Source of the DNA: a virus
Strand: one strand, 5' to 3'
Virus record (IMG/VR): IMGVR_UViG_3300026521_000148
Location: 1 to 64,000 of that record
DNA: 64,000 nt
Position numbers and translations under genes: made by a program. Under the pieces are notes generated by a model. That model saw nothing but the letters and a program-made list of their open reading frames with translations. It searched no databases and was not told where the DNA came from. This document shows positions 1 to 64,000 of this stretch, one piece after another (within the stretch, counting starts at the first letter, position 1; the number at the start of each line of letters is the position of its first letter).

Positions 1-267
1 TCAACCTTTAGTAAGGTGTAGGGCCCAAGCGGGTGGACGGTAGTCCTTAAATCGAAACGGAGTTCATCTTGTTAGCAACTTCTCCGGAATTTAATAAGGA
101 GTACGCCTGTTTAAAATAATAAAAATTTGGGGAAAACATTTAAATGTCCATACCACATTCACAAGATTAAACAAGATGAAGATATGATCTATTCTACCCG
201 GTCTTTAAAGATCTTAACGAAAGGGGTAGGTGCACGTAATGGTGCCGGTAATACGTAGCGAGTATTA
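1..267 (+). ncRNA. 3' part of a group I intron in the terminase gene
   Basis: This is the 3' half of a group I ribozyme whose 5' half lies outside the window. Positions 21-59 match, with one mismatch, the core of the beta-subunit intron at about 9537-9595 on the other strand. The conserved S element (GAAGATATGATC) is at about 178-189. An in-frame stop at 256-258 separates the intron from the terminase reading frame. The 3' splice site must follow a G somewhere in 258-270. No endonuclease gene is visible in this part. Confidence 0.85.
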
Positions 268-1656
268 TTGAATATTAAGGCCGCCCGCGAAGCCGCCGCT
301 GCATCAGGCTCACCGTATTATACATTGTTTACAACAACTCCAGGTAAGTTAAATATTAAAGAAGGTATATATGCATACGATGTATACCAAAAATCAGTTA
401 GATGGTCAGAAAAGTTTTTAGATGCTAAAAACCAAAAAGAGTTAAAAGGTATTATAGAGAAGAATAATAACGGTTATGAAGTTGTCTTATTAGAGTTTAA
501 CCATAGGCAACTAGGTTTTACAGATGAGTGGTTAAGAGAAAGATTAAAAGCAGCATTATCAACAGGTGAAACAGCTGAGTCAGACTTCTTTATGAAATGG
601 GTAGCTGGTACTATGTCATCACCTATCCCTAAAAACATACTTAATATTATAGTTAACTCTAGAGTTATAGAACCTAATGTAGAAATAGCTAAAGGCGGTT
701 ATATCATAAATTGGTTTATTAATTCTAAGAAATTGCATGAATTAAAAACTAGTGGTTTTATGTCTATAGGATTAGATACGTCAGATGCGCTAGGTGGTAA
801 GAACGATGATATAGGGCTTATCATAAGAGATACGAGAGATGGCTCTGTTGTAGGTGGTGGTAGATATAACGAAACTAACTTAGCAGCATTCGCAGATTTC
901 TTAGTATGGATATTAGAAGAGTATCCTAATTCAGTACTTATACCAGAGAGAAGAAGTAGCGCTTCAGCTATTATGGACTTTATGTTTAGGATTATGTTAG
1001 CTAAAAAAATGAACCCATTTAGAAGAATATTTAACCTTATAGTACAAGAGATAGAGAAGCATAGTGATAAAAGAAAAGAAACATTAGATAGATTACCTAC
1101 ATTAGAAACATTGTCTAAATATAAGAGATTATTCGGATTTTCTACATCTGGTAAAGGTGAGTACTCTAGAGAATTATTATATGGTAATATATTTAAGATA
1201 TCATTATCTTATACAGCAGATACAGTTAGATACGGACCACTCATATCGCAGCTAGGTAGTTTAAAGATAAAGAATAATAGGATAGACCATGGCGACGATG
1301 ATCACGATGACTTAGTATTCGGTTGGTTGTTATCTATGTATTTAATCATCATGGGTAAAAATACTAACTACTACGGTATGAATAGCAATCATGCTCTAAA
1401 TATAATAGTAGATAGTGAAGTTAGTGGTGATGGTAATAATAAAGAAAAGGTACAAGAACAACTTAAACTTAAGAGTTCTATAAATGATCTTATAGAAAGA
1501 TTAAAAGCAGTTAGGAATGATACCCTAGCATTAAAGATAATAAATAAGATACGTAAGTTAGAGTCTAATATAGATACAACTATATTAACGAATATGAATA
1601 TAGAGAATATTCTAGAAGGTATAAAGATCGCTAAGCGTGTCTTAAAAAGAAAATAA
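259..1656 (+). CDS. terL: Large terminase subunit, 3' exon (C-terminal ATPase end plus nuclease domain)
   Basis: This exon encodes the C-terminal part of the DNA-packaging motor. The first residues (N-I-K-A-A-R-E-A, then S-G-S-P-Y and TTTPGK) match the end of the terminase ATPase domain. The RNase H-fold nuclease follows, with acidic clusters LDTSDALGGKNDD, an E in LIPERR, and HGDDDHDD near the C-terminus. The nominal TTG start at 268 is not a real start: the frame is continued from an upstream exon by splicing of the group I intron at 1-267. The Walker A and B motifs must lie in that exon. The exact junction is between 259 and 271. The C-terminal 70 residues are charged and probably helical. 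Confidence 0.85.
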   Translation, partial: RVLLNIKAAREAAAASGSPYYTLFTTTPGKLNIKEGIYAYDVYQKSVRWSEKFLDAKNQKELKGIIEKNNNGYEVVLLEFNHRQLGFTDEWLRERLKAALSTGETAESDFFMKWVAGTMSSPIPKNILNIIVNSRVIEPNVEIAKGGYIINWFINSKKLHELKTSGFMSIGLDTSDALGGKNDDIGLIIRDTRDGSVVGGGRYNETNLAAFADFLVWILEEYPNSVLIPERRSSASAIMDFMFRIMLAKKMNPFRRIFNLIVQEIEKHSDKRKETLDRLPTLETLSKYKRLFGFSTSGKGEYSRELLYGNIFKISLSYTADTVRYGPLISQLGSLKIKNNRIDHGDDDHDDLVFGWLLSMYLIIMGKNTNYYGMNSNHALNIIVDSEVSGDGNNKEKVQEQLKLKSSINDLIERLKAVRNDTLALKIINKIRKLESNIDTTILTNMNIENILEGIKIAKRVLKRK

Positions 1657-1670
1657 AAAAAAAATAACAC

Positions 1671-1700
1671 AACATAGTGTAGCTATAGCTACACTATGTT
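1671..1700. terminator. Perfect 15-bp palindromic terminator
   Basis: A perfect inverted repeat lies between the convergent terminase and minus-strand genes. Reading the minus strand it is followed by a long T-run (complement of the A-run at 1654-1665), so it works best for minus-strand transcripts. Confidence 0.85.
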
Positions 1701-1949
1701 AAATCTTCTAAGTCTTTTTCTTGGTTGTTTGCTAAATACAACTTTTATATCTTTTGGCTCTAAAGAGTCTTCTATAGCATATCTAGCTATATCCTCTTTA
1801 GTAACCCATTCACTAAGCCTCATGTTTTTATATGTATCAGTAATCTTAGAAATATATAATGTATTAATTCTAAGTATTTTACTACCATTAGAATCAAGCT
1901 CTACTCCATATTTAAACTCAACAACATAGTTACCATATACTATTCGCAT
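1689..1949 (-). CDS. Hypothetical protein (86 aa)
   Basis: Not recognised. A small basic protein ending in a cluster of arginines (RKRLRR). A start at 1949 (MRIVYG) is preferred over the ATG at 1955 because a GAGGA ribosome-binding site sits six bases before it but abuts the upstream ATG. It overlaps the end of the 175-aa gene upstream, so the two are probably translationally coupled. Confidence 0.7.
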   Translation of the reverse strand: MRIVYGNYVVEFKYGVELDSNGSKILRINTLYISKITDTYKNMRLSEWVTKEDIARYAIEDSLEPKDIKVVFSKQPRKRLRRFNIV

Positions 1950-2467
1950 ACACATTCCTCTTTTACTTTTGTTATAATTTTGTTAAGAATTTCATCTTTA
2001 CTTTCATCTAAAACATTAGATAACTTTTGGTGCTTAATTATATGTTCACTAAGTACTTCTAAGTTATCTAGAATGGTATTAAGATTCTTGTAAGACTCTT
2101 TGATTATCTTATAAATATAGTCTTCGCATAACTCTAATGTCATAGGTTCTAAGAATATATCAAAACCATACTCATTTATAATTACAGCAGTATCTCTTAT
2201 TTTTAAATCACTACTTAAATTATGAACTGTTACCTCTTTAAACTTCTTAACAATATCGTTAATGAGTAATAAGTTTTTCTCATTATTAGGTATGGAATAA
2301 TGATGGAATACCTTAATATGGAATTCTTCATCTAGACTGATAGATATTGTCTTACGATTTAAATCTATATATAGATTAAACAATGGTACTTTACTTTCTA
2401 GAACAAAGAGATCTTTTTTGATCTCTGTTGTCTTTTCTTTTAGCTTAAAAATATCACCAAATATCAT
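1940..2467 (-). CDS. Hypothetical protein (175 aa)
   Basis: Not recognised. A soluble protein with an N-terminal mixed region and a helical, lysine-rich C-terminal half ending in CVCE. It overlaps the preceding 196-aa gene by 4 nt (ATGA-type coupling), so it belongs to the same operon. Confidence 0.75.
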   Translation of the reverse strand: MIFGDIFKLKEKTTEIKKDLFVLESKVPLFNLYIDLNRKTISISLDEEFHIKVFHHYSIPNNEKNLLLINDIVKKFKEVTVHNLSSDLKIRDTAVIINEYGFDIFLEPMTLELCEDYIYKIIKESYKNLNTILDNLEVLSEHIIKHQKLSNVLDESKDEILNKIITKVKEECVCE

Positions 2468-3054
2468 ATTTCACCTTTTTCGAAATCACTAGGATCAACA
2501 CCACTAGCTATTAAATCTGCAACCATATCCCAAGCGTTATGAACAATGAATCTTTCTCTTGTTGTTAAAGGGTTTTCATCAGCGTAAAATAAAGTAGACT
2601 CATCACCAACATAGCCATCCATAACATGTAAATAGTCGTCTCTTAATTTTGGTTTCATGTCTTGTTCAACATTATCCCATTCATCTTCATAGCCACTACA
2701 TAAGTTATTTTCAAACTTTTTGTATAGAACTGGTTCAGCCATAACGTATCTACGCATGAGTAACCCTGGTCTATGTATAGTTTCCATATCTACATGGTAC
2801 AGAAATTTATCATTCATAGCACCATCAACTCTTGTTAATGCTTGTTTAGCTCTCCTTAAAACATCTGTGTTCGTTACATACTCATATGCATTTTTAACAG
2901 CGTTTACGAAAGTATCAGCATGGTTACCCATTCTGCTAACGAATCTCTCATAGTTCTCCCTAAAATAATTAGAAGAACGTTCATCACGCATGCCACCGAT
3001 ACTCATACGCATAACTGCATCAGGGTCACTCGTTCTTATGACGTTAACCTTCAT
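2464..3054 (-). CDS. Hypothetical protein (196 aa), first gene of an operon
   Basis: Not recognised. A soluble protein rich in R, D, M and aromatic residues, with no membrane segment. An AAGGAGC ribosome-binding site lies just upstream, and a copy of the repeated AT-rich promoter motif lies 36-59 nt before the start. It heads the transcription unit that runs through the 175-aa and 86-aa genes to the terminator at 1671-1700. A virion or assembly role is possible only by neighbourhood (terminase, protease candidate). Confidence 0.75.
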   Translation of the reverse strand: MKVNVIRTSDPDAVMRMSIGGMRDERSSNYFRENYERFVSRMGNHADTFVNAVKNAYEYVTNTDVLRRAKQALTRVDGAMNDKFLYHVDMETIHRPGLLMRRYVMAEPVLYKKFENNLCSGYEDEWDNVEQDMKPKLRDDYLHVMDGYVGDESTLFYADENPLTTRERFIVHNAWDMVADLIASGVDPSDFEKGEI

Positions 3055-3089
3055 ATATGCTCCTTTATATCTATAATATTAGTACTTGG

Positions 3090-3113
3090 TACTATCTTAA
3101 TAATATGGTTATG
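3090..3113 (-). promoter_or_regulatory. Repeated AT-rich promoter-like motif (class I)
   Basis: On the plus strand it reads TACTATCTTAATAATATGG. It matches the motif found before many minus-strand units in this window and sits between the terminator of the previous unit and the start at 3054. Confidence 0.6.
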
Positions 3114-3126
3114 AAAAAAGATAGAA

Positions 3127-3144
3127 CTATAGGTTACCCTATAG
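3127..3144 (-). terminator. Hairpin terminator
   Basis: A 7-bp stem (CTATAGG / CCTATAG) with a 4-nt loop, followed on the minus strand by ATCTTTTTT. It ends the unit containing the genes from 5175 to 3147. Confidence 0.75.
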
Positions 3145-3146
3145 CC

Positions 3147-3359
3147 CTAGCATCTTTTAAATTTTATTTTATCATCTTCTTTTAATAAACAACCTAATCT
3201 AGATTTCTTTTTAGTCTTAGATAAAAACTCTTTATCTTCATCCATTATTACAATATTTTCTAACTTTAATTCTAACGCACCATCATTACTATATTTATTA
3301 TAGTTACCATCTAATAATTCATTTACATCGTGTTTATATATTTCAACTTTCATTACCAA
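3147..3359 (-). CDS. Hypothetical protein (70 aa)
   Basis: Not recognised. A small, highly charged protein that ends in lysines. It overlaps the 3' end of the protease candidate by 7 nt, so it is the last gene of that operon. Confidence 0.7.
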   Translation of the reverse strand: MVMKVEIYKHDVNELLDGNYNKYSNDGALELKLENIVIMDEDKEFLSKTKKKSRLGCLLKEDDKIKFKRC

Positions 3360-4087
3360 TCCAATATAACTTCTTTTACTTCATGCTCCATTTTACGTAA
3401 TGTATTAACTAAGCATTTACCGTCTTCACAAATACTTTCATTACCACTAGTAATATTGTCAATATCAGTATAACATAAACCATTAACACATGCGGAGATT
3501 TCTTCTATACCTACAGCATTCCATTGTGAAGCTTTAGCTATACCGCCTTCATAGACATGATCCCAAGTAGAAACATCTATAACATCTCTAACTTTAGTTC
3601 TACCAACAAATTTTTCCCTTACTAGACTTCTAACACTGAAGTAAACATTTTCATCAGGATTATCTAAAGCCTCTTTTAAACTTGGTCCAAAGGGTCCAGA
3701 TGGTTTAAACCAAATATACACTATAGTAATGTTATACCCATCCCAACCGGGTTCACATTTACCTGTATCTATAAACTCAACAGCTTTGATATGCCCGCAT
3801 TTTCTAGATGTATCTAGTTTTATAGTACGTGCGACTATTTCTTTGTTGTTAAGACCTTTATAATCTGGATGCTCATCTTCTGATATGAGTGTTCCTTCCG
3901 TTATCCTTCTATTAAGAATAGTTTTCTGTAACAACAATGTATCAGGTTGTTTTATCCTATAAAAAACACCCTGTCTGTTGTAAGTATTAAAAGCACCAGC
4001 TAGTATTTTATAGTAGCCATTCTCGTCAACGATTATAGCATCTTTAACACCAGATGTTTCTTTCTTACTAACTAATTTAGTACTCAT
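3353..4087 (-). CDS. Prohead protease candidate (serine peptidase of the phage maturation type)
   Basis: Prohead proteases cleave scaffold and capsid proteins during head maturation. The order of motifs fits that family: an early beta-rich region (ILAGAFNTYNRQG), a D-E-H-P motif near residue 73 that would carry the catalytic His, a central beta-region, and FSVRS at about residues 150-154 that would carry the catalytic Ser, then EGGIAKASQW. At 244 aa the length is typical. The C-terminal 60 residues hold several Cys and may be a propeptide-like tail. The gene sits among unknown structural-type genes a few kilobases from terminase. Identification is by motif pattern only, and an unrelated virion protein remains possible. 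Confidence 0.5.
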   Translation of the reverse strand: MSTKLVSKKETSGVKDAIIVDENGYYKILAGAFNTYNRQGVFYRIKQPDTLLLQKTILNRRITEGTLISEDEHPDYKGLNNKEIVARTIKLDTSRKCGHIKAVEFIDTGKCEPGWDGYNITIVYIWFKPSGPFGPSLKEALDNPDENVYFSVRSLVREKFVGRTKVRDVIDVSTWDHVYEGGIAKASQWNAVGIEEISACVNGLCYTDIDNITSGNESICEDGKCLVNTLRKMEHEVKEVILDW

Positions 4088-4100
4088 GTCTCATTTCCTT

Positions 4101-4439
4101 TTATTTTATTTTATTTAGGTATTCATCATTAAGAGCTTCAACTACCTCATTAAATGCTTTCATAACCATGTCAACAGCTACAGCTTCATCTACATAATAT
4201 TTATCGAAATAAAAAACACCATCTTTTTTATACAAAGCCCATACCTTACCATTAACCTGTAATGGACTAAAATGCTTTTGGAATAATTCGTTTATCCTTT
4301 TCTTATCAGCATCATATTCACATTTTAAAGCTGACATAAAATCAACATCCATAACTCTAGTACTACCACATACAATACTTAAGTTAAAACTTCTCTCTCC
4401 TATCATTTTCTTTATGATAAATCCCATTGTCTTTAACAT
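4101..4439 (-). CDS. Hypothetical protein (112 aa)
   Basis: Not recognised. A soluble small protein lying between the 243-aa gene and the protease candidate, with 4 and 13 nt gaps, so it is part of the same operon. Confidence 0.7.
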   Translation of the reverse strand: MLKTMGFIIKKMIGERSFNLSIVCGSTRVMDVDFMSALKCEYDADKKRINELFQKHFSPLQVNGKVWALYKKDGVFYFDKYYVDEAVAVDMVMKAFNEVVEALNDEYLNKIK

Positions 4440-4443
4440 TTGT

Positions 4444-5175
4444 TTACGCCTTTAATAATTGTTCTAGTTTGGTAGGTTTTTCATTTTTATTAACAATAGC
4501 TGCTAATGTACCAGTTTTAAAGTATGACCCAGCTACTTTAGATAACGTAGATCCAAACGAATAATAAATATTCATAAGTCCGACCCATTCAGGTTTTTTA
4601 CTATTAAGATCTTTTCTATCGTTAATGATAAGACGATAATCTTTAGTATTATCATTTTTATCTCTAGCTACCATAGCAACGAATACTTCAAACGGCAACG
4701 TATCCTTACCCAATTTAATACCAGCGAACTTAGGTAAATTAGCAAACACATCTAATAAATCCTCGTATTCTAAAAAGAATGGGATCTTACCAGACAAAAT
4801 AAAAAGATCAAACACTTTATAAGCATTATTACTATCTTTAACAACAGTTGTGTCTGATATGAGATCATCACCAGCCTCTATATGTAAAGTATAATATAAC
4901 TCGCCATCTATCTCTATATTTTCTATGCCACTCGGCTCTACATTATACATACCAGGTATAGTCATGATGGTGTAATTTTTATCCTCATCCACGACAGCCA
5001 GAATACCCATAACCTTACATACATTATCTAATATAGTTAATTCTTTATCTACAAATTTACTATGTACTAGTATATACATATCCTTATCAGTAACTATTCT
5101 TTTTTCCTTCTCTTTAAAATGTTTTGTTAAAACTGAAGGATTTCTTTTAAAATCACTACTCTTAAACGCTTCCAT
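4444..5175 (-). CDS. Hypothetical protein (243 aa)
   Basis: Not recognised. A soluble alpha/beta protein without signal peptide or membrane segments. An AAGGAAG ribosome-binding site precedes the ATG, and a TTTGAAAAATATATT element (class II motif) lies at about 5191-5205. It heads the operon 5175-3147, which also contains the protease candidate. That makes a head-assembly or virion role plausible but unproven. Confidence 0.75.
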   Translation of the reverse strand: MEAFKSSDFKRNPSVLTKHFKEKEKRIVTDKDMYILVHSKFVDKELTILDNVCKVMGILAVVDEDKNYTIMTIPGMYNVEPSGIENIEIDGELYYTLHIEAGDDLISDTTVVKDSNNAYKVFDLFILSGKIPFFLEYEDLLDVFANLPKFAGIKLGKDTLPFEVFVAMVARDKNDNTKDYRLIINDRKDLNSKKPEWVGLMNIYYSFGSTLSKVAGSYFKTGTLAAIVNKNEKPTKLEQLLKA

Positions 5176-5240
5176 ATAATCTTCCTTAATATATTTTTCA
5201 AACTAACATTTACATACAGTAAAAGAAAAAATAAAGAAAC

Positions 5241-5257
5241 ACAGGTTAGTTACCTGT
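5241..5257 (-). terminator. Hairpin terminator
   Basis: ACAGGT / ACCTGT stem followed on the minus strand by a T-rich tract. It overlaps the stop codon of the 39-aa gene. Confidence 0.7.
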
Positions 5258-5365
5258 AGCTTCTCTCCATTTACGGACGTATATACCAGCTTCACCGGCT
5301 TTTATATTCGTGAACCCGTTTTCTTTTAACCACGCGAAGAACGCTTTACTATCATTTTTATTCAT
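5246..5365 (-). CDS. Small protein (39 aa), monocistronic
   Basis: A short gene with its own signals: class I promoter-like motif at 5411-5434, an AGGAT ribosome-binding site, ATG at 5365 and a terminator over its stop. The product starts MNKNDSKAFFAWLKENG and ends REATGN. No family is recognised. The dedicated promoter and terminator argue that it is real. Confidence 0.65.
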   Translation of the reverse strand: MNKNDSKAFFAWLKENGFTNIKAGEAGIYVRKWREATGN

Positions 5366-5410
5366 TTTCTATCCTTTTATATTTAAGTTTTTATTATATA
5401 GATAACTCTA

Positions 5411-5434
5411 TACTACATTAATAATATATAAGTG
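5411..5434 (-). promoter_or_regulatory. Class I promoter-like motif
   Basis: Matches the consensus TATTAATAATATATAAGTG with one change (plus-strand reading). Positioned 46-69 nt before the 39-aa gene. Confidence 0.6.
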
Positions 5435-5449
5435 AAAATAACTGGATAA

Positions 5450-5476
5450 AGTATAGCAGGTAGAACCCACTATACT
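5450..5476 (-). terminator. Hairpin at the end of the 492-aa gene
   Basis: AGTATAG / CTATACT stem with an inner GGT/ACC pairing. The T-tract after it on the minus strand is weak. Confidence 0.5.
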
Positions 5477-6948
5477 AAATCAGTTTGTGTAGAAAGATAT
5501 AATGTAGCTATCTTCATAGCAGCATAACCAACAGCCATTTTAGGATTAGTATTTTTACCTAACATATATTTACCATCCTCTACAGCGTTTAAGAAGATCT
5601 CTAAGTTAGTATTTTTATGCTTAAAATATCTAAAAACATTTATAACAACTTTTTCAACATCACCAAGTTCAGAAATAGATAAACCATAGATATACTTTCT
5701 GATCTCCTCTTTTTCAAAATCAGTATGATCTGTAACACCTGAGTCTAAAATACCGAATATAAAATATGTACGTAATTTAGATATATCCTCATTATGTCTA
5801 GTGATAAGGATTTGCTTGTTGTAACCATCAGCTAGTTCTTCTAGCATAGCTTTCTTAATTGTTACATCCGATAATTTAACAAGTGTAGTAACAAAAATAT
5901 TTTTTATTGCTTTAACATCAGGGCTAACTAAGTTAGATAGATATGCACCAACTAATGATTTAATAGAACCTTTGTTAGAAATAAACTCTTTATACACATC
6001 TTCAAGAACATAGATATCAGTATGTTCATTACCATTTTTAATACCAATGATAAGTTGTTTTGTTTTAGAGTAACTGTCTAACCTATTCATTAACTTAGTT
6101 GTAATGTTATCTAGAACATGAACTAAAGAGTTAAGTTCTTTATATAATCCAGAAGATAACTCAGCCTTTCTTAATCTTGACCCAATTATAGCGCCAAGTA
6201 CTGTAACGGTACCGATATTATCTACGTTTAACGCGCCTAAACTCTTAACAACATCATTGCTTAGAATATCTTCTATCTCTTCATAAATAACATCTAAATC
6301 ATCTTCTGAGAAATCATCTTTTAAAGATAATAAAACTTCAGGGTCATTATCTATAGAGTTAATACTTAAATCTAAACGAATGTTATCTATAGCAGATGAA
6401 AAGTTATCTGTAAAACCAACAACACTATTTCTAGATAAATAACCTTTATCTTTTAATAATTGTAATGTATCTGGAGTACCTATAGTTTTTACAGAAAATA
6501 AATCCGTTAAAGATTCAGCTGGTTTAATAGCCTGTTTGTATTTATTAACAGCTTCTATAGTAGGTTTGATTTCCCCATCTATGATGTTTTTATACATATC
6601 TATTTCACTAGATAATCTGTTAACTATCTTATTCACAAGTTCATCATTAACTGGAGTAATGTTAAAAGAACTCATGTTAGGGTTATATCTATCCATATCT
6701 ACTAAGTTCATCCAGCTATCAGGTTTAAATTTAATAATACCTTTTGTATCTGGTTTTGTTTTAAGTTTATCTCTTAAGAGATCCTTATAGTAGTTACCTA
6801 AAATAGCTTCGATCATAGCATCTTCTTGCCCCTTTAAACCATTAATAGAGATAATGCTGCTTCTGTTGTTAACTCTAGAAATAATTAACTTAGCAAGTTG
6901 TACCATAAGCGCAACTCTTTTATCATTTTCGTCACGTAAAATTGACAT
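5470..6948 (-). CDS. Hypothetical protein (492 aa), probably abundant or structural
   Basis: Not recognised. A long soluble, mainly helical protein (many I, L, D, N, S residues; segments such as YKELNSLVHVLDNITTKLMNR suggest helices), with no signal peptide or membrane segment. It is expressed alone, between hairpin 5450-5476 and the structured leader at 7045-7164. Its upstream element TTTTTAGTTTGAAATTATAA is almost identical to the one in front of the tape-measure gene. That suggests the two are co-regulated and that this is a virion or assembly protein (inference). Confidence 0.75.
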   Translation of the reverse strand: MSILRDENDKRVALMVQLAKLIISRVNNRSSIISINGLKGQEDAMIEAILGNYYKDLLRDKLKTKPDTKGIIKFKPDSWMNLVDMDRYNPNMSSFNITPVNDELVNKIVNRLSSEIDMYKNIIDGEIKPTIEAVNKYKQAIKPAESLTDLFSVKTIGTPDTLQLLKDKGYLSRNSVVGFTDNFSSAIDNIRLDLSINSIDNDPEVLLSLKDDFSEDDLDVIYEEIEDILSNDVVKSLGALNVDNIGTVTVLGAIIGSRLRKAELSSGLYKELNSLVHVLDNITTKLMNRLDSYSKTKQLIIGIKNGNEHTDIYVLEDVYKEFISNKGSIKSLVGAYLSNLVSPDVKAIKNIFVTTLVKLSDVTIKKAMLEELADGYNKQILITRHNEDISKLRTYFIFGILDSGVTDHTDFEKEEIRKYIYGLSISELGDVEKVVINVFRYFKHKNTNLEIFLNAVEDGKYMLGKNTNPKMAVGYAAMKIATLYLSTQTDLV

Positions 6949-6960
6949 AGTATTTCCTTT

Positions 6961-6982
6961 TATTATAATTTCAAACTAAAAA
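6961..6982 (-). promoter_or_regulatory. Class II promoter-like motif
   Basis: On the minus strand it reads TTTTTAGTTTGAAATTATAA, directly before the AAGGA of the 492-aa gene. About 20 nt match the sequence upstream of the tape-measure gene at 17880-17899. Confidence 0.55.
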
Positions 6983-7044
6983 CTTATAGGATTTTATCCT
7001 ATTATATGAAACCTATATTAAAGTGCTGTGTGTATAGGTCTACT

Positions 7045-7164
7045 CTAGAGTAGTACTATGGCTAAGTCGTGCGAATTTGCCATATTCTCCAAGAAAAAAT
7101 AAAGAACTTAACAACTTTAAGAGCCATAGTATTCATGATGTAGCGGGGTGGTGTCCGCTACATC
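7045..7164 (-). promoter_or_regulatory. Structured leader/terminator region with a 12-codon reading frame
   Basis: Reading the minus strand: a strong hairpin at 7164-7137 (GATGTAGCGG / CCGCTACATC); then ACTATGGCT, a smaller hairpin with a T-tract (about 7125-7095), a GGAGA, and a 12-codon frame (MANSHDLAIVLL, 7083-7045) ending inside the partner strand AGCCATAGT. The first part probably terminates the 154-aa gene. The rest could be a leader for the 492-aa gene. The function of the short frame is not established. Confidence 0.4.
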
Positions 7165-7176
7165 AAATCTTTTTTT

Positions 7177-7641
7177 TTACACTCTTTCATCCAGTGATCT
7201 GTAAATAATGTCATTTAACCTGTCATCGGTAGTCTCCGGTTTCTCCCAATTCTTACGCACAATTTTAAACATATCGAAAAACTTTTTGGCACCGTCATCT
7301 TTAGGTAACTCCTCATGACGTGTTTCTACCTTAGTGATCTTAACATCGCTAGTTTTAACGATATCTTCTATTACTGACTTAGTGGATAGCTGTAGCTCCA
7401 TTCTTTCCATTAATATCCCTAGCTCCCTTATAACCATTTTATCAGCTTGAGCACCATTCTCCAACGTCTTTATCTTTCTTTTAAGCCTAGCAATTTCGTT
7501 ATCTTTTTTAGATATAGTTATCTTTAAATACTTGATATCACTAACTAGATCCTCTACGGACATCTTAAGAAGATCTATTTCATTTTTATACCCTTCTATT
7601 ATACTATCTAATCTTTCCATAAACTTTTTACTAACTAACAT
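7177..7641 (-). CDS. Coiled-coil protein (154 aa)
   Basis: Not recognised. Residues about 10-90 form a clear heptad-rich coiled coil (long runs of K, E, I and L), followed by a charged C-terminal segment. The start codon shares a base with the stop of the upstream 181-aa gene, so the two are translationally coupled and may interact. Confidence 0.75.
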   Translation of the reverse strand: MLVSKKFMERLDSIIEGYKNEIDLLKMSVEDLVSDIKYLKITISKKDNEIARLKRKIKTLENGAQADKMVIRELGILMERMELQLSTKSVIEDIVKTSDVKITKVETRHEELPKDDGAKKFFDMFKIVRKNWEKPETTDDRLNDIIYRSLDERV

Positions 7642-8186
7642 TACAACTCCTCTTTAAAAGTATTTACTAAATTTATAAATGATTCTACCTCATCATTATC
7701 TAAGAATAGTTTAAAACTATTGCTACTCATATCTAACCTATGTTTAAGTGCGTTATAAACACTTAGTTTTAATTCTTTACCAGCTTTCTTTATATCGAAA
7801 GCCGTGGCAGTAAAGATTTTATAGTCTTCTTTATCTATATTATGGAATGGTGCCTTAGCCTCATTCGCGTATGAAGTACATGCTGGTTCACCATACCCTT
7901 TCTTATTAACAAGCATGGCTGTTAACATAGCAGGATGTCTAAATAACACCACACTATATCCATTATCTAAATTAGCTATGGATAATTCAGATGGGTACCC
8001 TAATATTATCGTTTTTAAATCATGGTTAATACAAGTTACGGTGGCGTTACACGTATTTAAACTAACTAATGATAAAGATTTATCCATGCCGCTAAGGTGT
8101 ACGCCGAATGCCCTACTGCCATTAAAACTACCTAAACGTCTAGATAGATGTTTAAACTTCTCCTCATGCTCTAACATATTTAACAT
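7641..8186 (-). CDS. Hypothetical protein (181 aa)
   Basis: Not recognised. A soluble alpha/beta protein. The start at 8186 is a short distance after an AGGAT element and a class I motif at 8231-8258. It forms a two-gene operon with the coiled-coil protein. Confidence 0.75.
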   Translation of the reverse strand: MLNMLEHEEKFKHLSRRLGSFNGSRAFGVHLSGMDKSLSLVSLNTCNATVTCINHDLKTIILGYPSELSIANLDNGYSVVLFRHPAMLTAMLVNKKGYGEPACTSYANEAKAPFHNIDKEDYKIFTATAFDIKKAGKELKLSVYNALKHRLDMSSNSFKLFLDNDEVESFINLVNTFKEEL

Positions 8187-8230
8187 AGTATATCCTTTAT
8201 TGTTAGTGACTACATACCAGGTAGTTTAAC

Positions 8231-8258
8231 ACTATGCTATATTAATAATATATAAGTG
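8231..8258 (-). promoter_or_regulatory. Class I promoter-like motif
   Basis: Contains the full consensus TATTAATAATATATAAGTG (plus-strand reading), between the terminator of the RNA polymerase beta gene and the 181-aa gene. Confidence 0.65.
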
Positions 8259-8290
8259 TATTAAAATACATAAAAAGTAAAAAGAAAATA

Positions 8291-8317
8291 TGTTAAGTGG
8301 GTAAATCCCACTTAACA
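8291..8317 (-). terminator. Hairpin terminator after RNA polymerase beta
   Basis: A perfect 11-bp stem (TGTTAAGTGGG / CCCACTTAACA) followed on the minus strand by TATTTTCTTTTT. Confidence 0.85.
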
Positions 8318-8318
8318 G

Positions 8319-9412
8319 TTATTTAAAATACATTTCACAAGCTTTCTTACCTACCACATCTAATGTTGTCGCTAATGTACCCATTAATGTAGGACTAGAC
8401 ACGATACGTGCTAAGTTACCTTTCATACTGAACACAGCATCAACTTCATCTTTTTTATCATCAGTAACTATATCATAATCATACTGTGTTGTTAATGTGG
8501 ATTTAAGTTGTGATGCTATAACACATTTATCACCAGGTATCATACCACCTTGTACATCAATGTAGAATTTGATATGCAGCTTACCTTCCTCTAAGGGAAC
8601 ACCATTGATACTATAACTACTGTTAACTCTACCGTCATATTGTTTACCTGTATCATCGTCTACCATATAAGGTAGGCTAACATCAACTAGTTTTTTAAGT
8701 GATTTACTTAAATCCTTATACTCGCAGTTATGATACACTTTAACCTTAAATACTTTGCCTTTATACTTAGCTTTAGGCGATACCTTTATAAAACTTTGTA
8801 ATAAATCTAATGTTTGTTTATCTAATTTATCATCTTTTATAACGTTACTAACCATAGTGAATAATGCTGTGTTTGGATCAACATCTGTATTCATGTTTAC
8901 TAATTCAGCTATTTCATCTGACTTATCCATAACTAAATCACGTATCTTTATCTGACTTACAACAGTATCATCACATACTTTCTTACTTAACATTAAGGCA
9001 TCTTCATATGTTTCTTGTACTTCCTGCCATGCTATGTTTATAATAGTGTTAGCTCTATATATGACCTTAGTTGGATCAAATATATCGGGCTCGAAGAAAC
9101 TAAAATCATAATACAGTATATCGCCGTATTTAACTTTTTGTTTCTCTTTAACATTAGGTTTAAGTTTATGTATAAACGTAGTACCCGATTCCTCTTTACT
9201 AGTCCAATCTTTAAAACTATAAGTTTTCTTTTTACCATCTTTATATTTAACTGTTATTGTGTTCTTTCCTACTTTTTCAATAACACCATCATCTTTAGCA
9301 TAGCCTACAAATTTCTCATCCATTCTATATGCTACTAAGGATTCATAACCTGTTCTAACCGGAAATGCTTTCGGGTTATAAATCGGTATGATATGTGAGT
9401 TCTGAATATTGA
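8319..9412 (-). CDS. RNA polymerase beta-like subunit, exon 2 (C-terminal part)
   Basis: This is the second exon of the phage multi-subunit RNA polymerase beta homologue. Spliced to exon 1 it reads S-I-L-G-F-N-I-Q-N-S-H-I-I-P, aligning with the bacterial R-A-L-M-G-A-N-M-Q-R-Q-A-V-P. Downstream are the flap-like KVKYGDILYYDFSFFEP, the GDK motif (IPGDKCVIASQLK, counterpart of the GDK-GRHGNKG region that contacts the nascent RNA and NTP) and EVDAVFSMKGNLARI, matching VDIVLNPLGVPSRM. The apparent GTG start at 9452 lies in intron sequence and is probably not used. The joined coding length (3103+1094 nt) is divisible by three, giving 1398 aa, close to bacterial beta. phiKZ instead splits beta over two genes. 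Confidence 0.88.
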
Positions 9413-9989
9413 CGTAAAGTGCGTTGTATTCAGCAAGTGCGCTACTACTCACCAGTTCTCAGTATCTCTACACGAACTTCCCATCCATTACAGATGGATA
9501 CTAGACTATATCTTATCATTCCTAATGTTTTTTATATTAGGAAGACCCTTTCGTTTCGATTTAAGGACTGCCGTCCACCCGCTTGGGCCCTACTCTACTC
9601 GCTTTAACTACATATGTAGCCATGGGGTTATTACACTACCCATGTGATTAACTAGATCTATCACTAGTCTAGTATAGCTTTCGATAGTCGTTGAACACAT
9701 CCCATATACATAAGTACTTAGGGACTTCGCTGCGCTGATTAGAGTACTTAATAAAGGTTTTTACGTAACCTAGTAGGAACATTACCCTGTAGGTGTTACA
9801 GTATGTTTCCATCTGTAAGACGTACTTTATTAATTAGTATATACTCCTCCCCGCAATTAGAAAGGTAATTTATCACTACATTTAAGTAGCGGAGACCATG
9901 TTTAAATAATCTGTGTAATATAGGAAATAATTTTCCTTATACCACAAATCGCGTCCTTTATAATAATATTCATAAAAAGACTATTCAAT
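9413..9989 (-). ncRNA. Group I intron (577 nt) in RNA polymerase beta
   Basis: The intron follows a T (9990) and ends in G (9413), as group I introns require. Core elements on the minus strand are CTAATTGCGGGG (about 9849-9860), GTTCAACGACTATCG (9682-9696) and AAGATATAGTC (9504-9514); GACTA and TAGTC pair as P7. A probable internal guide GGTCTCC lies at 9891-9897. It has no endonuclease gene. Long stretches are near-identical to intron 3 of the beta' gene, and one helix (ATGGG:CCCAT here, ACAGG:CCTGT there) shows compensatory changes. That supports real folding and common origin. Confidence 0.92.
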
Positions 9990-12900
9990 ACCCCAATATT
10001 GATCTCTTAGGGTCATCAAGCATACTGAATGGCGCCAACATAGCTGATGTCGACAATATGTTACTTATTTTTAATTTATCAACACTCGTATCTTTCATAC
10101 CACGTATATTACCCAATAAAGGATTAGCACTCATATATGCAGTTATACCAACATCCCCACTATCTTTACTAGACTCAGATATAACACCTATATCATCAAT
10201 GTGTGTTTCTCTTGTACTAGCATTTAGACTATCTTTACTTCTACCGTTTGTGCCTAGATAAGTACTATCTTCTAACTGTTTTAAAGCTGCTATTGGATTA
10301 ATATCTTCTACTAAACTAGCAGCACTATCTTCGTTAATAGTCCTCCATGTAGCATATGGATCTACTACTAACCTACTCCTACCAAAGAACTCCTCATTCT
10401 TTTTCTTACGTATACTATCTACTAATGTTTTATAAACATACTGAGGAACACGTTCATATCCTTTCATAACGTAACCCTTGATACTATTAGGATGGTTATA
10501 AAAATCATCCAACAACATCTCACTAGCTCTTATAAGTAATTTTATAAAAGTAGTAGGCTCCCCCATAGTTTCTAATGTGGTTTCAGTAACTGGGTCTATA
10601 AAAAGATTTTCATAAACTTCTATATCAGTGGTAGCACTTAAACTTAATCCTATTTCGTTAAAAATAGTTTTAAATAGTTGTTTGTTATTTAATACATCTA
10701 TATCTACCTTTCTAAGTATCTTATCGTTATGTAAGAAACCATCTAGTATCATGTTGTTAAGATCGCTGCTCCTATCTATGACAAGAGTATTGAATTTAAA
10801 TCTAACGATTATAACATTCTCATCTTTAACCCTAACTCTACCGCCCTCTAGTACCTTATAATTAACTTTAAGATACTTAAGCATGCCATATAGACCCATA
10901 TAATAACTAAGTACTAAAGATACAGGAATATATGTAGCAGCTATTTTCATTAACGAATATTCTGGTTTTATAATAGTTGTATCTAAGCCAACTATCCCAT
11001 CTATAGTATTAACCTCTGTATATTTCTTATTTTTATAGATATATATAACATTATTAAAATCCATAACTAATAAACTATCTTTGTATGTACCACATAACAC
11101 ATACTTATCTTTCTCTATATCCTTCACTTCTTCTTTTGTTAAATCCATACGTTTATAGTAACTAAAAGAAAAAACAAAACTATCATATTTAAAAGATTTT
11201 ATATATCTACCATAGGCACTATAATCACTAGGGACTTTAACAGCGACTAGTTTCTGGCTATTATCTACCAAGTTTTTTACTTTACCATCATCAACAAGTT
11301 TTTTAAGTTGTTTCTTTAAAGCAAAACCTCTATCTAATTTTTTAGCAGGAGCTCTATCTATAAATATCTTACCTGTAGCACTAGTTAAACCAACTCTATT
11401 ATATGCTATCTTTTTAATAGGTACATCGGCTCTTTGTTTTCTTAGGATATACTGGTTACCAGATAATGTGTATCTACCCTTTTCATCTATGATAGGTAAC
11501 TTAACTTTAACATCATAACTAGACTTACCCATATCATTAAGCGATACAGTATATTCTTCATATGCTCCTAAGATATCATCGCGTTCTTCTCTCTTTATAT
11601 CTTTAAGTATAAGTCCTGCTTTACTAGTACTACCTATACTAGCTATAAGATCTTTTCTATAAACATTTTTCATATATTGTTTAGTAACAGCACCTAACGT
11701 ATCTTCTGCATCTTCTGGATTACCTGTCTTTGTTATGGGTATCTTTTTATCCTCTTCCTTTATCTTTAATTCTTCTTTAGATATAACTATTAAGTCTTTT
11801 ATCTTTTTACCATCTTTAAAAGGACTAGGCTTATTTAGGCCTTCTTCCAATGTTTCTACTAATTTTTTATATTTAGCAGGAGGTAATAACTTATTATTCT
11901 TTAACTCTTCTAACTGTGCTAAAGTAGTTCTCTTTATATCTGTTTTATCTATATCATCATCAGCCATAGTAGTATATTTGTTTATATAACTAGTAGCCAC
12001 TACCGTATCAGGATCTACAACCTCTTCTTGCACTGTTTCTTCTATATGAACTACATCTTCCTCTTTACTAGATTCTTTCTCTATATGTTTTATTAATTCT
12101 TCATCTGGTATATCCTCTATAACACTATCTTCTTTATCCTTAGTTATACCCATAAGAAGTTTATCAGAAAACTTATTATCATCAATATCTTCTGGAGTAA
12201 AACCAGGCATGAGTAAAACAGTTTTTAACATAACAAAGAAAGATTTCTGTAGTTGATGTCCATCTAGTTTAGTGTTGTTATCTATATTAGATATCTTTAA
12301 GAAACTATAAAGTTTTTCTAAATTAACGAATATACCTTTATCATTTTTAGTTAAAACTATAGTTGTATTTTTAGCTACACCTGTTTCTATAAGTTTATAA
12401 AATACAGATGTTTTACTCACATCATCATCTAGTAACTTAATGAATTCTAATAATAACAATCTACTTGTATCGTAGAATAACTTTATCATTTCTGTAGTTG
12501 GAGTTTCATATTTACTATACTTTTCCAAAATAGGTAAAGCATATAATGTATCAGGTATCTCCATGATAACAAACTGATGTAATGACTCATTACTATTATA
12601 CATTCTACTATTATCTATAAGATCATTAACTAATGTATGTATTGCATTCTGGAACATTTGATAATACTCTAGTATAGTAGAGTTGTACTTGTAAGAAAGA
12701 TGTACTGTATTAAAATTTATTACAGGTATAGTCTTTTTAATGTCATTTGGTTTTTTCATTAAGATATTATGGAACTTCTTTTCTCTAACAAGTTTAATAT
12801 CAAAATGTTTTTTCTTTATATCTTTATAAATAGTAGATTCTTTATGTCCGTTAGTTCTAGCTTTAAAAGGTGGGTTGTTATATTTGTATATATTAAATAC

Positions 12901-13092
12901 AAACTTCTTTTTAGCGAACCTAATGAAATAATGATCATTACTAACGTAATTACTACTGTTAGGGTTGAAAATATACAACATACTATAATATGGAAGCACT
13001 ACCATATTAAGATCTAATATCTTCGGAGTCATGAATGATTGTAAGTTTTTAAGACCAAACTTCTTCTCAAAATCACTGTATTTAGTGGTCAT
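9990..13092 (-). CDS. RNA polymerase beta-like subunit, exon 1 (N-terminal part)
   Basis: The catalytic beta homologue of a phage-encoded multi-subunit RNA polymerase. The N-terminal ~350 residues are divergent, then a long acidic linker (about 330-480). The fork region follows: INPIAALKQLEDSTYLGTNG and GRSKDSLNASTRETHIDDIG align with the bacterial NPLSEITHKRRISALGPGG and VHPTHYGRVCPIETPEG region. The exon ends ML-APFSMLDDPKRSILG, matching SLIPFLEHDDANRALMG. Translation into the intron adds only a Tyr before a stop. The upstream element CTTCTTTGAATTTAAAA resembles that of the second beta' gene, so polymerase subunits may share a promoter type. Whether this is the virion or the non-virion polymerase cannot be told here. 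Confidence 0.9.
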
Positions 13093-13105
13093 GCGTTATC
13101 CTTTG

Positions 13106-13126
13106 TTTTTAAATTCAAAGAAGTTC
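13106..13126 (-). promoter_or_regulatory. Class II promoter-like motif before RNA polymerase beta
   Basis: On the minus strand: AACTTCTTTGAATTTAAAA. The AACTTCTTTGA portion is shared with the sequence before the beta' paralogue at 17812. Confidence 0.45.
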
Positions 13127-13152
13127 GTACCCTAGAACAAAAATAAAAAACA

Positions 13153-13180
13153 TATAGAGTAGGTCATAACCTACTCTATA
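13153..13180 (-). terminator. Hairpin terminator
   Basis: A perfect 12-bp stem (TATAGAGTAGGT / ACCTACTCTATA) followed on the minus strand by TGTTTTTTATTTTTG. It overlaps the stop of the 116-aa gene. Confidence 0.85.
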
Positions 13181-13526
13181 CATCATAATCCCAAGATGTT
13201 TTATCCCAATCTATTTCCTTTTCATAGGTTATATCGAAATCGTCTTCAATATTAACTACGACTCCATTCTCTATATATAATAGATATTGGGCGTTTAGAT
13301 CATATATCTCTACTGTATAATTACCTACTAATATAGCTGGTAATTTATCTGGTAAATATTTTTCAGTCCAATAAGGACCTTCATTACCTAATAAATCTGT
13401 TAATACGAATTTATTATTTTTTATAGTATAGTGATCTAGATCGCACATAAGATCTTTTGTCTGGTAATCACCGCACGGTAAACCAAAATCATTTTTCTCT
13501 ATAACAACAGTATCAAACATTCCCAT
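13176..13526 (-). CDS. Hypothetical acidic protein (116 aa)
   Basis: Function not known. It begins MGMFDTV, an opening I recall from small unknown proteins of several large phages, and is acidic with a C-terminal D/W-rich stretch. It follows the 125-aa zinc protein with no gap, as the last gene of the 15245-13176 operon. Confidence 0.75.
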   Translation of the reverse strand: MGMFDTVVIEKNDFGLPCGDYQTKDLMCDLDHYTIKNNKFVLTDLLGNEGPYWTEKYLPDKLPAILVGNYTVEIYDLNAQYLLYIENGVVVNIEDDFDITYEKEIDWDKTSWDYDV

Positions 13527-13904
13527 TTAAGTATCCTTTATGTTTAAATTATATTTAGGTATACTAATAATATCGCCATCATCTAGCTTGCATAACCATA
13601 AACCATTTTTCTTTACCCTTATAACCATAACAGTTTTACCTATATATTCACGATGCGTTAAACCTAAATCATTACTACCATTAATTGTTATCGTCCTTCC
13701 TTTTACAGATAATGGTGCTTCAGATATATTACACTCATAACACAGCTTTTCTACGTTAATTTTAATATTGTCTACCATACCACTACTTATAAGATATCTA
13801 TTAGGGTATGCTGCGTAGGTACTATCGTCTATTCTTATAGTACGTAATACATCGCAATGTTCCCCACATCTTACACACGTAAATTTCCCATTATGCCCTA
13901 ACAT
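13527..13904 (-). CDS. Zinc-ribbon-like protein (125 aa)
   Basis: Two cysteine pairs, CVRCGEHC near the N-terminus (residues 10-17) and CYEC near residue 56, suggest a zinc-binding fold followed by a small beta domain (KTVMVIRVKKNGLWLCKLDDG). No precise family is recognised. It overlaps the upstream cysteine-cluster gene by 7 nt. Confidence 0.7.
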   Translation of the reverse strand: MLGHNGKFTCVRCGEHCDVLRTIRIDDSTYAAYPNRYLISSGMVDNIKINVEKLCYECNISEAPLSVKGRTITINGSNDLGLTHREYIGKTVMVIRVKKNGLWLCKLDDGDIISIPKYNLNIKDT

Positions 13905-14362
13905 AAGAATTCCTTTTTGAATTTTATATAATTACTTATTAGGTAATTCTCATTACTTCTAAAAGCTTCATATCTTAGCTTTTCTCTAGTCTCTTCATCT
14001 GGTAAAGTTTCTAATCCAGCATATCCGCATTTACAATATTCCTTACTACCATAATCTCTACATATACGAGGTCTATGCTCATATACGCTACATAAACCAT
14101 CTTTTAAGAATACACAAGGGAGAGATGGCTCGACGCCTTCTCCCTTAAACGTTAATCTAGCACCAGGAACACCATCTGTGTTAGGTACTATTTTTATCTT
14201 CTTAAATAGAGATTTATGATTCTTTTTAAGTAACTCTATTTCACTCATCTCCATGATTACATCTCTAGTGCAGCATTCACCACACTCTTTACATGGTAAA
14301 ACGTCACAACCTTCACAATCAACACTACGTATCTTCTCCATGAATTTTTCTAACTCATCCAT
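13898..14362 (-). CDS. YkgJ-type cysteine-cluster protein (154 aa)
   Basis: Contains the full YkgJ-type signature: CxxCxxCC (CKECGECCTRD), a central PCVFLKDGLCSVYEHRPRIC and RDYG. These proteins are thought to bind zinc or iron; their reaction is largely unknown. Two extra cysteines precede the core (CEGCDVLPC). The gene lies directly downstream of the MYG1-like gene in one operon, so a metal- or nucleic-acid-related role shared between them is possible. Confidence 0.8.
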   Translation of the reverse strand: MDELEKFMEKIRSVDCEGCDVLPCKECGECCTRDVIMEMSEIELLKKNHKSLFKKIKIVPNTDGVPGARLTFKGEGVEPSLPCVFLKDGLCSVYEHRPRICRDYGSKEYCKCGYAGLETLPDEETREKLRYEAFRSNENYLISNYIKFKKEFLC

Positions 14363-14387
14363 CGTCTATCCTTTATTATTTTTTTTA

Positions 14388-15245
14388 TCACTTGTATAGG
14401 TTCTTATTTAAATAACTCATAAGATCATCATATGTTTTAGCCACCATGAAGAACTCTCCTTTATGAACGAACTCTATACCATCTGGTAGCTCATCAGAAC
14501 ATCTTATACTTCTACCACGCTTACCATAACTACCTTTCTTATCAGGGATAGTTTGTGCGTTCCATGTATCTTTACCATCATCGTACCATATGATAACGTC
14601 ATATCCATCTAGTTCATTTATATCATGTATAACTTCACTCCAACCCTTTATATAGCCATCTGCAGATACCAACATACCGTCAACATCTGTAGCTCTCTTA
14701 AGTTTATCTACAGCCTCCATACGCATAACCCATCTATGTATATGGTCCCTTATGATAACAACACATACGTCACTAGCATCCATGAAGTTATCTAACTGCT
14801 CAACATCGTTATAAACATCTGCACCGTTATAACAACCTATGATCCTAGATAACTCCCATTCTTCACTAGGTTTTACACCTATATCGTTCTCATCTATCTT
14901 ATCTACTATAGGGCGTAATGTAGCATAAGCACCACCTAACTCTTCTTTAAAATACTCTAAAACCATCCCAGCACTACTATACCGGCATTCATCCTTACTG
15001 TACTGATGATGATCAAAATGCTTACACTCTTTACACTCAACTTTACCTATATCTATGATGTATCCTAACTCACCTTGTAATCTTATAAGTTCATTAACAT
15101 CTGTCTGATGCCTCATACGTATAGGCTCGTTAACTTTGTTACCCTTAAGCTTTTCAACTACCCTTATTAAACTATATGCAAATACTTCATCAGCATGAAA
15201 AGTACCACTATGTGTAACAACATTTATCTCTCTAACTTCATTCAT
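14388..15245 (-). CDS. MYG1/UPF0160-family metal-dependent hydrolase (285 aa)
   Basis: Related to the MYG1 family, which has a DHH-like fold and has been described in eukaryotes as an RNA exonuclease. Visible motifs: VVTHSGTFHADEVFA (residues 9-23, H and D metal ligands), DIG near residue 65, FDHHQ (about 77-81) and DENDIG near 137. Length is slightly shorter than the usual ~300 aa. It heads the operon 15245-13176 behind a class I motif. Phage-borne copies may act on nucleic acids or nucleotides (inference). Confidence 0.8.
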   Translation of the reverse strand: MNEVREINVVTHSGTFHADEVFAYSLIRVVEKLKGNKVNEPIRMRHQTDVNELIRLQGELGYIIDIGKVECKECKHFDHHQYSKDECRYSSAGMVLEYFKEELGGAYATLRPIVDKIDENDIGVKPSEEWELSRIIGCYNGADVYNDVEQLDNFMDASDVCVVIIRDHIHRWVMRMEAVDKLKRATDVDGMLVSADGYIKGWSEVIHDINELDGYDVIIWYDDGKDTWNAQTIPDKKGSYGKRGRSIRCSDELPDGIEFVHKGEFFMVAKTYDDLMSYLNKNLYK

Positions 15246-15288
15246 AACTCTAACCTTTAAATCTTAATATAATTAGTATAACAACATA

Positions 15289-15311
15289 TACTAGGTTAAT
15301 AATATATAAGT
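15289..15311 (-). promoter_or_regulatory. Class I promoter-like motif
   Basis: GGTTAATAATATATAAGTA on the plus strand. It lies just downstream (in the minus direction) of the structured RNA region and 44-66 nt before the MYG1-like gene. Confidence 0.6.
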
Positions 15312-15327
15312 AAATATATTTACAGAT

Positions 15328-15672
15328 AGTTAACTAGACATCATAAGGTGTGGTCTAGTTTCATTCTCCCACACCCACCCAAGCATATGGTATCTACCTC
15401 CTCATGATTCACTACGTTCACATGGGAGCTAACCCCTAACCCACTTCCCTTTATTCCTAGTAGTTGCTAGGTTGTGCTGTACCCGTTAGCTCCTTCATAC
15501 ACCACCCCGTTCCAGAGGCAGTGTATGAAGTAATTAGGCACAAGTTAAGAAAGGGTCGCTACGGCTCTCGTAACTAGATAGCAGTGATCGCAACCAAGCC
15601 AGGTCTCTATAGATAGAAGTTTAGTTGGTGATTTAGATATGATTATCTTTCTTAACATTTAATCAGTTAACT
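15328..15672 (-). ncRNA. Candidate structured non-coding RNA (about 345 nt)
   Basis: No plausible gene lies between 15246 and 15712, and the stretch is visibly richer in G and C than its surroundings. It holds several perfect stems: 15544-15553 with 15647-15656 (GTTAAGAAAG/CTTTCTTAAC), 15494-15502 with 15521-15529 (TTCATACAC/GTGTATGAA), and 15425-15433 with 15485-15493 (GGAGCTAAC/GTTAGCTCC) enclosing 15456-15460 with 15467-15471. A further stem pairs 15332-15339 with 15353-15360. The ends can also pair (AGTTAACT at 15328-15335 and 15665-15672). It lies between a terminator (15699-15717) and a promoter-like motif (15289-15311), as a separate unit would. Strand is inferred from the neighbours. 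It does not look like tRNA, tmRNA, RNase P or group I RNA. Confidence 0.6.
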
Positions 15673-15698
15673 TCTTAAATAGAAAAAATAAAAAAAAA

Positions 15699-15717
15699 GA
15701 TAGGAATAGATCCTATC
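15699..15717 (-). terminator. Hairpin terminator
   Basis: GATAGGA / TCCTATC stem followed on the minus strand by an eight-base T-run and ATTTTTTC. It ends the 106-aa gene. Confidence 0.85.
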
Positions 15718-16033
15718 CTCTTAATCTCTCTTCATCACAGAAGAGTTTTGAGAAGCCTATTACAGCCTCTACTATATCTCTTGCTTTAAATATTATATAT
15801 GCTTTTGTTCTATCATCAGCTAACTCATATATACGTTGTGCTTTAGGTTTAGTGCCTTTAACTATACCGGTACCAACTCTATAACCGAAACACATTACAT
15901 TATTATCGTAAGCGTCTAAGAACGCCTCTAGTGTTTCTTGTCTCTGGTCTTTTGAGTTTGCTTCTCCTGTTATGTATCTATGACTCATAGCTTCGTTACT
16001 TAAACCTAATCTACCATTTAAACTTAACATCAT
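15713..16033 (-). CDS. Hypothetical protein (106 aa), monocistronic
   Basis: Not recognised. A soluble small protein with its own class I motif (16102-16125) and terminator (15699-15717). The ATG at 16033 follows an AAGGAGT ribosome-binding site. Confidence 0.7.
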   Translation of the reverse strand: MMLSLNGRLGLSNEAMSHRYITGEANSKDQRQETLEAFLDAYDNNVMCFGYRVGTGIVKGTKPKAQRIYELADDRTKAYIIFKARDIVEAVIGFSKLFCDEERLRG

Positions 16034-16101
16034 ATACTCCTTATTGTTAGAGGTATCATACTCGGATACTTAACTATATATGAAAGATATACATATGTAT
16101 A

Positions 16102-16125
16102 TACTGTATTAATAATATATAAGTG
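16102..16125 (-). promoter_or_regulatory. Class I promoter-like motif
   Basis: Exact TATTAATAATATATAAGTG on the plus strand, 69-92 nt before the 106-aa gene. Confidence 0.65.
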
Positions 16126-16169
16126 AAATTATGTGGATGAATGTAAGACATAAAAAATTAAATATATAA

Positions 16170-16187
16170 TAGGGACCTAAGTCCCTA
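16170..16187 (-). terminator. Hairpin terminator after the second beta' gene
   Basis: TAGGGAC / GTCCCTA stem followed on the minus strand by TTTAATTTTTTATG. Confidence 0.75.
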
Positions 16188-16192
16188 CTATG

Positions 16193-17812
16193 TTATTCTG
16201 TGAACAAACTCATTATTATTTTGTTAGTTAAAACTTCAGCACTAAATGCTACTTTACCAGATGTTGTTATGTAAAATGATCTACTATTGAGTTTGGATAA
16301 TACTTCTTTACTATTATTTTTTGTCCATACGATATTAAGGCTTACTTTGTCACCGTCAAAGTCACCTCCCATTGCGTCGAGATAAATTTCAGGGACCTCT
16401 AACGCTGATACATATACTTCCCCTATTATAGGATACTCTACAGCAGTTTTATACTCTAAAGTGTCTGGTAACTTAACCTTAACACGTTTAGATTTTATCG
16501 TTGTCTTAAGATACAATAACGTAGGAGTAATACCGCCGTATTGAATAATTGGATATCTAGTAACATATGCTGGATAATCTCTTATGATATCGAATATGGA
16601 TAAATAAACTAACTCACCGTATGTTATAGGCCTAACGTTCTTTACATCCATATGTTCTGACATACTTTCAATACCCTTTAATATGTCTACCTTATCATCA
16701 TCCTCATGAACTAATAATAAGTAATGACCGTCCACTGTTATAGGTGAGTTTAATATCTCATTTTGGCCTAACTTGTTTATAGTTTCTTCTATACCATCAT
16801 CTGTTACCCATCTACTTCTAGTCTTCTCACTTATCTCCACTGGTTTCTTTTTAAGTGTCTTAGGGTCTATAAGCATGGCGTTTGTACTATTAACATCGAA
16901 TATGTCTTGTAAGAATCTAGTTCTTATATTAAACACAGTTATAGGTAATATACCTTTAGCGGCCTGAAATACACCTAATGACGATGTTATGCTATTTGGT
17001 CTATCTTCATCATCTAGATCAGTCATGATACTAGAACTACCTACGATAACATTACGAGTACCATACATAATAGCTCTTTTAGTCCATTTACCCTGTATGA
17101 ATTTAGACTTACCGTCTAATAAGTTTTCTAAATACTCATACACATCTAGAGCAGCTTTTTGTAATCTTTTTCTAACAGCACTTATATATTCGTTATCTTT
17201 ATTCTTAACATCAGATTTAAATACTTTAGCACTACTACTTATTGTTAATACTTTTCTGTATAAACCATTTATCTCGTTTTCTAAAGCTTTACCAGATTCT
17301 AATAATTTGTAATCCCTTATACCAGCTGGTATAACTAAGTACTTATTCATAACTATCTCTTCTGCTTTATACTTTTTTAAGAACTTTATCTTAAAAGCTC
17401 TTTGCGTAGAATCTGTTTCTTTAAACACAATATCGTCATAATGTTCTAGAAAGAAATGTAGGCCGTTCTTACCGTCTAGTCTATCAGACTCTACAAAGTC
17501 TTTTACTTTATGATCCCATATAGCAAATCTAGTTCCGTCTAGTATACCACCGTATAGACTATTTAGAGACACTAACTCTTTAAATACTCTAGGATGTAAT
17601 ATATCTATACCTAAATCTATATAACCGAATGTTGTGTTTCTTTCTTTAGAACCAACTTCTCCAAATATAGTAGTACTGAATAAGCCTTCATGATGGAACT
17701 CTGTACTATTCTGTAAGAATATATCTCTTGTCTTAACTTCTAACATTTGTTTAGTTATCTTATTGTTTAAGATAAGTAATTCTATATTCAACGGTTCGTT
17801 TTCATTATCCAT
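16193..17812 (-). CDS. RNA polymerase beta'-like N-terminal subunit, paralogue 2 (539 aa)
   Basis: The N-terminal half of a beta' homologue. EGLFSTTIFGEV matches the bacterial GLFCARIFGP region; KYLVIPAGIRDY corresponds to the LPPDLRP region; GKWTKRAIMYGTRNVIVGSS corresponds to [20 protein letters not shown]. The catalytic loop is DAMGGDFDGDKVSLN (about residues 487-501), whose three Asp bind Mg2+. The zinc-finger cysteines seen in the other beta' gene are absent. The protein ends soon after the loop, so bridge helix and trigger loop must be encoded by a separate gene, as in phiKZ-like phages. It is uninterrupted, unlike the paralogue at 37316-42378. Two beta'-N genes imply two polymerases (virion and non-virion). 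Confidence 0.88.
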   Translation of the reverse strand: MDNENEPLNIELLILNNKITKQMLEVKTRDIFLQNSTEFHHEGLFSTTIFGEVGSKERNTTFGYIDLGIDILHPRVFKELVSLNSLYGGILDGTRFAIWDHKVKDFVESDRLDGKNGLHFFLEHYDDIVFKETDSTQRAFKIKFLKKYKAEEIVMNKYLVIPAGIRDYKLLESGKALENEINGLYRKVLTISSSAKVFKSDVKNKDNEYISAVRKRLQKAALDVYEYLENLLDGKSKFIQGKWTKRAIMYGTRNVIVGSSSIMTDLDDEDRPNSITSSLGVFQAAKGILPITVFNIRTRFLQDIFDVNSTNAMLIDPKTLKKKPVEISEKTRSRWVTDDGIEETINKLGQNEILNSPITVDGHYLLLVHEDDDKVDILKGIESMSEHMDVKNVRPITYGELVYLSIFDIIRDYPAYVTRYPIIQYGGITPTLLYLKTTIKSKRVKVKLPDTLEYKTAVEYPIIGEVYVSALEVPEIYLDAMGGDFDGDKVSLNIVWTKNNSKEVLSKLNSRSFYITTSGKVAFSAEVLTNKIIMSLFTE

Positions 17813-17825
17813 AGAAACTCCTTTT

Positions 17826-17844
17826 TATTTAATCAAAGAAGTTT
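17826..17844 (-). promoter_or_regulatory. Class II promoter-like motif before beta' paralogue 2
   Basis: AACTTCTTTGATTAAAT on the minus strand. It shares AACTTCTTTGA with the region before the beta gene. Confidence 0.4.
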
Positions 17845-17849
17845 TTATT

Positions 17850-17870
17850 TAGTATAATAATATATAGGTG
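17850..17870 (-). promoter_or_regulatory. Class I promoter-like motif between divergent genes
   Basis: TAGTATAATAATATATAGGTG on the plus strand, a slightly degenerate copy, between the beta' gene (minus) and the tape-measure gene (plus). Confidence 0.5.
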
Positions 17871-17879
17871 GGGTAGGGG

Positions 17880-17899
17880 TTTTTAGTTTGAAATTATAA
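17880..17899 (+). promoter_or_regulatory. Class II promoter-like motif before the tape-measure gene
   Basis: TTTTTAGTTTGAAATTATAA, about 20 nt matching the element before the 492-aa gene (6961-6982), here on the plus strand and followed by an AAAGGA ribosome-binding site. Confidence 0.55.
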
Positions 17900-17912
17900 A
17901 TATAAAGGATGC

Positions 17913-20900
17913 ATGATGGCAGATGAATTTGAAGAATTCGATGATATAGACGCCCTGATGGCTGAAGGTGATGATTTTGACATGGGTGATTCATCCTCTT
18001 CAGATGGCCCAGTCTCCACTGTAGACCAAATAAGTGAAGGAGTTGTTGACTCTTTAAATATAGACGCAACAGCTGAAAAGATAAAGAATTCTATGCTAGA
18101 CTCATTGCCTGGTAATGTAGGTGATGGCGTTTATAAAGCAGAAAGTGCTGTAGATGATTTAACAGAAGCATTTGATAAAGAGATGAAGCCACTTAAAAAG
18201 GCTACATCAGCTACATTAGGTGGTATAGCCGATGTACTTCCTGATAGTATGGCCGATAGTGTTAAATCATTAAAGTCATGGATAGATGGTGATGATGAAT
18301 CTACTGGTAGTAATAATGAACCAACTGAAGATGAGAAGATAGCATCAGAAGTGGATCAACTTTTAGCTAAATCAGCTATCGAAGAGCAAGTTAATAGTAA
18401 ACTAGCATCCGTACAGCAGAAGAAAGACTCTGAATTATTAAGTATGATAGCTGAGGCTACTACTAAGACAGTAGTATACAAGTCAGAATATGACGCTAAC
18501 TATTATAAAAGAAGTTTAGAATTACAATTAAAACAAGTCTTAACAACAGTTAAACTTTATGATTTATTAAAACTAGATAGTGAGAATAGATCTAAACAAC
18601 TAGACGCTATTGTTAAGAATACAGCATTACCTGATTTTGCTAAATCTAGAACATCTGATATAGCTAAACAAATGATAATGGGTACGGCTAAGGATGTTGC
18701 TACTAACGCTTTCCTTAAGAATGATAGTATAAGTAATTTAACTAAGTTTGGTAAAGAGAAGATGTCTGGTGCATTAGGTGCCGCTACTGAAATGGTTGGT
18801 CTTGGTTCAGATTTATCAGAAATACTAACTATGCAGATGGAGCAAGGAGCTACGTTAACACAAGTTCTATCAAGTATGGCTACAGATATGGTTGTCGATA
18901 AAGCTGTATCTAAGGGAACTGATTACGCTCTTAAGAAATTATTCGAAACACAAGGCGGTGTTAAAGTACTCGGTGATTACGATACGTTTATATCAGACCC
19001 ACAAAAAGCTTTAGAAAAAGCAAAACAAGCACATATAGAAAATGGTGGTAGTGAAGAGGATCTTAAATATAAAGCTTTAGAATTAGGTAAAGAAGCTATC
19101 GGAGAACAGTATAAGACTAAAAGCGTTAATATATCCAATATAACGGATATGAGAGATGCTGCTCAGATAGATAATAAGTTTGTTAAAACAGTAGATACAG
19201 TTATACCTACCTATTTATCTAAGATGCTTAATGAGTTAACAACTATAAGAAAAATAGCTGGTAACTTACAGTTAAGTAATGACCAACAAACAAATAAAGT
19301 ATCGAGTACTAATAAAGGTAATAGTAGCTTAGGGAGCAATACTTTAGGTTTACAATCTAGTAGACCAAGTGACAATGTTCCTAAAACAGAAGATGAATTA
19401 GTATACGATTTTGAAAAAGGTAGATTTGTAACAAAGAAAGATGTTAAGAAAGTTATAAATGAAAAAATAGATAAACACGTAGCCAAACTAGCTGATGATA
19501 TCATAAGTAGCAATATAGATGAACTTATTGTTCCAGACCATTTATCTATAAAAGAAAGAACATCCATAGCCTTAGCTATTAGTGATTATATCATGTCTGG
19601 TAAATCCATAGCACCAGCATATATGCACGAGGATGGTTTTCTTAACTATTTTAAAAATGATAAAGAGTTAAAGAAGAAAGTTAGTAAGGGTTTATCGAGA
19701 CTAGAGTCTCCTGAAAATAAACTTATTTATGATCAAAGAGCTAAGTTAACACAATCTTTAGAAAGATTAAAGAAATCTAGTATCTCTAATTTTTCCGATA
19801 TAGCTAAATCTGCAGATTTAAATAATAGTGTAGATACATTATTAGAAATGGGTATCGTTGATGAAGATAACCCAAATGTTATATCTACTAAGAATGTTAA
19901 AGATACGTATAGTAAACGTATACGTAAACAAACAACAGGTAAAATAAAAGAAAGTAAATTATCACTCAGTGAACAACAATTAGTAGACTCCATAAAAGAG
20001 AAAGAAAATAAATTAAAAGAAAAAGCTAGAACAAGAGATGATAAGTTAAAAAGAACTAAGACTAGAACTCTTAGAAATTACAAAGATAATGAAGATGCTG
20101 AAAAGGCATTTAATAAAGGTATAGATAGTTACGGCAAAACAGAAGATGAATTAGATAAAGTACTTAATGAACTAATAAAAGATAAACCTATAGAAGAGGC
20201 TAACCTTATAGAAGAGGCGTTCAGTCTTGGACTTGGGCAAGGGTTAAGAGAAGCAGAGGAGTTAAAACGTTATAAAGAAGAGCGCGCCAATCTTGCTAAG
20301 AAATATGACAATAAAGTTAATAGAGCTACCAAGAAAATGGATGAAGATGAGAAGTCTTCTTTTATAGATAGACTAAGAGCTGAAACATTATTAGAGGAGA
20401 TAGGTTCATTTAGTAAAGGTGGTAGTACAGGTAAGGGTAAAGATGATGAAGTAGCTGGTATCATACATAGAAACGAATACGCTCTTAATAGAAAAGATAT
20501 ACAAGATCTAGCTAACTTTATATCTGAAGGTAACGTTAAGAAGATCGTTAAGTTCTCTACCAGTATATTAGAAGATATTAATAAAGAAGATAATGTGTTC
20601 GATATTAAAGATATCGATAAAGATATAGTAACATCTTTTATAAGTAAACATATACCAGATAAGGTTAAGGATACTTATACAGATTTAAAAAATAACACAA
20701 AAGAATTTATGGAAGGTGATGTTGTAAATGACTTCTACAATAACCATAAAGAAACATTCGATAGTGTTAAACAATTTAAAGATGATAAAGTATCTACTAT
20801 AAAGACTAGTTATACGAAAACAAAAGATAAGATAAGTAAATATATACCAGAAACAAAAGTTATAGAAGATGCTATAAGTAATATAACAAAAACACTATCT

Positions 20901-23900
20901 TCATCACTAGAATCTATAAGTAAAGATATACCTAAAAATATGACTTCTGTTAAAGAAAACCTAACATCATTTACAGAAACACTAGGAACTACATTAGGCG
21001 ATATGAAAACATCCTTATCCACAACATTCCAAGAACAAATGAAATCATTAGGAGAATTTACAGATTCTATATTTAGAAAAGGTACATTGTTATCTGAAGC
21101 GAAAGACTCTGTAGCTGGTTTAGCTTCCTCGCAGATAAAAAGTGTGAAGGAGTATGTTAATGGTAGTACTAAATCTATAAGAGATGAACTTGTAGAAAAA
21201 GGTGTTCTTAAGATAGACAAAGATGGTAAGATCATTAGTGTAAGTAGTGAGTCTATAAAAGATGAAATAAATAAAACTGTTGATAGTGTTAAGAATAGTA
21301 AAGATGATAATATAATATCAAAGTTAGTAAACACAACAACTAGTATGGTATCATCAGGTATTAATAGTGTAAAAAGTGTGTTTAGTAATACTATAGACGT
21401 TACTCCAGAGATGTTAGCAGATATAAAGAATATGGAAGAACTAGTTAATGAACATGGTGCGGGTCCGATTATGAAAAACTATCTAGCATCTAGACCATTA
21501 CCTAATAATGAATTAGCCGCAACTGATTTATACAGAGCTATGTTTACTGTTATGGATCCTTCTGGTCAAATGTGGGAGAAAGTTAAAGAGATGCCTGACC
21601 ACCTTAAAGATTTAGAAAAGTTACATGTTAAAGCTATAGAGGAAGGTCAGAAAGGTTTATTGGGTAGAGCTTTAGAAGCTTCTAGTAACGTTTTCGATAA
21701 GGGTAGTTCTTTATTAGGCGGTATGAAAGATAAGATCATAAATAGTCTACCTGAACCATTACGCGGTCCAGCTAAAAAACTATTAGATAATAAAATAACT
21801 AAGCTAGCTGGTAATGCATTAACTAATCTTAAAAAGATAGGTAAGGGAGCTTTAAAAACAACGCTAGATGAAATGCGTATCATAGGGCAAGAAGGTAAAG
21901 AATTATTTATTAATAAAGACGGTAAGTTACAGGTTCCTAATGCTTTAAAATTAGCTAAGTTCGCCGGTAAAGCTTATGGTAGATCTATGGTAGCTACTGG
22001 TAAGGGTGTTAGAGAACTATACGGTGGTGTATTAGGTAAAGTAGATTATAAAGGTAAAGGTTTCTTAGGTAGATTTAATAAAAATAACTATGAAGCACAA
22101 AGTGGTATTTTAACAGACACAGTAAAAGCAGCTGGTGGTCTTGCATGGGATTTTACAGCTGGTAAGTCTATAAAGAATACAAAGAAAGCTTTAAATAGAT
22201 TATGGGCTAAAGTTAAGCCACCTATCACAAGGGAATTATTCAATGCTTGGGCCGATGGTACGATGACAGCTAAGGATGTTGAGGATGCTCTTAAAACAGA
22301 TGAGGAAAAACAAATTTGGAGAGATTGGTTAAAAGCTAATACTCCGTCTGGTGTAACATTACCTAAAGTATTGTTGAAAACAGGCGAATGGTTCGTTAAA
22401 TCTACTGTAGGTACTGGTAAACAAGTTAAGAAAGGTTATGGTAGTGTATTCACAGCTGGTAAGTATGCTGCTAAGGTAGCTAAAGATATAGCCATGGAAG
22501 CTTCAGGTGCTAATGATATAAAACGCTCTATAAAGAGAACATTAACTAAACCAGATATAGATAAAAGTTTATATAGAAGTTGGGTTAAAGGTGATTTAAC
22601 ATCTAACCAAGTTAAAGATGCTTTACAAACACAAGAAGAGAAAGATAATTGGGTAAAATGGTTATCTGGTAATGCTACTAAGCACAGGTCCCTACCTAAA
22701 CTACTAAATATGACTGGTAAGTGGTTTGCTAAAGCTTTAGGTAAAACAGCAGCAGGTGTTGAAGTAGGATATAAATCAGGATTTAAGAAAAGTAAAAACG
22801 TTACAGGATTAGCTTCTAAAGTAGCATATGCTGTATCAGGTATAGATGAGTTACTTAATAGCAAAGATAGACATAATGTAAAATTTAAAACATTATTAGA
22901 TATCATACCTGAGAATATGAGAGCAGTTGTTATAGACGACATCAGTAATAACGCTAAAGAATTAGGTATAACTACAGATGAGTTAAGAATACTTAATGAA
23001 AATGTAAACAAACTAAAAAGAAAAGATAAACAAAAACTAGTTAGAAAGATGAGTGATCTTGTTAGTTTATATCTAGCAGAAGATGATGGTCTAAAAGATA
23101 AGATCGCTACTGATATTAAGAATCTTTTATTATACACACAATCGCTAAATAAACATAGTAAAGATACTGAATCTAATAGTAGTGTAAAAGGTGTTAAAGT
23201 ATCTACAACGAAAACATTCACAGGTAATAAAACATCTAAGGAGAAGGAATTTCTACTAGGTGGGTGGACTGGCGATGGATCCGTTAAAGATATAGCTGGT
23301 AAAGTACACAAAGAAGAATATGTTATAAACAATAAAAAAGTTAAAGAATTATTAAATATAGTTAAGAAAGGTAATATAGATAAAATAAATACATTTACAA
23401 CTTCTATAGCTAAAGACATAGTTAAGTCTTCTGAGAAGATAAATGAGAAGATAGATAAGTTAGATAATCCTTATGAACAAATGATAGAATTACTTAAATC
23501 TATTAATAAAAGTTCGTCTATAACGGCTAGTAAACCTGGTCTAGGTAGTAAGTTTATGGAAACATTTACTAACATCATATCCGATCTTAAAGGTACGAAA
23601 GATAAAGTTAAATCTAGTCTAACTAGAGTCGGTAACAGAGCTAGTGTACTGAAGAAGTTATACGGAGATAAAAAAGAACATGCTAAACGTACTATAAAAG
23701 AGAAGTTAAAAGATACTAAATCTGATTTATGGAAAACGCTATTAAAGTTCTCGCCATTGATTATAGGTGGTATAACTGGATTAGTTAAAAAATATATAAC
23801 AGAACCTTTCTCTAATATGTTTACGTCTATTAAAAATGTTTTTAGTGGTGGTCTATCTACAATAACTAACACATTAACAGGTGTTAAAACATTTCTAGGT

Positions 23901-25496
23901 GATGGTATATTAGGTTTAAAAACAGCTTTACTTAAACCACTTAATCTTATAACTAAACTCTTTGGCGGGCTATCGGATTTTATGGGTAGTAAATTTAAGT
24001 CTATAACTACTTCATTAAGTAGTTTTAAAGATAGTATTGTTAATAAAACAAAAAGCTTTTTTGGTACAGATAGTAAAGACGTCATAGATAAGCCAGAAAC
24101 GCACCTTAAAGACACGAAAGTATCAACTACGAGTAAAACTACGAAACCAGTTAAAAAAGGTTTCTTCAGTAATTTATGGAGTAGTGCTAAAGCGAAAGCT
24201 AAATCTATCTTACCATCTAGTAAAACATTGGGTGTTGATAAATTAAAATCGTTATGGGGTGTAGTTAAAGAAAAGTTATTTAAGAAAGTAGGTAAAAAAG
24301 CTGGTATAAGGCTAGCTAGTAAAACATTAGCTAAATTCGTTCCTGGTGTTGGTACTGCTTTATTAGCTTATGATGCAGCTAAAGTAGGATGGGACCATTT
24401 CCATAACAACACGCCATTATTAAATGCTACATCTAAACAGCTGTTAGGTTTTGATGTGTTTGAAGATGATGGTGAAAGTACTAGCGATGTTAAAAAACCG
24501 TTATTAGAAGCCATTAATAATACTGGGTATAAACCAGTTATTAGACCAGTTAATAATCCTAAGTTTAAATCAGATATTAAGCTAGATAGTGATGGTAATG
24601 TAACTACACCTACAATAGGTAAAGTTAAGATAGATACAAAAGATATAAAGGTCCCTATAGAGCCTCTTATACAAGATCTTAAGAGAGATGAAGGTGTTGT
24701 ATTACATAAATATAAAGATAGTTTAGGATATGAAACCATAGGAGTAGGACACCTATTAGATAAAAGAAAAGGTGGTAAAGATCTAAGAACTATCTTAGGT
24801 GTAGATAAGGATAATATAACTAGAGATGAAGCGGACGTTATATTGGTAGATGATATTAACAAAACAAGTAAAGAGTTATATAAAGCATTACCATGGTTAG
24901 AAACTAAACCGTTAAATATACAAAATGATCTAACTAACATGGCGTTTAATCTAGGTGTTGGTGGGCTACTTAAGTTTAAGAACACACTTAAGCACTTAGA
25001 GAATGGTGATTATAAGAGAACAGCAGCTGGTTTATACCAGAGTAAATGGAGAAGACAAGTTGGCGCTAGAGCAGATAGGATCATAGCCGATGTAGCTTCT
25101 ACTCCTAATGATACAGTTATAGAGTCTAGTTCGAATAATGTAGTTAAACCAGATGTATCTACACTAGTGAGTAAACAACAGACTAAGACTACAATAGATA
25201 AATCTAAACAACAATATCAACAGTTACCTACTAAAGTAAGTGTTAATATGGATACCGTACAGGAAAGTAAACATCTAAGTGATGTTAAGGAGATAAATGG
25301 TAAGACATATGAAGTATTAAAAGATTCTCTTAAGGTACAAACAGGTATGTACGATAAATTAGATAAGTTAGTATCGTTACAAGAGGAACAGTTAAAGATA
25401 ATGACAAATGCTAATAGTCGTAGGAAACAATCTAACAACACTAGATTTGAGAATGATTATAAAGGTAAGGTAGATCATAAAACAGCTAATTTTTAA
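17913..25496 (+). CDS. Tape-measure protein with C-terminal T4-type lysozyme domain (2527 aa)
   Basis: Tail-length determinant of a contractile or long tail. It is largely helical (long K/S/D/I-rich stretches) and contains two copies of a tape-measure signature: GGSTGKGKDDEVAGIIHRNE near residue 836 and GGWTGDGSVKDIAGKVHKEE near 1783. A segment of about 110 residues is duplicated in tandem (about nt 22220-22480 and 22550-22790; ELFNAWADGTMTAKDVEDAL versus SLYRSWVKGDLTSNQVKDAL). Hydrophobic helices occur near nt 23740-23800 and 24320-24370. Residues about 2250-2400 are a glycoside hydrolase 24 domain: E in RDEGVVLHKYKDS, then D and T in YKDSLGYETIGVGHLL, spaced as in T4 lysozyme. This would open peptidoglycan during injection. 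The second ATG at 17916 is equally possible. Confidence 0.88.
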   Translation: MMADEFEEFDDIDALMAEGDDFDMGDSSSSDGPVSTVDQISEGVVDSLNIDATAEKIKNSMLDSLPGNVGDGVYKAESAVDDLTEAFDKEMKPLKKATSATLGGIADVLPDSMADSVKSLKSWIDGDDESTGSNNEPTEDEKIASEVDQLLAKSAIEEQVNSKLASVQQKKDSELLSMIAEATTKTVVYKSEYDANYYKRSLELQLKQVLTTVKLYDLLKLDSENRSKQLDAIVKNTALPDFAKSRTSDIAKQMIMGTAKDVATNAFLKNDSISNLTKFGKEKMSGALGAATEMVGLGSDLSEILTMQMEQGATLTQVLSSMATDMVVDKAVSKGTDYALKKLFETQGGVKVLGDYDTFISDPQKALEKAKQAHIENGGSEEDLKYKALELGKEAIGEQYKTKSVNISNITDMRDAAQIDNKFVKTVDTVIPTYLSKMLNELTTIRKIAGNLQLSNDQQTNKVSSTNKGNSSLGSNTLGLQSSRPSDNVPKTEDELVYDFEKGRFVTKKDVKKVINEKIDKHVAKLADDIISSNIDELIVPDHLSIKERTSIALAISDYIMSGKSIAPAYMHEDGFLNYFKNDKELKKKVSKGLSRLESPENKLIYDQRAKLTQSLERLKKSSISNFSDIAKSADLNNSVDTLLEMGIVDEDNPNVISTKNVKDTYSKRIRKQTTGKIKESKLSLSEQQLVDSIKEKENKLKEKARTRDDKLKRTKTRTLRNYKDNEDAEKAFNKGIDSYGKTEDELDKVLNELIKDKPIEEANLIEEAFSLGLGQGLREAEELKRYKEERANLAKKYDNKVNRATKKMDEDEKSSFIDRLRAETLLEEIGSFSKGGSTGKGKDDEVAGIIHRNEYALNRKDIQDLANFISEGNVKKIVKFSTSILEDINKEDNVFDIKDIDKDIVTSFISKHIPDKVKDTYTDLKNNTKEFMEGDVVNDFYNNHKETFDSVKQFKDDKVSTIKTSYTKTKDKISKYIPETKVIEDAISNITKTLSSSLESISKDIPKNMTSVKENLTSFTETLGTTLGDMKTSLSTTFQEQMKSLGEFTDSIFRKGTLLSEAKDSVAGLASSQIKSVKEYVNGSTKSIRDELVEKGVLKIDKDGKIISVSSESIKDEINKTVDSVKNSKDDNIISKLVNTTTSMVSSGINSVKSVFSNTIDVTPEMLADIKNMEELVNEHGAGPIMKNYLASRPLPNNELAATDLYRAMFTVMDPSGQMWEKVKEMPDHLKDLEKLHVKAIEEGQKGLLGRALEASSNVFDKGSSLLGGMKDKIINSLPEPLRGPAKKLLDNKITKLAGNALTNLKKIGKGALKTTLDEMRIIGQEGKELFINKDGKLQVPNALKLAKFAGKAYGRSMVATGKGVRELYGGVLGKVDYKGKGFLGRFNKNNYEAQSGILTDTVKAAGGLAWDFTAGKSIKNTKKALNRLWAKVKPPITRELFNAWADGTMTAKDVEDALKTDEEKQIWRDWLKANTPSGVTLPKVLLKTGEWFVKSTVGTGKQVKKGYGSVFTAGKYAAKVAKDIAMEASGANDIKRSIKRTLTKPDIDKSLYRSWVKGDLTSNQVKDALQTQEEKDNWVKWLSGNATKHRSLPKLLNMTGKWFAKALGKTAAGVEVGYKSGFKKSKNVTGLASKVAYAVSGIDELLNSKDRHNVKFKTLLDIIPENMRAVVIDDISNNAKELGITTDELRILNENVNKLKRKDKQKLVRKMSDLVSLYLAEDDGLKDKIATDIKNLLLYTQSLNKHSKDTESNSSVKGVKVSTTKTFTGNKTSKEKEFLLGGWTGDGSVKDIAGKVHKEEYVINNKKVKELLNIVKKGNIDKINTFTTSIAKDIVKSSEKINEKIDKLDNPYEQMIELLKSINKSSSITASKPGLGSKFMETFTNIISDLKGTKDKVKSSLTRVGNRASVLKKLYGDKKEHAKRTIKEKLKDTKSDLWKTLLKFSPLIIGGITGLVKKYITEPFSNMFTSIKNVFSGGLSTITNTLTGVKTFLGDGILGLKTALLKPLNLITKLFGGLSDFMGSKFKSITTSLSSFKDSIVNKTKSFFGTDSKDVIDKPETHLKDTKVSTTSKTTKPVKKGFFSNLWSSAKAKAKSILPSSKTLGVDKLKSLWGVVKEKLFKKVGKKAGIRLASKTLAKFVPGVGTALLAYDAAKVGWDHFHNNTPLLNATSKQLLGFDVFEDDGESTSDVKKPLLEAINNTGYKPVIRPVNNPKFKSDIKLDSDGNVTTPTIGKVKIDTKDIKVPIEPLIQDLKRDEGVVLHKYKDSLGYETIGVGHLLDKRKGGKDLRTILGVDKDNITRDEADVILVDDINKTSKELYKALPWLETKPLNIQNDLTNMAFNLGVGGLLKFKNTLKHLENGDYKRTAAGLYQSKWRRQVGARADRIIADVASTPNDTVIESSSNNVVKPDVSTLVSKQQTKTTIDKSKQQYQQLPTKVSVNMDTVQESKHLSDVKEINGKTYEVLKDSLKVQTGMYDKLDKLVSLQEEQLKIMTNANSRRKQSNNTRFENDYKGKVDHKTANF

Positions 25497-25512
25497 AAAT
25501 AAAAAAAGAATG

Positions 25513-25540
25513 CATAGTATGGACTTAAGTCCATACTATG
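25513..25540. terminator. Perfect palindromic bidirectional terminator
   Basis: A perfect 14-bp inverted repeat between the convergent tape-measure gene and the 231-aa gene. On the minus strand it is followed by CATTCTTTTTTT. Confidence 0.85.
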
Positions 25541-26236
25541 TTATTTCTCCAAGAATGCTTTAACGATATCTTCGTTGGTTGTTTTCCCGTCAAGACCATC
25601 AAACAGATTATCTGACTTAAGATTGTCCATAATCTTATTGATAACGACTTCTTTAACTTTAAGTCTAAAAGCGTTATAATCTTTTGCATCAATATCCGCA
25701 ACATCAGCACCAAACTCATCTATGAACATATTAACGATGGTTCTAAGATGAATACCAGCTATGATACCATATACTTTAAGTTTATCATTTCTGATCTCTT
25801 CAGTAAGAACACCGCGTTTAACTTCGATCATAGGCATAATGCGGATAGCATCAATTTGATCATCATACTCACCAATAACATCTCTAATAAGATCTTCATC
25901 ACTAAGGATTCTGTCAACTGTTACTAATGTAAGGATGTTCCAGAAGTTAGGAATATCTCTTTTAATAGCAGATCTACGAATGAAAGCGTAATCATTTTTA
26001 CGCAGCTGTGAATTGATCCATACAGGTTTAGCATTTTCATAAGATAGAAATCTCATAACGTTACCGATGCTGTATGTCTTACCAAAGATACTCTTAAAGT
26101 TAGCAGCAAAATCAATACTTAATCTATGGCCCAATGAGTCCTCTTCTAAGTGACTACCTACTTTTAACATTACTGTATCATTACGTTGTGTACCAAGATC
26201 TTTAAGATCCTCTAAACTCATTTTCTCTTTACTCAT
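25541..26236 (-). CDS. Hypothetical protein (231 aa)
   Basis: Not recognised. A soluble mixed alpha/beta protein with no signal or membrane segment. It ends the minus-strand cluster 27728-25541 and is convergent with the tape-measure gene. Such genes in tailed phages are often tail-assembly factors, but nothing in the sequence shows this. Confidence 0.75.
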   Translation of the reverse strand: MSKEKMSLEDLKDLGTQRNDTVMLKVGSHLEEDSLGHRLSIDFAANFKSIFGKTYSIGNVMRFLSYENAKPVWINSQLRKNDYAFIRRSAIKRDIPNFWNILTLVTVDRILSDEDLIRDVIGEYDDQIDAIRIMPMIEVKRGVLTEEIRNDKLKVYGIIAGIHLRTIVNMFIDEFGADVADIDAKDYNAFRLKVKEVVINKIMDNLKSDNLFDGLDGKTTNEDIVKAFLEK

Positions 26237-26240
26237 AAAA

Positions 26241-26651
26241 CTATCCTCTGTGTTTATTTAATAATGCAACTGCGAAAGCTGCCAGATGTAATCCATCTAT
26301 TCTACCAACTCCATCATCAATGATTGATTTATCTATGAACAATGGTGTTTCAATACTATTAAAGTCTATTAAATTTTTAATATACCTACTAACATAATCC
26401 CTAATATATGATGTTAAATCTCTACCATCTACAATGGTGTTATCCATAGATGTTTTAACAAGTAATAAAAACTTTAAGTTACTATATGAACCATCAGAAG
26501 ATTCTGATATATGTCTGTCTAAAGTATCTACATTTCTTTTACTAAAGAATGCTACTATGTTAACATCATTAAGGTAGTTCCTAAACTCTTGCGGTGTATC
26601 TTTTTTAACAGATTTAACTATCTCGCTAATATGTCCTAAAACCTCTAACAT
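26241..26651 (-). CDS. Hypothetical protein (136 aa)
   Basis: Not recognised. A soluble helical protein, 4 nt from the 231-aa gene, in the same operon. Confidence 0.72.
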   Translation of the reverse strand: MLEVLGHISEIVKSVKKDTPQEFRNYLNDVNIVAFFSKRNVDTLDRHISESSDGSYSNLKFLLLVKTSMDNTIVDGRDLTSYIRDYVSRYIKNLIDFNSIETPLFIDKSIIDDGVGRIDGLHLAAFAVALLNKHRG

Positions 26652-26661
26652 ATAAAACTCC

Positions 26662-27258
26662 TTAATCGTTTTTACTTATAAGTAATTCATGCTCACTAAC
26701 TTTACCATGTATGCTTTTTATTTCTACTCCTATAGTAACATTATCGTTATCTAATAGTTCGAATACTAGAAAGATATAACTTTTCCAAGATATAACCTCA
26801 GATTCTAATACCTTAGCTATAGTAGCTTTATTCTTTTTACCACCTTTTTTATGGTAGTTAGTTATCAACTTGCGTTGGTCTTTTTTACTGTTTAATTTTA
26901 GATCTATTAGTAGATCATCAAAGTTTTGTTTAAGGATCTCTCCTGATGTTTTCTCCTTATAGTCTTCTTGTTTCTTTTTAGTAGAGATAACATATATTTT
27001 GTTGTTCTTAGTTACCTTTAATATTAAAATTATGTAATGTGCTTTTAATACCCTTAATAATAAGAACGTGAAACTATTCCATGTCATCTCGCCAGCTAAG
27101 ATTAACCTACTTATCGTAGTTCTATTCTTAGTACCTACATACCTATTTATAAAATAATTAATAGAATTTATAAAACCAGTTTCTATTAATATCTTCCTAA
27201 ATAGCTTTGTGAGTATGCCATCTTCACTACTCTGTATGGGTGACATCTCTTTAAGCAT
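26662..27258 (-). CDS. Hypothetical protein with internal duplication (198 aa)
   Basis: No family recognised. Two copies of a unit of about 50 residues are visible: around 39-90 (KNRTTISRLILAGEMTWNSF...) and 140-188 (KNKATIAKVLESEVISWKSY...), sharing N-x-T-I, a W and a hydrophobic beta-rich tail. A lysine-rich linker separates them. The pattern (helix followed by a beta pair) could be a duplicated winged-helix-like fold, but this is a guess. The start at 27258 follows GGAGGT, a strong ribosome-binding site. Confidence 0.75.
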   Translation of the reverse strand: MLKEMSPIQSSEDGILTKLFRKILIETGFINSINYFINRYVGTKNRTTISRLILAGEMTWNSFTFLLLRVLKAHYIILILKVTKNNKIYVISTKKKQEDYKEKTSGEILKQNFDDLLIDLKLNSKKDQRKLITNYHKKGGKKNKATIAKVLESEVISWKSYIFLVFELLDNDNVTIGVEIKSIHGKVSEHELLISKND

Positions 27259-27278
27259 AACTTACCTCCTATTTATGT

Positions 27279-27728
27279 CTAACTATTGTGGATATCGATG
27301 CAGATATACACTATGTTAATAATATACTGTTTAAATAGTTTAGATCTGAAAAATAGATAACTATATTCTGGGTAACTAACACTATTAACATATGCGTTTA
27401 ATAAACTAACTAAGTCCTCTAAAAACTCTTTATAATAAGTATTATAATTAATACTCACGCTACCATTACTATCCTTTATGAAATCAATAAGCCGCATTTC
27501 CCTAAAACTATCACTCACGTGATAGTCTAAGAGAATGGCTGAGTCTTGGTTAATTAATAATTGCTTAGTTACACTTTTATAATAGAATATGTTAGGAAAC
27601 TTACTAGTTATAATAGTTTCCGTTAACCCATCCTTTATTATGTCTTTATCTTTTATACTACTTAACAACCTATCTACTAATTGTAGACTACCTATGACGT
27701 CGTCTAAATTTAGATCTTCATATTTCAT
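27279..27728 (-). CDS. Hypothetical protein (149 aa)
   Basis: Not recognised. A soluble acidic protein. Its 3' end overlaps a class I promoter-like motif (27309-27328) that would drive the next gene. It is divergent from the plus-strand block starting at 27785. Confidence 0.72.
   Translation of the reverse strand: MKYEDLNLDDVIGSLQLVDRLLSSIKDKDIIKDGLTETIITSKFPNIFYYKSVTKQLLINQDSAILLDYHVSDSFREMRLIDFIKDSNGSVSINYNTYYKEFLEDLVSLLNAYVNSVSYPEYSYLFFRSKLFKQYIINIVYICIDIHNS
27309..27328 (-). promoter_or_regulatory. Class I promoter-like motif inside the end of a gene
   Basis: CACTATGTTAATAATATACT on the plus strand. It is embedded in the 3' coding end of the 149-aa gene, about 50-70 nt before the 198-aa gene. 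Confidence 0.5.
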
Positions 27729-27784
27729 TACGGTGCCTTAATCTGGTGTTTTCAATGAAGAAATTATATTAAAGGAATTATTTT

Positions 27785-28210
27785 ATGGAAAAATTAACTA
27801 ATCCATATGTTATGTTATTAGACGAGGAGAATAGAGTTTTACAAAAAACTAGAGCCCTTAGAGAAAAGATAGTAGATACGTTTATAGAGGAAAAGGGGGT
27901 CCCTACACGTTCTGGTGATATGCGTGTTGTTAATGAGTTATTAAATAGCTTAGACACCAACGTTACATCTGTTGTTGATCTTAGACTTAAACATGAAGAC
28001 ACTAAACAATCTGAAGATATGACTGAAGCTATTGTTAATATTTTTAAACAAATTAATGATAGAGGCAATACCATTGATGTAAAAAATAAACAAATAGATG
28101 TAGGTGAAAAAAGTATACCTGATGATGTAGTGCCAGGTGAAGATCTTATAGAGTATGAAGAATTAGATGTTGATTCTATCATGCCTACTATCGGTAAGGA
28201 AGCAAAATGA
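27785..28210 (+). CDS. Hypothetical protein (141 aa)
   Basis: Not recognised. A helical, acidic protein with an E/D-rich C-terminal tail. AAAGGAA precedes the ATG. It overlaps the next gene by 4 nt (ATGA). It opens a seven-gene plus-strand block containing RuvC, spanins and a spike-like protein. Confidence 0.75.
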   Translation: MEKLTNPYVMLLDEENRVLQKTRALREKIVDTFIEEKGVPTRSGDMRVVNELLNSLDTNVTSVVDLRLKHEDTKQSEDMTEAIVNIFKQINDRGNTIDVKNKQIDVGEKSIPDDVVPGEDLIEYEELDVDSIMPTIGKEAK

Positions 28211-29022
28211 TATTTAATGGTACTAAAACTATGTATAGCGACAGACTTAAAAACTATATGTCTCTAGGCTTACATTATGAACCACTCATAAATACAACAC
28301 TTAATGAGACTTTTGTTATAAAACCTAGATATGATTTTAACGATGATAACATACATTATCCAAAGATAAATGTTTTAGTCATAGGCAGTGATAACAATGA
28401 ACCTAATAAAGAGATAAATAAGTTTAATTTAAGAACGTCACCACATAGCCCACTTGATGCTAGTCTATTTAACCATATACCTTTTTATTTAAGAAAAGTT
28501 AGTGAAGTAGATATGTACCCACCTAGTGATAGGTATGTATTAAGAAAAAATATAACTATAAACGAGGAACTATATCTAGCGTGCTATGGTTATAGAATGG
28601 ACGACATAGTATATAAAGGAGATATAGTTTCTTTTAATAGTATAGATAAAGATTATGTTAATATCACGAAGATAGATACAAATGATGGTAGATATCTTAA
28701 TCCTACTCCTAGAGAGAGGATAGAGCTTTATAAGGCACCAGATTATTATCTTGGTACATTTTTTAAGTTATTCTTCTTTTTTAATAAAGATGAATTAGGA
28801 GAGATGTTAAATAGTTTTAAAACATTATATCCAACTAATCCTATAAATCGTATAACTGAAATGGGTATCTGTAGTAGTATATATTTAGAAGATGATAATG
28901 AGGTCGTATGGTGTGGTATAGAATATTTCATAGATACAGATTATAATATACAAGACGCTTATGATAAATCTTATTTAGAGTTCTACGTGGAAGTAGGTAA
29001 CTCAGAAGTTATAAGGGGATGA
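28207..29022 (+). CDS. Hypothetical protein (271 aa), probable tail/baseplate component
   Basis: No family recognised with confidence. A beta-rich soluble protein with many Y, D, N and P residues (KNITINEELYLACYGYRMDD, a loop-rich LysM-like region near residues 117-135). A short basal domain plus a LysM-like region is typical of some baseplate wedge proteins, and the spike-like gene lies downstream in the same block. The assignment is inference. Confidence 0.6.
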   Translation: MIFNGTKTMYSDRLKNYMSLGLHYEPLINTTLNETFVIKPRYDFNDDNIHYPKINVLVIGSDNNEPNKEINKFNLRTSPHSPLDASLFNHIPFYLRKVSEVDMYPPSDRYVLRKNITINEELYLACYGYRMDDIVYKGDIVSFNSIDKDYVNITKIDTNDGRYLNPTPRERIELYKAPDYYLGTFFKLFFFFNKDELGEMLNSFKTLYPTNPINRITEMGICSSIYLEDDNEVVWCGIEYFIDTDYNIQDAYDKSYLEFYVEVGNSEVIRG

Positions 29023-29023
29023 T

Positions 29024-29536
29024 ATGCGTTTAGTTAGCGTAGATCCTGGTACAGTTACATGTGGAGTTGCTGTATGGGATCTTAATAAAGATTTCACAAT
29101 AGATAAGATGCGTTCTTTTACTATTTATATAAATGGCGATATGGAACTAGACAGACGTATGGGTTTACTTTATAAAATGTTTAAGCAATTTTTTATAGAG
29201 GAAGAACCATTTCAATTAGCTCATGAGACAGGCTTCATAAATAGATTTAGACCACAAGCATATGGACCAATATACACAACAATTTACCTTATACGAAAAG
29301 CATTTTCTGATACTGTATCTGATTATGGTTTATTTGGTTACCCGCCTAAAATGGTTAAATCAGTTGTTAGCATTGGTACTGCTGGTAAAGATGATATGCT
29401 AGCTGCTGTTACGTCTATAAATGAGTTAAAGTCGTTCATAACAGGTAAAGAAAGTGAGCACGAGATAGACGCTATTGCTATAGGGTATACACATATATTA
29501 AATATAAGAATGTATCCAGAAATTTTATTTATTTAA
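29024..29536 (+). CDS. RuvC-like Holliday-junction resolvase (170 aa)
   Basis: Resolves branched DNA during recombination and before packaging. RNase H-fold motifs: VDPGTVTCGVAVWD (first Asp, residue 7), HETGFINRFRPQAYGPIY (catalytic Glu near 67, followed by the RuvC-like R-x-Q helix), PPKMVKSVVSIGTAGKDDM (basic loop) and EIDAIAIGYTH (last Asp near 147). Length and order match bacterial and phage RuvC. Its location in a structural/lysis block rather than with replication genes is notable, but may be linked to head filling. Confidence 0.85.
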   Translation: MRLVSVDPGTVTCGVAVWDLNKDFTIDKMRSFTIYINGDMELDRRMGLLYKMFKQFFIEEEPFQLAHETGFINRFRPQAYGPIYTTIYLIRKAFSDTVSDYGLFGYPPKMVKSVVSIGTAGKDDMLAAVTSINELKSFITGKESEHEIDAIAIGYTHILNIRMYPEILFI

Positions 29537-29549
29537 AAAAAGGAATAAT

Positions 29550-30044
29550 ATGTTTACAACAATATTGTTTAGCAAAAAACTTAAATATATAGGCTACGTT
29601 ATTCTTTTCATTATGGTAGCTATTCCTATCGGTATAGTTTTTAATAACCTATATACATCTGTTTTACATTTAACAGGCGGTGAAACAAAGGATGAAAAGA
29701 TACAAAGACTAGAGCATAACCAACAAGTTTATGAAGATAGTATAAAGTCTATACAACAAGAACAAGTTATCGAAGCTAAAAAACAACACATCATAACTGA
29801 GATACAAGTTACCACTATAAAGGATAAGGTTATCCGTGATAGTTTTAAAGATGATGTTAAGAAAACAGTTGCTACTAAGGTAGCTAAAATACAACATAAA
29901 CAACAATCTACTAAAGCAGAAGAGAAACAGCCTCCTCCTATAACCGAGGTACATGACGAGGAACTCTATGATGAAGTAGGAACAGCTTTTATGGATGGTA
30001 TGGAAAATATATACCTAGAAACGATAAAGGATTACCCAGAATGA
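29550..30044 (+). CDS. Inner-membrane spanin (Rz-like, 164 aa)
   Basis: Probable i-spanin, which links inner and outer membranes and fuses them in the last step of lysis. It has a short cytoplasmic N-terminus, a single membrane helix (about residues 12-33), then a long periplasmic coiled coil rich in K, Q and E (about 48-125), a PPP break, and an acidic C-terminus. The stop overlaps the start of the lipoprotein gene by 4 nt, the classic Rz/Rz1 arrangement. No sequence family can be named; the call rests on topology and gene pairing. Confidence 0.78.
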   Translation: MFTTILFSKKLKYIGYVILFIMVAIPIGIVFNNLYTSVLHLTGGETKDEKIQRLEHNQQVYEDSIKSIQQEQVIEAKKQHIITEIQVTTIKDKVIRDSFKDDVKKTVATKVAKIQHKQQSTKAEEKQPPPITEVHDEELYDEVGTAFMDGMENIYLETIKDYPE

Positions 30045-30367
30045 AAACACTAGTACTAATGTTATATGTTTTATTATTTGTAGGGTGTGGTGAGAAGGTC
30101 ATATATGTACCTAAAACAAAAGTTGTCTATGAAGTAGTTCCAGGTGAACTACTTGTGGACGGCGTTAATGTTACTAAACCACCAAATAGAGAAGTATTTG
30201 TTAAGGCTGGTCCTATAGAGAGGGAATCTATACTAACTTCAACTATCATAGAGTTATATAGCGATATAAAAGAATATAAAACAAAATTATATAACATAAG
30301 GTTATTTAATAAAAAAATGGAGAAGTTAAGAGATGAAACATATGGAGAAACAACTAAGAAACCTTGA
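30041..30367 (+). CDS. Outer-membrane spanin lipoprotein (Rz1-like, 108 aa)
   Basis: It has a signal sequence with a lipobox (MKTLVLMLYVLLFVGC, lipidated Cys16), a proline-containing extended segment (VPKTKVVYEVVPGE, TKPPNREV) and a short helical C-terminus. Together with the preceding gene it forms a two-component spanin pair, so the host has an outer membrane. The last 35 nt overlap the next gene in another frame. Confidence 0.78.
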   Translation: MKTLVLMLYVLLFVGCGEKVIYVPKTKVVYEVVPGELLVDGVNVTKPPNREVFVKAGPIERESILTSTIIELYSDIKEYKTKLYNIRLFNKKMEKLRDETYGETTKKP

Positions 30368-31370
30368 TCTATCTAAGATACATTTTCATTCATATGGCAT
30401 AGTGGCTATGGATAATGTAGATAACGAGAAAGAGATAAAGGTATTTCCTGTAGAGAAGCTATATTTAGAGAATGGTGAAACTATAGTTAAGAATGGTAGT
30501 ATAACTCAAGATGAGGATTACAAACCAACTACGTATACTGTAAAAGAAAAGATACTTACTACTATACCAGAAGATATAGAACCTAGACACATCATAAAGG
30601 AAGAGGCCTTATCGTTAGTTAAGACCAAGTACCTATATAGTACGTGGTTAAATATAAATAACCCAAATAGATACACGCCACCTAATGTTTGTTTAGGAGA
30701 GAAGGTTATTATTTATAAATATGGTAATAGTGATAGATATTTCTGGGATACATTAGGTTTTGAATTAAACTTAAGAAAAGAGGATCATGTTGTAGATGTT
30801 TACAGTGATAAACCAGAAATAAATGAAGATGATGTCGCCAATAATGTAGAGGAAGATTTAGAAGATACATATTACATTATGAAATCTCCTAAAAATAAAA
30901 TAGTTAAATTACATACTACTGATAAGTATGGAGAACTAACAACCTATGATATAACGTTAAATACTAAAGATGGCACATTAGAGGTATTAGATGGTAAAGG
31001 TAATTATATACTATTAGATAGTGATAAAGATACCTACACCACTAATATAAATAAAGACCTCATAGATACGGTTGGTAACGATAGGATCTCAGATATAAAA
31101 AATGATGAAAATATAACTATAGGTAACGAAAGAAAAACGGACATAGCTAAAAATGATACTGAAACAATAGGTGATACAAAAACTATATCTCTTAAGAAAA
31201 TAGCTATAAAGAATGATACGACTGAACTTATATCGTTGTTATCCGAATATATAGCTACACATATAACAGAACAACATATAGGCAATTTAGGAATACCTAC
31301 TGTACTGACAGGTGATTTCATAAGTAAGTACCAAGATATAAAATCTAGGTTAGATACATTAAAGGTTTAA
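30333..31370 (+). CDS. Baseplate spike-like protein with C-terminal beta-helix repeats (345 aa)
   Basis: Residues about 225-295 are a chain of short repeats (DKDTYTTNINKDLIDTVGND, RISDIKNDENITIGNERKTD and further units) of the T4 gp5/VgrG type, in which three chains wind into a triangular beta-helix. The N-terminal half has beta-rich segments and could bind the hub. A helical tail follows the repeats. There is no lysozyme domain here; the lysozyme is in the tape measure. The ATG at 30333 has a GGAG upstream; an in-frame ATG at 30342 is an alternative. Confidence 0.68.
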   Translation: MKHMEKQLRNLDLSKIHFHSYGIVAMDNVDNEKEIKVFPVEKLYLENGETIVKNGSITQDEDYKPTTYTVKEKILTTIPEDIEPRHIIKEEALSLVKTKYLYSTWLNINNPNRYTPPNVCLGEKVIIYKYGNSDRYFWDTLGFELNLRKEDHVVDVYSDKPEINEDDVANNVEEDLEDTYYIMKSPKNKIVKLHTTDKYGELTTYDITLNTKDGTLEVLDGKGNYILLDSDKDTYTTNINKDLIDTVGNDRISDIKNDENITIGNERKTDIAKNDTETIGDTKTISLKKIAIKNDTTELISLLSEYIATHITEQHIGNLGIPTVLTGDFISKYQDIKSRLDTLKV

Positions 31371-31372
31371 AA

Positions 31373-31864
31373 ATGGACGCAAATAACCCAGCTACATTAA
31401 TAGCTAGTGAATACAAACATATATGCGAAATAGGAGAAGCCGACAGTACAACTCTTTTAACCTTAATGGCTGTAGCTCTAGATACTGAGTTTCAGAAAGG
31501 TTTAGTGTCTATGAAAAATGTCGATATAACCCCACCTACCGATAGTTTAAAATTTACAGCACAAAGTAATCCTTCTGATAATGCTCGACATATAGCGGAA
31601 CAAGTTACATCATATTGGTTACAAACAATAACACCTACAGGTATACCACAATCGTGTGATAGTATAACTGGCGTTAGTAATGATGCTAGTAAAATAAAAG
31701 ACCCTATAGAAAGTAATCTATTAAGTATCTATAACGGTAGTATCTTAACGCCAAGTTTTTATCATTTCTGTGACGCTATTATAAAAGAAGTAAAAAAAAT
31801 AACATGGGTAGTAAACGAAGCTAGTAGTAAATGTGCTACAACATTCACTGTAACGATATCATGA
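31373..31864 (+). CDS. Hypothetical protein (163 aa), probable virion-associated
   Basis: Not recognised. A soluble protein with an N-terminal helical part (EYKHICEIGEADSTTLLTLM) and S/T-rich C-terminus. It starts 2 nt after the spike-like gene and ends the plus-strand block, so a tail role is likely by context only. Confidence 0.7.
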   Translation: MDANNPATLIASEYKHICEIGEADSTTLLTLMAVALDTEFQKGLVSMKNVDITPPTDSLKFTAQSNPSDNARHIAEQVTSYWLQTITPTGIPQSCDSITGVSNDASKIKDPIESNLLSIYNGSILTPSFYHFCDAIIKEVKKITWVVNEASSKCATTFTVTIS

Positions 31865-31882
31865 AGAGTAAATACTCTTCAT
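31861..31882. terminator. Hairpin terminator between convergent genes
   Basis: ATGAAGAGTA / TACTCTTCAT stem overlapping the stop of the 163-aa gene; shared with the end of the HD-domain gene. Confidence 0.65.
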
Positions 31883-31887
31883 GATAG

Positions 31888-32556
31888 CTACCCTTTTACA
31901 CTCACCATATAGTCTTTAAGATATTCTGTTAACTCTAGCTGGAACCGCTCGTATTCATCTTTATACAATTCTTTGTATTTACTATCATTCTCCCATAGAT
32001 AACCATTTACACCAAACTTATCTCTTAAGTGATTAACAACATCATCTACTGTCCTGTTCTTAGCTTTATTATATTCTAAAGTTCTATTAAGAACATCTTC
32101 GAATATAGGCTTACCTTTATCAGCAGCTCTTATTAGCGTTATGTAGTCCACGTCTATAGGGAATGTATCATAATCTATCTTAATACTGGCTCTATGGTAT
32201 AGGACCATATTAGCTATAGTTGTTATCTCGCTACAATCAAGATCCCATGTGTGCTCAACCACGGGACACTCATTATCAACAGCAACCATCGTTTCTATAA
32301 CATAACGATACGCCTTAATGTTATGTATATCTCTATATTCATCATTAGAGAATATATCATGTAGATATACACCTAAAAACGATACTTTGCGATTTAGTTC
32401 ATAATTAAATTTGTTAGCTAACCTACAAAACTCAGACCACACGTTATCAACATGATCTATTTGGTGTGCTTTATCATTTTTTATATAGAACTCGTTTATT
32501 AGGTATTCTCTAACGACATTCTCTTCTTTTGTTAATTTAACATCTAAATTAGCCAT
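31888..32556 (-). CDS. HD-domain phosphohydrolase (222 aa)
   Basis: A metal-dependent phosphohydrolase of the HD superfamily. The ligand pattern is visible: H in AHQIDHVDNV (about residue 34), HD in GVYLHDIFSND (about 66-67), H in LYHRAS (about 119) and D in ITLIRAADKGK (about 144). The closest pattern is that of small stand-alone HD hydrolases acting on nucleotides or (p)ppGpp-like compounds, but the substrate is unknown. It has its own class I motif (32592-32615). Confidence 0.8.
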   Translation of the reverse strand: MANLDVKLTKEENVVREYLINEFYIKNDKAHQIDHVDNVWSEFCRLANKFNYELNRKVSFLGVYLHDIFSNDEYRDIHNIKAYRYVIETMVAVDNECPVVEHTWDLDCSEITTIANMVLYHRASIKIDYDTFPIDVDYITLIRAADKGKPIFEDVLNRTLEYNKAKNRTVDDVVNHLRDKFGVNGYLWENDSKYKELYKDEYERFQLELTEYLKDYMVSVKG

Positions 32557-32591
32557 ACTTCTTTCCTTTTATATAATAATATTAGTACACT

Positions 32592-32615
32592 GTACTATAT
32601 AAATAATATATAAGT
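32592..32615 (-). promoter_or_regulatory. Class I promoter-like motif
   Basis: TACTATATAAATAATATATA on the plus strand, 36-59 nt before the HD-domain gene. Confidence 0.6.
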
Positions 32616-32630
32616 TAAAATATATAGATA

Positions 32631-32655
32631 TACAGTAGGATTTAATCCTACTGTA
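32631..32655 (-). terminator. Hairpin terminator
   Basis: TACAGTAGGA / TCCTACTGTA stem after the 326-aa gene. Confidence 0.75.
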
Positions 32656-32657
32656 TA

Positions 32658-33638
32658 TTATTTAAATACGTTTAAAAGTATATTGTAGCCTTCTTTAAAA
32701 GAACTAGCTACACTATCTGTTATAGATTTATCCTCATCTTCCATCTCTATCATTTTGATAGTAGCTACTAACATATCTACTAACTGGTAATATAAATAAA
32801 AAAGGAACGCTACTGCCGTTAACATCTTAGCCATATTACCGATATACATACTTATCTTTTTTATATCATCTTTACTTATAGAGGCTTTCTTACTTTTTAT
32901 AATGTCATAAAGAAGATCTAATTTACTATTTATCTCTTCATTAAGTTCATAGATTCTTTCTAAGTTTTCCATTCTATAAACGTTACCTAATTTTAAAGTT
33001 AAGTTTATAGTTTCATTAAGTTCTCTAAAATTTTTAGTTAGTCTCTTTAACTCCACTCTATCCTTAAGTAACTTATCATGTGTTACTGTGTCTAAAGATT
33101 TGTTAATGTTTTTAACATTTGAAGCTAAAGCGGATACTTCATCTTTATCTACATTAACATTTAATTCATCTTTTTTACTATCTAATAAACTATCTAAGAA
33201 ATTTATAAACCTATTCATAGAGTCTTCTAACCCGTTGACATAACTACTATTAGCAGCTAATAGTTCCATCAACTCTTTATACGTTAACTTAAGTCCTAAT
33301 ATAACAGGAGCTTTCCTATTCTCCACGCTATGGAACTTTATTCTGTCGCTAACTTTTATAAATGTAGGTCTAGCTTTATGTAAGTTAGTAATAGAAGGTG
33401 TCTTAGTTTTATACTCCATAAGGTCTTCTATAAAGATATTTGTATTTTGAAAGAATCCCATAACACCTTTAATGCTATTTTCAAAAGCTTTATCTATTTT
33501 ATAAAGAGTTTTGTCTAGTAGTTCAAAACCTTCATTCCCGACATCTATATCTTCATTACCAACAAGATCTTTTATAAGCCCAGTTGAAACTTCATCAACT
33601 TTTTTACTATACATATTGTATACATTACTAGTAAACAT
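32658..33638 (-). CDS. Hypothetical helical protein with one hydrophobic segment (326 aa)
   Basis: Not recognised. Mostly helical with long coiled-coil-like stretches (about residues 140-250), and a hydrophobic helix near residues 265-295 (MAKMLTAVAFLFYLYYQLVD) that could insert in a membrane. It is expressed as a single gene behind a TTGAAATTATAG element. It could be a virion internal or tail protein, but nothing fixes the role. Confidence 0.75.
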   Translation of the reverse strand: MFTSNVYNMYSKKVDEVSTGLIKDLVGNEDIDVGNEGFELLDKTLYKIDKAFENSIKGVMGFFQNTNIFIEDLMEYKTKTPSITNLHKARPTFIKVSDRIKFHSVENRKAPVILGLKLTYKELMELLAANSSYVNGLEDSMNRFINFLDSLLDSKKDELNVNVDKDEVSALASNVKNINKSLDTVTHDKLLKDRVELKRLTKNFRELNETINLTLKLGNVYRMENLERIYELNEEINSKLDLLYDIIKSKKASISKDDIKKISMYIGNMAKMLTAVAFLFYLYYQLVDMLVATIKMIEMEDEDKSITDSVASSFKEGYNILLNVFK

Positions 33639-33650
33639 CGTTATCCTTTG

Positions 33651-33666
33651 CTATAATTTCAACAGA
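33651..33666 (-). promoter_or_regulatory. Class II promoter-like motif
   Basis: GTTGAAATTATAG on the minus strand, close to the ATG at 33638 with AAAGGAT between. Confidence 0.45.
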
Positions 33667-33726
33667 TGTATTACTATATAGTTAATTTACACATATAAAC
33701 AATTAACTGAATTTTAGGAGTAAGAT

Positions 33727-36138
33727 ATGAAATTAATAAGTTTAGAATTAAAAAATTATACAAGACTTTATGTATCAGGTATAAAACATATTATATACAC
33801 ACCAGAAACATCGTTTAATATTATACTTGGTAGAAATGGTTCCGGTAAATCATCTCTAGTTAAGGAGATGTTCCCGAATGTAGATGAACTTAAAAATGAC
33901 TACGGTAAAGGCGGTTATAAGATACTTAGACTTGAACATAATAGTAATAAGTATGTTATAAGTTATAATAGAGATAATAACAAACATAGTTTTATAGTTA
34001 ACGATGAAGAACTTAATAAACAGTATATACAGAAGACACAGAAGATATTGATAGAACAACATTTTAAACTTAATAAACATATATACGAGATGTTATTGTC
34101 TACTAATAACTTTACATCTATGTCTGTATCAGAAAGAAAGAGATGGTTCACAGATATATTAACAACCGTAGATTATGATTACGCACTTAACCTGTATAAT
34201 AAAACTAAAGTTAGACTTAAAGAATTAACTTCATTTATGAAATTAGTGCAAGCTAAACTCATGAAGAATTCAGACCTTATGAAGGAATTAACTCCTGAAT
34301 ATATAAAAGGTCTAGAAACAGAGAAAGAGATGTTGTATAAACTAGTCGACCATATGTTATCTATGAAAAGTAATGAACAACAGATGCAACCAGTTAATAT
34401 CAATCTTTTAGAACAGAAAGTGAATGAATTAGAACATTATATGTCTAAAATAGAACAAGGTAAGAATAAAGAGTTTTATAATAGAGAAATCTTTTCACTA
34501 TTAAAACAACGTGATGATATACGTGAAAGAAGTAAAAAAATACAACAACAACTATCTAAAATAGATGAACTTAAAATAGATAAAGGTGTTTCTTTAAAAG
34601 ATTTAGAAGAAGAGAAAAATAGTCTATTATCTAAAATAAAAGAGTTACTTGTTAGATACGATGTTAATGATATAGATGAACTAATATTAGAGACGTCTTC
34701 ATATAGAAATTCGTATAACTCATTGTTAATGAAAGCTGAGAGTATACAGCCATTAGTTAGTTATCATAGTACAGATGTAAGTAAGTTAAGAGATTTATTA
34801 AAACATAAAGAAGGTAAGTTATCATTACTATCTGAACAGTTTATAAAACTAGATAAAGAATTTATGTTACTAAGTTCTTTTAAAGAGCAGCCCGATGTAA
34901 CATGTCCATCTTGTTCTAACATATTTAAACCTAACTTTGATAATGGTAAATATATTAAACTTAAGGAAGAGATAAGTAAGATATATAAAGAAAAAGAAAA
35001 GATAACAGAAGAATATGAAACTATCAAGTTTCAGTTAGAACAGACTCTTGATCTAAATAATACGTTAGATAGTCTAACAGATGAGCTAGATAGTTGTTGT
35101 AAACATATGAAAAAACGTTTAGAACCTCTTATAACAGAACATATCGTATCTATATTTAGTTCTACTTTAGCTGTACTACCAGATTATAACGAACTGCTAT
35201 CTTTAAGAGATAAGTTAGCAGAATTAGATAGTAAAATAAACGTTTATAAAAAACTATCTTCTGAAAAGCTAGATTTCATAGCTAATAGAAAGAAAGAACT
35301 TATAGATGAGCATATATCCAATATACACAAGATAGAAAGTATAAATAATACTATAGATAGTTATAAGTTAAAGTTAAAACAACTGGACACAATAATATCA
35401 CTACAAACTGACATATCTTCATTAATCAGGAGACAACATAAATATAAACTTAACGTACGGGAGGTAGAGTTTAATAGATATATAAACAATGTTGTTTTAG
35501 AACTTAAGAGAGATATAACTGATATAGAAACTAAACTATTAGAATTTGATAGGCTTAAGTCTAATAGTGAAGAGTTAGAGTTAGAGTTAAAAGAATATGA
35601 GATTAAACTTAAAAGCGTTAAAGAGTTAGAGAAACTATTATCACCGACTAAGGGTTTAATAGGCGAATCTATAAATACAACTATGAACTCTATACTTAAC
35701 AGAATGAATGAGATCATTAATAAAGTATGGTCTTATGAAATAGATATATTACCATGTGATATAAATGAAAGTGATTTAACATTTAGATTCCCTGTTAATA
35801 TTAATAGCGCTAAAATCATACCCGATATAAGTAAAGGTAGTAGCTCTATAAAAGATATCATAGACTTAGCATTTAAAATAACAGCTATGGAATTCTTAGA
35901 GTTACTAGATTACCCTCTTATCCTAGATGAGTTAGGTAGTACATTTTCAGTTAGTCATAGAGTTAGTGTATATGATTTTGTAGACGAGTTAAGTAAAGGT
36001 TATTTTAATCAGGTATTTATGATAAGCCATTTTGACGATATGTTTGGTAGATTTAAAAATACAGATGTTATTGTATTAGACAATGATGGTATAAACTTTA
36101 CAGGTACGCATAATAAAATCATAGAGATAAAAAGATAA
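33727..36138 (+). CDS. Rad50/SbcC/gp46-like recombination ATPase (803 aa)
   Basis: ATPase subunit of a double-strand-end processing nuclease. Walker A is GRNGSGKSS (about residues 36-44), followed by long coiled coils with a zinc-hook CPSC at about 395-398. At the C-terminal end an SKGSSSIKDIIDLAF segment acts as the signature motif and YPLILDELGS as Walker B (about residues 730-739). The order is that of full-length SMC-like Rad50 proteins, with a fairly short coiled coil as in phage gp46. The partner nuclease (gp47/Mre11) is not in this window. It is flanked by its own terminator, so it is a single-gene unit. Confidence 0.88.
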   Translation: MKLISLELKNYTRLYVSGIKHIIYTPETSFNIILGRNGSGKSSLVKEMFPNVDELKNDYGKGGYKILRLEHNSNKYVISYNRDNNKHSFIVNDEELNKQYIQKTQKILIEQHFKLNKHIYEMLLSTNNFTSMSVSERKRWFTDILTTVDYDYALNLYNKTKVRLKELTSFMKLVQAKLMKNSDLMKELTPEYIKGLETEKEMLYKLVDHMLSMKSNEQQMQPVNINLLEQKVNELEHYMSKIEQGKNKEFYNREIFSLLKQRDDIRERSKKIQQQLSKIDELKIDKGVSLKDLEEEKNSLLSKIKELLVRYDVNDIDELILETSSYRNSYNSLLMKAESIQPLVSYHSTDVSKLRDLLKHKEGKLSLLSEQFIKLDKEFMLLSSFKEQPDVTCPSCSNIFKPNFDNGKYIKLKEEISKIYKEKEKITEEYETIKFQLEQTLDLNNTLDSLTDELDSCCKHMKKRLEPLITEHIVSIFSSTLAVLPDYNELLSLRDKLAELDSKINVYKKLSSEKLDFIANRKKELIDEHISNIHKIESINNTIDSYKLKLKQLDTIISLQTDISSLIRRQHKYKLNVREVEFNRYINNVVLELKRDITDIETKLLEFDRLKSNSEELELELKEYEIKLKSVKELEKLLSPTKGLIGESINTTMNSILNRMNEIINKVWSYEIDILPCDINESDLTFRFPVNINSAKIIPDISKGSSSIKDIIDLAFKITAMEFLELLDYPLILDELGSTFSVSHRVSVYDFVDELSKGYFNQVFMISHFDDMFGRFKNTDVIVLDNDGINFTGTHNKIIEIKR

Positions 36139-36165
36139 GATATACTAGCTACGCTAGTATATCTT
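36137..36165. terminator. Bidirectional hairpin terminator
   Basis: AAGATATACTAG / CTAGTATATCTT stem between the convergent ATPase gene and the 153-aa gene; it overlaps both 3' ends. Confidence 0.75.
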
Positions 36166-36615
36166 ACATATTTCATATGGTAAATTATTAAGAACGACTA
36201 TTTTGTTATTGTTTCTATACATTATATAATTGTTTAGTTCATCTGTTACAACGATATTTACGTATTCAGGATCTTCTCTACTGTTAACATTATATTCTAT
36301 ACATAGTTTATTATCATCTACATGATGCCATCTGATTACAGGCTTATAAAGAATTATGACATTATCAAATTTATCTATAACTAATCCAGATTGTGAAACT
36401 ATCTGCTCTTCTTCGAAATATTTTACCTCTCCTTTATACAATGTTTCTAATAATAAATCTGGTCGTTTTTCATATGTTGTTACCTTATATAATCTTTCTA
36501 AGGTATCATCATGTATATCTAATTCATCTTTAGATTTTATAATACCTAACCTACCATTAGATATAACCAATAATATGTTATATTCATCTTCTTTTAATAA
36601 CGCTACCTTATACAT
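36154..36615 (-). CDS. Hypothetical protein (153 aa)
   Basis: Not recognised. A soluble beta-rich protein. AAGGAGT precedes the ATG, and a TTTGAATAAAA element (class II type) overlaps the same short leader. Confidence 0.7.
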   Translation of the reverse strand: MYKVALLKEDEYNILLVISNGRLGIIKSKDELDIHDDTLERLYKVTTYEKRPDLLLETLYKGEVKYFEEEQIVSQSGLVIDKFDNVIILYKPVIRWHHVDDNKLCIEYNVNSREDPEYVNIVVTDELNNYIMYRNNNKIVVLNNLPYEICKIY

Positions 36616-36639
36616 ATTAACTCCTTTTATTCAAAAGAA

Positions 36640-36710
36640 AAAAGCGTATAGTAATTTATATATGCTTTTGATACACAAATGCATAGTATAGCGCGATATC
36701 GCGCTATACT
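36640..36710 (-). terminator. Two-part terminator (palindrome plus T-tailed hairpin)
   Basis: A perfect GC-richer palindrome at 36685-36710 (AGTATAGCGCGAT core) is followed on the minus strand by a second hairpin at about 36640-36668 that ends in CGCTTTTTTCTTTT. It terminates the 105-aa gene. Confidence 0.65.
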
Positions 36711-36727
36711 ACATTCTACACTATAAT

Positions 36728-37045
36728 TTAATATCGGCGTATCAGTCTTTTAAAGATTCTGTATTTCACCCATATCCTATGTTCCAATAATTCTTCTAGG
36801 CTATCGTATTTATAACTTGGCTCACCTATAGATGTTCCTAAGTTCTCAATTTTTAAACATCTATTACGTGTGTAAAAATATACATTCTTATCCAGTTTTG
36901 CTATGTACAGTTTATAGAAATAATATTTTCTACACATCTCACATCCGCCATTGATGCCTATCATATATAGCCTGTCATCATTCTGTTTTGGTGTGAATAC
37001 TACTAATAATAGAAACATAATGGTACCAATTATAAAATAATCCAT
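36728..37045 (-). CDS. Membrane-anchored small protein (105 aa)
   Basis: One N-terminal membrane helix (MDYFIIGTIMFLLLVVF), then a CEMC pair and a basic C-terminal part. The orientation (short N-out or N-in) is unclear, and no family is recognised. It follows the 53-aa membrane protein in one short operon. Confidence 0.7.
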   Translation of the reverse strand: MDYFIIGTIMFLLLVVFTPKQNDDRLYMIGINGGCEMCRKYYFYKLYIAKLDKNVYFYTRNRCLKIENLGTSIGEPSYKYDSLEELLEHRIWVKYRIFKRLIRRY

Positions 37046-37057
37046 GTTTACTCCATT

Positions 37058-37219
37058 CTATTTATCGATATCATAATACCCATACGTAACTATGGTTAAA
37101 AATAACTGAGTCTCTGTGTATTCAGGGTGCGTTACTCTTAAGTATATATTACCTATCATAATGTAACCTACAAAAGCAATAGCTACCAGCGTTACTAATG
37201 CGTCTTTAATCTTTTCCAT
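37058..37219 (-). CDS. Small single-pass membrane protein (53 aa)
   Basis: A short frame with an AGGAAG ribosome-binding site and a class I motif upstream (37252-37270). It begins MEKIKDALVTLVAIAFVG and has one membrane helix (about residues 7-27) and a tyrosine-rich C-terminus. It is co-transcribed with the next membrane protein. Function unknown. Confidence 0.65.
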   Translation of the reverse strand: MEKIKDALVTLVAIAFVGYIMIGNIYLRVTHPEYTETQLFLTIVTYGYYDIDK

Positions 37220-37251
37220 GATTCTTCCTTATTTACTTTTATTAGTACACT

Positions 37252-37270
37252 GTACTATTTTAATAATATA
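37252..37270 (-). promoter_or_regulatory. Class I promoter-like motif
   Basis: GTACTATTTTAATAATATA on the plus strand, between the beta' terminator and the 53-aa gene. Confidence 0.55.
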
Positions 37271-37288
37271 AAAATAAAAAAGATTAGA

Positions 37289-37316
37289 ATGTATGGTGGG
37301 ACATCCCACCATACAT
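37289..37316 (-). terminator. Hairpin terminator after RNA polymerase beta'
   Basis: ATGTATGGTGGG / CCCACCATACAT perfect 12-bp stem with a 4-nt loop, followed on the minus strand by CTAATCTTTTTTATTTTT. Confidence 0.85.
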
Positions 37317-37531
37317 CACATTTCTAATATTTGTTTATACACAGGACAATCTGGATCATCCTCTTCTACTTTACTAAGATAATTCATTAATGTTAATGAA
37401 CTTGTTTTAGGTAAGTTAAGGTTACCGCTTATCTTGTAAATATCTAGAGCAGGTAGATTGTTGTGTGGTGCGAACACCTCTGCTAACTCTACTAGTCTAT
37501 TACTAAGTAATAAGGCAAAGTTTAATTCCGT
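37316..37531 (-). CDS. RNA polymerase beta'-N paralogue 1, exon 4 (C-terminal end)
   Basis: The last exon of the mosaic beta' gene. It starts T-E-L-N-F and continues FALLLSNRLVELAEVFAPHN, which aligns with the region just after the bacterial NADFDGD loop and parallels DKVSLN in paralogue 2. It contributes 71 residues and ends KQILEM. The apparent TTG start at 37543 lies in intron 3 sequence that is shared with the beta intron, so this is not an independent gene. The spliced protein of about 480 aa ends before bridge helix and trigger loop, which must be on another subunit. Confidence 0.85.
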   Translation of the reverse strand, partial: TELNFALLLSNRLVELAEVFAPHNNLPALDIYKISGNLNLPKTSSLTLMNYLSKVEEDDPDCPVYKQILEM

Positions 37532-38156
37532 CGCTTTCAGCAAGTGCGCTACTACTCACCAGTTCTCAGTATCTCTACATGAACTTCCCATCCATTACAG
37601 ATGGATACAAGACTATATCTTATTCCTTATATAACTACACGAGTTATATAGGATCACCCCATTTCGTCTTTAAGGGGACAATACCCCACCACTTGGCGCT
37701 ACTCTACTTTCTTTAACTACATATGTAGCCACAGGGTTACTACACTACCTGTGTGATTAACTAGATCTATCACTAGTCTAGTATAGATTTCGATAGTCGT
37801 TGAACTCACACACTCTAGTCATACTAGATCACTCTCGTGGTTTAAGGTGCTTCGCTGCGTCGATCGGAGTCTAATCAATAGGTTTTTACCATGCTAGTAT
37901 TTCTATTACCGACACTAGTTACATAGTCTGTTTCCAGCTATGGGTGGTACTATTAATATAACAACTCCTCCCCGCAATTAGAGGTGTATCAACTACCTTA
38001 CGGTAGAGCTAATCATTACTGATTAGGGAGACCAATTAAATTATTTTTATAGTATAACCATTCCGTTCCGAGTTTTTTTACCAATGTTTTTCTATCGATA
38101 TTAAGGAACTTTGCAGCTTTTCTTAAACTAATCTCGTAAATACGGACTATTTTTTA
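37532..38156 (-). ncRNA. Group I intron 3 of the beta' gene (625 nt)
   Basis: It starts after GAT of F-D-G-D (38157) and ends in G (37532). The core on the minus strand has CTAATTGCGGGGAGG (about 37968-37982), GTTCAACGACTATCG (about 37791-37805) and AAGATATAGTC (about 37613-37623). Its guide GTCTCC (in 38027-38033) pairs perfectly, with the terminal U-G wobble, to the 5' exon end GGAGAT. About 85 nt at its 3' end are almost identical to the beta intron. It contains a degenerate reading frame (see 38016-38147). Confidence 0.9.
38016..38147 (-). pseudogene. Remnant of an intron endonuclease (C-terminal helix-turn-helix)
   Basis: A 43-codon frame without start codon encodes ISLRKAAKFLNIDRKTLVKK and a W-L-Y-Y-K-N-N ending. 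This is the helix-turn-helix type tail found at the C-terminus of homing endonucleases. It lies 5' of the ribozyme core, the same place as the intact endonuclease gene of intron 2, and its last codons overlap the guide sequence. It is probably what is left of a lost endonuclease. Confidence 0.6.
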
Positions 38157-38168
38157 ATCTCCATCAAA
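38157..38168 (-). CDS. RNA polymerase beta'-N paralogue 1, exon 3: 12-nt exon coding F-D-G-D
   Basis: TTTGATGGAGAT lies exactly between two group I introns. It is preceded by G (intron 2 end, 38169) after a P9-type hairpin and ends in T. Its last six bases GGAGAT pair with the guide of intron 3. Upstream exon 2 ends A-Y-N-M-D and downstream exon 4 begins T-E-L-N-F, so joining gives N-M-D-F-D-G-D-T-E-L-N-F, the universal Mg-binding loop of multi-subunit polymerases. Without this exon the protein would lack two of three catalytic Asp, which strongly argues that it is real. Confidence 0.85.
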
Positions 38169-39483
38169 CCCACTTCTCTCGAAGTGTGGACCATATCATG
38201 ATCACTTACATACCCATAGAGTAATGTAGGACCCTCTCCGTTTCGCCATATTAAAATACAGCTACTCTACTTTCTTTAATATCTTTATAAGATACCAACC
38301 AGTTATTACGTCATGGTTGTGATTAACTAAGTCTGTTACCAGCTTAGTATAGATTTCGATGGCCTCTGAACACATACCATACCTCTATGAAGGTTAGGCA
38401 CTTCGTTGCGTCGATTAAGATCTATTTAACAAGTTTTTACTATGCCCTTAGTTCCACTATTACGGCTAGGGTATCATAGTCTGTTTCCAGCTATGAGTAG
38501 TATTGCTAACATAACGATCTCTTCCCGCAGTTAGGAGAGTTTGCTTATATAGTTACCTATATAAGGGACTTCTTATCTTAGTATTTAAAATAACAATTTT
38601 ATTCCTAGAGTCGATATAGTATCTCTAACTAGGGTGTTGCCGGGTACATTATATAATTTACCTATATAAACGAGTGAATTGGTCGCCACCATTTCACCAT
38701 CTTTAATAAACCAATATTTACAAATATTAGTCAACTTTTTCTTTAACACTTCCTCTATATTGTCTATATCTAAATAATTCAACACAGCGAAAGCGTAACC
38801 ATTCTCTTTAGCATATCTCTTTTTTACTATGTCACTAGCCTGTCGTTTCTTAAAACCATGTTCACCACCCCAGATTTTTACTGGAGTATAATGTTGGCCA
38901 CTATGAAACTCTAATAACATATTTACTATAGGTATATAAAAATCATACCTATATTGTTTACCATTTATAGATACCCTGAACTCACGTTTATATTCTATAC
39001 CATACTTATCTAATATACTACTTATAGCTAATTCACCTGAGCTACCACCACACTTAGGACACCCATGGCCACGTAATAATAACTGTGGTGTTGTATCGAA
39101 CTCACCATGTATCGGACAACCTATGGTTATGTTAGTTCTATTGTTTTTATAGTTAACTTTACTATAATCAAGTTTATTACCAAACTTCTCCCTAGCTTTC
39201 TTTATGAACCTTTCTGTATTCATTTTACTGTTACCTGAACATTCGCTACACCCGAAGCCGTTTAAGTGGTCTCCTGGTCTTTGCTGGTAGTCACCATGTA
39301 TCTTACATGTTATGGTTATTTTTGTGCTTCTGTTTTTGTATACTGCGTTATCGTAAGTATAACGTCCGTTATGGACTTTAGTGGCTCTACCGATGAACTC
39401 CTCGGTAGTTAACTTTTTACCCATTCTATACCCCTGTTTGTTTGTTTTATGCGTTGTTTTTTATTTATCTACTAAGAAATTTT
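38169..39483 (-). ncRNA. Group I intron 2 of the beta' gene (1315 nt) with endonuclease gene
   Basis: It starts after GGAT (39484) between the first Asp and Phe of D-F-D-G-D, and ends in G (38169). The endonuclease gene sits 5' of the core. Minus-strand core elements: CTAACTGCGGGAAG, GTTCAGAGGCCATCG and CATGATATGGTC. P7 pairs GGCCA with UGGUC, where the related introns have GACUA with UAGUC, a covariation that supports the fold. A P2-type hairpin (CTTATATAG / CTATATAAG) and a guide GTCC (within 38565-38569, pairing with GGAT) are visible. Confidence 0.9.
38585..39424 (-). CDS. Intron-encoded homing endonuclease, DUF723 + PD-(D/E)XK/Vsr-like (279 aa)
   Basis: Spreads intron 2 by cutting intronless polymerase genes. 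Two zinc-ribbon-like repeats (CKIHGDYQQRPGDHLNGFGC and CPIHGEFDTTPQLLLRGHGC, each ending CxxC) are followed by a nuclease domain with the pattern YRYDFYIPIVNMLLEFHSGQ and HY, matching the usual RFDF...LIEYDGEQH motif of Vsr-like homing enzymes; the second Asp of EYDG is His here. The C-terminal 40 residues form a DNA-binding helix-turn-helix-like tail (IGKLYNVPGNTLVRDTISTL). It lies wholly inside intron 2, on the same strand as the host gene. Confidence 0.8.
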   Translation of the reverse strand: MGKKLTTEEFIGRATKVHNGRYTYDNAVYKNRSTKITITCKIHGDYQQRPGDHLNGFGCSECSGNSKMNTERFIKKAREKFGNKLDYSKVNYKNNRTNITIGCPIHGEFDTTPQLLLRGHGCPKCGGSSGELAISSILDKYGIEYKREFRVSINGKQYRYDFYIPIVNMLLEFHSGQHYTPVKIWGGEHGFKKRQASDIVKKRYAKENGYAFAVLNYLDIDNIEEVLKKKLTNICKYWFIKDGEMVATNSLVYIGKLYNVPGNTLVRDTISTLGIKLLF

Positions 39484-39588
39484 ATCCATATTATAAGCGC
39501 TAGCCACGAGAACGGATATAGAGACCGTTGTATCGTTAGCATCATGCTTAAATTTTGTTATATATAGTTTTTGTATGCTGCCTTGGAG
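39484..39588 (-). CDS. RNA polymerase beta'-N paralogue 1, exon 2
   Basis: A 35-codon exon hidden between two introns. It ends VSISVLVASAYNMD, aligning with bacterial IQLHPLVCAAYNAD, and begins LQGSIQKLYIT, matching the L-G-I-Q-A-F segment after NRAPTLHR. The 3' end at GGAT is well supported (U at the exon end, guide pairing, frame). The 5' end is less certain: a junction CAT|CTC (G-F-H-L-Q-G-S-I-Q) fits frame, terminal G and a CCAU/GUGG guide pairing, but junctions a few bases away (39580-39582) cannot be excluded. Confidence 0.8.
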
Positions 39589-41268
39589 CAACGAAGGCTA
39601 GTTGCATACTATATTGTAACACATAAGTATTACAGTACGCAACACAGACTATATCATATATATATAAATCTTATAGGTCTGCTTAACCTATTGTTAATCG
39701 ATCGTCTCGACACCATATTTTTCCTCTAACGCCCTATTATTAAGAGACGCCATTACGCCAATAGTTAACCCTAACTCTTTAGCTAGCTCTACTCGACTAT
39801 AGATATATCTATTATTAAGTTTGTACAACTTACCATCTATAGATTTACCATGCTTACTAAGTATTAATTGTTTATTAGTATAAATATCCTTTAAAGGATA
39901 ATCATCACATAATCTCGTAATGACATAACCACTAAATATACCAGCTCTATTAAACTTCTTAGCAGCAGTTTCTACTTTAGCGCTTATAGTTCTAGGTTTA
40001 ACATTTAGTTTATTAGCAAAGTCTGTGACAGCCTGATATTCAGTAATGGTACCGTTAACTGGATCATAGACTCTGATACCATTACATATCTTTTTGATGG
40101 GTTTAGACCATATAGCTGTTCTATCGCGCTGTGCTCTCTCCTTATCTTCTAGATCTAAAGTTATCTTAGATGTATCTATAGGTTTATACGAGAACGTGTA
40201 TCCGCCTATGTATTTAGTGTCTTGTTTTAATAGATCCTTACTAAACGATGTATGAACTATACCTGTGGCGAATGATGCGTGGTATAAGTTATTATATTCT
40301 TTTACCTCGCCTGCCATATGGTCTAGTACATATACGAGTCTATCTGAATCACCAGTAAAATGTACTTTAGCAGTTATCTTATATCTACCGTTTATAGGAT
40401 ATTTACTAGATCTAGGTATATAAGCTATGAGGGTATCATTACTTATCTTCAGGTATTTACTAAGCTCTTCAAGACTGATGAAGTTCTTTTTAGTACCTTC
40501 TTTTATATCCTCTAAGATACATTTGAAGTTATCTTTGCGAAGGCCCTCTTTGAACGCATGTTTAACATTCTCCGAAGCAGATACCGCTTCTAAGTTAGAT
40601 ATATGGTTATTGTATTTATTACCATCTTTATGATTGATCTGGTATTTATGGCCATCCCGTAGTTTGATATCTTCTGGTTTACCGAAGGCGTTAATAACCA
40701 TTACATGTATGCTGCGATTGAGTTTACCGCCATCATCTAGAGGCAGGTTAATCCTCTCATAGCCTCTGTTAGATTTAAAGGTCTTTCTTATTTTACCTGT
40801 TAATGTATTAAGTACTTTACCAGTATTGGATATAAGATATCCTTTACAATTCTCTATCTCCCTCCATTCCTCTTTCATTTTTTGTTTCCTTGTTGTTTTT
40901 AAGATTTATATATATCGTGGCGTTTCGATTTAAGGATCGCCTGATCCACTATAGTATAACTATAGCCCTACTCTACTGGATTTAATACCATATGGTACCA
41001 GAGAATTTTATATCTCTGTCACTCCTCTTAAGATCACTCTTAAGACGCATCGTTCGATAGTCGTTGAGCACATCCCATATACATAAGTACTTAGGGACTT
41101 CGCTGCGTCGATCGCTCCAGTGTATATCTTTTCACTATGCCTACTTATCCTTAATTACGGTGTAGGTGTCATACTACATTTCTGTGTATGAGTAGTAATA
41201 TACGACTTATGGAGTTTCCCGCGATTAGCCACGTTCTTTAGACAGAGTTATTAAGCAGCTAACTCTGA
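39589..41268 (-). ncRNA. Group I intron 1 of the beta' gene (about 1680 nt) with HNH endonuclease gene
   Basis: Minus-strand core elements: CTAATCGCGGGAA (about 41216-41228), GCTCAACGACTATCG and ATATGATATAGTC (about 39649-39661). The endonuclease gene lies in the loop of a perfect 16-bp stem (ATATATATAAATCTTA with its complement), which is P8. A P9-type hairpin (GTTGCGTACT / AGTATGCAAC) follows. The segment with CCCATATACATAAGTACTTA is shared with the beta intron. Boundaries are good to within about ten bases at each end. Confidence 0.85.
39694..40878 (-). CDS. Intron-encoded HNH homing endonuclease with NUMOD4 (394 aa)
   Basis: A homing enzyme for intron 1. The N-terminal NUMOD4 motif is WREIENCKGYLISNTGKVLN (residues 5-24). 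The HNH core lies about 68-112 (ends NHKDGNKYNNHISNLE). The long C-terminal region has several helix-turn-helix-like DNA-binding segments (ITEYQAVTDFANKLNVKPRT, SRVELAKELGLTIGVM). It is placed in the P8 loop, so ribozyme folding is undisturbed. Same strand as the polymerase gene. Confidence 0.88.
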   Translation of the reverse strand: MKEEWREIENCKGYLISNTGKVLNTLTGKIRKTFKSNRGYERINLPLDDGGKLNRSIHVMVINAFGKPEDIKLRDGHKYQINHKDGNKYNNHISNLEAVSASENVKHAFKEGLRKDNFKCILEDIKEGTKKNFISLEELSKYLKISNDTLIAYIPRSSKYPINGRYKITAKVHFTGDSDRLVYVLDHMAGEVKEYNNLYHASFATGIVHTSFSKDLLKQDTKYIGGYTFSYKPIDTSKITLDLEDKERAQRDRTAIWSKPIKKICNGIRVYDPVNGTITEYQAVTDFANKLNVKPRTISAKVETAAKKFNRAGIFSGYVITRLCDDYPLKDIYTNKQLILSKHGKSIDGKLYKLNNRYIYSRVELAKELGLTIGVMASLNNRALEEKYGVETID

Positions 41269-42378
41269 ATGGAACCCTATTTGATTCCTGTTACCCAATA
41301 CAGCGATACCTTTACCTTTAGCTTCACGTATTAGTTCATCACCTATATCTGCTATCTCTTGGTCGAACATAAGAGTAGCGTTAAACACCTTAGCAGATGC
41401 TTGTTTATAAGTATAACCTCTTCTTTTAAGTTTGTTAAGAACATGCGGTCTAAATGTTGTTGTTAGTATGGACCATGGGACATGTATAGTGTCATAATCA
41501 TATTCCCTACCTAATGAAGAAACAACACATCTAAATGTAAAATGAGCTCTTGTACCATAAATATTCTTACGGATAAGACCGCCTTTTCTAGACACGAGAT
41601 CTTTAACATAGTTAGTAAATAACTCTGCTGATTTACTTATGATCTTAGCTGTGTTAGTTTCTAACCGTTTATTTGTCATAGTGATATCGTTAGACGTATT
41701 GATAGCTAATAATGCTAAGTCTATGATATCAGATAGTAAAACAGATGTGTAGTTACCCTTATTAGTTGTTTCCATAACAAACAACTTTTTGTTAATAAGA
41801 GGTATGTGGTCTGAAAAGATTTTATCATGATCTTCTCTATATAACTTAAGTAATGCATCTAGCTTAACTTGTTTAGTTAATGTTTTATAATATGCATTAT
41901 TCTTAAGAAATATGATGATCTTCTCTAAATTGTTAACAACATTAAGATAACTTCTACCGCCTATGATCTCTTTTAAAGATAATAGAACTATCGGTATAGA
42001 TGGTGGGTTATAAGTTGTGTCTGATAACCATCTTAAACCATCTACTTTAGTATTAATAGTTCTCGATAAATCAGCCCAAAACTTAGGGTTAATAAATACC
42101 AACTCTTTTCTAAACTTCTCTACCCACAATATAGGCTCCACTGAGTCGAATACGTTAACAACAGTTGTGTCGCATCTAGGACATGTTCTACCCAACAGGT
42201 AGGCTTTCTTATAATAACCGCACTCACACTGAGGTATCATAGAGATCTCATCGTCATACGTTGTATAGATAAGATCTTTGATATTATCAGTACTGAGTGA
42301 AATATCATTAAGTAATAGTTTCCTATTAACCCTTTGATATAAGTCATCTAGTTGTATATAACTTTGTACAATAGCCAT
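41269..42378 (-). CDS. RNA polymerase beta'-N paralogue 1, exon 1
   Basis: The N-terminal part (370 codons) of a beta' homologue. A zinc finger is present (CECGYYKKAYLLGRTCPRC, about residues 50-68), unlike in paralogue 2. RKGGLIRKNIYGTRAHFTFR (about 275-294) matches [40 protein letters not shown] matches [20 protein letters not shown], and the exon ends AVLGNRNQIGFH, matching PVLLNRAPTLH. The extra S-E-L-A-A and stop are read-through into intron 1. Spliced with exons 2-4 it gives about 480 aa ending after the DFDGD loop. A class I motif lies upstream at 42414-42437. Confidence 0.88.
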
Positions 42379-42413
42379 ATAGAACTCCTTTAAAAAATGT
42401 ATTTAGTGACTAG

Positions 42414-42437
42414 CACTATATTAATAATATGGTTATG
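42414..42437 (-). promoter_or_regulatory. Class I promoter-like motif before beta' paralogue 1
   Basis: CACTATATTAATAATATGG on the plus strand, 36-59 nt before the ATG at 42378. Confidence 0.6.
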
Positions 42438-42459
42438 AAAAAAAATAGAAAGGAAATAC

Positions 42460-42487
42460 AACAGTAGGAGCTGACGCTCCTACTGTT
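42460..42487 (-). terminator. Hairpin terminator
   Basis: AACAGTAGGAGC / GCTCCTACTGTT perfect 12-bp stem, followed on the minus strand by GTATTTCCTTTCTATTTTTTT. It overlaps the stop of the 163-aa gene. Confidence 0.85.
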
Positions 42488-42977
42488 ATTTTATTTCATA
42501 TACATAAAGACTTATCTCTTTTATAGCGAATATACTTTTCTTACGATAATCTATAAGAACCAAGTTATCTCTCAAGCTCTCTATTTTTAAACAATCGTCT
42601 AATTTTACTAATATAGTCTTAGGTGATATGTAACTTTCATTTGTTGTGAATTTTACGCCACTAGTTAACTTTAACAATAACTCCTCTATCCGTTCCTCTT
42701 TTTCTTTACTAGATATAGTTATTATATAACCACCAGTTGCTTCGTCTGATGCCCTTATTGTATAAATAAGATCCAATAAATCTAAGTTAGCAAATAGAAC
42801 TTTAGCCACTTTGTTAATAGGTTTTATATCTCCTGTATGAGAAACTTCTATTTTAATTTCATCGTTAAGATAAAACTTTAATAACCTCTGGTGCATTAAC
42901 ATTACTTTAAGCATATTAGTTACATTAAAGATATTAACTAAATCAAATTTACTACCTTTTGCGAATAACATATCCAT
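42486..42977 (-). CDS. Hypothetical protein (163 aa)
   Basis: Not recognised. A soluble alpha/beta protein, the last gene of the operon 44325-42486 that contains the AAA+ ATPase. Confidence 0.72.
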   Translation of the reverse strand: MDMLFAKGSKFDLVNIFNVTNMLKVMLMHQRLLKFYLNDEIKIEVSHTGDIKPINKVAKVLFANLDLLDLIYTIRASDEATGGYIITISSKEKEERIEELLLKLTSGVKFTTNESYISPKTILVKLDDCLKIESLRDNLVLIDYRKKSIFAIKEISLYVYEIK

Positions 42978-42989
42978 CTTATATCCTTT

Positions 42990-44018
42990 TTATTGTCTCT
43001 CTATCTTACACACAACCGTTATCTTATTAATCTCGAATGTTATAGTCTCCTCATCAGTAGACTTGATGCATTTTTTATCTAGTATGATATTCTTACTATC
43101 ACTTCTAAATGAGCCTGGATGCTGGTTGGCTTTTTCGTCTTTACTCATTACTTTAGCTACATTAAGATATAGATTACCATGCTTCTCTAGATTATCTAGC
43201 GGTAAACTATTTGGTGATGAATTAAGTATATCATAACTATCACCTGTTTCACTATCCATAGCCATAAATGGAACAACGACTTTCTTACCGGACATATCTT
43301 CTATGTTCAATAACTCAATAAGTTCTTCGAACTCCATATCTGGATTATAAAGATGTTCCTCTACAATAGCTATAAGGTGGTCGAACTGGAATGTTATAAT
43401 AGAATTATACGCATCTAAGAAATCCTTATAGAACTTACCAGATACGTTTTTCTCACTACAGTATTCCTCTACAACCTTTATAGGTAACTTATTAAAGTGT
43501 AAACTATACTTAACTCTACCAGGTCTGTTACGTATAAACTCAGATACCCTTCTCGGTTCATTTTCTGTTATAAGTATGACGCGCTCTTTACCAGATATAT
43601 TACTAAGGACAGTCAACATCTTATCCTGTTGCTGAATAGAGAAGTTTTTACCAAACTCATCGAAGAATAACACAACACTATCTAATTCATCTAGGAATCT
43701 TAATAGATTAGTAGAAAACGACACATTAGTTATTTCTACAACTTGCATCCCGTGCTGTATGGCTCTGTTGCAGAGTGTTGCTGATATAACTGTTTTACCA
43801 GAACCTTTTTGTCCAGTTAATAATAATCCACCCGTATAAGACATTCTTTCAAAACTATTCCAGTAGAACTCTACATATTTATCCATACCACCATAAAGTT
43901 TACTTGGTACTTTATAGTTAAGCTCCTTCCTTTCTAAGTAGTATTCTTTTGTCTTAGGGTTCTCTCTTACTTCGAATACACCTGGGTAAGTTAATGATCT
44001 ATAGAACATAGTTATCAT
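42990..44018 (-). CDS. AAA+ ATPase (342 aa)
   Basis: An AAA+ module: Walker A GQKGSGKT (about residues 68-75), Walker B VVLFFDEFG (about 113-121), sensor-1-like VILITEN (about 146-152) and a probable arginine finger region FIRNRPGRVKYS (about 160-171). The N-terminal 60 residues are a small beta-rich domain; the C-terminal 130 residues are unique. The closest architectural match is single-domain AAA+ proteins of large phages; the target is unknown. It overlaps the upstream 108-aa gene by 20 nt. Confidence 0.82.
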   Translation of the reverse strand: MITMFYRSLTYPGVFEVRENPKTKEYYLERKELNYKVPSKLYGGMDKYVEFYWNSFERMSYTGGLLLTGQKGSGKTVISATLCNRAIQHGMQVVEITNVSFSTNLLRFLDELDSVVLFFDEFGKNFSIQQQDKMLTVLSNISGKERVILITENEPRRVSEFIRNRPGRVKYSLHFNKLPIKVVEEYCSEKNVSGKFYKDFLDAYNSIITFQFDHLIAIVEEHLYNPDMEFEELIELLNIEDMSGKKVVVPFMAMDSETGDSYDILNSSPNSLPLDNLEKHGNLYLNVAKVMSKDEKANQHPGSFRSDSKNIILDKKCIKSTDEETITFEINKITVVCKIERQ

Positions 44019-44325
44019 CCTCAGCTATAAGCTTAAGAACTCTCAGGTGTCTATCAGTCATATCGAAACCTTCTCTAGGCATGATCGTTAGGTATATCGT
44101 TTCATCATCTATATCTGCTATACCTATAGGTAATACAGGTTTACTATAATTTTCTGTTATGAAAACAGATAGATTAAACTTCTCTATACATCTTTGTATA
44201 GCGTGTTCATCATCTTTAACGATTCCTATATAGGAATCATCTATAACCTTAACCCCATTACCGACATTGGATAATATATCAGCGATATTATATAGAATAT
44301 CTTTATCCATATCCAACTCCTTCAT
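43999..44325 (-). CDS. Hypothetical protein (108 aa) coupled to the AAA+ ATPase
   Basis: Not recognised. A soluble acidic protein whose end overlaps the AAA+ gene start by 20 nt, so expression is coupled and a partner role is plausible. Class I motif upstream at 44347-44370. Confidence 0.72.
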   Translation of the reverse strand: MKELDMDKDILYNIADILSNVGNGVKVIDDSYIGIVKDDEHAIQRCIEKFNLSVFITENYSKPVLPIGIADIDDETIYLTIMPREGFDMTDRHLRVLKLIAEDDNYVL

Positions 44326-44346
44326 ATATTTAAAATTAGTACATTG

Positions 44347-44370
44347 TACTATATTAATAATATGGTTATG
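44347..44370 (-). promoter_or_regulatory. Class I promoter-like motif
   Basis: GTACTATATTAATAATATGG on the plus strand, 22-45 nt before the 108-aa gene. Confidence 0.6.
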
Positions 44371-44388
44371 AAATTTTATAGAAACAAG

Positions 44389-44991
44389 TTACTTTATTTT
44401 ATCTATAAGTAGTTTAGCCTTAGTCTTATAATACTCTAATGTTTTTTGACATGCTGCTAGTCTACCAGTACATGTTATGTTATTTGTAACATTTTTTAAT
44501 CTGTCCTTCTCTTTAATATCAGCATCTTCATAACTTAGTAAATAATCCCCAGAAACATCTTCAACACTACTAGTACATTTTAACCCTGTATAAGCACTAA
44601 CTTGGTCAGCTACTTCCTGTGCTATAAACTCAACATCCATTTCATCTCTAACATAACCTAAGTTAACTAGTATAACTCTTTGTTTATAAATAATACCAGT
44701 AGCTTCCGGCATATTTACTATATATCTAGATGGTATATAGAATAATTGCTCAGCTTCAGTGATTAACGTTACTATAGGTATATCGTTTATATAATCATTT
44801 TCGTAATCTTCTATAGTAAGACCTTGGTTAATATATATGATAGTTTTAACATCAATATCATCTTTAACTAATTTCTTTATAGATTCTATACCGAAAACTT
44901 TATAAGTTATATTTGGGTTTAGTATAGCGCTTAATGGTTCTTGTAATGTGAACGTCCCTTTTAATCCTATGGGCGGTAATAATGGTTGCAT
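44389..44991 (-). CDS. Hypothetical protein (200 aa)
   Basis: Not recognised. A soluble alpha/beta protein without signal peptide. It has a proline-rich start (MQPLLPPIGLKG), typical of some virion proteins, but no family match. TAAGGAG precedes the start. A class II type element (CTTGATTAAAAA) lies just upstream. Confidence 0.7.
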   Translation of the reverse strand: MQPLLPPIGLKGTFTLQEPLSAILNPNITYKVFGIESIKKLVKDDIDVKTIIYINQGLTIEDYENDYINDIPIVTLITEAEQLFYIPSRYIVNMPEATGIIYKQRVILVNLGYVRDEMDVEFIAQEVADQVSAYTGLKCTSSVEDVSGDYLLSYEDADIKEKDRLKNVTNNITCTGRLAACQKTLEYYKTKAKLLIDKIK

Positions 44992-45027
44992 GATAACTCC
45001 TTATTTTTAATCAAGAAAAAGAAAAAT

Positions 45028-45053
45028 AGTAGTTAGGATATATCCTAACTACT
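45028..45053 (-). terminator. Perfect palindromic terminator
   Basis: A 13-bp perfect palindrome (AGTAGTTAGGATA core) followed on the minus strand by ATTTTTCTTTTTCTT. Confidence 0.85.
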
Positions 45054-45627
45054 TTAATATTTTAGACTCAGTAAATTCATTATGTAATGGTTTCCCAATA
45101 ACTCTAACATGTAGAACATTAATGCCTTCATAGTTAAATAGTTTTATGACGTCATCACTACCGTACCCAACAGCATAATATAACTCGTCACCATCGTCAA
45201 CTTCATAAATACTTAATTTAGTATTTTCTTTTGTTAAGTTAAATTCATCCAACCATTTATTGTTTGTTACCTTTGGTTTACCACATAATAAACCAAATGC
45301 ATCTATAATTATACCTAAGTACCTTTCAACTGTTACAATGTATTCATCTATACTTTTTATAACTGTTTTTCTTATAGTGTATTTTCCTCTATAACTAATG
45401 TTAAGTTTAACTACAACAGAACCATTCTTTTTCTTATAGACATTTATAGACTTAAAACCAGTGTTAGTTCTAGACGTATAAAGATACTGCTCATCCCTAT
45501 ACTTCACAGCTTCTTCATAATTATCAAAAGTTATCTCTTCTTCTCTACCGTCATACATTTTAGTAACAACTATAACACCATTTTTAGCACTTATATTCAT
45601 TTCTCCTAAATCATAAATCTTTTCCAT
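45049..45627 (-). CDS. Hypothetical protein (192 aa)
   Basis: Not recognised. A soluble protein with several beta-rich stretches; the segment GFKSINVYKKKNGSVVVKLN is reminiscent of small DNA-binding beta-sheet domains, without being diagnostic. The start MEKIYDLG at 45627 is chosen because AAGGAAG lies seven bases upstream. A longer frame from 45663 would begin inside the promoter-like motif (45662-45686). Confidence 0.72.
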   Translation of the reverse strand: MEKIYDLGEMNISAKNGVIVVTKMYDGREEEITFDNYEEAVKYRDEQYLYTSRTNTGFKSINVYKKKNGSVVVKLNISYRGKYTIRKTVIKSIDEYIVTVERYLGIIIDAFGLLCGKPKVTNNKWLDEFNLTKENTKLSIYEVDDGDELYYAVGYGSDDVIKLFNYEGINVLHVRVIGKPLHNEFTESKILK

Positions 45628-45661
45628 GACAACTTCCTTAAATAAATTTATTAGTATATAC

Positions 45662-45686
45662 ATACTATATTAATAATATATAAGTG
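45662..45686 (-). promoter_or_regulatory. Class I promoter-like motif (consensus copy)
   Basis: TACTATATTAATAATATATA then AGTG on the plus strand: the best match to the consensus. It lies 35-59 nt before the ATG at 45627. Confidence 0.65.
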
Positions 45687-45760
45687 ATTACAGGTAGATA
45701 ATATACTATCTATTAAAATACTCATTGGGCTACTTTCATGAATAGAATAAAAAAGGACAT

Positions 45761-47203
45761 ATGATGGATAATATAGAAGAGAATGATAATATTGTAGTAG
45801 CTTTTGTTTATTGTGATGGTAGTGCTGGGCCGACTAATCCCGGACCAACAGGTTATGGGGTACATATAACGATAGCTGATTCTAAAACTAAACCTAAGAA
45901 TGTATTAGGTAAATACAAGTTAACACCTGACGGATATAAAACAACAGTTGATTTTAAATTAAGAGATGACAAAACATTACTAGGGTTACTTCATTGTGTG
46001 GAGTTATATGGTTATACTGATGATACGAGTACAACTAACAATACAGCAGAATTAGATGCCGTTATCGAGTCTATAAGTAAAATAAAACATATAGAAAAGA
46101 CTATAGATATGAAAATAGATAAGTTAGATTTTAAATGCGACTCCACTTACGTCCTTAACGCTGCTAATAAGATTCTAAATAACGAAATGGATTTAGAAAA
46201 TGTAGTTGCTAATGCTGATAGAATAAAGAAACTATCTGAATCTATACATAGTATAAAAAATGATTATGTTGTTTCTTTTAAAAAGGTTAATGCGCATACT
46301 GATGATCTAGGTAATAATAGAGCAGATATGTTAGCTAACATGGGTAGGATGTTACGTAAAAAACCGAATAGAGCTAATTTTAATATTTATATAGGGGATA
46401 GTGATTTCTGGAAGGATCCTGTAGTAGATGCAGATCTATACCACTTTAAACAATTATTTAGTTTCTATCCTGATGTAGTTACTGCTGATAGAAGTTATTA
46501 TGGTCTTAATTATAAGAAAGAATCTGAGATAGGTAAGAAGATGAGTTATGTTAGTTACACTATATTAAAAACAAAAGAAACCAATAAAGTTATTTTTGAT
46601 ACTATAAAAACTATTAGGGATGTATTAGGGGAGTCTTATGTACCGTATATAATAAGACTTAAAGAATTACTTAATAAAAATATATTAAGAGATTATCTTA
46701 GATATAAAGACGATTACTTAATATTAAGTAATAATAAGTATCTAACTATTAAAACTATACAGGGTGAAGAAGTTGCTAGGGAGTTATATCCGGCTGGGTT
46801 AAGTAACATAGTGCAAGATAAGTTTTTAGATTACGAAAAAGAGTTACATGAGTATTTTAAAGATGATAAAGTATTACCTATAGATTATATAGATATAACT
46901 GATATGTTGTATACTAAAGATGCTAAAGGTAAGAACATACTTAAGAAAGATATAAAGAATGATAAGTTTATAATAAAAACAAGTTATGAGAAAACTAAGA
47001 TAAATCTGGTTATGAAATATGACCTACCTCCTAGAAATACATTACGTAGATTAGAGAGTAAAGATCCTAAGGCTATATTAATGGTTACTGATAAGGGTGG
47101 TATGATAGAATATAAGATACTCATACTCCTTAATAATGATGATGTTATCTTAACAGTTAATGCATATAGTAATAAACTTATAAAAAAGAAAACTAAAAAG
47201 TAG
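45761..47203 (+). CDS. RNase H fused to a unique C-terminal domain (480 aa)
   Basis: The N-terminal ~200 residues are RNase HI: VYCDGSAGPTNPGPTGYG (first Asp), TTNNTAELDAVIESI (Glu), FKCDSTYVLNA (Asp) and NAHTDDLGNNRADMLAN (His loop and last Asp). It cleaves RNA in RNA/DNA hybrids, for example replication primers. The next ~280 residues are not recognised; they are charged, with no membrane segment, and could bind nucleic acid or a replication partner. Total length is about three times that of bacterial RNase HI. The preceding AAAAGGACAT places the start at 45761 or at the second Met. Confidence 0.85.
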   Translation: MMDNIEENDNIVVAFVYCDGSAGPTNPGPTGYGVHITIADSKTKPKNVLGKYKLTPDGYKTTVDFKLRDDKTLLGLLHCVELYGYTDDTSTTNNTAELDAVIESISKIKHIEKTIDMKIDKLDFKCDSTYVLNAANKILNNEMDLENVVANADRIKKLSESIHSIKNDYVVSFKKVNAHTDDLGNNRADMLANMGRMLRKKPNRANFNIYIGDSDFWKDPVVDADLYHFKQLFSFYPDVVTADRSYYGLNYKKESEIGKKMSYVSYTILKTKETNKVIFDTIKTIRDVLGESYVPYIIRLKELLNKNILRDYLRYKDDYLILSNNKYLTIKTIQGEEVARELYPAGLSNIVQDKFLDYEKELHEYFKDDKVLPIDYIDITDMLYTKDAKGKNILKKDIKNDKFIIKTSYEKTKINLVMKYDLPPRNTLRRLESKDPKAILMVTDKGGMIEYKILILLNNDDVILTVNAYSNKLIKKKTKK

Positions 47204-47226
47204 TATATGGGATCACCCATATACTA
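47201..47226 (+). terminator. Hairpin terminator
   Basis: TAGTATATGGG / CCCATATACTA 11-bp stem with a 4-nt loop after the RNase H gene. The T-tract after it (CTCTTTTCATTTTG) is moderate. Confidence 0.7.
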
Positions 47227-47295
47227 TATATCCTCTTTTCATTTTGTTGCTAATTTATTCGGTATCTCTATTGAATTTTATTTAAAGGAGTTACT

Positions 47296-48066
47296 ATGCG
47301 TATTTTAATACCATTGTTTATTTTGTCATTTTTATTACATGCAGGATGTCCTGTTAAAACTTATATACCTGTAAAGGCTAAAGAGTTAGCACCTATTATA
47401 GTTTCAGAAGTCGCTACTATAATACCTGAATATAACAGACCTTATTATTTCCAGTCACTTATAGAACATGAATCATGTGTTGCGTTATGTGGTAATGGAT
47501 ATTGGGCTAGAAGATGCTATAGCCCTGTATCCGAGCTTAAAACTAAAAGAGAGCAAGGTGTTGGTTTTTTTCAGTTAACTAGAACATTTAGAAAAGATGG
47601 TAGAATAAGATGGGATATCGTAGCAACGCTAAAAAAGAAACATCCCAAAGAACTACATGAACTAAACTGGGACAATATAAAACAGAGACCTGATTTACAA
47701 ATAAAGGCTGGTCTTTTACTATGGCGTGATAACTATAGAAAGTTAGCGTCAACCATACCAGTAGAGGAGAGAGTTTATTTTGCTGATAGTATCTATAATG
47801 GTGGTGGGTATGTATATAAAGAAAGAAGGATATGTAAACTAAGAAAAGGTTGTGATCCTGATGTTTGGTTCGATAACGTAGAACTAATAAAGGACGTTAG
47901 AGGAAAAAAGAAATTATATGGTAATAGAACAGCATGGGATATAAATAGACATCATGTTAAAGATGTTACTAAAACAAGAATAGATAAGTATAAAAAATAT
48001 GACGAGTCTAAGATATCATATTGTAAAGAAAATAACGGAACCATAACTTTTGGGTATAAGTTTTAG
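47296..48066 (+). CDS. Exported lytic transglycosylase-like endolysin (256 aa)
   Basis: Probably degrades host peptidoglycan. The hydrophobic N-terminus (MRILIPLFILSFLLHAGC) is a signal peptide ending in a lipobox-like L-H-A-G-C, so the product may be a lipoprotein or a secreted enzyme. The catalytic core resembles SLT enzymes: FQSLIEHESCVALCGNGYW (Glu near residue 57-59) followed by GVGFFQLTRTF and, later, YFADSIYNGGGYVYKERR. The cysteine-rich extra loops are unusual. Sec export would let it act without a pore-forming holin. It could serve lysis or peptidoglycan remodelling. Confidence 0.75.
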   Translation: MRILIPLFILSFLLHAGCPVKTYIPVKAKELAPIIVSEVATIIPEYNRPYYFQSLIEHESCVALCGNGYWARRCYSPVSELKTKREQGVGFFQLTRTFRKDGRIRWDIVATLKKKHPKELHELNWDNIKQRPDLQIKAGLLLWRDNYRKLASTIPVEERVYFADSIYNGGGYVYKERRICKLRKGCDPDVWFDNVELIKDVRGKKKLYGNRTAWDINRHHVKDVTKTRIDKYKKYDESKISYCKENNGTITFGYKF

Positions 48067-48094
48067 TAGTATGTGGTTAATACCACATACTACT
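48065..48094. terminator. Bidirectional hairpin terminator
   Basis: AGTAGTATGTGGT / ACCACATACTACT perfect 13-bp stem with a 4-nt loop between convergent genes, followed on the plus strand by GTTTCTTTTC. Confidence 0.85.
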
Positions 48095-48266
48095 GTTTCT
48101 TTTCTATAATATTTCTATACTTATCTGGTATAGATTCATATACCTCATTAGCTTTTTCTTTGTTAAGTTCTTTTAAAACTTTATCACACCACACATAACA
48201 CATATACTCATCGAAGTTAGTAGCGTCATAGTGTTTCTTAAAATAATATAACTTTTCTCTATCCAT
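48090..48266 (-). CDS. Small hypothetical protein (58 aa)
   Basis: A charged, Tyr- and Lys-rich small protein beginning MDREKLYYFKKHYDATNF. Its ATG overlaps the 3' end of the 79-aa gene by 8 nt, so it is translationally coupled. Its stop lies in the terminator at 48065-48094. No family recognised. Confidence 0.65.
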   Translation of the reverse strand: MDREKLYYFKKHYDATNFDEYMCYVWCDKVLKELNKEKANEVYESIPDKYRNIIEKKQ

Positions 48267-48498
48267 TATTTAGCCCACCTGGAACAACTACGGTTATCTT
48301 AAGTCCTTCAGACTCTACATTTTCTATAAGATATTTCTCCACACATGCGTTATCTGTAAATGTGTACTTAGGTATATGATATCTCGTTTCTACCTTATTC
48401 GTATCTCTTATCTGGAGCATGATAGTACTTTCATTTACATCATGCTCAAACTTTAAACTAAATTCCACGCCTGATAGGCTTGTTAATGTCTTATCCAT
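48259..48498 (-). CDS. Hypothetical protein (79 aa)
   Basis: Not recognised. A small beta-rich soluble protein in the operon 52156-48090; AAGGAAA precedes its ATG. Confidence 0.7.
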   Translation of the reverse strand: MDKTLTSLSGVEFSLKFEHDVNESTIMLQIRDTNKVETRYHIPKYTFTDNACVEKYLIENVESEGLKITVVVPGGLNNG

Positions 48499-48507
48499 AA
48501 CATTTCC

Positions 48508-49536
48508 TTATTTATTATTTATCTTATCACATAGTACTTTTAATACATAGTTTTTATCTTTAGAATACCTAACATCATCTGGTATAGTAATGTTAGTATC
48601 GTCTTCGATTTTTCTATAAAGTAATGTGAATCTTTTATACTTTGTTAGTCCATCTGTATTAAAACTAATTATATCAGGAAACTCTTCCTCTAATTTATAC
48701 CGTAAATCATCAGTCCATGTCCTGTTGATATAGTCTATAATAACTTTATGGCTACCGTAAGTATCAAAATCGTCCTCATACATATCTATAACAGATTTTT
48801 TTACATCATATACAAACTTCCTAACTATATGAGATTTAATATCGTTTATATCTATATTAAGTATATCTTCTAGTAAACCCATAGGACACCATTCTTTATC
48901 CTCATAAGCGCTACCTTGTAATACTTTAGTTCTGGGTATAAATGTATGTGTACCATATAACGGTTCCGGTAGGTCTACATTTATATATAGATAATCATCA
49001 TAGTTAACGTCTAATTCTAGTAACTCTTCATTAGGTATATCTAAATTAACTAAATATCCTAACGTAACAGTAAACTCCTCATAAACACCATCTCTATAGA
49101 ACTTATCATAATCTCTTAAAACATAGTTACTTTTATCAAGTTGCCTAACTATAGTTAATGGATCATCTTTCATTGCTGTATATAACTCTTCACTTATAAC
49201 TCTATCAGACTGTTTTGTTTGTAAATGCCTGATGTCGTCTTTTGTTCTTATTTCTATCTTAACAGGTATAAGGTTAAGTAAATCTTTAACCTCTTGCCCT
49301 ATGTACAATAAAGGAACAGGGTATTCTAAATACTTATAACTTTTATCCTTAAGCAAACTAAGATCTTCTAATGCCGGGTTATTGGATTTAGTTATTATGT
49401 TAAGTTTATTTATGAGATTCTGAACATCGGTATCAGAAGGAACGACAGGAAACAATAATGCTTCCTTAAGTGTCGTTACTGTAAGAGTTTTATAATAAGT
49501 GAATCGAAATATATCTCTATTCTCATCAACTAGCAT
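48508..49536 (-). CDS. Hypothetical protein (342 aa)
   Basis: Not recognised. A soluble, acidic, Tyr-rich protein without signal or membrane segment. It overlaps the upstream membrane-protein gene by 11 nt. Confidence 0.75.
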   Translation of the reverse strand: MLVDENRDIFRFTYYKTLTVTTLKEALLFPVVPSDTDVQNLINKLNIITKSNNPALEDLSLLKDKSYKYLEYPVPLLYIGQEVKDLLNLIPVKIEIRTKDDIRHLQTKQSDRVISEELYTAMKDDPLTIVRQLDKSNYVLRDYDKFYRDGVYEEFTVTLGYLVNLDIPNEELLELDVNYDDYLYINVDLPEPLYGTHTFIPRTKVLQGSAYEDKEWCPMGLLEDILNIDINDIKSHIVRKFVYDVKKSVIDMYEDDFDTYGSHKVIIDYINRTWTDDLRYKLEEEFPDIISFNTDGLTKYKRFTLLYRKIEDDTNITIPDDVRYSKDKNYVLKVLCDKINNK

Positions 49537-49876
49537 TATATGCTACTATAGAAGCTGCTATAATGATAGCGTAAGCTAATATACGTATAGACTTAGCTAT
49601 AAGGGCGGAACCAGCCCCTTGTGGTGTTTCAACTGCCTTAAGCCTTAAATCCTCTTCTTTACCATATATAACATCTATAAAGAAGTCGGGTAAGAACTCT
49701 ATAACAACAATACTAGCTAACGCTATAACAAAGATATTTATCGTCATGATCATGCCTACACCAAATGTTAGGTTCTGAAATACTTTAGTATCAGGGTCCG
49801 TACTTAAATAGTACAACACGAACATAACTATAGTAATAACCATAGCCAACTTTCTTTTTATTTTAACTATATCCAT
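49526..49876 (-). CDS. Membrane protein with three predicted helices (116 aa)
   Basis: Membrane helices at about residues 11-28, 36-63 and 92-114, with a charged loop (about 67-90) between the last two. Size and topology would fit a class I holin or a small accessory membrane protein, but the lysis genes are elsewhere (29.5-30.4 and 47.3 kb). Preceded by AAGGAGC and co-transcribed with DNA ligase. Confidence 0.72.
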   Translation of the reverse strand: MDIVKIKRKLAMVITIVMFVLYYLSTDPDTKVFQNLTFGVGMIMTINIFVIALASIVVIEFLPDFFIDVIYGKEEDLRLKAVETPQGAGSALIAKSIRILAYAIIIAASIVAYNAS

Positions 49877-49898
49877 TATAGCTCCTTTTTGATTTAAC

Positions 49899-51833
49899 TC
49901 ACTTTATTAAAGTTAATAGTTCTTCATAAGTGAGTATCTTTTTATTAAGTAGTTTAGCTTTATTTAGTTTACTACCGGGACTTTCACCATATACTAACAT
50001 AGTGGTATCTTTCGTAACTGAACTAACTATATCCCCACCACTATCCTCTATTATCTTTTTAACTTTAGATTTACCATTAGGGAAGCTGCCTGTTAAAACT
50101 ATCTTCTCCCCAGATAACTTACCAACTGTATTAGACTTTACTTTTAAATTAAGAATTTGTTTAAATTCACTTATCATGTTCTTATGTTTATGCATATAGT
50201 TATCAAATGCTTCAGCTATCTCCTCACCTATGCCATCCTCTTTCATAAGTTCTTCTTTAGTAAAGTTTAGTAAATCCATACCGTATTTAGCTGTTAATCT
50301 TTTAGCTAATGTCCTACCGAAGTTAGGGATACCTAAAGCAGCTATAAACCTATCTAATTCTACATCTTTACTAGTATCTATAGATTTAAGGAGTTTATCG
50401 ACTCCTTTCATAGTGAACCCACCTACTGAATAAACATCATCTGGTTGTAATTTATATATATCTACTAAAGATTTTATATAACCAGCATCTACTAATTTAT
50501 TTATAACACTAGGTCCAAGTCCATCTATATTCATATAGTCTCTACCTACAAAATGCATAATCTTTCTACCTATACGAGAAGGACATTCTTCGTTAGGACA
50601 TTTTATATAAGTATCCTCTTTAATAACACCTGTACCACACGTAGGGCAATGTTCTGGTTCTTTAACTACTTTAACTGTATCATCTCTCCTTTCTTTAAAT
50701 ACATGTGTTATCTTTGGTATGATGTCACCAGACTTTATAAGTATAATGTAATCATTTATACGTATATCCTTTCTTTTTATCTCTTGGTAATTATGTAATG
50801 TCACTCTGGATACAACTGACCCATCTATAAGCGTTGGTTCTAATATAGCTACTGGTGTTATAATGCCTGTTCTACCTACTTGTGTTTTAATATCTATGAT
50901 CTTAGTAGTCTTCTCTACTGGTTCAAATTTCATAGCTACTGACCATTTAGGATATTTAACGGTATAGCCTATTTTATCATGCATAGTAGTTTTATTTACC
51001 TTAAATACGACGCCATCTAGTCCATAATTGTAACTATCCCTCTTATTAGTATATTTACTAACAACTTCTTCTAATAGATCGGGTCTACATACAAACATTT
51101 GTTCAGCTGCTTTAAAATTAAGGTTCTTTAATATCTCATTACCTTCCTGTAATGACTCTATGTCGCTATCCTTTAACTCCCATGCTAAAAACTCTAATCC
51201 CCTTTCTTTAACAACTCTACTATCTAAACTTCTAATAGCGCCAGCTGCAGCATTTCTAGGGTTAGCTAATAATGCCTCCCCGTTATTTTCACGTTTCTTA
51301 TTAATTATATCAAACCTCTTCTTAGACATAACAACCTCACCATTTACTATAATCTTTCTCTTTAAAGATATTGTTAATGGTATATTTCCTATATATTTAG
51401 CATTACTAAAAACATCTTCACCTATGAGTCCATTACCTCTAGTTATAGCATGTTTTAACTCACCATCTTCATAAACTAAACTTAACGTTAGTCCATCATA
51501 CTTTGGTTCAGCTATTAGACATAATCTACCATATTTATCTATAATGTTTTCGTACCATTTAACAAAATCATCTATAGTAAATATATCTTGTTGTGAGTAT
51601 AATCTTATCTCATGCTCTAATTTCTTAAAACTACTAGCAACTTCATACCCGACCTTTTGAGTAGGTGATAATGGATGGATAAAATTATGTTTAAGTTCGT
51701 ACTCTTTTAACTCTTTCATAAGGTTATCATATTCATCATCACTTGCTAATAGTGTATCAGAATTATAATATGCGTCAGAAAGCTTTTTAAGGTACCTTAT
51801 AGCCTCTGAATATTCTTCCCTAGTAGATATCAT
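49899..51833 (-). CDS. ligA: NAD-dependent DNA ligase (LigA, 644 aa)
   Basis: Full-length bacterial-type ligase that seals nicks using NAD+. Domain order: N-terminal NAD-binding Ia region; adenylation domain with K111 in AEPKYDGLTLS; OB-fold (KYPKWSVAMKFEP, VGRTGIITPVA); a four-Cys zinc finger (CPTCGTG...CPNEECPS); helix-hairpin-helix motifs (IDGLGPSVINKL, LMKEDGIGEEIAEA); and a C-terminal BRCT domain (KIVLTGSFPNGKSKVKKII). All expected parts are present, so it should be active. It overlaps the upstream 108-aa gene by 4 nt. Confidence 0.95.
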   Translation of the reverse strand: MISTREEYSEAIRYLKKLSDAYYNSDTLLASDDEYDNLMKELKEYELKHNFIHPLSPTQKVGYEVASSFKKLEHEIRLYSQQDIFTIDDFVKWYENIIDKYGRLCLIAEPKYDGLTLSLVYEDGELKHAITRGNGLIGEDVFSNAKYIGNIPLTISLKRKIIVNGEVVMSKKRFDIINKKRENNGEALLANPRNAAAGAIRSLDSRVVKERGLEFLAWELKDSDIESLQEGNEILKNLNFKAAEQMFVCRPDLLEEVVSKYTNKRDSYNYGLDGVVFKVNKTTMHDKIGYTVKYPKWSVAMKFEPVEKTTKIIDIKTQVGRTGIITPVAILEPTLIDGSVVSRVTLHNYQEIKRKDIRINDYIILIKSGDIIPKITHVFKERRDDTVKVVKEPEHCPTCGTGVIKEDTYIKCPNEECPSRIGRKIMHFVGRDYMNIDGLGPSVINKLVDAGYIKSLVDIYKLQPDDVYSVGGFTMKGVDKLLKSIDTSKDVELDRFIAALGIPNFGRTLAKRLTAKYGMDLLNFTKEELMKEDGIGEEIAEAFDNYMHKHKNMISEFKQILNLKVKSNTVGKLSGEKIVLTGSFPNGKSKVKKIIEDSGGDIVSSVTKDTTMLVYGESPGSKLNKAKLLNKKILTYEELLTLIK

Positions 51834-52156
51834 CTAATCCTCCCTTCTATAGCGTCTAGTGGTCTTATAGGTTTATTTTTACCACAACCTTTTCTTAAAA
51901 TATATTTACCATTAAACATAGGTAATAAGCAAAGTTTATATCTCTCACAATACCAACCTAGCTTATTGTTATTTTTAATGTTAACAGGGTAACGTGGTTT
52001 ATTAACTGGGTTACCTACACAATCCCTTATTTCCAATGTTAAGACGTCTCTATCTAGTTTAATATTAAGTTTATCACTTTCTTTAAACAACATAGTTAAA
52101 AAAGATAAAACATCTTTAACAACGAAGCTACCGAAATCTACACTATCCATAGCCAC
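51830..52156 (-). CDS. Hypothetical protein (108 aa) upstream of DNA ligase
   Basis: Not recognised. A basic C-terminal half (KGCGKNKPIRPLDAIEGRIR) suggests nucleic-acid contact. It overlaps ligA by 4 nt and lies behind a class I motif, so it opens the operon. Confidence 0.72.
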   Translation of the reverse strand: MAMDSVDFGSFVVKDVLSFLTMLFKESDKLNIKLDRDVLTLEIRDCVGNPVNKPRYPVNIKNNNKLGWYCERYKLCLLPMFNGKYILRKGCGKNKPIRPLDAIEGRIR

Positions 52157-52186
52157 TCCTTCATATGTTAATAATTAGTATAACTA

Positions 52187-52210
52187 TACTATATTAATAA
52201 TATATACTTA
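52187..52210 (-). promoter_or_regulatory. Class I promoter-like motif between divergent genes
   Basis: TACTATATTAATAATATATA on the plus strand, 31-54 nt before the 108-aa gene; nrdB starts in the opposite direction at 52288. Confidence 0.6.
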
Positions 52211-52287
52211 TAATATAATCAATACCAAAAGTAATCTTTTTAAAAGAACTTTTAATCTGAACATAATAGTATAAAAAGGATGAAAAT

Positions 52288-53478
52288 ATGAGTGAAAAGA
52301 ACACAAATAGTGGTAGTAATAAATGTTTATTATATAGCGATAAACTTATAAAATTTATAGATGAACCGATGTTCTTTGGTAGCGGTAAGAACACGCAACG
52401 TTATGACGAAATGAAATACGAGTGGTTCGACAAGAATAATAATAAACAACAGGGGCATGACTGGGCATGGGATGAGATAACTAGTTCTGGTGATATCGTA
52501 GACCATGAACAGAAGCTTAGCGATGCTATGCGTTTTGTAACTAAGAAAGGATTACAGAGGGCTATCTTCTTAGATAGCGTTAACGGTCGTGGTCCAGTGT
52601 TAATGTTTGGACAAGTAACAACTATACCTGAACTAGAAGCTGTTATAACAACATGGCAGCACTTCGAAGTTAATAAACATAGTAGAACTTATACAAAACA
52701 CTTAAGAGCTTTGTATACTAACCCAGGTGAAGTGTTCGATGAGTCATTCACAGATCCTAATCTAACTAAGATAGCTAACTCTATCGCTGGTCCATATAAT
52801 GCTGCATATAAAGCTGTTATAGAGTATATCTATAAAACTCTATTCGATATAGAGTTAACAGAAGAGGATATGCGTAGAATTAAATCAGCTTTCATCATGG
52901 CTTGGGTAGAAGTTAATATTTTAGAAGGCATAAGATTCTATCCTTTCTTTAGTACAGTATGGGCTTACAACCATACACATAAATACATGAATGAACTAAC
53001 AGGTGATCTTATTTTTATCGCTAGAGATGAGAATGAACATCTTAAGTTAACACAACATGTTATCCATAAACTAAAGATGTACGAGATGGAAGGATTTAAA
53101 GATATCTTTAAGTCACTTATACCAAAAATAAAAGAAAGATATTACACAGCTCTATTAGAAGAATTTGAATGGATAGATTATCTGTTTAGTAACGGCAGTT
53201 ATGTAGGTATGAATGCTAAGATATGTAAAGCTTATGTTGTATATTTAACTATAAGAAGAATGCGTGCTATAGGCATAGAGCCTGATGTTGATAGAATAGG
53301 AGGAGTTCTTATAGAAGATAACCCTATCCCTTGGACAGAAGATTATATCGTTAATGATGATGAAGAGAAGTTACCTCAGGAAGAGAACGTTCTTAATTAT
53401 ATAGTTAATGCAGTTAACGATGATCTAACTCCTTCGAAAAGAAAAGAGTTATTAACAACATATTTAAAAAATCTATAA
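52288..53478 (+). CDS. nrdB: Class Ia ribonucleotide reductase small subunit NrdB (396 aa)
   Basis: Carries the di-iron/tyrosyl radical that starts deoxynucleotide synthesis. Ligands and radical residue are visible: Asp in IFLDSVNGRGP, Glu and His in TTWQHFEVNKHSRTY (with the radical Tyr in HSRTY), Glu in NILEGIRFYPFF, and Glu/His in IARDENEHL. Compared with E. coli (E-T-I-H) the spacing between the first helix Glu and His is one residue longer here (E-V-N-K-H). It lies 9 nt before nrdA, as an nrdBA operon. AAAAGGATG precedes the ATG. Confidence 0.92.
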   Translation: MSEKNTNSGSNKCLLYSDKLIKFIDEPMFFGSGKNTQRYDEMKYEWFDKNNNKQQGHDWAWDEITSSGDIVDHEQKLSDAMRFVTKKGLQRAIFLDSVNGRGPVLMFGQVTTIPELEAVITTWQHFEVNKHSRTYTKHLRALYTNPGEVFDESFTDPNLTKIANSIAGPYNAAYKAVIEYIYKTLFDIELTEEDMRRIKSAFIMAWVEVNILEGIRFYPFFSTVWAYNHTHKYMNELTGDLIFIARDENEHLKLTQHVIHKLKMYEMEGFKDIFKSLIPKIKERYYTALLEEFEWIDYLFSNGSYVGMNAKICKAYVVYLTIRRMRAIGIEPDVDRIGGVLIEDNPIPWTEDYIVNDDEEKLPQEENVLNYIVNAVNDDLTPSKRKELLTTYLKNL

Positions 53479-53487
53479 GGAGAAAAG

Positions 53488-56400
53488 ATGAGTCAAATTT
53501 TAATAAAGAAACGTAGCGGCGTAATGGAACCACTTGACGATGAGAAATATCACCAGCATGTAGAGGAAGCAGTTAAAGGTATAAAGGGTGTATCAGCATC
53601 GCAAATAGAGATGGACGCAGCTATGAATATAGTCGACGGTATGCGCTCTACAGAGATACAACACGCATTGATCATGTCGGCTAGTAATAAGATACCAACT
53701 GACCCAAGATACAACAAACCGGCAGCTAGGCTACTTAACCAAGATTTAAGAAAAAGAGTTTATGGTGATTATAAACCAGATGATTTTGTTAAACATATCG
53801 TTGGTAATATCGAAAATGGTGTATATGATAAATCCTATTTAGAAGAGAACTACACTGATGATGAGTTTAAAGAGTTATTGTCTATCATAGATTATGATAA
53901 AGATGATAAGTTCACATATTCTGGTTTAAAGAAAAATACTGATGGGTATTTGATAAAGCGTTATGGAGAGATAAAAGAAACTCCTCAAGAATCATACATC
54001 ATGATAGCTATATTCGCATTTGCTAAGTATAAAGAAAAATATGATGTAGAAACAAGAGCATATTGGGTTAAAGAGTTATATACAGCATTAAGTGATTTTG
54101 AGATAAGTCTACCTACACCTATCATGGGTAAACTAAGAACAACTTTTAGAAACTTTATAAGTTGTGTACTTATTCCATTAGGAGATACGAAAAGAAGTAT
54201 AGCTAACGCATTCTCTACTATATTAACTGTTGTTGCATCTGGTGCCGGTATTGGGTTAGGCGGGTACGATATCCGTGGCCAAGGTGCTGATATAGATGAT
54301 GGTAGAATGCAACATGTTGGTACATTCCCTATTATTAAAGCCAGTGAAAAAACTACTAAAGCTTTTGTACAACCAGATAGAGACGGTAGCACTACTGTAT
54401 TCTATGCTTTTTACAATGTAGAGATCTTGAAGATGATGACATGGGGTAATGCTAAAGGTACTGATGATACAAGAGCTAGAGATCTAGACCATGCCATTAA
54501 CTTTAATAAGTTATTCTTCGAGAGATTAAGAGATGGTAAAGATATAACATTATTTTTTACAAATGATGTACCTATGCTTAAAACATGTCTTGGTGATTTT
54601 AAAACTTTTAAAAGATTTTACGAACAATATGAAAATACTGTTCCTGTAGAAAGACAAACTAAGGTACCTGCAGAGGTTATATTCGATAATTTTATAGATG
54701 AACGCGTGTTACAGTCTAGAGAGTATGCCGCTTTCATGGATGCGGTGCAAATGCATGGTGGTTATGATGTACCTATTAATCAGTTAAACCTTTGCGTTGT
54801 TGGTAGTACAGAAATATTAACAAAAGAGTATGGTAACATAGAAATAGGTAAATTAGTTAATGATATGGGAGTTACTAGTACGGAATGCTGGAATGGTGAG
54901 GAGTGGTCACAAACAGAATTATTTAAAACAAGTGACGGTCAAAAAGTTTGGACTATCATACTCAGTAACGGTGTTAAGCTGGAGGTAACGCCATACCATA
55001 AATGGTATGTTAAGAAAGATCCTAATAAGTACGATAGTCCGATAATCGAAAAAAGAACACACGAGTTACTAATAGGTGATAAACTAGAAAAATTCCTATT
55101 ACCAGATGATGTCAAATTTGGCGATAAACTGATATTAAATCCCTATACATCTGGTTTCTTCACATCTGATGGAACCGATTTAGGGCAAAATAAACGCATC
55201 CGTCTGTATAACGAAAAAACAAATTTATTAGATAAGTTATTTAAGAAGATTAGGTATAAACGTTTTTTTAAAGCTAACGAAAATAATAACTCAGTTATTG
55301 AGGTATATTATTCGTCTAACTATTTAGAGGATAAATTTTTTGTACCAACATCAGAATATAGAAAATCTGATGTATTAAAATGGTTAGCTGGTGTGTTGGA
55401 TGGCGATGGAACAGTACTTAACAATAACGGGGCTATGTCTATACAACTAGCGTCTGTTAATGAAGAGTACCTTACTAAGATACGCTTACTTTTAGTAAAT
55501 TTCGGTATCGATGCGAAAATCTCGGTTTTTAATAACGAGCGCGTTGTTCCTCTACCAACGAATAAGGGCGATGGTAGTGCGAAATTATATAAATGTAAAA
55601 AGGCATGGCGCATTACTATACCTGGTAATGATGTTAATACGTTAATAAAACACGGCATAAAACTACATAGATTAGATATAAGACACCATGACTATAATAG
55701 AGATGCTAGGAGTTTCGTGACAGTTAAAGCTATAATCGACGATGGTGGCATTAGTGATACCTATTGCGGTACAGAACCTAAAAGAAATAAATTATTGTTC
55801 AATGGCGTTTTAACAGGTAACTGTAACGAGATCGCACAGCCGACATTTCCACTTGAGTCTTTGTATAATATTAAAAGAAATATTAGATTTTATACAGAAG
55901 AAGATATGAAACACTATTATGAATTAAGACATCAGTTATTCTCGTTACAATCTTACGAAAATAAGTTTTCTTACACTATAAGAAAACAGATGACTAGACA
56001 CTTTGAGTTTGTTAATAGTGATCTCGGAGCTACTGTAGATGAAACTTTACCTTATGATTATTTCGATCTATTAGGTCTACCTGTTATGGATGAAACAGGT
56101 GTTTGTATTATTGCTGGTATAAATATAGGACATGTTAAAGTGGAAAGGCTCCCTATAGTTTCTGAATTGTTAGTTAGGGTTCTTGATGAGCTTATTGACT
56201 ATAACAAATATGAATCTTCATACATGGAGAAAGCTGCTAAGATGCGTAGGGGCATAGGTATAGGTTTTAGTGATGTATTTCACTTATTAGCTATTAATGA
56301 AGTTAAGTATAATACTAAAGATGGTATGGAGCTGATTAATGAAAGATGTGAGTTAGCTACCTACCATATGATAAAAACATCTATACAACTAGCAGAAGAT

Positions 56401-57042
56401 TTTGGTCCTTGTTTATTAAGTTACGATAATAAGTATAGTAAAGGTATATTCCCTATAGATACGTATGAAAAGAATGTTGATGAGTTGGTGTCTAGATCAC
56501 CATTAGGGTTAGATTGGGATGGTCTTAAAGTTAGAGCTAGAAAATCCGGTACTAGACATAGCACACTATTCGCTAATGCGCCATATGGTAACTCTGCGAT
56601 ACCTTCAGGTAGTACATCTGGTATAGAGCCACCTAGAAGTCTTATCTATAAGAAACATGGTTTATATAATGTTGTTCCTGATTACGAAACACACAAAGAT
56701 TTCTACACTACAGCATGGAGTGATGAATTTAACAATGCTGATTACTTTAAGTTTACAGCTGTTGTTCAGAAGTGGTGGGATCAAGCATTAAGTCTTAATG
56801 AGTATAGAAACTTATTAAAATACGTAGATGGTAAGATACCTAAATCAGAGTTAATGAGAGATATACTTATAGCTATGCATTATGGACATAAATCTATGTA
56901 CTACCTTAATGTTAAGTCTAAAGAAAAAGATAAAGACGGAGATGGTGATGATAGTCTGTATAAAGCAGATATAAAAGAAGAGATTATTATAGAAGATGAA
57001 GATGATAGCATAAGCTGTGAAAGTGGTAGCTGTTCTATTTAA
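53488..57042 (+). CDS. nrdA: Class Ia ribonucleotide reductase large subunit NrdA with intein (1184 aa)
   Basis: Reduces ribonucleotides; works with NrdB upstream. The N-terminal ATP-cone is at about residues 1-90 (ILIKKRSGVMEPLDDEKYHQ). The catalytic barrel is interrupted at L-N-L | C-N-E-I by an intein of 343 aa (see 54793-55821). After splicing, NLCNEIAQPTFPLE restores the thiyl-radical Cys. Other parts: GVCIIAGINIGHV, SAIPSGSTSGIEPPRS (active-site loop) and a C-terminal CESGSC redox pair. The mature size is about 841 aa. Preceded by AAGGAGA. Confidence 0.93.
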   Translation: MSQILIKKRSGVMEPLDDEKYHQHVEEAVKGIKGVSASQIEMDAAMNIVDGMRSTEIQHALIMSASNKIPTDPRYNKPAARLLNQDLRKRVYGDYKPDDFVKHIVGNIENGVYDKSYLEENYTDDEFKELLSIIDYDKDDKFTYSGLKKNTDGYLIKRYGEIKETPQESYIMIAIFAFAKYKEKYDVETRAYWVKELYTALSDFEISLPTPIMGKLRTTFRNFISCVLIPLGDTKRSIANAFSTILTVVASGAGIGLGGYDIRGQGADIDDGRMQHVGTFPIIKASEKTTKAFVQPDRDGSTTVFYAFYNVEILKMMTWGNAKGTDDTRARDLDHAINFNKLFFERLRDGKDITLFFTNDVPMLKTCLGDFKTFKRFYEQYENTVPVERQTKVPAEVIFDNFIDERVLQSREYAAFMDAVQMHGGYDVPINQLNLCVVGSTEILTKEYGNIEIGKLVNDMGVTSTECWNGEEWSQTELFKTSDGQKVWTIILSNGVKLEVTPYHKWYVKKDPNKYDSPIIEKRTHELLIGDKLEKFLLPDDVKFGDKLILNPYTSGFFTSDGTDLGQNKRIRLYNEKTNLLDKLFKKIRYKRFFKANENNNSVIEVYYSSNYLEDKFFVPTSEYRKSDVLKWLAGVLDGDGTVLNNNGAMSIQLASVNEEYLTKIRLLLVNFGIDAKISVFNNERVVPLPTNKGDGSAKLYKCKKAWRITIPGNDVNTLIKHGIKLHRLDIRHHDYNRDARSFVTVKAIIDDGGISDTYCGTEPKRNKLLFNGVLTGNCNEIAQPTFPLESLYNIKRNIRFYTEEDMKHYYELRHQLFSLQSYENKFSYTIRKQMTRHFEFVNSDLGATVDETLPYDYFDLLGLPVMDETGVCIIAGINIGHVKVERLPIVSELLVRVLDELIDYNKYESSYMEKAAKMRRGIGIGFSDVFHLLAINEVKYNTKDGMELINERCELATYHMIKTSIQLAEDFGPCLLSYDNKYSKGIFPIDTYEKNVDELVSRSPLGLDWDGLKVRARKSGTRHSTLFANAPYGNSAIPSGSTSGIEPPRSLIYKKHGLYNVVPDYETHKDFYTTAWSDEFNNADYFKFTAVVQKWWDQALSLNEYRNLLKYVDGKIPKSELMRDILIAMHYGHKSMYYLNVKSKEKDKDGDGDDSLYKADIKEEIIIEDEDDSISCESGSCSI
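54793..55821 (+). mobile_element. Intein with LAGLIDADG endonuclease inside NrdA (343 aa)
   Basis: A protein-splicing element at NrdA residues 436-778. It starts with Cys (CVVGSTEILTKEYGN, block A), has the block B motif VTPYHKW with its His, a LAGLIDADG helix WLAGVLDGDGTV, and ends FNGVLTGN before Cys+1. The penultimate residue is Gly rather than the usual His, a variant known in other inteins. The insertion is directly in front of the active-site radical Cys. Only one clear LAGLIDADG helix is visible; a second, weaker one may lie near 55620-55680. Confidence 0.9.
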
Positions 57043-57052
57043 AAAAACAATA

Positions 57053-57082
57053 CATAACTATGGACCATGGTCCATAGTTATG
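57053..57082. terminator. Perfect palindromic bidirectional terminator
   Basis: A perfect 15-bp palindrome between the convergent nrdA gene and the outer-membrane protein gene; on the minus strand it is followed by TATTGTTTTTTTAAAT. Confidence 0.85.
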
Positions 57083-58294
57083 TTAAAATTTATATATAAA
57101 ACCAATACTAAACGCAACCATATCTTCATAAGTAGCACTATATTCGTCTATAGGTGATGTTTTAGGAACACCAAATATTTGTGTTGTTTTATTTGTTGTA
57201 TTCTTATAATAACCAAACATAGCTTTAACCATGAAATCTTTTTTAATAGTTATTGTATCATACATTTTAAATGTGTACCCTAATGCACCACTATTGTTTA
57301 TAGACAATGGGACACCAACAGTCATGTTGTCATAACCGGGAGATACATATTTACCTTCGAACCCTAACCTCATACTGCGATGAAGTATAACATCATCAAA
57401 TATCTTAGAATAACCTAATAATAGGGAATACCCGTGTGTTTCATATTTACCAAAATAACTATTACTTGGAGGTGTTTCTATAAACTTGTTTAAAAGAGTA
57501 CTATCCCCTTTTGTTTTAGACATAGAGCCTATGATATAAAATGTATCACCTATGGTTTCTAATCTATCATATACGAACTCTATGCCAACTAACTTTAGAT
57601 CTTTAGTACCTGCGTCATAGAGTATCTCTTTATATGTATAATAATTAAAATCCATACTTAATTTATCAGTTATATCACTCTTAATCAAAACAGTATATCC
57701 ATAACTACCGTTAAATGCTTTCATAGTTTTTCTGTTATCGTATGTGTATTGATTAGTATCCATAACGTAAGCTGTATCTACGAACTCTCCTTTTGATATC
57801 CTACCACCAGTTATGATTGTATCTCTATCTCTCCATGTTAACAATAGTCCTTCTAACTCAAAATCTACTAAACCATATATACCTATACCGTTAGTACTAT
57901 CATAAAGATCTGTGTTATTAAAACTACCTGTTTTAAAGTTTAATATACCTGTTGTTAAATATAGATTATTTATTAAATGTTTAGTATAATAGAAGTTCTC
58001 TACATTTATAACATCATAGTCACCTAACTGATGTTTATATTTATTATTGTAACCTGTACCGGTAACCCCTATGTAACTTATAGTACTAGCGATTTTATCT
58101 TTATCTATAAGTAATAGAGTGTTATTTCTAAGTACAGTTCTAACTAACGTACCATTATCTCTATCGCCATCATCAATCGGGCTATTATAATAACCAACTG
58201 CTTTATCCATTAACAGATATGTATTACTCTTTATGTCGTCTAGTGCATGTAGACCACATATAACTACTAATAAACCTATTATAATGTTTTTCAT
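57083..58294 (-). CDS. Outer-membrane beta-barrel (porin-like) protein (403 aa)
   Basis: A signal peptide (MKNIIIGLLVVICGLHA, cleavage near A17) is followed by many alternating-polarity strands rich in Y, T, N, D and G, and a C-terminal strand ending in Phe (VAFSIGFIYKF), the signature of outer-membrane barrels. Size and style resemble porins of Campylobacterota, although no exact family is claimed. A barrel encoded by a phage is unusual. It is the last gene of a five-gene operon with a histidine kinase and response regulator and overlaps the periplasmic protein gene by 4 nt. It could alter the host surface, for example to block superinfection (inference). Confidence 0.75.
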   Translation of the reverse strand: MKNIIIGLLVVICGLHALDDIKSNTYLLMDKAVGYYNSPIDDGDRDNGTLVRTVLRNNTLLLIDKDKIASTISYIGVTGTGYNNKYKHQLGDYDVINVENFYYTKHLINNLYLTTGILNFKTGSFNNTDLYDSTNGIGIYGLVDFELEGLLLTWRDRDTIITGGRISKGEFVDTAYVMDTNQYTYDNRKTMKAFNGSYGYTVLIKSDITDKLSMDFNYYTYKEILYDAGTKDLKLVGIEFVYDRLETIGDTFYIIGSMSKTKGDSTLLNKFIETPPSNSYFGKYETHGYSLLLGYSKIFDDVILHRSMRLGFEGKYVSPGYDNMTVGVPLSINNSGALGYTFKMYDTITIKKDFMVKAMFGYYKNTTNKTTQIFGVPKTSPIDEYSATYEDMVAFSIGFIYKF

Positions 58295-58608
58295 TTCTTA
58301 TCCTTAAAGATATAGAACGAATTCGATCCCATGTCGGTATTTTCATCATGTGTTAAACAAAAACATGCTTCTTTCATAAGTTGTTCCTTTTTAACACCAC
58401 AAACATAATAAGATAACTTATTATTATTACAAACTCGTTTCCAACTTACAACTGTTTTTATGTCTGGATCTATACATAATTCATTAAGTACGTTAGTACA
58501 CTTTTTCTTACTATACTTACAGCCTACATTTATAGTCGGCAGTATAGCAGGTTCAGCATGAAGTATGACAGATATAAACAAAACTATAGATGATATTTTC
58601 TTTATCAT
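58291..58608 (-). CDS. Secreted cysteine-rich periplasmic protein (105 aa)
   Basis: An N-terminal signal peptide (MIKKISSIVLFISVILHAEP) is followed by a small domain with seven Cys, likely disulfide-bonded in the periplasm. No family is recognised. It overlaps both the kinase gene (4 nt) and the porin-like gene (4 nt), so the three are translationally coupled. It may be a ligand or regulator of the kinase sensor domain, or a chaperone for the barrel (inference). Confidence 0.7.
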   Translation of the reverse strand: MIKKISSIVLFISVILHAEPAILPTINVGCKYSKKKCTNVLNELCIDPDIKTVVSWKRVCNNNKLSYYVCGVKKEQLMKEACFCLTHDENTDMGSNSFYIFKDKK

Positions 58609-59927
58609 ACTCGTTCCTTTTTCTTTTCTACTACTTTAAATACTAATCTAAAGATGGTGCCTTGTTTAGTTGTTTTTAACACTTCAACACTACCTCCTAT
58701 AGATTCTAACTCTTTTTTATTTATATACATACCTATACCCCTGAGTTTACTACTCTTACCATCTCTAGCTATTTCACCGTTAGCTTTTTTAGTAGTGACG
58801 CCTTGCTCAAATATTATATTAGGATCTTTTACTATATTACCATGTTTATCTTGTATGCCTATACCGTTATCTACTAATAGCATCTCTACTACATTAGTAT
58901 CTATCATTTTTAACATTATAGATAGCTTACTAGCTTTTGCTTCTTTACTATTAACTATATGGTTTTTTAATATTCTACCTGTCTTACTATTCCCTAACTC
59001 CCTACAAGGCCTAAACCTTTTAGCTATATCCCTGCCCTTAACAATAGTGACATCTATTTTCCTAACTGATAATGAATTAACAAAATTTGTTATAGTAGTT
59101 ATTATCTCGTATATACTAGCTTCTGTTTCTTGGTACTTTAACTTCTTAGTATTTGATATAGTATGTATAACTTCTTCTATTGTCTCTACTGCCATTATGC
59201 TGTTAGAGTACATATCGTCTATTTTAACTAGATCATAAGTTTTTTTATCAACAAGCTCACATTCTGCTAAACAACTAGGTTTCTCTGTTAAGTGTTTATA
59301 CATAGACGTTATTAAACTTTTTAATAGTGCTAGTGGTAAATTTATTTCATGACCTATAGATTCACCAAGATCTCTCTGTAACGCTATCTCTAACTCTTCT
59401 TCTTTAGCTTTATCCCTTATATCTAAAATCTTTATACGTTCGTATTTATATATAAAAAATGGTATAGTGAAAAAAAGAAATAGAAAAAAATAGTTAATAA
59501 TCATTAACGTATTAACAGAATCAAAATACGCTGAATCATCTACTATTATTCTATTACCTTTAAACTCTATAACTGTATCATAATCTTCATTAAACACATT
59601 ACAAAATAAAGGTTCAAACTTACTTATATCAACGGTATCTCTTCGTAAGATACCGTTGATACTTTTATAAGTCACGCCATTACTACTCTCTAATTTATCG
59701 CATGTTACTGTGTTGCATATGAGATTAAGATCCACTCCATTAAGTCTATCAACGGTTTCTAATCGTGTATAATATTTTTCTAAAGATGTCTTATATGTAC
59801 TATACATAGTTATAACATTAAATAACGTTATAGTAACTAAGACTATGAAACCTAACTTTATATATTCTTTACCTGTTTCTTTAGTTAAAACTCTATTAAG
59901 AATATCTTTATTAATATTAAACATCAT
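58605..59927 (-). CDS. Transmembrane sensor histidine kinase (440 aa)
   Basis: Domains in order: cytoplasmic N-terminus; membrane helix 1 (about 24-42); extracytoplasmic sensor of about 98 residues with Cys71, Cys76 and Cys109; membrane helix 2 (about 141-160); a linker helix; a DHp domain with phospho-accepting His193 in GESIGHEINLPLALLK; and a catalytic domain with N-box KNHIVNS (Asn322), G1 DNGIGI (353-358), F-box IIFEQGVTTK (371-380) and G2 LRGIGMYINK (395-404). All kinase motifs are intact. Its start codon overlaps the stop of the response-regulator gene, a sign of a cognate pair. A phage-encoded membrane histidine kinase is very rare. Confidence 0.85.
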   Translation of the reverse strand: MMFNINKDILNRVLTKETGKEYIKLGFIVLVTITLFNVITMYSTYKTSLEKYYTRLETVDRLNGVDLNLICNTVTCDKLESSNGVTYKSINGILRRDTVDISKFEPLFCNVFNEDYDTVIEFKGNRIIVDDSAYFDSVNTLMIINYFFLFLFFTIPFFIYKYERIKILDIRDKAKEEELEIALQRDLGESIGHEINLPLALLKSLITSMYKHLTEKPSCLAECELVDKKTYDLVKIDDMYSNSIMAVETIEEVIHTISNTKKLKYQETEASIYEIITTITNFVNSLSVRKIDVTIVKGRDIAKRFRPCRELGNSKTGRILKNHIVNSKEAKASKLSIMLKMIDTNVVEMLLVDNGIGIQDKHGNIVKDPNIIFEQGVTTKKANGEIARDGKSSKLRGIGMYINKKELESIGGSVEVLKTTKQGTIFRLVFKVVEKKKERV

Positions 59928-60553
59928 TAATCCTTATATAATAACTCATAGATGCGCTTATATCTTTCTGAGTTTTTATTAAGATAATAGTTACTAAAGT
60001 TTAAACCTGTAGCATCCTCAAATTTCTTAAAGAAAAAACCAACTGTGGGGTTCTTCTTATTAAGAGTGTGGGCTGTACAAAATATAAATTTAAGATCAGG
60101 ATTTCTTTTATATAACTCTAAAAATACGTCTATACCATCATACTCGACATAATCACCATTAGTTAATTTAACACCATATCCTAATGTTATATCTAATATA
60201 GCGTAGTCAACATGTTCATAATTTTCGTGTATGAACTTATGCGCTATAAAACCAGCTTTAGGTCCTAAACATGTTATTATATTAAAATCTTCATTAACGT
60301 CTTTATCATACACTCTTTTTATGTCTTTAAAATCTTCCCCATACAGATACCACATATTTTGTATATCATCTAGTATTAATATGGTCTTACCATTCTCTAC
60401 TCTAGATATACCAGGGTTACCGTATTTATCATAGTCTATACTTTCAACACCATCTTGTATATCTGTTAGTAATTTATCCAATTCTTTATTATTATATTCT
60501 TTATTATTATCATTTTTTTCTTTTTTAAAAAATCTTTTAAATATGTTTAACAT
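59927..60553 (-). CDS. Stand-alone response-regulator receiver protein (208 aa)
   Basis: The receiver fold is visible at about residues 57-208: ILILDDIQN (Asp62/63, metal), YAILDITLG (phospho-acceptor Asp121), FIFCTAH (Thr160) and YLNKNSE (conserved Lys193). An insertion of about 12 residues after Asp121 (GVKLTNGDYVEYDG) is unusual. The first 55 residues are charged and poorly structured. No output (DNA-binding or enzymatic) domain is present, so it acts by protein contact or as a phosphate shuttle. It precedes the histidine kinase with a 1-nt overlap. Confidence 0.8.
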   Translation of the reverse strand: MLNIFKRFFKKEKNDNNKEYNNKELDKLLTDIQDGVESIDYDKYGNPGISRVENGKTILILDDIQNMWYLYGEDFKDIKRVYDKDVNEDFNIITCLGPKAGFIAHKFIHENYEHVDYAILDITLGYGVKLTNGDYVEYDGIDVFLELYKRNPDLKFIFCTAHTLNKKNPTVGFFFKKFEDATGLNFSNYYLNKNSERYKRIYELLYKD

Positions 60554-60563
60554 ATCGATTCTC

Positions 60564-61028
60564 CTATATAAGGTTAGTTAAGGCTTTTAGACCTAATGTT
60601 AATAAACTATGCATAGCTGAAACAGCCTTCTCAACAGCTACTGGTTCTAGATGGTATAGTATAGTAAAAAATAAAGTTGTTGTAAAGACAACACTCATAC
60701 CTTTTAAAGCATTCTTATATGTAAAAAGTTTAGCCTCTTTTTCCTCTTTAAGTTTTTCTACCTCTACTAACATTTCTTTGTATTTATTAAGTAGTGCCAT
60801 ATCTAGATCTATGATATGTATAAGTGACCTAACATGATGATGACGTATAGCTTGTAGCTCTGCTGTATAATTGTTAGTTAATAAAATAAGTATCTCTTTA
60901 AGCTCTCTATCTATAGAGTCCATAGCTATAAGTTTATTAACACTAGCATTCTCTTCCGTCCTAGATTCCATTGTTGTATTAAATATGTTTTCTTTTAATT
61001 CAAATAGTTTTTTATTTATATCTTCCAT
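60564..61028 (-). CDS. Membrane-anchored helical protein (154 aa), first gene of the signalling operon
   Basis: Not recognised. The N-terminal ~105 residues are helical and charged (coiled-coil-like, with IRHHHVRS in the middle), followed by a membrane helix (about 109-127) and a second hydrophobic stretch (about 132-154). It starts 10 nt before the response regulator and behind a TTTGATTTTACG element, so it opens the operon 61028-57083. It could be the regulator's target at the membrane, or a holin-like effector (inference). Confidence 0.7.
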   Translation of the reverse strand: MEDINKKLFELKENIFNTTMESRTEENASVNKLIAMDSIDRELKEILILLTNNYTAELQAIRHHHVRSLIHIIDLDMALLNKYKEMLVEVEKLKEEKEAKLFTYKNALKGMSVVFTTTLFFTILYHLEPVAVEKAVSAMHSLLTLGLKALTNLI

Positions 61029-61072
61029 GGTAACTCCCTATGCGTAAAATCAAATAAATTAAAAGAAAAAAC

Positions 61073-61100
61073 TACTACTAGCCTAACTAGGCTAGTAGTA
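61073..61100 (-). terminator. Hairpin terminator
   Basis: TACTACTAGCC / GGCTAGTAGTA 11-bp stem followed on the minus strand by GTTTTTTCTTTTAATTT; it separates the 154-aa gene (61567-61103) from the signalling operon. Confidence 0.85.
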
Positions 61101-61102
61101 TG

Positions 61103-61567
61103 TTAGTTTGCATCGCTGCGTTCATTTTTTTCAGTATTTACTGCTTCTTCATCACCAGGAATACTAGCTGCTTCTGCGGCTGCCTTAGCTAAACCAGCAG
61201 GATTTATCTGTTCCATTTGTTTTTGGAACTCTTCACGTTTTTTACGTTCTTCTTCTGCTTGTTTACGAGACGCTTCAATCTCTTCAGCAGTAGGGAATGC
61301 TTGTTCAATCTTTTCAAACATTTGATCTTCAGTAAGACTATCTGCTAAACTGATAACATTGTTGTAAGCTACTTCTAAACCTTTTGGCGTTTTAGCTAAA
61401 AGAACAACACTTACTTCATGACTTGTAATTGTTTCATCTTTTTCATAATCACAAGTTAAAACATTTTCTTGTACCTGTACTTTAGCGATAAATACATTTT
61501 TATCTTCACCAGCTCTTTCTAAGAACGCTGTTACTTCTTCTAGTGCTTTTTGTTTTACATTTTCCAT
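61103..61567 (-). CDS. Hypothetical protein with charged helix (154 aa)
   Basis: Not recognised. A soluble N-terminal alpha/beta part, a long charged helix (SRKQAEEERKKREEFQKQME) and an Ala-rich acidic tail. Single-gene unit with a class I motif and terminator of its own. Confidence 0.75.
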   Translation of the reverse strand: MENVKQKALEEVTAFLERAGEDKNVFIAKVQVQENVLTCDYEKDETITSHEVSVVLLAKTPKGLEVAYNNVISLADSLTEDQMFEKIEQAFPTAEEIEASRKQAEEERKKREEFQKQMEQINPAGLAKAAAEAASIPGDEEAVNTEKNERSDAN

Positions 61568-61667
61568 ATGGGTTTCCTTAAATTTGTTTTACTACTTAGT
61601 AGTTCATAATATACATCTTCCTATAAAAAAGATATACAACTCTATCCATGTTAACATAGCGATTACT

Positions 61668-61688
61668 CACTATCTTAATAATATAAGT
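61668..61688 (-). promoter_or_regulatory. Class I promoter-like motif
   Basis: CACTATCTTAATAATATAAG on the plus strand, about 100-120 nt before the 154-aa gene. Confidence 0.55.
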
Positions 61689-61704
61689 ATAAAAAATAAT
61701 AGAA

Positions 61705-61726
61705 CTAACAGGTATTAACCTGTTAG
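61705..61726 (-). terminator. Hairpin terminator
   Basis: CTAACAGGT / ACCTGTTAG stem with a 4-nt loop followed on the minus strand by TTCTATTATTTTTTATA. Confidence 0.85.
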
Positions 61727-62121
61727 TCTACTAATGTCGCAATGTTATACATAGCTGCTTCTAGCCCTATACCTATATCACCTATTTTAATATCTCTCCA
61801 ATTATTATCATTATCTTTCCATTGGATAGTTTTATTATAAACAGCATCATAAGCATCATTAAATGCTACCCCACCTCTAACTGCTTCATTAACTTTAAAA
61901 TTAGCTAACGCTAGTATAGAACTCATAAAATTGATACTACCTTCATCAGCATCAAATACATTACCATTAAGTTCTATAGTAGCTGTTCTTATCTTATACT
62001 TTTTCCTAGCTTTACTATTTTCAACAGCAGCTGGTTCTAAGATAGGTGTTATTTTAGCTTTACCATCTATAAACTCCATTCTGTGTCTTAATCTAGCTAG
62101 ATTTAAATCTCTATTTTTCAT
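61723..62121 (-). CDS. Hypothetical protein (132 aa)
   Basis: Not recognised. A soluble protein; the segment AKITPILEPAAVENSKARKK suggests a flexible basic N-terminal part. Last gene of the 63265-61723 operon. Confidence 0.7.
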   Translation of the reverse strand: MKNRDLNLARLRHRMEFIDGKAKITPILEPAAVENSKARKKYKIRTATIELNGNVFDADEGSINFMSSILALANFKVNEAVRGGVAFNDAYDAVYNKTIQWKDNDNNWRDIKIGDIGIGLEAAMYNIATLVD

Positions 62122-62154
62122 AAGTAATCCTTTAAAATCTACGAGTGTTAATAT

Positions 62155-62436
62155 TCACTTCAATTCATTCGCTTGTTGTTCGGGCTGTTTCTTTTTCACA
62201 TAGTTTAATAAGAAATCAGTAACACCTGTATTTCTCAGTAATCTTTCACCGAACCAAAATACAATAATGACTATCATGATATCGCTTAACTTGTCTATAT
62301 AAATATCTGGTAAATCATCGTGTTTAAAAAATGTGTATACATAAAGTATCGTGAATACATATGTTAAAACAGGTCTTATAGACGACTTTAATTTTAATAC
62401 CCAATTAGGACTATAGTTATCTGTATTTAATTCCAT
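62155..62436 (-). CDS. Holin candidate, two membrane helices (93 aa)
   Basis: Membrane helices at about residues 21-38 and 48-66, with F-W-F-G-E-R-L at the end of the second, resembling the F-x-G-x-R motif of three-helix phage holins; a basic Q/K-rich C-terminal tail follows. It overlaps the peptidase gene upstream by 10 nt. Holin function would form the inner-membrane lesion for lysis. The lysis enzymes elsewhere support but do not prove this. Confidence 0.55.
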   Translation of the reverse strand: MELNTDNYSPNWVLKLKSSIRPVLTYVFTILYVYTFFKHDDLPDIYIDKLSDIMIVIIVFWFGERLLRNTGVTDFLLNYVKKKQPEQQANELK

Positions 62437-62954
62437 GGTAATTTCCTTAGATTTATTAATGGTTTATATTCAGCATATTTAACATTAGGATCTTTATAAA
62501 TAGAAACTAAATTAAATAATAGGTTAGGTGATACACTAGAAGGCTCTAAGTACCACATAGGTTTATAGCCATCTATTTTTAATACGTTACTAGCTACTTC
62601 AGAACAGAACCACATATCACTTCTATCTTTAAACGGTAAAACAAAACCTATTATACCAGCGTAGTCATATTTTTGATCTACTATAGATTCTAGGAATTCA
62701 ACTATTACATCTTGATTATTTATAGGTACATGTACGTAATCGTATCTACTAGCATTTATATCATTTAGTATATGTTCATTTTTAACTACTTTACCCCTAC
62801 CCTCTTTTGCTTCGTAACTAACATATTCACCATTTACTTTTAAAATTATTGCTACATGGCTATAAGGACCATTTGTCCAAGCTGCTATAAGCTTACTTGT
62901 AAAAGCAGTATCATTTACATCGGTTCTTCTAAATCCCAATATCATAGTATCCAT
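62427..62954 (-). CDS. Permuted papain-like (YiiX/NlpC-P60 type) peptidase or amidase (175 aa)
   Basis: Pattern of circularly permuted NlpC/P60 enzymes: an early YSHVAIILKV (catalytic-type His near residue 33), E in SYEAKEGRG, and a later MWFCSEVASNVL with the nucleophile Cys, preceded by YDYAGIIGFVLP. No signal peptide. Such enzymes cleave peptide or acyl bonds in cell-wall or lipid substrates. It sits between two membrane-protein genes, so a lysis or envelope role is likely. Confidence 0.7.
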   Translation of the reverse strand: MDTMILGFRRTDVNDTAFTSKLIAAWTNGPYSHVAIILKVNGEYVSYEAKEGRGKVVKNEHILNDINASRYDYVHVPINNQDVIVEFLESIVDQKYDYAGIIGFVLPFKDRSDMWFCSEVASNVLKIDGYKPMWYLEPSSVSPNLLFNLVSIYKDPNVKYAEYKPLINLRKLPWN

Positions 62955-62956
62955 AT

Positions 62957-63265
62957 CTAACCCCTAAATAATAAAAATAAAACAGTTAACGTTATCATAA
63001 CTGCATTTTTAGATGTATATATGATATCTAATATATCAGGAGTATGTTTACTTTTATTAAAATAGTCATATACCTCTTTACTAGTAGCTACTAATACTAC
63101 TATAACTGTAGCTAAAATAAATATAGTAGCCATAGACATAGTAATAAAGAAAGAAACTAATGTTAACACTATAAGGCTTATAGTATATAAAACATCACCG
63201 TAATACGCATGTAATAACTTATCATTAGGGATAAATTCATTAAGTCTTTTTAAGATCTTCTCCAT
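62957..63265 (-). CDS. Small membrane protein (102 aa)
   Basis: Starts with a short helical segment ending DKLLHAYYG, then membrane helices at about 26-62 and 84-100 with a charged loop (SKEVYDYFNKSKHTPDILD). The N-D-K-L-L-H...G and K-E-x-x-D pattern is seen in small membrane proteins of several tailed phages, with unknown function. Opens the operon with the peptidase and holin candidate. Confidence 0.7.
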   Translation of the reverse strand: MEKILKRLNEFIPNDKLLHAYYGDVLYTISLIVLTLVSFFITMSMATIFILATVIVVLVATSKEVYDYFNKSKHTPDILDIIYTSKNAVMITLTVLFLLFRG

Positions 63266-63308
63266 AGGAATCCTTTAATTTTAAATCATATAAATTAAAA
63301 AATAATAG

Positions 63309-63338
63309 AACATAGTAGGACATCAGTCCTACTATGTT
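63309..63338 (-). terminator. Hairpin terminator
   Basis: AACATAGTAGGAC / GTCCTACTATGTT perfect 13-bp stem followed on the minus strand by CTATTATTTTTTAATTT. Confidence 0.85.
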
Positions 63339-63339
63339 G

Positions 63340-64000
63340 TTATTTGTATTTTCTAACTATACCAGCGATAGCAACTTCTCTTTCATAGAGCTTATCTACT
63401 AATGCAACACCTTCTTCTGCTAATTGATCATCAGCACGTGTTTCGATTTCATTAAATCTTTGAACAGCGTAATCGATAGTAGCTTTTGTAGCTTCAGGTA
63501 GATTAGCTTTAGCGTCATCAGAAGTGATAGCCCATAATGCAGAGATAGCTGAGAATGACAATGAAACCATCTTAGCTAGATCAGCGATAGAGTCTTCATT
63601 GTTACGAACAGTTAGGTCTCTTTCATGCGCTATAAGTTTCTTCTCTTGTTCTCTAGGTAATGAAGTTATCTCGATAGCTGGTTCAGGTCTAACTTCTGTT
63701 GTCTCTTCACCACGGTATGCTAATAACCATTGGTTATCTTTTTCAATAGCTTCCATTCCTTCTACTGCTTGTGTTATTTCACCTTTTTCAACGATAGGTT
63801 GTTTAACGCCATAATCATCGAAAACATATGTAGTTTTGTCAAGAAGCTGTGCTTTTCTTTCATTAAGCTTTTCAATAACAGCTTCGTCTGTAACCGCTTC
63901 TACAGCTGGTTCTATAACAACACCTGTCTCTTCATCGATAACTTCTTCTTTACCAGATAGTTGTAATCCGATATTTTCTAGTTCTTTGTTTAGCTCATAT
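63340..64000 (-). CDS. Hypothetical protein, 5' end cut by the window (at least 220 aa)
   Basis: The frame is open from the stop at 63340 to the window edge, so the Met at 63756 is internal and the true start lies beyond 64000. The visible product is acidic and E/V/A-rich (EEVIDEETGVVIEPAVEAVT), then EKDNQWLLAYRGEE, then a helical C-terminal half. It ends IVRKYK and is followed by a strong terminator. No family is recognised; the strong terminator and clean codon use suggest a well-expressed virion or assembly protein (inference). Confidence 0.75.
   Translation of the reverse strand, partial: YELNKELENIGLQLSGKEEVIDEETGVVIEPAVEAVTDEAVIEKLNERKAQLLDKTTYVFDDYGVKQPIVEKGEITQAVEGMEAIEKDNQWLLAYRGEETTEVRPEPAIEITSLPREQEKKLIAHERDLTVRNNEDSIADLAKMVSLSFSAISALWAITSDDAKANLPEATKATIDYAVQRFNEIETRADDQLAEEGVALVDKLYEREVAIAGIVRKYK

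Follow-up and report, generated by a model that had tools for sequence, protein, structure and literature searches.

The window, the whole 64,000-nt stretch that was analysed, belongs to a virus contig of 80.35 kb that, judged by its multisubunit RNA polymerase genes, is from a phiKZ-like jumbo phage. These genes are related to phrog_3148, phrog_2986 and phrog_2987 and share only ~36-38% identity with their cultured relatives. On the minus strand, a group I intron at 9480-9918 (50.6 bits), which an Rfam scan of the whole window missed, splits the RNA polymerase beta-like gene into exons at 9985-13092 and 8319-9452. Further introns are possible at 36728-42378, where two HNH endonuclease genes (38585-39424 and 39694-40878) and 1.5 kb of sequence in which no ORF reaches 100 aa lie beside polymerase genes; Rfam gave no match in this region.

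The island studied here, at 15328-15672, has a minus-strand gene on either side, one a 106-aa ORF (15713-16033) and the other a MYG1-like 285-aa ORF (14388-15245; Pfam PF03690). Accessory genes, including the MYG1-like gene and a CxxCxxCC gene (PF03692), occupy 13176-16033 between two polymerase genes and are absent in the nearest relatives. In those relatives (L015-L018, with a polymerase 45-52% identical to that of the window phage), the two polymerase genes adjoin or have other small ORFs between them, without the island genes. Searches with the 285-aa, 106-aa and polymerase proteins, each alone, identified no close relatives, and whole records of the polymerase-matched relatives held nothing convincing for the island or for the 285-aa or 106-aa protein. 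Because the island and both neighbouring genes are missing from the nearest relatives that we found, we regard this as an accessory stretch.

A reading of the sequence alone had proposed a structured RNA here, in a gene-free, GC-richer island with five or more perfect stems of 8-10 bp, one of them joining the two ends. This description was borne out: no ORF of at least 40 aa lies inside 15328-15672, the GC content is 42.9% compared with 31.1% for the window (top 0.02% among 345-nt stretches), and five such stems are present. The stems and the signals that flank the island are as follows.

15493-15502/15521-15530, perfect inverted repeat of 10 bp
15544-15553/15647-15656, perfect inverted repeat of 10 bp
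15425-15433/15485-15493, perfect inverted repeat of 9 bp
15332-15339/15353-15360, perfect inverted repeat of 8 bp
15328-15335/15665-15672, perfect inverted repeat of 8 bp, the end pair
15652-15675, minus strand, late-promoter-like site AGAAGTTAACTGATTAAATGTTAA, score in the range of the seed sites
15682-15722, minus strand, intrinsic terminator of the upstream 106-aa gene
15285-15318, minus strand, class I (early) promoter serving the MYG1-like gene that follows (14388-15245), 3' of the RNA

In dinucleotide shuffles the expected number of perfect stems with 8 bp or more is 0.72, and none of 300 shuffles reached five. On the same contig, 11 of 185 windows, which are AT-rich and ordinary, also hold five such stems, and the folding z-scores of the island are modest (-2.8 on the plus strand and -2.7 on the minus strand); for these reasons the stems alone are suggestive and are no proof of an RNA. 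The end pair consists of two copies of a self-complementary, AT-rich 8-mer, AGTTAACT, the right one of which overlaps the late-promoter-like site, so this pair may be flanking sequence and not an RNA helix. A hairpin of 16 bp at 15493-15530 includes three G-U pairs and for that reason is unbroken only on the minus strand.

Both flanking signals named in the sequence-only reading, a terminator and a class I promoter, are present, but the early promoter (~15313, minus strand) faces the 285-aa gene and not the island, and so is not the RNA's own. The terminator, recognised from its sequence and inverted repeat, would isolate the RNA from the 106-aa gene, and none is evident at 15328. The late-promoter-like site (~15665, minus strand; score rank 107 of ~128,000 positions) coincides with the predicted RNA start and is suggestive only as a promoter there. 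The early promoter class (CACTTATATATTATTAATATAGTATA) occurs on the minus strand of the window at 5435, 8259, 15313, 16126, 32617, 45687 and 52211, and a separate late promoter class, around TTTGAATTTAA, is found near ribosome-binding sites.

A family of structured RNAs in T4-like phages

We scanned viral contigs with a core pattern, GAGCTAACNNNTACAGCAC, drawn from the minus strand of the island. The scan returned 57 stretches. The full 19-mer (GGG for NNN) is present in 46, and almost all of these share one RNA context with an extended motif; a shorter core returned more than 119. Besides the window, 118 loci match the profile of this family. Those whose neighbours were checked are from T4-like phages, with genes for gp46/gp47-like recombination proteins, portal, prohead protease and baseplate hub nearby. 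Nearly all of the loci come from uncultivated T4-like phages, and the invariant core GAGCNAACGGGUACAGCACAACC is common to them.

No family member was found among 50,697 cultured-phage records, and BLAST against cultured phages and plasmids gave chance matches only. A search of 84,980 genomes with 18/19-mers identified one true member, on the MAG contig L271; the other matches were due to chance and lacked the family context. A second pattern, from the SD region (GAGGAGGTAGATACC), gave 64 matches, none fitting the family profile. Core matches with one or two mismatches in two jumbo phages also had no family context; one (G014) lies in an open frame and the other (G022) looks coding.

The T4-like RNA is ~300 nt long and has ten helices, with pseudoknots that include H7 (columns 127-135/220-228) and delta. 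In an alignment of 45 members with less than 96% identity, 97.7% of the paired cells hold pairing. Two-sided compensatory changes affect 28 pairs and 337 cells, compared with 86 cells in shuffles (0 of 500 shuffles on all measures), and only 18-51 two-sided cells remained when partners were slid by 1-3 columns. In helix H6, nine of the ten pairs carry compensatory changes. The alignment shows that selection acts on the fold of the T4-like RNA. Among 74 distinct sequences, 71 have GNRA and 3 have UAAC as the loop of one particular hairpin, a constancy that we read as the mark of a tertiary contact.

By eye, most of the listed members are preceded by a sigma70-like promoter (TTGACC, ~17 nt, TATAAA or similar), and the hairpins at the 3' end vary between groups with pairing kept. 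With its own promoter and end hairpins, the T4-like RNA is probably a free transcript of ~450 nt. The gene that follows it varies among loci and in several is on the opposite strand; the promoter, the hairpin end and the lack of a fixed co-directional downstream gene argue for a stand-alone RNA.

After the core, two direct repeats lie ~55 nt apart (such as ACCACAG, ACGTGAT or AGCACAT), the same within a genome and differing between genomes. They are perfect in 43 of the 45 members (permutations average 12.6, maximum 20), and a search for a complement or antisense target of these co-varying repeats found none that was consistent.

Comparison of the island with the T4-like RNAs

On its RNA strand, the T4-like family reads the core in the orientation found on the minus strand of the island, and for this reason we place the island RNA on the minus strand. 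Its proposed parts are as follows.

15328-15660, minus strand, proposed structured ncRNA, with predicted 5' end near 15660 and 3' end near 15328
15470-15501, minus strand, conserved core TGTATGAAGGAGCTAACGGGTACAGCACAACC, in which the 23-nt GAGCTAACGGGTACAGCACAACC is identical to family members
15485-15493, minus strand, helix delta 5' strand GGAGCUAAC, pairs with 15425-15433 (family AUGAGC/GCUCAU)
15425-15433, minus strand, helix delta 3' strand GUUAGCUCC, pairs with 15485-15493
15538-15543, minus strand, helix beta 5' strand UUGUGC, pairs with 15472-15477; beta crosses delta to make a pseudoknot
15472-15477, minus strand, helix beta 3' strand GCACAA, within the invariant core
15550-15555, minus strand, possible helix alpha 5' strand CCCUUU, pairs with 15447-15452; its position fits family alpha
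15447-15452, minus strand, possible helix alpha 3' strand AAAGGG
15493-15530, minus strand, 16-bp hairpin with hexaloop UGGAAC, inserted between beta 5' and delta 5'
15544-15656, minus strand, 10-bp stem GUUAAGAAAG/CUUUCUUAAC closing the 5' domain
15456-15471, minus strand, hairpin CCUAG-CAACUA-CUAGG, 3' of the core
15332-15375, minus strand, possible H-type pseudoknot near the 3' end, GGUGUGG/CCACACC crossing AACUAGAC/GUCUAGUU (inverted repeats)
15330-15386, minus strand, 18-aa ORF MLGWVWENETRPHLMMSS inside the RNA, preceded by AGGAGGU (15396-15402)

The invariant core matched the island with nhmmer at E=1.4e-6, and covariance model R1, built from 26 T4-like cores, ranked the island first in the window, at 27.6 bits and E=5.9e-5, with an alignment that reaches through the 3' strand of delta; both are selected E-values because the query pattern came from the island. 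By this model the island is level with L264, the most divergent T4-like member (25.7 bits), and above unrelated sequences picked by a pattern of similar kind (13-19 bits).

The sequence-only reading had made its proposal depend on homologues that keep the pairings, and two core helices are indeed kept between the T4-like family and the island. Helix delta is present as 9 bp (0 of 20,000 shuffles) and differs from that of the family by a compensatory change from U-A to G-C. Helix beta is present as 6 bp in a shifted register (p 0.047 alone); it is GUUG/CAAC in the family and GUUGUG/CACAAC in L264, so that the island and L264 both extend it inward. Within the family beta is invariant and thus uninformative alone. 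The island's candidate for alpha, which is UCGC/GCGA in the family, competes with the 10-bp stem. The order of the elements is that of the family: alpha 5' (possible), beta 5', delta 5', core, beta 3', hairpin, alpha 3' and delta 3'.

Only ~32 nt and two or three helices are shared, and the outer domains are replaced. None of the family's helices H1-H6, nor its H7 pseudoknot or GNRA hairpin, can be recognised in the island, of which the covariance model aligns core and delta only, and no homologues of the island's peripheral stems or 3' pseudoknot were found. By these comparisons, most of the periphery is specific to this phage. Because core, beta and delta are kept but the outer domains differ, the island probably belongs to the class but falls outside its T4-like subfamily. 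The fragments searched from the closest jumbo relatives (45-52% polymerase identity) do not contain the island, so no second jumbo member bears on the pairings. The SD (AGGAGGU) of the 18-aa ORF lies in a possible hairpin, and no equivalent of the ORF or its SD was seen in the T4-like family.

Alternative explanations and possible function

We consider it likely that the island is a ~330-nt minus-strand gene for a structured ncRNA, a divergent member of an uncatalogued class that is otherwise T4-like and has a pseudoknotted core, with beta and delta around GAGCNAACGGGUACAGCACAACC. The claim of a structured RNA from a class outside Rfam gains support from the covarying T4-like family, which has its core in common with the island. 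As this core recurs in more than 100 uncultivated T4-like phage fragments with a strongly covarying RNA, the RNA appears widespread in phages.

A small but real chance remains for convergence or horizontal transfer of the core as a short protein- or RNA-binding motif, with the rest of the island an unrelated RNA. Sequence identity does stop at the core, and the periphery is wholly different. However, delta, beta and the candidate alpha stand in family order around the core, and the T4-like members L224 and L264 swap peripheral domains as well. We think it unlikely that the island is instead a cis-acting element, in which a late promoter at ~15665 would give the MYG1-like gene (14388-15245) a long 5' leader regulated by the SD-bearing 18-aa ORF and alternative stems. 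Such a leader would fit the shared strand of RNA and gene, the late-promoter-like site, the partial pairing possible between the SD AGGAGGU and CUCCCAUG, and the absence of an obvious terminator at 15328. Against it, an early promoter of the 285-aa gene lies in between, and the T4-like RNA has a promoter and end hairpins of its own and no constant downstream gene, the next gene being on the opposite strand in several loci. It is highly improbable that the island acts at the DNA level, as a small insertion flanked by the 8-bp repeats or as a replication or packaging site. AGTTAACT at both edges, the foreign GC content and the absence of the island from relatives would suit such an element, but this 8-mer is self-complementary and AT-rich, and the family has RNA-type covariation, G-U pairs, GNRA loops and promoters.

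The island did not resemble tRNA, tmRNA, RNase P or the phage's group I introns in the sequence-only reading, and our searches agree: ARAGORN identified no tRNA or tmRNA in the island, and Rfam 15 gave no match to it, RF00028 included. No Rfam match was obtained in 13 T4-like loci at the gathering threshold or in 8 at E<=1, and ARAGORN placed no tRNAs beside the RNA in 33 loci. Like group I introns, the new RNA is a phage RNA with a pseudoknotted core, but the flanking ORFs end before the island and the family is intergenic. The sequence-only reading suggested another class beside the large phage RNAs GOLLD and ROOL; the island does seem to represent one, and its nearest relatives found are the T4-like phage RNAs, not GOLLD or ROOL. 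ROOL RNAs are ~580 nt long. Both GOLLD and ROOL are large and ornate, and many GOLLD RNAs exceed 800 nt (PMC12286853). They share with the new RNA multiple pseudoknots, a function that is not known, and a conserved and a variable part, but they show no sequence or covariance match to it, and the new RNA is shorter (~300-470 nt) and has no tRNAs beside it. A known family (GOLLD, ROOL, group I intron, tmRNA or RNase P) too diverged for Rfam would share this style of size and pseudoknots (PMC12286853); given the lack of Rfam, tmRNA and tRNA matches, we judge it very unlikely. Grad-seq has also yielded ncRNA candidates in phiKZ, the first one described being ~100 nt (PMC8545117). These too are ncRNAs of a phiKZ-like phage, but the island has no match among cultured phages, phiKZ relatives included. 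In the open literature on phage, marine and T4-like structured RNAs we found work on GOLLD and ROOL and general surveys, with no description recognisable as this RNA; an earlier mention is possible in subscription papers, preprints or supplements, which lie beyond this scope.

In the reading that we prefer, transcription of the island RNA would start at a site of its own, beyond the terminator of the upstream gene, and the RNA probably acts in trans. That the core is invariant suggests a site of binding or activity for a component that very different phages have in common. The fold may present this segment to a partner found throughout such different phages and their hosts; host machinery is the likeliest candidate, and the outer domains would be replaceable scaffolding. 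As a first guess, that partner is perhaps translation or tRNA metabolism. We can only tentatively picture a multi-pseudoknotted RNA machine in T4-like and phiKZ-like jumbo phages whose core engages a host-universal partner (translation or aminoacyl-tRNA metabolism), sometimes with an adjacent aminoacyl-tRNA-dependent transferase. Large structured RNA classes are rare, and the phage ones (GOLLD and ROOL) are still without a function. The new RNA, known from more than 100 uncultivated-phage fragments, has a core of unusual invariance and is small enough for its structure to be determined directly. Through an RNA and not a protein, it connects two phage lineages that are very distant from each other, so the core alone could serve in searches for further members and partners.

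A protein of ~256 aa is encoded within 1.5 kb of the RNA in 36 of 51 well-flanked T4-like loci (for example L076:7700-8467:+); it is absent within that distance in the other 15 and from the window. It has no Pfam or PHROG match and was found in no cultured phage, and a sequence search of the PDB returned nothing meaningful. Its predicted model (pLDDT 83) resembles aminoacyl-tRNA-dependent transferases in fold, with ATE1, MprF-type synthases and FemX closest (E 6e-6 and below 1e-3; TM-scores 0.3-0.5). This modelled neighbour hints at a role of the RNA in tRNA or translation. Mimicry of rRNA or antisense pairing with it was considered and set aside, as no match extended beyond 9 nt. A SegE-like GIY-YIG endonuclease gene often lies divergently upstream of the RNA gene, as in L076.

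Follow-up and report, generated by a model that had tools for sequence, protein, structure and literature searches.

The N-terminal β′ half of the non-virion RNA polymerase (nvRNAP) of a giant (jumbo) phage is encoded here by a minus-strand gene (42378-37316) from which three group I introns are, with high probability, spliced out, a 12-nt microexon being joined into the product. We hold with the same confidence that this exon carries, on its own, the four residues that hold the catalytic metal (F-D-G-D). The reading draws, from sequence, on gene identity, exon boundaries, intron cores, covariation in the P1 helix and recurrence in other phages. The window, i.e., the whole 64,000-nucleotide stretch that was analyzed, comprises positions 1-64,000 of an IMG/VR record of 80,350 bases, itself only a fragment of the phage genome.

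Gene identity and exon boundaries

The gene was identified by a match to the profile phrog_2987 (E 1e-98). The spliced product of 477 aa aligned with this profile over positions 3-462 of 478 (E 1.1e-98), DFDGD motif included, as expected for a member of the family, and its relative in the PDB is phiKZ gp55 (7ogp, E 7.5e-58). On this evidence the product is a phiKZ gp55-type N-terminal β′ subunit, with a predicted function in the nvRNAP. A Pfam search of the 80,350-base record gave no match to Rpb1 domain 2, presumably since the exon structure divides this domain. A second intact gene for this subunit had been named in the preliminary description as evidence that would count against it. An FDGD-bearing β′ gene with an uninterrupted DFDGD was found at 16193-17812 (minus strand), but this gene is the paralogue for the virion RNAP (phrog_2986, E 2.7e-165), and a profile search of the record, a genome fragment, found no second copy of phrog_2987. 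Only two 12-mers coding for FDGD occur on the two strands of the window, against 0.08 expected from shuffles: one at 16349-16360, within the intact virion-RNAP β′ gene, and one at 38168-38157, which is the single such 12-mer between exons 2 and 4.

Four exons, all in frame and without stops, are read on the minus strand at 42378-41284, 39597-39484, 38168-38157 and 37528-37316, giving ..NRN/PSLLQGS..NMD/FDGD/ELNF.. (between residues, a slash marks a junction or insertion site). Exon 1 (365 codons, MAIVQSY...GNRN) encodes the N-terminal part of β′ with zinc-binding cysteines; its match to phrog_2987 (3-380) ends exactly at 41284, and 213 of its 365 residues (58%) are identical in L124, the closest relative found, which is intron-free and aligns without gaps at every junction. 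Exon 2 (38 codons, PSLLQGSIQ...AYNMD) covers profile positions 380-418, ending exactly at 39484, and is gap-free in alignment with L124, 201phi2-1 and Noxifer. Exon 3 is the microexon, TTTGATGGAGAT. Exon 4 (70 codons and a stop, ELNFALLL...QILEM) is identical to L124 at 32 of 70 residues, with no gap across the junction, and the whole spliced product is gap-free across junctions when compared to the intact genes of 201phi2-1, Noxifer and L124. In each exon, changes relative to L124 are commonest at third codon positions; in the microexon, three of the four third positions have changed and none of positions 1-2.

These results bear out the gene, the strand, the four exons and the three group I introns of the preliminary description, together with its 12-nt FDGD exon and its in-frame join NMD/FDGD, whereas two of its junction positions had to be moved. 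The first junction had been placed at 41269/39588 (NRNQIGFH/LQGSIQ). This is excluded by the ends of the phrog_2987 matches and by the gap-free alignment of the actual junction, 41284/39597 (NRN/PSLLQGSIQ; 15 and 9 nt away), with intron-free genes. The 41284/39597 join creates a P1 of GGAAU with GUUCC (41288-41284 with 41275-41271), and on this reading 'QIGFH' belongs to the intron and not to exon 1. The start of exon 4, formerly set at 37531 (FDGD/TELNF), is most likely 37528, 3 nt away: the relatives align to a family pattern FDGD-Q/E-LN, the guide strand yields a 7-bp P10 with AAUUAAA, and an intron ending at 37529 closes with ..CUGAA-nnnn-ACG, the same as in its relatives. The FDGD/TELNF reading is the less likely of the two.

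The three introns

The Rfam group I covariance-model search that had been proposed as a check matched all three introns to RF00028 end to end (model 1-253), at 29.6, 42.1 and 38.4 bits for introns 1-3. The E-values range from 8e-6 to 2e-9 and all scores are under the Rfam gathering cut-off of 50 bits; assignment to the family therefore relies on E-value and match length rather than on the curated threshold. All three matches came from a search of the whole record and from scans of short stretches; no group I match was returned when the whole window was scanned with Rfam at the gathering score or when 5 kb was scanned at E 5, probably because of speed filters. In the P4/P7 pairing, 95.8% of cells were paired and six cells were double-changed, a result reached by 0 of 500 shuffles and indicative of compensatory change. 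At every junction the 5′ exon ends in a U opposite a guide G and the intron ends in G (3/3), as expected for group I introns.

Intron 1 (39598-41283, minus strand, 1686 nt; begins CAAATAGG, ends ..AACTAG) has, besides the P1 given above, a P10 of CCU with AGG. A homing endonuclease ORF of 394 aa (39694-40878, minus strand) sits between both P7 strands; it has the order NUMOD4-HNH-NUMOD1, with Pfam NUMOD4, HNH_3 and NUMOD1 over cut-off, and resembles the phiKZ intron ORF. Intron 2 (38169-39483, minus strand, 1315 nt; E 1.7e-9) separates the first D of the DFDGD box from the F. Its P1, with the guide GUCC at 38569-38566, is only 4 bp and is extended by CUUAGU (39476-39471) paired with ACUAAG (38582-38577), and its P7 has a compensatory change of U-A to C-G. 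The P1 loop holds a putative homing endonuclease ORF of 279 aa (38585-39424, minus strand) with zinc ribbons and a DFYIP..LLEFHSGQH region, which matches phrog_559 HNH endonuclease (E 6e-53), phrog_9084 homing endonuclease and DUF723.

Intron 3 (37529-38156, minus strand, 628 nt; E 2.7e-8) has its guide GUCUCC at 38032-38027, and the full pairing with GGAGAU that had been described for it was confirmed; its P10 strand is UUUAAUU (38040-38034). In the phage comparison, all six distinct rows have a fully paired P1 (100%) at the FDGD/ site, the third base of the Gly codon forming A-U, U-A, G-C and U-G pairs, i.e., a synonymous base covaries with the guide across phages. The P1 loop contains an open stretch of 43 codons (38025-38153, minus strand; ..ISLRKAAKFLNIDRKTLVKKLG..), probably the remnant of an endonuclease ORF, judging by eye from its likeness to the C-terminus of the full HNH ORF that L010 has at this position. 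That introns 2 and 3 arose by recent tandem duplication finds no support here: their identity is 68% over 290 nt, and in a small, weak tree with the start of intron 2 misplaced, intron 3 lay nearer to same-site introns or the vRNAP β-gene intron.

Within the microexon, nt 1-3 pair in P10 with the upstream intron and nt 7-12 pair in P1 with the downstream one. Because these two segments do not overlap in the 12 nt, the earlier concern that so short a 5′ exon would make the second splicing event difficult is eased.

Recurrence in other phages

The intron 1 site is also occupied in L008 and in Pseudomonas phages fnug, KEN49, PhiPizzaParty and LC, the D/F site of intron 2 is used in about 15 further IMG/VR β′ genes, and the intron 3 site is occupied in L008-L012 and PA7. 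The 12-nt FDGD exon is also present in two independent contigs, G004 and the distant L229. Among the recurring arrangements are microexons of 15 nt in L202 and 18 nt in the cultured phage KEN49, a 6+12-nt pair in a 220-kb contig and a 12-nt exon in the gene of a virion polymerase. The introns flanking the 12-nt exon of L229 score 90.9 and 86 bits and are mutually 83% identical over 184 nt, which makes their tandem duplication plausible. Together with the profile ends, the RF00028 matches and the P1 covariation, this repetition in independent phages supports the original claim that group I introns split the catalytic motif twice and leave a 12-nt exon.

Like the window, Pseudomonas phage vB_Pae3705-KEN49 (PP456877) has three introns in the same gene (RN/P, N/A, FDGD/Q) and an internal exon with the catalytic box alone, but this exon is 18 nt (ADFDGD) and is not annotated as such; its introns cluster with Pseudomonas phage introns, apart from those of the window, in the small, weak tree. 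In phiKZ (gene 55/HNH gene 56/56.1, the nvRNAP β′ N half), a homing-endonuclease intron likewise adjoins the DFDGD box, and both pieces of the spliced product form one chain in PDB 7ogp, named PHIKZ055, PHIKZ056.1. However, phiKZ has one intron, at N/ADFDGD, 6 nt upstream of intron 2 of the window, and no microexon. PhiPA3 gp210 is a further case of an HNH-endonuclease group I intron in a jumbo-phage RNAP gene, but a single one and in another subunit, the vRNAP β gene (PMC11620839). Our literature search, limited to open-licence papers, found no description of a phage microexon of this kind. In placozoan mitochondrial cox1, a conserved residue that the protein cannot do without depends on a micro exon flanked by two group IB introns (PMC5436844). 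Like that of the window it is group I-flanked and essential, but it is mitochondrial and 1 nt long, so across all life shorter group I-flanked exons than 12 nt are known.

Predicted splicing and alternative outcomes

The three introns would have entered, each probably through homing, at sites that surround the catalytic box and are conserved, and the pre-mRNA would lose all of them through guanosine-initiated self-splicing, each 5′ splice site being the U of the P1 U-G pair and each intron's last base a G. Intron 2 would join NMD to FDGD, with P10 on the UUU of exon 3; for intron 3, the GGAGAU of exon 3 would be the P1 5′ exon, and FDGD would be joined to ELNF. Being transcribed first, intron 2 is expected to be the first to splice.

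Some splicing is likely to bypass the microexon, yielding a minor product that stays in frame but lacks the Mg-binding box. That skipping is the main or a regulated outcome, introns 2 and 3 jointly dropping FDGD in frame and a dead subunit tuning late transcription, is improbable. The 12 nt do preserve the frame, the two introns are alike to the extent given above, and their 5′ exon ends are similar (GGAU and GGAGAU). Short exons between tandem group I introns are likewise found in Twort orf142 and Coxiella 23S rRNA, where they differ in length (23 and 34 nt) and gene; both inclusion and skipping are reported for them, and a stepwise route via the distal 5′ site was demonstrated in constructs (PMC10136302). 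In SIOphi, skipping gives a major product (PMC11878797). However, a dead catalytic subunit as the main product would be lethal if it were the only copy, and the guides are unlike (GUCC vs GUCUCC), so the correct partner is favoured.

It is more improbable still that the gene is decaying, with stranded introns, an inefficiently spliced microexon and the true subunit encoded by unsequenced DNA of the same genome. The fragmentary record, intron cores scoring under the gathering cut-off and an intron 3 endonuclease reduced to a remnant would fit such decay, whereas the exons are stop-free and frame-true with mostly third-position changes (exclusively so in the microexon), P7 of intron 2 has been preserved via compensatory change, and multi-intron forms persist in several independent phages, one of them cultured. 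Fusion of an intron-2 allele and an intron-3 allele by the assembler is the least credible, even for a metagenome-derived record whose relatives carry single introns at one or other site: assembly words are longer than the 12-nt exon, so reads must span the end of intron 2, the exon and the start of intron 3, and the same cis arrangement occurs in independent contigs from other samples and in cultured KEN49 (18 nt).

Discussion

With removal of all three introns and inclusion of the FDGD exon as the favoured reading, we suggest, tentatively and as a rather doubtful proposal, that the catalytic box of phage RNA polymerases is a convergent landing zone, in which introns stack at N/A, A/D, D/F, FDG/D and D/Q, leave 6-18 nt between them, and are maintained as a stack. 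Polymerase activity may have been made dependent on ordered splicing, as a gate on late transcription, or each new intron may destroy its neighbour's homing site.

Phage group I introns can shrink an exon to four codons, and to two in one relative, with the gene still reconstructable, which provides a natural test of the minimal exon for a ribozyme: a P10 partner and a P1 partner. With FDGD probably alone on a 12-nt exon, standard annotation would overlook the catalytic centre of a key enzyme, which would explain the possible absence of the catalytic motif from annotated jumbo-phage polymerases. Introns have repeatedly targeted the metal-binding box in both phage RNA polymerases, and whether these introns are regulators of the polymerase or a mere burden on it is directly testable in KEN49, a cultured relative.

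Identity of the gene and its exon boundaries

The N-terminal half of the beta' subunit of the non-virion RNA polymerase (nvRNAP) (42378-37316, minus strand) was identified by matches to phrog_2987 and to the PDB. The predicted spliced product aligned with phrog_2987 over residues 3-462 (E 1.1e-98; profile search with the junctions of the preliminary description) and with phiKZ gp55, the same subunit in phiKZ (7ogp, E 7.5e-58; corrected junctions). The phage is a jumbo phage that has both RNA polymerase sets, and the virus record containing the window is 80,350 bases long. In keeping with the earlier proposal that this interrupted frame is the gene of the subunit, a six-frame phrog_2987 profile search found no second copy, and so no second intact gene, in the 80,350-base record, which is an incomplete genome.

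In the six-frame search of the record, exon 1 ended exactly at 41284 (phrog_2987 profile position 380) and exon 2 at 39484 (position 418). The latter end agrees with the preliminary description, which had carried exon 1 15 nt too far into intron 1 and started exon 2 9 nt late. The corrected join reads NRN/PSLLQGSIQ (slash, splice junction), with the counterparts RNPSLLQGS in L011, another phage sequence, and RNPTLQRGS in 201phi2-1. The start of exon 4 is best placed at 37528, giving FDGD/ELNF, because the family reads FDGD-Q-LN or FDGD-E-LN here, because UUUAAUU of the intron 3 guide strand could base-pair with the AAUUAAA that lies one nucleotide into the 3' exon, and because the intron 3 end, CUGAAAGCGACG, matches those of related introns in phiKZ (CUGAACAAUACG), PhiPizzaParty (CUGAACACAACG) and the record's own beta-gene intron (CUGAAUACAACG).

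Intron cores and use of the 12-nt exon

As the preliminary assignment to group I had anticipated, each of the three introns matched RF00028 end to end, though all scored under the Rfam gathering score (29.6, 42.1 and 38.4 bits for introns 1, 2 and 3). Two more introns of the record exceeded it, one in the virion RNAP beta gene (9453-9984, minus strand, 50.6 bits), between two phrog_3148 ORFs (9985-13092 and 8319-9452), the other outside the window (G000:66838-67125, also L001, the same record; 75.3 bits). The beta-gene intron and intron 3 have nearly identical 3' ends, and over 55 nt the beta-gene intron is 98% identical to intron 1, which suggests recent exchange between introns. The record also encodes the large subunit of ribonucleotide reductase (53488-57042), which carries an intein (TIGR01445 above cut-off, residues 436-507) in which a LAGLIDADG-like WLAGVLDGDG was seen by eye.

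Across twelve aligned introns, 95.8% of cells in P4 and P7 were paired, and P7 of intron 2 was maintained by C-G in place of U-A, together with a G-U pair. P1 is formed by GGAAU/GUUCC in intron 1, by GGAU/GUCC in intron 2, with an extension CUUAGU/ACUAAG spanning the ORF loop, and by GGAGAU/GUCUCC in intron 3. P1 at this last site was 100% paired in six distinct, hand-picked phage sequences, and the guide changed along with the Gly codon's synonymous third base (GGA/UCC, GGU/ACC, GGU/GCC, GGG/CCC).

Judging from the sequence, UUU (nucleotides 1-3 of the microexon) can pair as P10 with GAA 5' of the intron 2 guide, and GGAGAU (nucleotides 7-12) is the P1 partner of intron 3. The two partners do not overlap; thus, 12 nt are enough. 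Introns 2 and 3 may nevertheless be unable to dock on the microexon simultaneously; the order and efficiency of splicing are inferred.

Comparison with an intron-free relative

In the closest relative found, L124 (IMGVR_UViG_3300026512_000005; 58% identity over exon 1), the gene is uninterrupted, with no group I match anywhere in its 116-kb record. The predicted spliced protein of the window aligned to it without a gap across all three junctions, and exon 3 differed at 0 of 8 codon positions 1-2 and at 3 of 4 third positions. FDGD 12-mers numbered 2 in the 64 kb, both strands counted, against 0.08 expected.

Recurrence of microexons

Another phage sequence, L229, has a 12-nt exon, TTCGATGGTGAT, flanked by two introns (86 and 91 bits) with 83% identity to each other over 184 nt. 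In the phage sequence G004 (220,598 bases), three consecutive introns leave a 6-nt exon GCGGAT with a group I intron on either side (A-D; 1766-1771 of its excerpt L380, reverse complement) and a 12-nt exon, TTTGATGGTGAT. A 12-nt FDGD exon lies in the virion-RNAP beta' gene of the phage sequence G005, the end of its upstream exon being approximate; more group I introns cluster in and near that gene at 186-193 kb. Longer exons occur in L202 and L203, phage sequences 99.99% identical to each other (15 nt, DFDGD), and in the cultured Pseudomonas phage KEN49 (18 nt, ADFDGD), whose double-intron stretch was covered by KEN49 alone among phage records in a search sensitive to near-identical DNA only.

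Intron-interrupted RNAP genes of phages are already known (PMC11620839), phiKZ gene 55/56.1 in the PDB among them. Group I introns are also known to flank exons of 23 and 34 nt in genes of phages and bacteria (PMC10136302) and one of 1 nt in placozoan mitochondria (PMC5436844). Judged by the open literature searched, what is new is that a phage protein gene has an exon of 12 nt encoding the catalytic box alone, that such exons recur in several lineages, and that a 6-nt exon neighbours the one in G004.

Occupation of the insertion sites

IMG/VR and GenBank phages were scanned, the IMG/VR patterns requiring GATATRGTC 10-120 nt before FDGD. The RN/P site of intron 1 also holds an intron in the phage sequence L008, fnug, KEN49, PhiPizzaParty and LC; about 15 further beta' genes of IMG/VR have an intron at the D/F site of intron 2 (pattern scan for the P7 strand followed by an FDGD codon run); and the site directly after FDGD is occupied in L008-L012, PA7 and PA7 relatives. 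At this last site in L009 (3299), L011 (9103) and L012 (7759) the frame sets the exon start directly after A, not G, reflecting either one extra included codon or a shifted splice point. In L010 (7230-7260) the preceding exon ends GGTGAC, so that the 5' splice-site base would be C, usually U.

Other insertions lie at N/A in phiKZ, A/D in L202 and FDG/D in G005, the last seen within the catalytic box of nvRNAP beta' of this 209-kb phage (1340-2090 of L381, G005 16300-18700). With D/F and the site after FDGD, there are therefore at least five insertion points within 18 nt. In a small tree of low power the intron cores grouped mostly by phage lineage, not by insertion site, and this clustering suggests repeated local spread of introns.
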